Notes under the pieces: generated by a model
Told to the model about the DNA's origin: nothing
Seen by the model: only the letters and a program-made list of their open reading frames with translations
Databases searched by the model: none
In this document: positions 1 to 7,695 of the stretch, one piece after another
Layout of the letters: the number at the start of each line of letters is the position of its first letter
Numbering within the stretch: the stretch's first letter is position 1
Assembly: GCA_937923255.1 (NCBI GenBank)
Contig: CALAIL010000046.1
Coordinates: 1 to 7,695, forward strand
DNA: 7,695 bases
Reading direction: 5' to 3'
From: an uncultured Propionivibrio sp.
GTDB lineage: Bacteria; Pseudomonadota; Gammaproteobacteria; Burkholderiales; Rhodocyclaceae
Made by a program: the position numbers and the translations under genes

Positions 1-386
1 GGAAACCCGCGTAAACACTGGGCTGGCGGGCAGCCCCTCCGGAAACGCCCGTTTTACGCGGGGTTCGGGGCAGGTCGTCAGCGGCTGTATGGATCGGTGC
101 GAGCCTGCCGGCCGCAGCGGAGGGGAATGATCCGTCGGCCTACACTCCGCGTCTTTTGGGCGTTCCAGCCGAGTCGCTTCTGAATCCCTTGTCAATCGGG
201 CATTTGCCGACAGGCCGGGAACCCACGTAAATAGTGGGCTAGCGGATAGGCAAATCTGGGACGCGCGTAAATACTGGGCTTACAGACAGGCAATCCGGAA
301 ACCCGCGTAAACACTGGGCTGGCGGGCAGCCCCTCCGGAAACGCCCGTTTTACGCGGGGTTCGGGGCAGGCCGTCAACGGCTGTAT
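1..386. repeat. Repeat region: 90-bp block present twice plus ~40-bp tandem units
   Basis: Positions 1-90 and 297-386 are the same 90-bp block with only two substitutions (at 75/371 and 81/377), 296 bp apart. The second copy is preceded by related units. Units start at about 215, 256, 295 and 335, so the period is 41, 39 and 40 bp. The first three share a core of the form CGTAAA-A-TGGGCT. The fourth unit (335-374) is best read as the same unit inverted, because its GTTTTACGCGGGGT pairs with ACCCGCGTAAAC of the third. The third and fourth units can therefore fold into a long hairpin (arms about 301-312 and 347-360) with a small inner stem GGGCT/AGCCC (316-320 and 328-332). The first block has the same structure and is cut by the window edge, so the array probably continues to the left. 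I do not recognise the family. Positions 91-214 show no further clear repeat. Confidence 0.8.
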
Positions 387-775
387 CGGTTGTACGGCGA
401 GACGCGCCAATACACGCCGGTTATTTTTGGGGTGGGGCTTGGCGCTCGCTTTGGTGAGATGGCGGCGGATGGTTTTCGGGCATGCATGCTGTTCTGCGAG
501 TTTTGAGAGGCAGAGAAGGATTCTTTGCGTTCAAAGTTTTTAGCTCATGGGAGTCTTACAGCGTACGGGTTACAAAGATTTTCAGCATGAATTTTGCCCA
601 GCTCCCCGCTCGATTCGCGTTCTTCCGCTTCCTCAAAATGATGGATCGAGCAGCTGCCTGCCCGCCCTGAAACGGCCGCTATACGTGGAACAGAGAGGGG
701 CGTTGCCTATGAAGCGATAGGACGGAACAGGTGGCGGAAGGCGAAAAAATAGAGACAAAGGCCGGATGGGTAGAA
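387..775. other. Non-coding stretch with no recognisable gene
   Basis: No credible gene is visible between the repeat region and the end of dnaJ. The only plus-strand open frame of note (482-670, 62 codons) has no ribosome binding site, an unconvincing composition and no recognisable motif. I see no tRNA, rRNA or insertion-sequence gene. The stretch is locally less GC-rich (about 520-600) than its surroundings, which could mean decayed sequence, but nothing identifies a parent gene. Confidence 0.5.
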
Positions 776-815
776 GAAAAACGGCGGCGCAGGCTGTCAG
801 GCTGTCAGTCCGCCG
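776..815 (-). terminator. Probable intrinsic terminator of dnaJ
   Basis: Read on the minus strand, CGGCGG (815-810) pairs with CCGCCG (787-782) and is followed at once by five T (781-777). The hairpin starts inside the last codons of dnaJ, so stop codon and stem overlap. The loop is long (22 nt) and contains a tandem CTGACAGC duplication, so the stem is only moderately convincing. The position directly at the end of the cluster supports the call. Confidence 0.55.
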
Positions 816-1941
816 AGAAAAACTCCTTAACCCGGTCTATCCATGAGGAGGCACGCGGGTTGTGGCGATTCCCTTTTCCCTCTCCATGCGTGCTTTCTTC
901 GAGTTCGCGCAGTAGTTCCTTCTGGCGTTCGGTGAGATTGACCGGCGTTTCGAGGACGACATGGCAGAACAGGTCACCGGGAGCGTGGCTGCGTACGCCT
1001 TTGATGCCTTTTCCGCGCAGGCGGAAAGTTTTGCCTGACTGGGTTTCCGCCGGAATCTTGATTTTGGCGGCATTGTCCAGCGTCGGAATCTCGATTTCGC
1101 CGCCCAATGCCGCTGTGGCAAAACTGATGGGCATTTCACAGTGCAGGTCGTTGCCTTCGCGCTGGAAGACCGAATGGGGTTTGAGCTGAATCTGGACGTA
1201 GAGATCGCCGGGCGGGCCGCCATTGATGCCGTGTTCGCCTTCACCGGAAAGCCGGATGCGGTCGCCCTCATCGACCCCCGCGGGAATTTTGACCGACAGC
1301 GTTTTCTGCCGCTTGACGCGCCCCGCGCCGCGGCAGTCTGTGCAGGGATCGGAAATCATCTTGCCGGAACCGTGGCATTGCGGGCACGTTTGCTGGATCG
1401 AGAAAAAACCTTGCTGAATCCGCACCTGACCGTTGCCGTGGCAGGTCGTGCAGGTTGTCGGCTGCGTCCCCGGTTTGGCGCCTGTGCCTTTGCAGGTTTC
1501 GCAGGTTTCCATGGTGGGAATGCGAATTTTGGTCTCGGTGCCGAACGCGGCCTGTTCGAGCGTGACCTCGATGTTGTAGCGCAGGTCGGCGCCGCGATAG
1601 GCACTGGTGCGGCCGCCGCCGCGACCGCCGCCAAAGATTTCGTCGAAAATTCCACCAAAGGCATCGGCAAAACCGCCGGTGCCAAAGCCGCCGAAACCGC
1701 CCATCCCCGCCTGCGGGTCGACGCCGGCATGACCGAACTGGTCATAGGCGGCGCGTTTCTGTCTGTCCGAGAGCACTTCGTAGGCTTCCTTGGCTTCCTT
1801 GAAGTTGGCTTCGGCCTTGGGGTTGTCGGGGTTGCGATCCGGATGGTATTTCATGGCCAGCTTGCGGTAGGCCTTTTTCAGCTCATCGTCGGATGCATCG
1901 CGGTTGACGCCGAGCGTTTCGTAGTAGTCGCGCTTTGACAT
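805..1941 (-). CDS. dnaJ: Chaperone DnaJ (Hsp40)
   Basis: Cytoplasmic co-chaperone that binds unfolded polypeptides, hands them to DnaK and stimulates DnaK ATPase. The 378 residues show the full type I layout. A J domain covers about residues 5-69, with the HPD motif at 33-35. A Gly/Phe-rich linker covers about 78-110. The zinc-binding region has four CxxCxGxG repeats, with cysteine pairs at 147/150, 164/167, 186/189 and 200/203. The C-terminal substrate-binding domains follow, and length is normal for the family. The start [11 protein letters not shown] is the usual DnaJ beginning, although no strong Shine-Dalgarno sequence precedes it. It is the last gene of the grpE-dnaK-dnaJ cluster, 176 bp after dnaK. 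I see no sigma-32 promoter directly upstream, so it probably depends on read-through past the hairpin at 2067-2099 or on a promoter I cannot recognise. Confidence 0.97.
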
Positions 1942-2066
1942 TGCTGGTGACTGCGTAAATAAAAATAATTTCCCCGAATCCGGTGCCTACGCGTGATTCA
2001 CGATCATCGTTTCATCGATCATTTTGCTGCGTACCCCCGTCGGGCAGGGCAAAGATGCACAAAAGC
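1942..2066 (-). other. dnaK-dnaJ spacer, part nearest dnaJ
   Basis: Short gap holding a perfect 5-bp palindrome CGTGA-T-TCACG (1992-2002) and a direct repeat of CGATCAT (2001-2007 and 2016-2022). An AT-rich patch lies at 1957-1971, just before dnaJ. I could not find a good sigma-32 or sigma-70 promoter here. The repeats could be protein-binding sites, but this is not supported by anything beyond the sequence. Confidence 0.3.
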
Positions 2067-2099
2067 AAAAGGCGGAGCGAATGTTTCGCCCCACCTTTT
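2067..2099 (-). terminator. Strand-specific hairpin after dnaK (terminator or attenuator)
   Basis: The minus-strand transcript can form a 15-bp stem with a 3-nt loop (ACA). Thirteen pairs are Watson-Crick and two are G-U wobbles. The stem starts with AAAA, ends with TTTT and is followed by GCTTTTG, which is the usual make-up of an intrinsic terminator. It lies 18 bp after the dnaK stop. On the opposite strand the two wobbles become A-C mismatches, so the fold favours the grpE-dnaK transcript. It would end or reduce transcription before dnaJ. Confidence 0.75.
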
Positions 2100-2117
2100 A
2101 GCTGCCGCGTTGTGATC

Positions 2118-4052
<1,935 letters not shown>

Positions 4053-4059
4053 ATCTCTA

Positions 4060-4065
4060 TCCTTT
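4060..4065 (-). promoter_or_regulatory. Ribosome binding site deciding the dnaK start
   Basis: AAAGGA on the minus strand, 7 nt before the ATG at 4052. It supports this start over the in-frame ATG at 4076. Confidence 0.7.
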
Positions 4066-4129
4066 ACAAAACGCAATGAAATCCAGATGAAGTCTGAAGA
4101 ATGTCCGGAGAAACGCCGGGTCGTTGCCT

Positions 4130-4157
4130 ATATGCGGTTTAGTGCGGCTTTTTCAAG
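4130..4157 (-). promoter_or_regulatory. Sigma-32 (RpoH) type heat-shock promoter of dnaK
   Basis: On the minus strand, CTTGAAA (4157-4151) is a perfect -35 match to the known RpoH consensus. After 13 bp comes CCGCATAT (4137-4130), matching CCCCATNT in seven of eight positions (counting the N). It lies 12 bp beyond the grpE stop codon and would give a dnaK leader of roughly 70 nt. It would allow dnaK to be transcribed without grpE. Confidence 0.8.
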
Positions 4158-4169
4158 CTTTCCGGTCAT

Positions 4170-4772
4170 TTAAGCCTGAGCCACAGTGACGAGCGCGGGG
4201 CGCAGCACGCGATCGGCGAGCAGATAACCCTTTTGCAGCACATTGACGACCGTATTCGGTTCCTGATCCGACTCGATCATGCTGATGGCCTGATGAAAGT
4301 GCGGATCGAATTTCTCGCCCACCGGGTTGATTTCGCGGAGCTGGGATTTTTCAAACGCCGCGATGAGCTGTTTTAGCGTCAGTTCGGTCCCGGCGCGCAG
4401 ACTGTCTACGCTCGGGTTTTCGGCAGCCAGTCCGGCTTCCAAGCTATCCTTGACGACAATCAGCTCTTTGGCAAATCTTTCAATGGCAAATTTGGAGGCT
4501 TTGGCAATGTCTTCCTGTGCGCGGCGGCGAACGTTTTCTGTCTCCGCCTTGGCGCGCAGCCAGGCATCGTGATGTTCAGCCGCCTTTTCCTCGGCCTGAC
4601 GCAGTTGCGCCGCCAGTGCATCTTCCGTCGGCGTTTGTGCTTCTTCCGTTGGTGGCACGCCTGCCGTAGCGGCGGCTTCTTCCGCCGCTACGTCGGGCGG
4701 AGCGGAAGGCGTTTGCGCGTCGGATGCGGCGGCCTCGTGGCCGTGGTGATGTTTGTGAGGGTGGTTTCGCAT
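4170..4772 (-). CDS. grpE: Nucleotide exchange factor GrpE
   Basis: Cytoplasmic co-chaperone that releases ADP from DnaK so the folding cycle can restart; it also acts as a thermosensor in known cases. The 200 residues show a low-complexity Ala/Pro/Glu-rich N-terminus (about 13-50), a long helical, charged segment (about 51-112) that would form the dimer coiled coil, and a C-terminal beta domain. The family signature [19 protein letters not shown] lies at 175-193. The start at 4772 is preceded by GGAGA nine nt upstream. The first 12 residues are unusually histidine-rich (six His in HPHKHHHGH, residues 4-12). It is the first gene of the chaperone cluster, with a sigma-32-type promoter just upstream. 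The next gene, dnaK, begins 117 bp after it. Confidence 0.96.
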
Positions 4773-4998
4773 AATGAAATTTCTCCGGAATTTTCCTTCC
4801 AGCTGGGGGCGCTGTCCGGTTTTTCAAGGGGTAGGAAAAATTTTTGAGGCAATGCGGCCGCAGTGATTGAGCAGCGCATTGGGCAAGTGTAGCGGAGCAT
4901 CGACCGTGCGGGGCATTTGTGGCATTTCTTTGATGGCCTAGGTAATATGATGGCTGAAAAAATTCACTTGGCGCAATAGCTGCCGTGATGACGCGATA
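4773..4998. other. Divergent promoter region between grpE and the kinase gene
   Basis: The 226-bp gap serves both directions. The grpE side holds the sigma-32-type promoter given separately. On the kinase side the best -10 candidate is TATGAT at 4946-4951 (five of six matches to TATAAT), but no acceptable -35 lies at normal distance. No CIRCE operator (TTAGCACTC-N9-GAGTGCTAA) is present, so HrcA control is unlikely. Confidence 0.45.
4801..4828 (-). promoter_or_regulatory. Sigma-32 (RpoH) type heat-shock promoter of grpE
   Basis: On the minus strand, CTTGAAA (4828-4822) is followed after 13 bp by CCCCAGCT (4808-4801), which matches CCCCATNT in seven of eight positions (counting the N). The spacer has the same length as in the dnaK promoter. 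Transcription would start about 20 nt before the grpE ATG, which fits a short leader. Confidence 0.8.
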
Positions 4999-6336
4999 AT
5001 GGAAAAAATCGGCAAATACGAAATCATTCGTCGCTTGGGCAAGGGGGCGACGGCGGTTGTATACCTCGCGCGTGACCCGAAACTGGAGCGCGAGGTGGCG
5101 ATCAAGCTGATCCGTTTCGAGGGCGACAATGAGGCGGTATCGCGCCGTCTGCGCAAGCTGTTTCAGACGGAAAATTCGATCGGACGCCGGCTCAATCATC
5201 CGAATATCGTCAAAGTCTACGATGCGCATATTGAGGAGGACTACGCCTATCTGGTCATGGAGCCGGTCTATGGCGAATCGGTCGAGCGCTTTTGCGCCAT
5301 CAATCAGCTCCTGCCGATGCATCGCGCCATAGAAATCATCTTTAAATGCTGTCTGGCGCTGGATCACGCATTCCGGCAGGGCGTTGTGCACCGCGACATC
5401 AAACCGGCCAATATCCTGATCGATCAGGATGGCAATCCCAAGATTACCGATTTTGGCCTGGCGCTTAATTTGAACAAGGATCGCAACAAGGATTCGACCT
5501 TCGTCATGGGGGTTGGATCGCCGTCTTACATGTCGCCGGAGCAGATCAAGAATTACCCGCTCAACCAGAAGACGGACCTCTATTCGCTGGGCGTCGTGCT
5601 TTTTCAGTTGCTGACTGGCCGCCTGCCGTTTCGTGCAAACAATGCCGGCGCGCTGGTTTATAAGATCGTCAATACGGATCCGCCTTCCGTCTGTGCGCTC
5701 AACCCCAACCTGCCGGAAAAACTCGATCCGATCCTGCGCAAGGCGCTGGAAAAGGATCTCTACAATCGTTACCGCAACGGCGCCGAATTTGCCAAAGATC
5801 TGTCGGCGGTGCGTTACAAGATTTTCGATGAGAACGATACCGAGCTCGATCTCTCCCGCTTCGGACAGCTGCGCCGGCTGGCTTTTTTCACCGAATTTGA
5901 GGATATTGAGATTTGGGAAGTGCTGCGCATCAGCGTCTGGCGCGACTTGGCTGAGAGGGTGACGCTGATCCACGAAGGAGAGCAAAGCCGTCTGTTCGGC
6001 ATCATCATTGATGGACAGGTGGAAATTTCCATCGAGGGCAAAGCAATCTGTCGGGCGGGCGCGGGCGAGGTGATCGGCGAAATGGCGTTTTTGCACCCGC
6101 GCGACAGCACGCGCTGGGCGACGGTGACGACACTGGCGCCGACGCTGTTTCTGGAAATCAACAGCGCAGCGCTCGAGCTGAGTTCCGAAGAGGTGCTGGC
6201 GCGCTTCCGCGATGTGCTCATTGCCAAGGTGCTCGATCGCCTGCGCACGGCCAATACGGCGCTTGCCCAGTATGGACAGCCCGCCGTCAAGGGCAAGCAG
6301 AATTTTTGCGTTGATCTCGAACTGGCGCCGCTCTAG
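4999..6336 (+). CDS. Ser/Thr protein kinase with C-terminal cyclic-nucleotide-binding-type domain
   Basis: Predicted soluble Hanks-type kinase of 445 residues that phosphorylates Ser or Thr in unknown targets. The catalytic domain (about 7-272) has all key elements: glycine loop LGKGATAVV (13-21), VAIK with Lys36, probable helix-C Glu58, HRDIKPAN (131-138, catalytic Asp133), DFG (151-153), activation-segment end SPSYMSPE (174-181) and TDLYSLGVVL (192-201). A C-terminal segment (about 295-405) looks like a cAMP-receptor-type domain: IDGQVEI (337-343), then GEVIGEMAFL (356-365) with Glu361, and STRWATV (370-376) with Arg372. These match the ribose- and phosphate-contacting Glu and Arg of the phosphate-binding cassette. 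No transmembrane or PASTA segment is visible, unlike PknB-type kinases. The inference is that a nucleotide or other ligand controls the kinase. The ATG at 4999 has no clear Shine-Dalgarno sequence, but the kinase domain begins at residue 7, so an upstream start is unlikely. The gene is divergent from grpE; no partner phosphatase is visible. Confidence 0.9.
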   Translation: MEKIGKYEIIRRLGKGATAVVYLARDPKLEREVAIKLIRFEGDNEAVSRRLRKLFQTENSIGRRLNHPNIVKVYDAHIEEDYAYLVMEPVYGESVERFCAINQLLPMHRAIEIIFKCCLALDHAFRQGVVHRDIKPANILIDQDGNPKITDFGLALNLNKDRNKDSTFVMGVGSPSYMSPEQIKNYPLNQKTDLYSLGVVLFQLLTGRLPFRANNAGALVYKIVNTDPPSVCALNPNLPEKLDPILRKALEKDLYNRYRNGAEFAKDLSAVRYKIFDENDTELDLSRFGQLRRLAFFTEFEDIEIWEVLRISVWRDLAERVTLIHEGEQSRLFGIIIDGQVEISIEGKAICRAGAGEVIGEMAFLHPRDSTRWATVTTLAPTLFLEINSAALELSSEEVLARFRDVLIAKVLDRLRTANTALAQYGQPAVKGKQNFCVDLELAPL

Positions 6337-6747
6337 CGGCGCGTGCGCTTGCCAGCCTTGCCGCACATGCCCGCAGCCGATGGCGCTTGTGGCCGTGACG
6401 GCAAAATGGCGGGCAGCCGGTGTTTAGCGCAGCGGCCCATGTCTTTCACGGCATGCCTTTCACATCCTTTCGCATCAGCCTGCTGTCCACACCGGGGATG
6501 CCGGATTGTTGGCCGGCCATCGTCGGTAAAATTGATGTGCCATCAATCGGACACATTTTGATGGCAATCATGGCAAAGCGGCGGGTTGCCGACTGAAAGA
6601 CCGTACAGGGCAGATACAATGCGATGAATCCGGCCGGGCGAGTCAATGCCGCCGGAGAAGAACGCATCGGAACGCGCCGGGAAAGCCCGGCCCGTTCATC
6701 AACGATAAAAACAGGAAACAAGAAACAAGAAAGATTTTTCCGCCGCC
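6337..6747. other. Intergenic region with inverted repeats, no gene
   Basis: This 411-bp gap separates the kinase and the transporter. Open frames here lack ribosome binding sites and family features. It contains the inverted-repeat cluster at 6531-6566 (separate entry) and a 6-bp hairpin GCCGGG-AAAG-CCCGGC (6676-6691). TTGTTG (6506-6511) and TAAAAT (6527-6532) form a possible but weak sigma-70 promoter with a short 15-bp spacer. TACAAT at 6615-6620 is another -10 candidate without a good -35. I find no convincing terminator for the kinase gene. Confidence 0.45.
6531..6566 (+). repeat. Overlapping inverted repeats, possible operator or switch
   Basis: ATTGATG (6531-6537) pairs perfectly with CATCAAT (6541-6547) around a 3-nt loop. 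The second arm also takes part in another perfect pair: TGCCATCAA (6538-6546) with TTGATGGCA (6558-6566), spaced by 11 nt. The two pairings exclude each other in RNA. As DNA, the arms could be half-sites for a dimeric regulator, and they overlap the predicted start point of the weak promoter at 6506-6532. Function is unknown. Confidence 0.55.
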
Positions 6748-7599
6748 ATGATGTATTCCCTGCTTGCCATTGTGATCTGGGCCAGTTCCTTTGTCGCGGG
6801 CAAATATTCCTATACCGTCGCCGACCCCGTACTGACGGTGCAGTTTCGTCTGGTGGTTGCAGCGCTGATCGTTGCGCCCACCTTTGGCGAATGTTATCGC
6901 GCCGTTCCCGTGCATTTACGCAGGCGTCTGTGGCTGCTGGCGTTCATGAATTTTCCGTTGGTGTACCTCTTGCAGTTCATCGGCCTAAATTACACTTCGG
7001 CCGCCAGCGCGGCGACAATCATCGGCGCCGAGCCGGTGCTGTCGACGCTGATCGGTTATCTCTTTTTCAAACAACGCACGCATCTGCTGAACTGGCTGAG
7101 CGCCGTGGCAGCCTTTGCCGGCATCGGGCTGATCGTTCTGGGCGGTGAACGCGGCGGTGAAATCAGCCTGTTTGGCAGCCTGCTGGTTCTCGGCGCGGGG
7201 ATTAGTTTTGTCTTCTGCCTGTATCTGGGGCGGGATATCATGCAAAGCATTTCCGCCAAGACCTATACCGTGACGACCCTGGTACTGGGGGCGTTGTTCT
7301 GTCTGCCCTTTACTTTTCTGCTGACGCAAAACTGGCATATCACGCCCAATCCCGGCGGGGTCTTCGCCCTGTTTTATCTCGCCATTGCCTGTAGCTGGCT
7401 GGCGATCCTTTTATGGAATAAAGGATTGCGGGCGATTCCTGCCAGCGTGTCCGGTATTCTGATTGCCCTGGAGCCAGTACTGGGCGTGCTGTTTGCCATT
7501 GTGATCCTGGGGGAAAGCCCGTCGTCGATAACGGCCTGCGGCATGCTGCTGACGATGACCGCTACTGCCGTATGCGTGTGGTACGGGCAAAGGCGATAG
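6748..7599 (+). CDS. EamA/DMT-family membrane transporter
   Basis: Predicted inner-membrane carrier of the drug/metabolite transporter superfamily, which includes exporters of amino acids and other metabolites; the substrate cannot be told from sequence. The 283 residues contain about ten hydrophobic segments (roughly 4-18, 27-46, 60-78, 84-106, 114-131, 140-160, 172-193, 204-223, 232-252 and 258-278). The two-fold internal repeat of the family is visible: EPVLSTLIGYLFFKQ (95-109) corresponds to EPVLGVLFAIVILGE (242-256). The early WASSFVAGK (11-19) is also typical. The start is uncertain between adjacent ATG codons at 6748 and 6751, as only a purine-rich AAGAAAG lies 14 nt upstream; an in-frame stop at 6706 excludes a much longer N-terminus. 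It stands alone on the plus strand. Its TAG stop lies within the left end of the Correia-like element. Confidence 0.9.
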   Translation: MMYSLLAIVIWASSFVAGKYSYTVADPVLTVQFRLVVAALIVAPTFGECYRAVPVHLRRRLWLLAFMNFPLVYLLQFIGLNYTSAASAATIIGAEPVLSTLIGYLFFKQRTHLLNWLSAVAAFAGIGLIVLGGERGGEISLFGSLLVLGAGISFVFCLYLGRDIMQSISAKTYTVTTLVLGALFCLPFTFLLTQNWHITPNPGGVFALFYLAIACSWLAILLWNKGLRAIPASVSGILIALEPVLGVLFAIVILGESPSSITACGMLLTMTATAVCVWYGQRR

Positions 7600-7691
7600 T
7601 GGCTTCCTTTGCCAACATACGGCGTTGGCTTCGCCTTGCCGTACTGTCAGCGGCTCGCCGCCTTGTCTTTTGGCAAAGTTAAGCCGCTATA
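7595..7691. mobile_element. Correia-like (CREE-type) miniature inverted-repeat element
   Basis: The two ends are inverted repeats. The left end (7595-7615) and the reverse complement of the right end (7691-7670) agree at 18 of 22 aligned positions, including nine perfect inner pairs CTTTGCCAA/TTGGCAAAG (7607-7615 and 7670-7678). Inside are two hairpins: TACGGC/GCCGTA (7618-7623 and 7638-7643) and GCGG/CCGC (7650-7653 and 7658-7661). The interior order TACGGCGTTG, CGCCTTGCCGTACT, GCGGCT, GCCTTGTC and the end CCGCTATA closely follow the Correia repeat-enclosed element of Neisseria as I remember it. Those elements are non-autonomous, insert at TA and can carry promoters or be cut by RNase III. 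The assignment needs an alignment. Transcripts of the EamA gene would end in this folded structure. Confidence 0.7.
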
Positions 7692-7695
7692 TATT

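Follow-up and report, generated by a model that had tools for sequence, protein, structure and literature searches.

A Correia-type element with a distinct inner end closes the EamA transporter gene of a probable Dentiradicibacter-like bacterium

Introduction

A 97-bp element closing an EamA transporter gene is homologous, by sequence comparison, to the Correia elements (CREE, or nemis) of Neisseria gonorrhoeae, and lies in DNA that likely comes from a bacterium of the Rhodocyclaceae. It was found near the end of a 7,695-nucleotide stretch of DNA, referred to here as the window. The explanation that we favour, and consider probable, is that a Correia-type element, with an inner end of a form absent from the copies compared, was derived from Neisseriaceae, was inserted by a transposase acting in trans, and now gives the EamA gene its stop codon in a Dentiradicibacter-like host. 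The Correia kind of element is already known; what is new is the form of the inner end and the host family.

In the passages concerned, CREE have been called unique to Neisseria (PMC5039591, 2016), the Correia repeat has been described as found only in Neisseria (PMC2649163, 2009), and two reviews (PMC2229807, PMC10969869) enter CREE under Neisseria. Among the titles and abstract openings of the open-licence literature, no report of the element outside Neisseria was found.

Results

Features of the window and its host

The features referred to in the text are as follows.
4170..4772, minus strand: grpE, used as host marker (Pfam PF01025)
4999-6336: protein kinase with a C-terminal cyclic-nucleotide-binding domain, between grpE and the EamA gene (Pfam Pkinase and cNMP_binding)
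6748..7599, plus strand: EamA-family transporter gene, 283 aa (open reading frame; Pfam PF00892)
7595..7691, plus strand: Correia-type element with its flanking dinucleotides (GA left, TA right), 97 bp
7597..7599, plus strand: TAG, EamA stop codon and first three bases of the element
7597..7615, plus strand: left terminal inverted repeat, TAGTGGCTTCCTTTGCCAA
7617..7667, plus strand: conserved core, 9 bp short between two GTACT repeats
7670..7689, minus strand: right terminal inverted repeat, TAGCGGCTTAACTTTGCCAA (read from 7689 back to 7670)

The host was assigned from the proteins of the window alone. GrpE is 97% identical to that of Dentiradicibacter hellwigii (Rhodocyclaceae) and 93-100% identical to a few metagenome proteins, some of them partial, with named Propionivibrio entries next at 72-79%. 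The contig thus likely belongs to a Dentiradicibacter-like member of the Rhodocyclaceae, in agreement with the initial annotation, which had proposed a betaproteobacterial host other than Neisseria. We take the restriction to Neisseria to be an error in the published account and not a defining trait of the element.

Anatomy of the element

The initial annotation had described an element of ~97 bp with Correia-like ends and core, and the inverted repeat, the fold and the core model score reported below all agree with this description. ATAGTGG lies at 7596-7602 and CCGCTATA at 7684-7691, and the two terminal repeats listed above pair with each other. The stretch 7594-7693 is predicted to fold with −44.9 kcal/mol (z −5.44), and 0 of 200 shuffled sequences folded as well. 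Any target duplication of TA is imperfect because the left flank is GA (7595-7596) and the right flank TA (7690-7691). A core-model search found one copy of the core family in the 7.7-kb window, the sole copy known from this host, and the element sits within the last 101 bases of its 7695. No Rfam family reached its gathering score for the element. The window has no exact copy of the DNA uptake sequence and two matches with one mismatch, against 0.62 expected.

Homology to Correia elements

A blastn search with the element against 72,556 plasmid records gave matches in two records only, both from N. gonorrhoeae, one of which held 115 matching places at E≤1 (best 7.4e-10). The two records (NZ_CP119140.1 and NZ_CP119142.1) are ~2.17 Mb long and are evidently chromosomes misfiled as plasmids. 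The search that counted the 115 places found none in a Conservatibacter flavescens genome, and no match to the element was obtained in 50,697 phage records. The alignment with CREE that the initial annotation had called for was significant over the full length of the element and comprised 22 gonococcal copies, 18 of the short form and 4 of the 154-bp form. An HMM built from 52 Neisseriaceae and gonococcal cores, with the window left out, scored the window at 42.2 bits (E 4.2e-13), against a maximum of 9.7 bits in 200 shuffled windows.

The window element and CREE have in common the outer ends TATAGYGG, a colinear core, the inverted-repeat layout and a strong hairpin. The inner end is CTTTGCCAA in the window, whereas gonococcal copies carry AACAAAAA or AAATTTAAA. 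CTTTGCCAA was absent from all copies compared, so the suggestion that the inner end departs from the Neisseria form is confirmed as a distinct form of end repeat. Of the 26-bp CREE repeat TATAGTGGATTAA, only the outer part is matched by the window (GATAGTGGCTT, TATAGCGGCTTAAC); the inner part is unlike CREE, yet matched between both arms. The core is conserved, directional and colinear with that of CREE, in agreement with the initial annotation, and 9 bp are missing between the two GTACT repeats. Through this loss the element measures 97 bp with its flanking dinucleotides and falls outside the reported CREE length classes of 104-108, 153-157 and 69-73 bp (the classes as given in the part of PMC2649163 concerned); it corresponds to the 104-108 class shortened by 9 bp. 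CREE further differ in showing TA target duplication, where the window has GA on the left, and in their host, Neisseria.

Two short-core copies from Neisseriaceae-family genomes, L260 (G1282) and L262 (G746), show the same 9-bp loss. Their ends are TATAGTGGATTAACTTTAAA, with AAACC at the inner end where the window has GCCAA, and their cores are 81-82% identical to that of the window over the matched part. By description alone, the element can also be likened to ERIC, RUP and similar miniature elements, which the pertinent text of a review portrays as short, non-autonomous sequences that have TA ends, bear inverted repeats and give rise to highly paired transcripts (PMC2229807).

A wider family of cores across the order

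The initial annotation had suggested that the element extends the host range of its family. This was borne out, and the reach was wider than thought, copies of the core flanked by other ends being present across the order. The family of genome G637 is called Rhodocyclaceae-like here; the closest GrpE matches of G637 are from Sulfuricystis multivorans (88%) and from entries named 'Rhodocyclaceae bacterium'. A search with the whole element in 249 genomes of this family, with the best three candidates per genome scored, gave matches at E≤0.01 in 18 genomes. Nine of the 21 places found were elements (≥45 bits with the model described next). The other 12 were taken as chance matches: 11 were scored, all at ≤13.5 bits, and L102, which fell outside that scoring, repeats the stretch seen in L101. 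Among 125 genomes of the G324 family, one matched, at two places.

A model of the core only (R1) was built on sequence only from 14 cores, including that of the window, and its training rows match by construction. Over 37 sources it gave ≥45 bits for elements with a full core and ≤13.5 for chance loci; a 154-bp gonococcal copy scored 32.4 bits over part of the core. At E≤0.001, R1 found the core in 122/395 Rhodocyclaceae-like genomes (13 candidates scored per genome) and in 49/210 genomes from the order to which G324 belongs (25 per genome), a sample that contains genomes of the Neisseriaceae and G637 families. Copy numbers from these searches are lower bounds. No match was obtained in 147 genomes drawn from the class; an empty result of this kind is not telling by itself, and the same model did match in the family and order samples. 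A core pattern run on viral contigs returned 55 loci, none of which was recognized as an element when read with its flanks, and most of which look like coding sequence common to related contigs; two other core patterns gave no loci.

The Rhodocyclaceae-like elements, for which we found no name, have a conserved core, matched ends and a length of ~100 bp in common with the window element. They differ in having mostly ATTCC-type ends and TNA duplications, and 74/83 carry TTGTCG or TTGTTG in the 5′ core.

Matched ends and target duplications

The arms were analysed in 181 distinct copies with a core score ≥28 and enough flanking sequence, ends being counted as matched at a score ≥9. Matched ends were present in 160/181 copies, against 3/181 with shuffled flanks: 23/26 gonococcal, 42/43 Neisseriaceae, 77/89 Rhodocyclaceae-like, 16/21 from the order sample and 2/2 from the G324 family. 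The gonococcal and many of the Neisseriaceae copies were found by the whole element, so that the search itself partly selected their ends; most of the copies from the Rhodocyclaceae-like and order sets came from searches with the core model alone. The ends of the elements match each other within copies and differ between lineages. Among the end types are TATAGTGG, TATAGTGAATCGC, TATAGTGATTCC, ATTCC, AGAGCCGCTAACAAAACC and GC-rich forms, and six copies of the order sample (L157, L169, L173, L174, L176 and L178), with a weaker core match, show a further AGAGCNGCTAACAAAAC-like type that resembles the CREE end TAGTGGATTAACAAAAAC.

By their ends, 46 of the 181 copies were of the ATTCC type, 61 of the TAG type and 74 unclassed. 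The ATTCC type has an identical 3-mer on both sides in 29/46 copies (shuffle mean 9.1, maximum 18 in 2000), namely TAA (10), TGA (9), TTA (6) and TCA (4), or TNA; the A and T adjoining the element are part of the ATTCC/GGAAT ends, and the shuffles keep them. Copies of the TAG type have TA on both sides in 52/61 cases, where the TA could also belong to the ends. In a 12-row alignment, 22/31 predicted pairs were changed on both sides, as expected of matched ends. When aligned arms were compared within single genomes, arms of the same copy were more alike than arms of different copies (p<0.05) in three of eight genomes (G1051, G1239 and G991) and not in the other five; concerted change of the two arms of a copy is a possibility, not a result.

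Placement of the window element

Of the copies compared, those from Neisseriaceae come closest to the window element, in its core as well as in both end repeats. Collapsing 200 copies, the window among them, left 157 distinct cores for comparison with that of the window. All of the 30 nearest were Neisseriaceae or gonococcal, the best at 0.962 over 52 columns (L264), against 0.849 for the best of 83 Rhodocyclaceae-like cores. The 5′ core form GCGTTG occurs in 33/35 Neisseriaceae, 16/17 gonococcal, 2/83 Rhodocyclaceae-like, 3/21 order and 0/1 G324-family cores. Scored separately from the core, the right arm reached 14.5 with L246, a Neisseriaceae arm, and no more than 7.5 with any of 178 Rhodocyclaceae-like arms; for the left arm the best values were 11.0 with a Neisseriaceae arm (L263) and 9.5 with a Rhodocyclaceae-like arm.

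Sorting by two models gave the window 42.2 bits with the Neisseriaceae HMM and 28.5 with a Rhodocyclaceae-like HMM. Held-out rows were assigned to the Neisseriaceae HMM in 52/52 Neisseriaceae and gonococcal cases and in 2/83 Rhodocyclaceae-like cases (L095 and L097). The window prefers the Neisseriaceae HMM by 13.7 bits, less than any of the 52 held-out Neisseriaceae rows (minimum 14.7) and similar to the margins of the two exceptions (11.8 for L095, 13.4 for L097); we infer that the shorter core of the window may reduce its margin. A core tree, built on few columns and with 109/153 inner branches open, contains a set of 64 rows (SH-aLRT 99) formed by the window together with 52/52 Neisseriaceae and gonococcal rows, 9 from the order and 2 that are Rhodocyclaceae-like. 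In clade tests, placing the window within the Neisseriaceae copies (p 0.645) was no more rejected than placing it outside them (p 0.606).

The window element matched 31 of 83 Neisseriaceae-family genomes at E≤1e-6 (10 candidates scored in each), which is a lower bound: two of the 52 genomes lacking a match, G536 and G688, contain elements found by R1. No near-identical donor copy was found in these 83 genomes, the best places covering nearly the full query being ~75% identical. The family of G536 was taken as Neisseriaceae because classical CREE ends occur in G536, as does, in its copy L248, a Neisseria uptake motif.

The closeness of its core and both ends to Neisseriaceae copies makes transfer of the element from a Neisseriaceae donor likely. 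The strongest alternative, which we consider unlikely, is vertical inheritance within the lineage of the host: the element would be native and belong to the wider core family, and its TATAG-like ends and Neisseria-like core would have been retained or have arisen by convergence. Such a history would fit the presence of the core family in 122/395 Rhodocyclaceae-like genomes, the clade test that allows the window outside the Neisseriaceae copies, the two cores of Neisseriaceae type among the 83, and the TATAG ends (TATAGTG) found in two Rhodocyclaceae-like genomes, G1051 and G1067. It is opposed by the other 81 cores, which were sorted away from the Neisseriaceae model, by the arms of the window, both of which match Neisseriaceae arms best, and by the ends of L095 and L097, which are unrelated.

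The EamA gene and its stop codon

The open reading frame 6748-7599 stops at 7597-7599, so that the left end of the element does provide the EamA TAG, as initially annotated. Two EamA proteins from other assemblies end at the same residue as that of the window (...WYGQRR): P0001, with one difference over 283 shared residues (68 member sequences, 50,365-base contig), and P0007, which is 95% identical and spans 58% of the query. The three nearest relatives from sister lineages, 75-80% identical, run beyond the window end by 6 (P0002), 5 (P0003) and 9 (P0030) residues, in line with the earlier idea that insertion may have reset the C-terminus; more distant tails vary, P0004 (63%) being 2 residues longer and P0017 (49%) having the same 283 aa. 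At the protein level, this fits an insertion before the split between the window and P0007 lineages and after the other EamA relatives had branched off. The longest contig is 8314 bases for both P0002 and a GrpE, P0079; the two may share one contig with conserved gene order.

The shared end of P0001 and P0007 also bears on a misassembly, in which a Rhodocyclaceae chromosome would have been joined to a Neisseriaceae repeat near the contig end. The position of the element in the last 101 bases of the window would agree with such a join, but a stop is needed here in other assemblies too, and the CTTTGCCAA end is absent from the Neisseriaceae copies compared; we regard this account as very improbable. 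The strong fold directly at the 3′ end of the EamA gene might suggest an intrinsic terminator of the usual kind, or a hairpin that resembles CREE by chance. This account is refuted by the significant end-to-end alignment with CREE, a similarity far above shuffled controls, and has next to nothing to recommend it: no T run follows the repeat, and a scan of 7300-7695 gave three terminator sites, none within the element, and no promoter-like site.

The nearest EamA relatives that carry a name come from Gammaproteobacteria (Conservatibacter flavescens 58%, Moraxella macacae 52%, Pasteurella ~49-50%), and the name Dentiradicibacter is absent among the 66 EamA matches listed. For these two reasons the transporter gene itself may have been acquired horizontally.

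Amplification and mobilization

A 17-bp end repeat, TTCCNTTTCCAGTTCAT, has 92+88 matches in the 2.7-Mb Rhodocyclaceae-like genome G1239 (L179-L191), against none for the backwards-pattern control, and 37+24 matches in G1082. The element thus seems to be highly amplified in G1239. Among the matches listed, no facing pair of TTCCNTTTCCAGTTCAT 0.7-2.5 kb apart, as an autonomous partner would show, was noticed by eye, and no transposase was found in this end-repeat search. The relatives with ATTCC-type ends, for which the TNA duplication is observed, may be mobilized by an IS5-family, IS1031-like transposase. As stated in the relevant section of a 2009 paper, the mechanism that mobilizes CREE was undetermined at that time (PMC2649163).

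Discussion

Under the favoured explanation of a Neisseriaceae-derived element, a transposase supplied in trans would have inserted the acquired element at a TA, of which the left flank now reads GA, and the EamA tail would have been shortened by about 5-9 residues. The transcribed 3′ hairpin might then be a substrate of RNase III, by analogy with Neisseria, where processing of CREE transcripts by RNase III is reported in the part of PMC2649163 concerned. A Neisseriaceae-type copy in another family breaks the published host limit and points to exchange among mouth bacteria.

More broadly, the CREE core is, on the favoured explanation, one branch of a set of order-wide elements of ~100 bp, each combining a conserved core with matched ends specific to its lineage. 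That Correia elements are the Neisseriaceae branch of such a superfamily, in which a core with exchangeable, arm-matched ends switches transposases and crosses families, as in the present oral host, is a reading to which we give even odds, the switch of transposase being conjectural. If this reading is true, the core has survived by changing its transposase, with TA or TNA duplications. With legible 3-bp duplications and a genome that has 180 end-repeat matches, the wider core family offers new material for the hunt for a transposase and for work on the role of the conserved core.

According to the portion of the published description concerned, D. hellwigii is a member of the Rhodocyclaceae isolated from a human root canal, and its genome has unexpectedly high identity in stretches common with Cardiobacterium valvarum, an oral gammaproteobacterium, for which the authors suggest horizontal transfer (PMC11881992). 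Repeats in common could contribute to these stretches.
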